A stretch of 7,886 nt of DNA, from the NCBI GenBank assembly GCA_030615745.1, contig JAUWYR010000061.1:1-7886 (forward strand), written 5' to 3'. The notes beneath the pieces were generated by a model that saw only the letters and a program-made list of their open reading frames with translations, did no database searches and was not told the DNA's origin. The position numbers and the translations under genes were made by a program. This DNA comes from Candidatus Zixiibacteriota bacterium. Its GTDB lineage: Bacteria > Zixibacteria > MSB-5A5 > SM23-73-2. Positions 1 to 7,886 of the stretch are shown here, piece after piece (the first letter of the stretch is position 1; each line of letters opens with the position of its first letter).

Positions 1-166
1 CTCCTTAGAGGAAGCGATCTGTGAGTTTGAGAAATCTGAGCTGGCTAAAGAGACTTTAGGTGAACATATCTTCAACTCTTTAGTGGCTAATAAAAAAGTT
101 GAGTGGGATTTATACAGAACCCATGTGAGCAAATATGAGTTAGATAAATATTTGCCAATTTTATGA
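1..166 (+). CDS. glnA: Glutamine synthetase type I, C-terminal end (5' partial)
   Basis: The reading frame is open from base 2 and stops at TGA 164-166, giving 54 residues. They include LGEHIF, then VEWDLYRTHVSKYELDKYL and a final PIL. This matches the C-terminal helix region of GlnA, which typically reads LGEHxF...EWDxYRxxVxxWELxRYL. The enzyme makes glutamine from glutamate, ammonia and ATP in the cytosol, as a dodecamer. The ending resembles the GSI-alpha/Bacillus-Thermotoga style more than the enterobacterial GSI-beta style. The adenylylation-site region lies upstream of the window, so that mode of regulation cannot be judged. The gene is followed after 60 nt by gatA, whose product uses glutamine as amide donor. 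The identification is by recognition of the C-terminal pattern only. Confidence 0.85.
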   Translation, partial: SLEEAICEFEKSELAKETLGEHIFNSLVANKKVEWDLYRTHVSKYELDKYLPIL

Positions 167-226
167 AAAAAACTTTTAGCACAAACCTTGAAAAAAAATC
201 ACTCCTGAAGAGAAAATTTAAGATTT

Positions 227-1690
227 ATGAAGCTGAATCAACTCAAAGCCACAGAACTTAAAGAACTTCTGAAAAAGAAAGAGGTTTCAAGTCTGGAGAT
301 AGTCTCATCAGTTTTCAAAGAGATAAAGTGTAAGGATAAGGATATGAATTCTTTTATAACTTTAATTGAAGAGGATGCTAAAAAATCTGCTGAAAAGATA
401 GATCAAAAAATAGCCAGGGGTGAAAAATTGGGTTCTTTAGCCGGGATTCCTGTGGCTATTAAAGATAACATCTGCGTGAAGGGAAATTTTTGCACCTGTG
501 GGTCAAAGATTTTAGAAATTTTTGTTTCACCCTATGATGCCACTGTAGTCGAGTGGTTGAAAAAAGAAGATGCGGTGATAATTGGAAAGACAAATATGGA
601 TGAGTTTGCCATGGGCTCTTCAAATGAGAACTCTTATTTTGGTCCGGCGAAAAATCCTTATGACTTAAAAAGAATTCCTGGGGGTTCAAGCGGAGGTTCT
701 TCTGCTTGTGTTGCCTCTGATATGACCATCTTAGCCTTGGGCTCAGATACTGGAGGCTCGGTCAGACAGCCAGCATCATTATGCGGTGTGGTTGGTTTAA
801 AGCCGACCTATGGGCTTGTATCCAGATATGGTTTAGTCGCGTTTGCTTCCTCTTTGGACCAGATTGGTTGCCTGACAAAAGATGTCAAAGATTGTGCTAT
901 GCTTTTGTCTGTTATTGCTGGCTATGATAGGAGAGATTCCACTTCAATAAATTTTGAAAAAAAAGATTACACCAAATTTTTAGAAGATGGTTTAAAAGAT
1001 ATAAATATAGGAATTCCTGAGGAATATTTTGAAAAAGGTTTAGATAAAGAAGTGAGGGAGGCTGTCTTAAATGGAGTAAAGATGTTGGAAAAACAAGGTC
1101 TTAAAACTTTTGAAGTTTCGATGCCTCATACTGATAGGGCTATAGCGACCTACTATGTTTTGTGCACAGCTGAGGTATCTTCAAATTTAGCCCGATATGA
1201 TGGAGCAAAATATGGTTTTAGGCCAGAAGGTGAGTCTGATCTGGCTTCTATGTATGAAAGGACAAGGTCAGAGGGTTTTGGAGATGAGGTTAAAAGACGT
1301 ATTATCTTAGGGACCTATGTTTTATCAGCAGGATATTATGAGGCGTATTATGCAAAGGCTCAAAAGGTGAGGACTTTTATAAAAGAGGATTTTGACCAAG
1401 CATTTAAAAAAGTTGATCTTTTGATAACGCCTACTTCCTCTACCACTGCTTTTAAATTGAAAGAAAAGATCGATGACCCCTTGACCATGTATTTATCAGA
1501 TATCTATACAACTTCAGCAAACCTGGCCGGAATTCCCGCAATCTCTGTACCCTGCGGCAAAGACTCAAAGGGTTTGCCTATTGGATTGCAGATAATGGGA
1601 CCCCCTTTATCAGAGGAGTTGATATTGAGGATAGGGTATTTTTTGGAAAGGAGTTTGTCAAGTAGGTCAAGCATTCCGAAGGGTGCTTGA
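227..1690 (+). CDS. gatA: Asp/Glu-tRNA amidotransferase subunit A (GatA)
   Basis: This is the glutaminase subunit of the GatCAB amidotransferase. It releases ammonia from glutamine for conversion of Glu-tRNA(Gln) and/or Asp-tRNA(Asn) to the amidated forms. The 487-residue protein is an amidase-signature enzyme of normal length. The Ser-cisSer-Lys triad is visible: Lys79 in GIPVAIKDN, cis-Ser154 in PGGSSGGSSA, and nucleophile Ser178 in GSDTGGSVRQPA, at the numbering of the Staphylococcus aureus enzyme. The start at 227 gives the usual N-terminus; only a weak purine-rich stretch (GAAGAG at 207-212, spacer about 14) precedes it. The last nine codons and the TGA lie inside repeat element 1, giving an atypical tail (SRSSIPKGA). 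gatC is not next to it here. gatB follows after a 210-nt repeat-filled gap. Confidence 0.97.
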   Translation: MKLNQLKATELKELLKKKEVSSLEIVSSVFKEIKCKDKDMNSFITLIEEDAKKSAEKIDQKIARGEKLGSLAGIPVAIKDNICVKGNFCTCGSKILEIFVSPYDATVVEWLKKEDAVIIGKTNMDEFAMGSSNENSYFGPAKNPYDLKRIPGGSSGGSSACVASDMTILALGSDTGGSVRQPASLCGVVGLKPTYGLVSRYGLVAFASSLDQIGCLTKDVKDCAMLLSVIAGYDRRDSTSINFEKKDYTKFLEDGLKDINIGIPEEYFEKGLDKEVREAVLNGVKMLEKQGLKTFEVSMPHTDRAIATYYVLCTAEVSSNLARYDGAKYGFRPEGESDLASMYERTRSEGFGDEVKRRIILGTYVLSAGYYEAYYAKAQKVRTFIKEDFDQAFKKVDLLITPTSSTTAFKLKEKIDDPLTMYLSDIYTTSANLAGIPAISVPCGKDSKGLPIGLQIMGPPLSEELILRIGYFLERSLSSRSSIPKGA

Positions 1691-1729
1691 CAAAATGGTG
1701 TCGAGCAGGTTTCGCCATGCTCGACCTAC
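1662..1729 (+). repeat. Double-hairpin inverted-module repeat, element 1
   Basis: Two hairpins lie in inverted orientation inside a GTAG/CTAC outer stem (1662-1665 with 1726-1729). Hairpin A has arms GTCAAGCA 1666-1673 and TGCTTGAC 1684-1691; hairpin B has arms GTCGAGCA 1700-1707 and TGCTCGAC 1718-1725. The spacer is 1692-1699. Reverse-complementing the right module (1700-1729) and aligning it to the left (1662-1691) gives 23 of 30 identities. One stem difference is a compensated A-T to G-C swap (positions 8/27), and another (14/21) turns T-G into G-C; the remaining differences lie in the loop-proximal part. The loops contain CGAA and TTCG, which are complementary. The left module overlaps the end of gatA. 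There is no T-tract, so it is not an obvious terminator. Confidence 0.85.
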
Positions 1730-1740
1730 AAAACTACACA

Positions 1741-1789
1741 CGTAGCAGAGGGTTTATCCCTCTGTCCGAGCCATAAAGGCTCGGCTACG
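1741..1789 (+). repeat. Double-hairpin inverted-module repeat, element 2
   Basis: The outer stem is CGTAG 1741-1745 with CTACG 1785-1789. Hairpin A is CAGAGGG 1746-1752, loop TTTAT, CCCTCTG 1758-1764. Hairpin B is CCGAGCC 1766-1772, loop ATAAA, GGCTCGG 1778-1784. One base (1765) separates them. The reverse complement of the right 24 nt matches the left 24 nt at 18 positions, and the six differences are exactly three compensated base pairs (module positions 7/23, 11/19 and 12/18). The five-base loops are perfectly complementary to each other. It begins 11 nt after element 1 ends. Confidence 0.88.
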
Positions 1790-1800
1790 CGATAAAAAAC

Positions 1801-1866
1801 GTGCCAGTCGGGTCCCCCGACCCGACTGGACAAAGATTCCTGCCAGGTCGGGGACCTGGCAGGCAC
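1801..1866 (+). repeat. Double-hairpin inverted-module repeat, element 3
   Basis: GTGCC at 1801-1805 can pair with GGCAC at 1862-1866. Hairpin A is an 11-bp stem, CCAGTCGGGTC 1804-1814 with GACCCGACTGG 1819-1829, loop CCCC. Hairpin B is an 11-bp stem, CCTGCCAGGTC 1839-1849 with GACCTGGCAGG 1853-1863, loop GGG. The two inner bases of the outer stem are shared with the hairpins. Aligned as inverted copies, the modules differ by six substitutions forming three compensated pairs (6/27, 8/25, 10/23) and one loop-length change. The loops are complementary C and G runs. It starts 11 nt after element 2 and ends 34 nt before the gatB start codon. It is strongly GC-rich against an AT-rich background and is not followed by a T-tract. 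Confidence 0.88.
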
Positions 1867-1900
1867 AGAAAGTGATGATGTTTAAAAATGAGAAAAATTT

Positions 1901-3364
1901 ATGGAATACGAAGCGATCATAGGTCTGGAAGTCCATGCTCAGCTTTTAACTGAGTCGAAGATCTTCTGTGGCTGTTCGACTAAATATGGAAGTCCACCTA
2001 ATTCACAGACTTGCCCGGTCTGTCTGGGGATGCCTGGGGTTTTACCGGTTTTGAATAAAAAAGCAGTTGAATATACTATCAAGATGGTTTTGGCAGTTGA
2101 AGGAAGGGTAAAAGAAAAAAGTGTCTTTGCCCGAAAAAACTATTTTTACCCTGATCTGCCCAAAGGCTATCAGATCTCCCAGTATGACCAGCCCTTAGCT
2201 TGTGGAGGATTTATCGAAATCGATTTGCCGGATGGGAGAAAGAAAAAAATAAAAATCACAAGGATACATCTTGAGGAGGATGCTGGAAAATCGATGCATA
2301 TTGAGAATGAAGATACTAAAACTTTGATGGATATGAATCGCTGTGGAATCCCTTTAATAGAGATTGTGAGCCAGCCAGATCTATCCTCGCCTGAGGAAGC
2401 TTATCTTTATCTGGGGAAGTTGAAGCAGATTCTTATGTATCTAAGAATCTGTGCGGGGAATATGGAGGAGGGGAACTTGCGCTGTGATGCAAATGTCTCT
2501 GTCAGACCTAAAGGTGAAAAGGGTTTTGGCACAAGCACAGAGGTTAAAAATATGAACTCCTTTAAGGGTGTGGAAAAAGCTTTGGAATATGAGATTCAAA
2601 AACAGATAAGGATATTAGAATCCGGTGGTAAGATAGAGCATGAAACTCTGCTCTGGGATGAGAAAAAGGAAAAGGTTTTTTCTATGCGAGCCAAAGAGGA
2701 ATCGCACGACTATAGATATTTCCCGGAGCCGGATTTAGTTAGATTAGTTATAAATCAAGGTTGGATAGAAAAGATAAGAAAAACTATGCCTGAGCTTCCA
2801 GACCAAAGGGAAAATAGATTTATAAAAGAGTATAATTTACCAGAATATGATGCTGGAGTTTTAACATCCTCCAAAGATCTGGCAGACTGGTATGAGGAGG
2901 GTTTGAAATATTATCCTAACCCGAAAATTCTCTCCAACTGGGTTATGGGCGAGGTCTTAAGAGAATTGAAAGAAAGGAGAGTCGAGATCAGAGATTTGAG
3001 GATGAAACCAAAAGATTTAGCTGAGTTATTAAAGCTTATAGATGATAAAACTATTAGCGGAAAGATTGCTAAGGATGTTTTCAAGGAGATGGCTGAGACC
3101 GGTCTCTTGATGCATACGCAAAAAAAAGCAGAGGAGATTGTTAAGAAGAAGGGTTTAGTTCAAGTGACTGATAAAGCTCAGATAGAAATCGTGGTGGGAA
3201 AAGTATTATCGGAGAATCAAGGAAGTGTTAAAGAATATTTAGCTGGTAAAAAGAAGCTTTTTGGATTTTTTGTTGGTGAGGTGATGAAAAAGGCCAAAGG
3301 AAAAGCAAATCCAAAAATGGTAAATGAGATTTTGAAGGAGAAGCTTAAAATCGGAGATGCGTAA
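1901..3364 (+). CDS. gatB: Asp/Glu-tRNA amidotransferase subunit B (GatB)
   Basis: This is the kinase/transamidase subunit of GatCAB, which phosphorylates the Glu or Asp on tRNA and replaces the phosphate with ammonia delivered from GatA. The 487 residues are of normal family length. Visible marks are the zinc-ligand cysteines Cys23, Cys25, Cys38 and Cys41 (FCGCS...CPVC), NYFYPDLPKGYQISQ at 80-94, HLEEDAGKSMH at 123-133, RCGIPLIEIVSQPD to about 160, EEGNLRCDANVS to 200, and ESHDYRYFPEPDL around 267-279. The C-terminal part from about residue 330 is the helical/YqeY-like tRNA-binding tail. The start at 1901 gives the canonical MEYEAIIGLEVHAQL; only a weak GAG-type ribosome site (1890-1892) precedes it. 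Repeat elements 1-3 separate it from gatA, so its expression may be uncoupled from gatA. purN starts 20 nt downstream. Confidence 0.97.
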   Translation: MEYEAIIGLEVHAQLLTESKIFCGCSTKYGSPPNSQTCPVCLGMPGVLPVLNKKAVEYTIKMVLAVEGRVKEKSVFARKNYFYPDLPKGYQISQYDQPLACGGFIEIDLPDGRKKKIKITRIHLEEDAGKSMHIENEDTKTLMDMNRCGIPLIEIVSQPDLSSPEEAYLYLGKLKQILMYLRICAGNMEEGNLRCDANVSVRPKGEKGFGTSTEVKNMNSFKGVEKALEYEIQKQIRILESGGKIEHETLLWDEKKEKVFSMRAKEESHDYRYFPEPDLVRLVINQGWIEKIRKTMPELPDQRENRFIKEYNLPEYDAGVLTSSKDLADWYEEGLKYYPNPKILSNWVMGEVLRELKERRVEIRDLRMKPKDLAELLKLIDDKTISGKIAKDVFKEMAETGLLMHTQKKAEEIVKKKGLVQVTDKAQIEIVVGKVLSENQGSVKEYLAGKKKLFGFFVGEVMKKAKGKANPKMVNEILKEKLKIGDA

Positions 3365-3384
3365 GCACCAAGAGTTCAAGAGAG

Positions 3385-4011
3385 ATGAAAAAGATTAAAT
3401 TAGCAGTCTTAGCTTCTGGGGGGGGGACAAATCTTCAGGCGATAATAGATAAAATCGAGTCTGGAAAGCTTTCTGCTGAAATCAGAGTTGTAATAAGCAA
3501 CAATTCAAAAGCCTTCGCCCTGGAGCGTGCAAGAAAGCATAATATAAAAGACGTGCATCTGAGCCATAAGATGTTTGAGACCAAAGATAAGTTCGACGAA
3601 AAATTATTGGAAATTTTAAAAGAGAATAAGATCGACCTTGTTGTCTTAGCTGGATACATGAAAATCCTTTCGCCAAAAGTTATAAGAGCTTATAAAAATA
3701 GAATGATAAACATTCATCCAGCACTCCTTCCCCATTTTGGAGGTACGGGGATGTATGGTATCCACGTGCATGAGGCGGTAATCAAATCCGGTGTTAAAGT
3801 CACAGGAGTTACTGTTCATCTGGTGGATGAGATCTATGACCATGGAGCAATTATTATACAGAAATGTGTTCCGGTTGAAGATTCCGATACTCCTGAAAGT
3901 TTAGCCGAGAGGGTTTTAAAAGTGGAACATCAGCTTTACTCTGAGGCAATTGGTCTTTTTGCTGAGGAGAAAATAGAGGTTAAAGGGAATAGAGTTTATA
4001 TCAAAAAGTGA
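3385..4011 (+). CDS. purN: Phosphoribosylglycinamide formyltransferase (PurN)
   Basis: The enzyme transfers a formyl group from 10-formyl-tetrahydrofolate to GAR, the third step of IMP synthesis. At 208 residues it has the usual length for the 10-formyl-THF-dependent type. ASGGGTNLQAI (residues 10-20) is the substrate phosphate-binding loop. LAGYMKILS (88-96) is the folate-side motif. Asn109 and His111 in NIHPALLP and Asp148 in VDEIYDHG correspond to the catalytic Asn-His-Asp set of the E. coli enzyme. AAGAG at 3370-3374, ten bases before the ATG, is a plausible ribosome site. The three glycines of the phosphate loop are encoded by an uninterrupted run of nine G (3418-3426). The gene sits 20 nt after gatB and runs almost directly into purC, so cotranscription is likely. 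Confidence 0.97.
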   Translation: MKKIKLAVLASGGGTNLQAIIDKIESGKLSAEIRVVISNNSKAFALERARKHNIKDVHLSHKMFETKDKFDEKLLEILKENKIDLVVLAGYMKILSPKVIRAYKNRMINIHPALLPHFGGTGMYGIHVHEAVIKSGVKVTGVTVHLVDEIYDHGAIIIQKCVPVEDSDTPESLAERVLKVEHQLYSEAIGLFAEEKIEVKGNRVYIKK

Positions 4012-4015
4012 GGTG
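4010..4015 (+). promoter_or_regulatory. Ribosome binding site deciding the purC start
   Basis: GAGGTG overlaps the purN TGA stop (4009-4011) and lies six bases before ATG 4022. This spacing supports ATG 4022 as the purC start rather than the in-frame GTG at 4013, which is itself part of this site. The overlap with the purN stop suggests translational coupling. Confidence 0.7.
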
Positions 4016-4021
4016 AAAAAT

Positions 4022-4942
4022 ATGCCCCTTCTTAAAACCGACCTTGGGGGGTTCAAACGCTATACCAGGGGGAAGGTTAGAGACATCTATGATTTGGGGG
4101 ATAGGCTTTTAATTATTGCCACAGATAGAATCTCAGCTTTTGATGTTATTCTTCCAACCGGAATTCCCAACAAAGGGGAAATCCTGACAGCTATGTCTTT
4201 GTTCTGGTTCGATTTTACCAAAGATATAATCCCTAACCATTTAATTACTGCAAAGGTAGATGAATATCCAGAAGACCTTCAGAAGTATCGGGAAATCTTA
4301 GAGGGAAGGTCGATGCTGGTAAAAAAAGCTAAAAGGATAGACATCGAATGCGTTGTCAGAGGGTATATGGCAGGCTCTTTTTGGAAAGAATACACCGAAA
4401 AACTGCAAAGCGAAGTCGGAATCGATCAAGAGACAGGTGAGACCAACGTGGTTTTACACGGAATCTATTTTCCACCTCGTCTCAAGGAATCTCAAAAACT
4501 TGCCAAGCCGATTTTCACTCCTGCTACCAAAGCTGACAAAGTGCATGATCAAAATATTTCCTTTGACCAGATGATAAGACTTGTAGGAAAGAAATTAGCT
4601 GTTTTTTTAAGAGATAAAAGCCTAAAATTATATCAGAAATCTGCCTCTTATGCGGAGACCAAAGGAATAATTATAGCTGATACCAAGTTTGAGTTTGGGC
4701 TTTTAGATGACCAGGTAATTTTAATCGATGAGGTCCTTTCCTCTGACTCCTCCAGATTCTGGCCTAAGGAAGGATACTTGCTTGGTAGACCTCAGGAAAG
4801 TTTTGACAAACAATATGTTAGGGATTATCTGGAAAGAATCGGATGGAATAAAAAGCCACCTGCTCCAGAACTTTCATCTGAGGTGGTTTTAAAAACTATG
4901 GAGAAATATGAAGAGGCTTATAAAAGATTAGTTGAAACTTAA
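4022..4942 (+). CDS. purC: SAICAR synthase (PurC), long form
   Basis: PurC joins CAIR and aspartate with ATP to make SAICAR in purine synthesis. From ATG 4022 it is 306 residues, the length of the longer PurC class (as in yeast Ade1 and several bacterial phyla) rather than the ~240-residue E. coli type. Motifs seen: RGKVRDIYD near 16-24, TDRISAFDV 34-42, VRGYMAGS 112-119, FTPATKAD 165-172 followed by HDQNIS, ADTKFEFG 219-226, and IDEVLSSDSSRFW 235-247. All are characteristic of SAICAR synthase ATP and substrate sites. An in-frame GTG at 4013 would add three residues (MKN) but lies within the Shine-Dalgarno sequence. It is placed 10 nt after purN and 13 nt before purH, consistent with a pur operon. 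Confidence 0.96.
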   Translation: MPLLKTDLGGFKRYTRGKVRDIYDLGDRLLIIATDRISAFDVILPTGIPNKGEILTAMSLFWFDFTKDIIPNHLITAKVDEYPEDLQKYREILEGRSMLVKKAKRIDIECVVRGYMAGSFWKEYTEKLQSEVGIDQETGETNVVLHGIYFPPRLKESQKLAKPIFTPATKADKVHDQNISFDQMIRLVGKKLAVFLRDKSLKLYQKSASYAETKGIIIADTKFEFGLLDDQVILIDEVLSSDSSRFWPKEGYLLGRPQESFDKQYVRDYLERIGWNKKPPAPELSSEVVLKTMEKYEEAYKRLVET

Positions 4943-4944
4943 AT

Positions 4945-4950
4945 AGGGAG
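4945..4950 (+). promoter_or_regulatory. Ribosome binding site for purH
   Basis: AGGGAG lies five bases before ATG 4956 in the 13-nt gap after purC. It favours this ATG over the later in-frame ATGs at 4971, 4980 and 5004. Confidence 0.7.
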
Positions 4951-4955
4951 ATTTC

Positions 4956-6581
4956 ATGGGAAAAGATGATATGCGAATGCCGAAGGTCAAGAGACATCAA
5001 GAGATGGGTTTGCTTAAGATAAGAAGAGCTCTTATATCGGTCTGGGACAAAAAAAATCTGGAGATTTTAGCTAAGGGGTTAGCTAAATTTGGTGTTGAGA
5101 TCATCTCCACTGGAGGAACCTTAAATGAGCTGAAGAACAAAGGATTCAAATCTGTTTCTATCTCAGCTTTTACCGGCTTCCCGGAGATATTAGATGGAAG
5201 GGTGAAAACTTTACATCCCAAGGTGTTCGGCTCGATCTTAGCCCGAAGAGACCACGAGGATGACAAAAAGGACGTGGTTAGCCAGGATCTGAAACCGATC
5301 GACATGGTGGTGGTCAATCTCTATCCATTTGAAAAAGTCTTAAAAAAGGGTGCTGATGAAAAAGAAATAATCGAGAATATCGATATCGGAGGAGTTTCAC
5401 TTTTAAGAGGGGCTGCAAAAAATTATAAGTGGGTTGCAACTCTTTCAGACCCTGATAGATATAAAAAGGTATTAGATGAACTGGAAAGAAATGAAGGTGC
5501 TTTGTCTTTGGACACACGGCAAAATTTAGCCTCAGAAGCTTTTTTGCACACCGCACAATATGATGCACTTATAGCCAACTATTTTGACCAAAAGACCAAA
5601 AAAGAAAAATCCCCACAAAATCTTTGGTTATCTTACACAAGGATTCAATCTTTAAGATATGGTGAGAATCCCCATCAAAAAGCACACCTTTATAAAGATA
5701 TGCGTATGCATAAAGATATAAATTTCGAGGAGGCAAGTGTTACAGGTTCACAAATTCTTTCAGGAAAAGAGTTATCTTATAACAACTTAAACGACTTAGA
5801 TTCAGTCCTTTCTATTTTAGAGGATTTCAAATCCCCTTTTGCAGTTATCGTCAAACATACAAACCCTTGCGGAGCTGCCTGCGGAGATAGTTTAGCAAAA
5901 GCTTACGAAGATGCTCTGGCTTGCGACCCAATGTCTGCTTTTGGTGGTATAATAGGGTTGAATCGAGTGGTGGATACAGAAACTGCAAAAAAGATACACG
6001 ACACTTTTTTTGTCGAATGCTGTATTGCTCCAGGATATGAAGAGGATGCTTTGGAGCTTTTAAAGAAAAAGAAGAACCGCAGATTTTTAGCCTGTCCAGA
6101 TTTGTTGAAGAATAAAAAAAGGGGTATAAATGTTTTTAAGATAATAAAAGGAGGTCTTTTAGTTCAAACCCCTGATGAATACGAGGTTTTTGAGGATGAT
6201 CTGAAGATTGTGACAAAGGAAAAACCTACAAAAGACCAGATAAAATCTTTGCTTTTTGGGTATAAAATAGTCAAACACGTAAAATCTAATGCGATAGTTT
6301 TAGCTCAGGATGAGAAAACAGTGGGGATCGGAGCAGGTCAGACAAGCAGGGTAGACTCAGTTATAATCGCTTGCAGGAAAGCAAATGATAGGGCAAAGGG
6401 GTCTGTTTTAGCTTCTGATGCTTTTTTTCCAAAAAGGGATGGAATAGACCAGGCAGCTAAATCCGGGGTTGTTGCAATCATTCAACCTGGTGGTTCAAAA
6501 GGGGATGAAGAGATTATAGGTGCTTGTGATGAGCACAAAATTGCGATGGTTTTCACCGGAATAAGGCATTTTAAACATTAA
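4956..6581 (+). CDS. purH: Bifunctional AICAR formyltransferase / IMP cyclohydrolase (PurH)
   Basis: PurH carries out the last two steps of IMP synthesis: formylation of AICAR with 10-formyl-THF, then ring closure. The N-terminal MGS-like cyclohydrolase domain (about 22-215) shows ALISVWDK, ISTGGT (50-55), TGFPEILDGRVKTLHP (73-88) and NLYPFE (121-126). The C-terminal transformylase domain begins around LRYGENPHQ (233-241) and holds the catalytic Lys300-His301 pair in VKHTNPCGAA, DPMSAFGG (324-331), KHVKSNAIVLA (440-450), GAGQTSRVDS (459-468) and SDAFFPKRDG (487-496). The 541 residues slightly exceed the usual ~520. About 17 extra, charged residues precede the typical KIRRALISV start. ATG 4956 is kept because of its strong Shine-Dalgarno site, though ATG 5004 would give the more usual N-terminus. 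Confidence 0.97.
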   Translation: MGKDDMRMPKVKRHQEMGLLKIRRALISVWDKKNLEILAKGLAKFGVEIISTGGTLNELKNKGFKSVSISAFTGFPEILDGRVKTLHPKVFGSILARRDHEDDKKDVVSQDLKPIDMVVVNLYPFEKVLKKGADEKEIIENIDIGGVSLLRGAAKNYKWVATLSDPDRYKKVLDELERNEGALSLDTRQNLASEAFLHTAQYDALIANYFDQKTKKEKSPQNLWLSYTRIQSLRYGENPHQKAHLYKDMRMHKDINFEEASVTGSQILSGKELSYNNLNDLDSVLSILEDFKSPFAVIVKHTNPCGAACGDSLAKAYEDALACDPMSAFGGIIGLNRVVDTETAKKIHDTFFVECCIAPGYEEDALELLKKKKNRRFLACPDLLKNKKRGINVFKIIKGGLLVQTPDEYEVFEDDLKIVTKEKPTKDQIKSLLFGYKIVKHVKSNAIVLAQDEKTVGIGAGQTSRVDSVIIACRKANDRAKGSVLASDAFFPKRDGIDQAAKSGVVAIIQPGGSKGDEEIIGACDEHKIAMVFTGIRHFKH

Positions 6582-6585
6582 GTTC

Positions 6586-6613
6586 TTGATAAAATTTATT
6601 TTTATGATATATT
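6586..6613 (+). promoter_or_regulatory. Possible sigma70-type promoter for coaBC
   Basis: TTGATA (6586-6591) and TATATT (6608-6613) are separated by 16 bases, and TG at 6605-6606 fits an extended -10 element. It lies just after the purH stop (6579-6581) in a very AT-rich stretch. A transcript would start near 6620 and have a leader of about 135 nt containing repeat element 4. AT-rich gaps yield such matches by chance, so this is moderate evidence only. The rest of the 175-nt gap holds element 4, a short palindrome AAAAGCTTTT at 6652-6661, and no gene. Confidence 0.4.
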
Positions 6614-6659
6614 ATAAATATGAGTTTTCACAAAAATGTGGTTTTCAGGTAAAAAGCTT

Positions 6660-6741
6660 TTGGAGTGTCCCGTCTTGGCGGGACTTCAATCTACTCAAAG
6701 CCCAAAAATATAGTAGGTAAACCTGAAGGTTTACACTCCAA
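6660..6741 (+). repeat. Double-hairpin inverted-module repeat, element 4
   Basis: A 9-bp outer stem pairs TTGGAGTGT 6660-6668 with ACACTCCAA 6733-6741, sharing two bases with each inner hairpin. Hairpin A is GTCCCG 6667-6672, loop TCTTGG, CGGGAC 6679-6684. Hairpin B is GTAAACC 6717-6723, loop TGAA, GGTTTAC 6728-6734. The two 25-nt modules, compared as inverted copies, agree in the outer arm but their hairpin stems differ almost completely while pairing is kept (three C-G to A-T swaps, one G-C to C-G flip, one T-G to C-G). The 32-nt spacer contains CTACT 6691-6695 and AGTAG 6712-6716, which could form a third inner stem. It lies in the leader of coaBC, 15 nt before its start codon. Confidence 0.82.
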
Positions 6742-6750
6742 GTAGGTAAA
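6712..6750 (+). repeat. 10-bp direct repeat flanking the right module of element 4
   Basis: AGTAGGTAAA occurs at 6712-6721 and again at 6741-6750. The first copy begins hairpin B of element 4. The second lies immediately outside the element and includes AGGT (6744-6747), the best ribosome-site candidate for coaBC, nine bases before its ATG. This may be a duplication linked to the element, or coincidence in short AT-rich sequence. Confidence 0.55.
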
Positions 6751-6756
6751 TTATAT

Positions 6757-7886
6757 ATGTTAAAGGGCAAAAAGGTAATCTTGGGAATCTGCGGTGGAAT
6801 TTCAGCTTATAAATCAGCTTTAGTTTGCAGGGGATTGAAAAAGTTAGGGGCAGAAGTTATCGTTGTTATGACAAAGGCTGGAACTAAGTTCATCACTCCA
6901 CTAACTATGGAGACTTTATCTGAAAATGAGGTGGTAACAGAGCTTTTCCCTGAAAAAAAGATGGTTGGGACTCATCATATCACCTTAGCTGATTGGTCTG
7001 ACCTTGTTCTTATAGCACCTGCAACTGCAAATATCATAGGTAAAATCAAATCTGGCATTGCAGATGACATTCTAACCACTGTTGTTATCTCGACTAAATC
7101 AAAAGTCCTTTTTGCACCTGCGATGAATGTTAAGATGTGGGATAATCCTGTTGTCCAAGAGAACATCTCTTTTTTGAAAAAATTAGGTTATAAATTTATT
7201 GAACCAGGGATTGGCGATTTAGCCTGCGGTGATTTTGGGAAAGGTAGGATGGCTGAACCTGAGGATATCATAAAAAATGTGATTGAGCTCCTCTCAGAAA
7301 AAAAAGACCTTGAGGGAAAAACCATCTTGGTTACCGCTGGAAGAACTGAGGAGCCTTTAGACCCGATAAGATATATCTCCAATCGTTCCTCCGGCAAGAT
7401 GGGATATGCTATTTCTGAGAAAGCAAAAAAAAGGGGAGCAAAAGTGATTTTGATATCCGGTCCCTCAAATTTAGATATCCCTTTTGGCGTTGATTTTATC
7501 CCGATCAAAACTGCAAAGCAGATGAGAGCTGAGGTCAAGAAAAACTTTAAAAAAGCAGACTGTGTTATAATGACAGCTGCGGTCTCAGATTTTGTTCCTG
7601 AAGAAATTTTTGATAAAAAGATAAAAAGGGCTGAAACCCTGACATTAAAATTAAAATCTACTCCAGATATCCTTGAGGAGATTGGAAAAAGAAAGGGTAA
7701 AAAGATTTTGGTCGGATTTTCCCTGGAGACTGAAGATGAGGTTAAAAATGCTAAAACCAAGCTGAAAGAGAAGAATTTAGACCTGATAGTTGTGAACAAT
7801 CCTAAAACACCTGGTGCAGGATTTGAACTCGATACTAATGTTGTCACAATAATTGATAAAAAGGGAAAGGTTCAAAAGCTTCCACT
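6757..7886 (+). CDS. coaBC: Bifunctional PPC decarboxylase / PPC synthetase (CoaBC), 3' partial
   Basis: ATG 6757 opens a frame that stays open to the window edge (376 complete codons; the E. coli protein has 406). It converts 4'-phosphopantothenate to 4'-phosphopantetheine in coenzyme A synthesis. The FMN-dependent decarboxylase domain (CoaC, about 1-180) shows GICGGISAYKSA (10-21), catalytic His74 in THHITLADW, APATANIIGKI (87-97), FAPAMN (119-124) and Cys157 in ACGDFGKGRM. The synthetase domain (CoaB) starts near 187 with ILVTAGRTEEPLDPIRYISN. It includes Asn209 in SNRSSGKMGYA, AAVSDF (274-279), the KKIK lysines at 287-290, VGFSLET (319-325) and a GF motif near 355. Arg replaces the common Pro in TAGPTxEPLD, a minor variant. 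The long antisense frames here are shadows of this gene. The gene is split from purH by 175 nt and probably has its own promoter. Confidence 0.96.
   Translation, partial: MLKGKKVILGICGGISAYKSALVCRGLKKLGAEVIVVMTKAGTKFITPLTMETLSENEVVTELFPEKKMVGTHHITLADWSDLVLIAPATANIIGKIKSGIADDILTTVVISTKSKVLFAPAMNVKMWDNPVVQENISFLKKLGYKFIEPGIGDLACGDFGKGRMAEPEDIIKNVIELLSEKKDLEGKTILVTAGRTEEPLDPIRYISNRSSGKMGYAISEKAKKRGAKVILISGPSNLDIPFGVDFIPIKTAKQMRAEVKKNFKKADCVIMTAAVSDFVPEEIFDKKIKRAETLTLKLKSTPDILEEIGKRKGKKILVGFSLETEDEVKNAKTKLKEKNLDLIVVNNPKTPGAGFELDTNVVTIIDKKGKVQKLP

Follow-up and report, generated by a model that had tools for sequence, protein, structure and literature searches.

Probable REPINs of several RAYT families side by side between gatA and gatB in a Zixibacteria genome, with stem pairing kept and stem sequence not

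The REPINs, or BIMEs, of Pseudomonas fluorescens SBW25 and Escherichia coli are inverted doublets dispersed over the genome, with several families per genome and a REP-flanked RAYT for each family, and the doublets described here are of the same build. Canonical REPs are defined by a GT[AG]G head (PMC6006769), and compensatory changes are known in the spacers of SBW25 (PMC3116915). A SELEX study of two RAYTs demonstrated that the bases of the head and the loop were selected, that the stem sequence was tolerated and that mismatches in the stem were harmful; the loop of the Marinomonas REP was found to be TTNA (PMC8266576). Our literature search found no paper on REPs in Zixibacteria.

The DNA analysed here, referred to as the window, is a stretch of 7,886 nucleotides corresponding to one contig (C10) of a 2.28-Mb genome in 74 contigs. 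The host belongs to the Zixibacteria and shares its genus with the MAG SM23_73_2: when GatB was compared, the nearest named relative was 'candidate division Zixibacteria bacterium SM23_73_2'. Over 4446 nt, the locus of this MAG is identical to the one in G001, the sole other genome of the window's genus and family among the genomes compared. SM23_73_2 is called the sister below. From the open reading frames and the families recognised in them, we take the gene order to be gatA, gatB, purN, purC, purH and coaBC. The features relevant to the analysis are the following:

227 to 1690, plus strand: gatA, whose last nine codons and stop fall in or at the left REP of E1, as indicated by a comparison of homolog ends
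1662 to 1729, plus strand: E1, a putative REPIN with head GTAG, of the type of the resident RAYT L003
1742 to 1788, plus strand: E2, a putative REPIN with head GTAG, with a partly decayed ortholog in the sister
1801 to 1866, plus strand: E3, a putative REPIN with head GTG, similar to a REP that flanks a RAYT (L319) in a different genome from the same order
1901 to 3364, plus strand: gatB, downstream of all three doublets
6662 to 6739, plus strand: E4, a putative REPIN with head GGAGT, located between purH and coaBC; the same head flanks the sister RAYT L059

All four elements presented one layout, composed of a head, a hairpin, a spacer, an inverted hairpin and a complementary head, and each was found as a single unit of two inverted REPs and a short spacer. 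The REPs of E1 (1662-1691 and 1700-1729, spacer 1692-1699) are long, with a bulged T separating the lower from the upper stem. The hairpins of E2 (1746-1764 and 1766-1784) are separated by 1 nt, and both carry the loop TTTAT, read from the head; those of E3 (1804-1829 and 1839-1863) have 11-bp stems with the core GGTC-CCC(C)-GACC, and those of E4 (6667-6684 and 6717-6734) surround a spacer of 32 nt. The GTAG (or GTGG) guide head was found at the hairpin foot of E1 and E2, whereas E3 and E4 are REP-like with other heads. The three doublets between gatA and gatB sit where the original prediction had placed them, and their inverted hairpins can be read from the sequence. Two points need correction. 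First, since heads, loops and matching RAYTs differ, a single family for E1 to E3 was ruled out; they are members of different REP families, and the four elements represent four families. Second, the start of E1 falls inside gatA. Codons 479-487 encode SRSSIPKGA and are followed by the stop TGA, in or at the left REP of E1 (window 1661-1690), and GatA in relatives ends in ...EQNLKR or ...EQNLKT, so that the native C-terminus seems to have been replaced through the insertion of E1.

E1, E2 and E3 are very probably REPINs, that is, non-autonomous mobile DNA of the single-strand type, built as head-to-head REP doublets of the BIME form, which would have been spread by RAYT (TnpA_REP) HuH transposases. 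In this mechanism, each REP would comprise a short guide head (GTAG in E1 and E2, GTG in E3, GGAGT in E4) directly 5′ of a hairpin. The RAYT would bind the folded single strand and recognise the bases of the head and of the loop (or bulge), whereas the stem would be recognised mainly for being double-stranded; the cut next to the element would fall at a dinucleotide that the head selects, after which the doublet would be copied or moved elsewhere, stem pairing being presumably enforced while copies are made. E1 to E3 would represent independent insertions at the same gene boundary, each by a different RAYT system, with only the RAYT of E1 still in the genome.

The compensated differences that had been described inside single elements were recovered almost entirely. 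The left half of E2 reads GTAGC-AGAGGG-TTTAT-CCCTCT-G and the reverse-complemented right half GTAGC-CGAGCC-TTTAT-GGCTCG-G, the six differences being exactly three compensated pairs (A-T to C-G, and G-C to C-G twice) with an unchanged loop. When the halves of E3 were compared (CCAGTCGGGTC-CCCC-GACCCGACTGG and CCTGCCAGGTC-CCC-GACCTGGCAGG), six substitutions forming three compensated pairs were observed, plus one loop indel. For E1, the seven differences and the T.G to G-C change were confirmed, but two compensated pairs were found where one had been counted, A-T to G-C in the lower stem and C-G to G-C in the upper stem; there is also one broken pair, C-G to C.A.

Elements of this kind recur across the genome. 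In a 408-kb sample, which was chosen partly via E1-head matches (the genome-wide pattern counts being unaffected), 36 complementary-head doublets were found, compared to 1 in a Markov control. In the same sample, GTAG stood directly 5′ of a hairpin of at least 7 bp 36 times (0.9 expected), GTTG preceded such hairpins 14 times (1.7 expected) and GAGT 12 times (1.4 expected). The whole genome was searched with family-specific patterns, the four families differing in stems and loops. The E1 type, GTAGGTCRAGCA, presented 15 exact sites and, with one mismatch, 34 sites against 15 in the control, and changes in its upper stem are compensated (CCC/GGG, GTCC/GGAC, GGC/GCC). For the E2 type (GTAG, 7-8 bp, loop YTYRT), the strict 7-bp pattern recovered 59 sites against 1 in the control, with neighbouring copies forming 7 heads-outside and 9 heads-inside pairs. 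The E3 type, with the core GGTCCC-N(0-2)-GACC, had 49 sites against 7, and the E4 type (GGAGT, 7 bp, loop TTYA) had 63 against 0. In this way, the predicted support, namely many dispersed copies with kept architecture and covariation, was found, and dispersed copies exist for all four families. The 'very variable stem sequence' noted earlier holds in that stems do vary, but the variety is partly due to the mixture of four families, which differ from one another in head and loop.

REPINs of different families were also observed to cluster at the same loci of this genome: an E3-type copy lies no more than 300 nt from 16 of the 59 copies of the E2 type, while 0.8 would be expected at random, a figure uncorrected for intergenic space. 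The genome further harbors long doublets (L042 13758-13818 and 15876-15940; L043 19794-19856) with hairpins beginning GCATCGGCAAA... and GCTTCGGGAAT... and heads TGAT/GATG, a family for which no RAYT was found.

When patterns named the head and the loop and left the arms free, two separate pairing peaks were obtained. For GAGT/TTYR, 18 sites paired at 7/7 positions and none at 6/7, the remainder being distributed like shuffled DNA, and no paired peak was seen for the control heads GATC and GAAG or for GTAG with a reversed loop. Among E2-type copies, the two free inner positions pair in 56/59, whereas 23 would be expected with independently dealt arms. Covariation scores computed on distinct sequences were 0.81, 0.67 and 0.78, compared to 0.18, 0.23 and 0.18 in shuffles and at most 0.31 in slid-arm controls. 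The covariation originally noticed thus results from a pattern of fixed head, fixed loop and free stem, and comparative sequence alone recovers the code that SELEX derived for two RAYTs, in which head and loop are read by letter and the stem by pairing.

The Y1/RAYT gene that had been proposed as a partner was found three times in the genome, with no further copies detected by two models, and the sister carries six full RAYTs and a weaker seventh match. The RAYTs display the HuH motif, the Y...NP motif and the family score of TnpA_REP, and L003 matches the E. coli TnpA_REP 4ER8 (2e-16). Each of the three is flanked by REPs with matching heads: L003 by GTAG-GTCAAG REPs (E1 type), L001 by GTAG-GTCAGGAGC REPs and L002 by GTTG REPs. 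In the sister, the flanking heads are GTAG-GTCGA (L055), GATAG (L054), GTTG (L056), GTAG with an E2-like stem and loop (L058) and GGAGT of the E4 type (L059). These heads were called from hairpin lists and locus counts, automatic head calling on RAYT flanks being noisy. A RAYT flanked by REPs of its own family was therefore found in the genome itself for E1, and only in the sister for E2 and E4, while an E3-like REP flanks L319 at one locus. RAYTs matching E2, E3 and E4 are absent from the window assembly, which is 98.6% complete. Judging from head and loop, E2 and E4 would be orphan families in this genome, with RAYTs of their type surviving in the sister, and the best-matching RAYT of E3 would lie elsewhere in the order, as the single locus L319 suggests. 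Since the matching RAYTs are not in the assembly, the E2, E3 and E4 copies may be relics. The link to REPINs and RAYTs, which the original prediction had offered as an inference, is now backed by three RAYTs with matching REP flanks, by the dispersed families and by the covariation.

The close relationship between RAYT and IS200/IS605 TnpA, together with the IS200-type Y1 proteins present in the phylum (L060-L067), could suggest that the elements are instead ends or remnants of IS200/IS605, either a decayed IS or its MITE. This origin is improbable in the extreme, as all nine RAYTs (three from this genome, six from the sister) exceed the NCBIfam REP_Tyr_transpos cut-off (NF047646) and fall below the IS200 cut-off, the elements consist of REP pairs and nothing more, and this genome encodes its RAYTs in three distinct single genes, not in a multi-copy IS. 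In the phylum, Y1 transposases occurred in 57/60 sampled genomes, and relatives of the three RAYT queries were found in 113-120 of 132 genomes, the largest number in a single genome being 21 matches (G039). Three Y1 genes (L063, L064, L065) presented a G-A-F-S-type pocket and CC-rich flanking hairpins with heads GTAG or ATAG, and are possible intermediates between IS200 and REP systems.

The history of the site in relatives bears on what keeps the stems paired. E2 is common to the sister (window 1748-1799, 86.5% over 52 nt), where E1 and E3 are missing and a different, GTCGA-type REPIN precedes gatB. The shared E2 differs in the right stem by one C-to-T change (G.T wobble), and its left hairpin contains a 15-nt insertion in the sister and further changes. 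The sister also has an additional ORF, resembling a membrane protein gene, in its gatA-gatB interval (L150 348-1238). G002, from another family of the class, has no hairpin at the gatA-gatB site. A precise pair of filled and empty sites was not found, the sister differing by far more than the elements.

REP hairpins of E. coli can affect mRNA, and the doublets lie between two co-directional genes, so it could be considered that they are host-kept mRNA signals (terminators, attenuators or stabilisers) of a gatA-gatB operon, whose compensated changes would result from RNA selection at the site. Two terminator-like sites were indeed found on the minus strand. However, the sense strand has no terminator-like site (a GC hairpin followed by a T run), no Rfam match reached the gathering score, dozens of copies stand at unrelated loci, the sister locus lacks E1 and E3 and carries a decayed E2, and G002 has no hairpin at this site, which makes such a role very improbable. 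Because E2 is partly decayed in the sister, pairing is not guarded at the gatA-gatB site, and the covariation, although confirmed, does not demonstrate an upkeep of pairing there.

The covariation has one of two sources: either paired copies were those that spread, or their pairs were restored through template switching. Replication template switching in imperfect hairpins, or quasipalindrome correction, perfects imperfect palindromes in one event (PMC7202029, PMC8794818) and could have generated the compensated changes of REPINs with no selection or transposase filter; it requires no RAYT, which fits the orphan families. We regard this as a real but rather unlikely alternative, since it leaves the fixed heads and loops unexplained, and the E2 shared with the sister has decayed rather than been corrected. 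A flip of the hairpin tip as the origin of the GG/CC to CC/GG changes was excluded, as both stem types share one loop orientation; arm-to-arm copying remains compatible. Therefore, the pairing of stems probably goes back to a filter acting at amplification, or else to template switching, rather than to a role at the site; the first of these is our preferred reading of the covariation across copies.

The head of E4 falls outside the canonical definition. GGAGT hairpins stand beside the RAYT in 7/7 loci of one clade, L059 included, compared to 4/98 other RAYTs; the six further loci, from six genomes, carry L059 homologs that are 29-48% identical and keep the pocket near W..YWDxCI. A GTAG head was found at 38/51 RAYTs with a canonical pocket and at 9/48 others (99 loci from few clades, uncorrected for kinship), and the few clades and independent origins on the tree leave a phylogenetically independent test of pocket against head without power. 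We lean slightly towards the view that RAYT clades with altered guide-pocket residues switched their guide and read GGAGT, GATAG, GTTG or GTG[CG]GC, and that orthogonal REP systems coexist and leave such mosaics. The GGAGT clade would offer a testable natural guide change in a family of single-strand transposases, informing the co-evolution of guide and cut site, and this possible change is the part most worth following. RAYTs of other groups (L083, L086, L108, L094, L122, L135, L145, L099, L139) were observed with flanking hairpin heads GTCG, GTGGGC, GTGCGC and GTGG and with altered pocket motifs RRCYDHNCR, RFDDLII and GGFDRN.

In kind, the elements of the window are ordinary: they belong to the REPINs of RAYT systems, and the host group is new; what is particular here is that copies of several RAYT families stand side by side and that stem pairing is kept and stem sequence is not. 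What began as an odd covariation pattern is now clearly explained by REP biology, in a phylum that is uncultivated and rich in RAYTs. In SBW25, the REP ends are invariant and the spacer covaries, whereas here the REP stems covary and head and loop are invariant; compared to SBW25 and E. coli, the heads GTG and GGAGT also occur beside GTAG. The GTAG families of Di Nocera et al. 2013 (PMC3733652) are alike, in the part of that work considered, in their GTAG head, stems of 5-13 bp and loops of 2-20 nt, as well as in their HH and TT dimers, heterodimers, complementary stem changes and REPs overlapping gene ends. That same part does not name Zixibacteria or include GGAGT among the degenerate GTAG forms (GYAG, GYRG, GTRG, GTMG, GTGG), and, measured against it, stem variety within one family is greater here and is quantified. 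The group 3 REPtrons Sm and Mb (PMC8266576) are likewise short perfect palindromes in which head and loop are read and the stem must pair, and the loop of Mb, TTNA, is close to the TTYA found in GGAGT REPs; those REPtrons have GTAG heads. Finally, the repeats flanking subclass 2.6 and class 3 TnpA_Y1 (PMC6006769) are also without the GT[AG]G head, which gives non-canonical heads a precedent; those repeats are described as weakly structured and subclass 2.6 comes mostly from Bacteroidetes, whereas most GGAGT REPs form perfect hairpins of 7 bp, and their loop is fixed.
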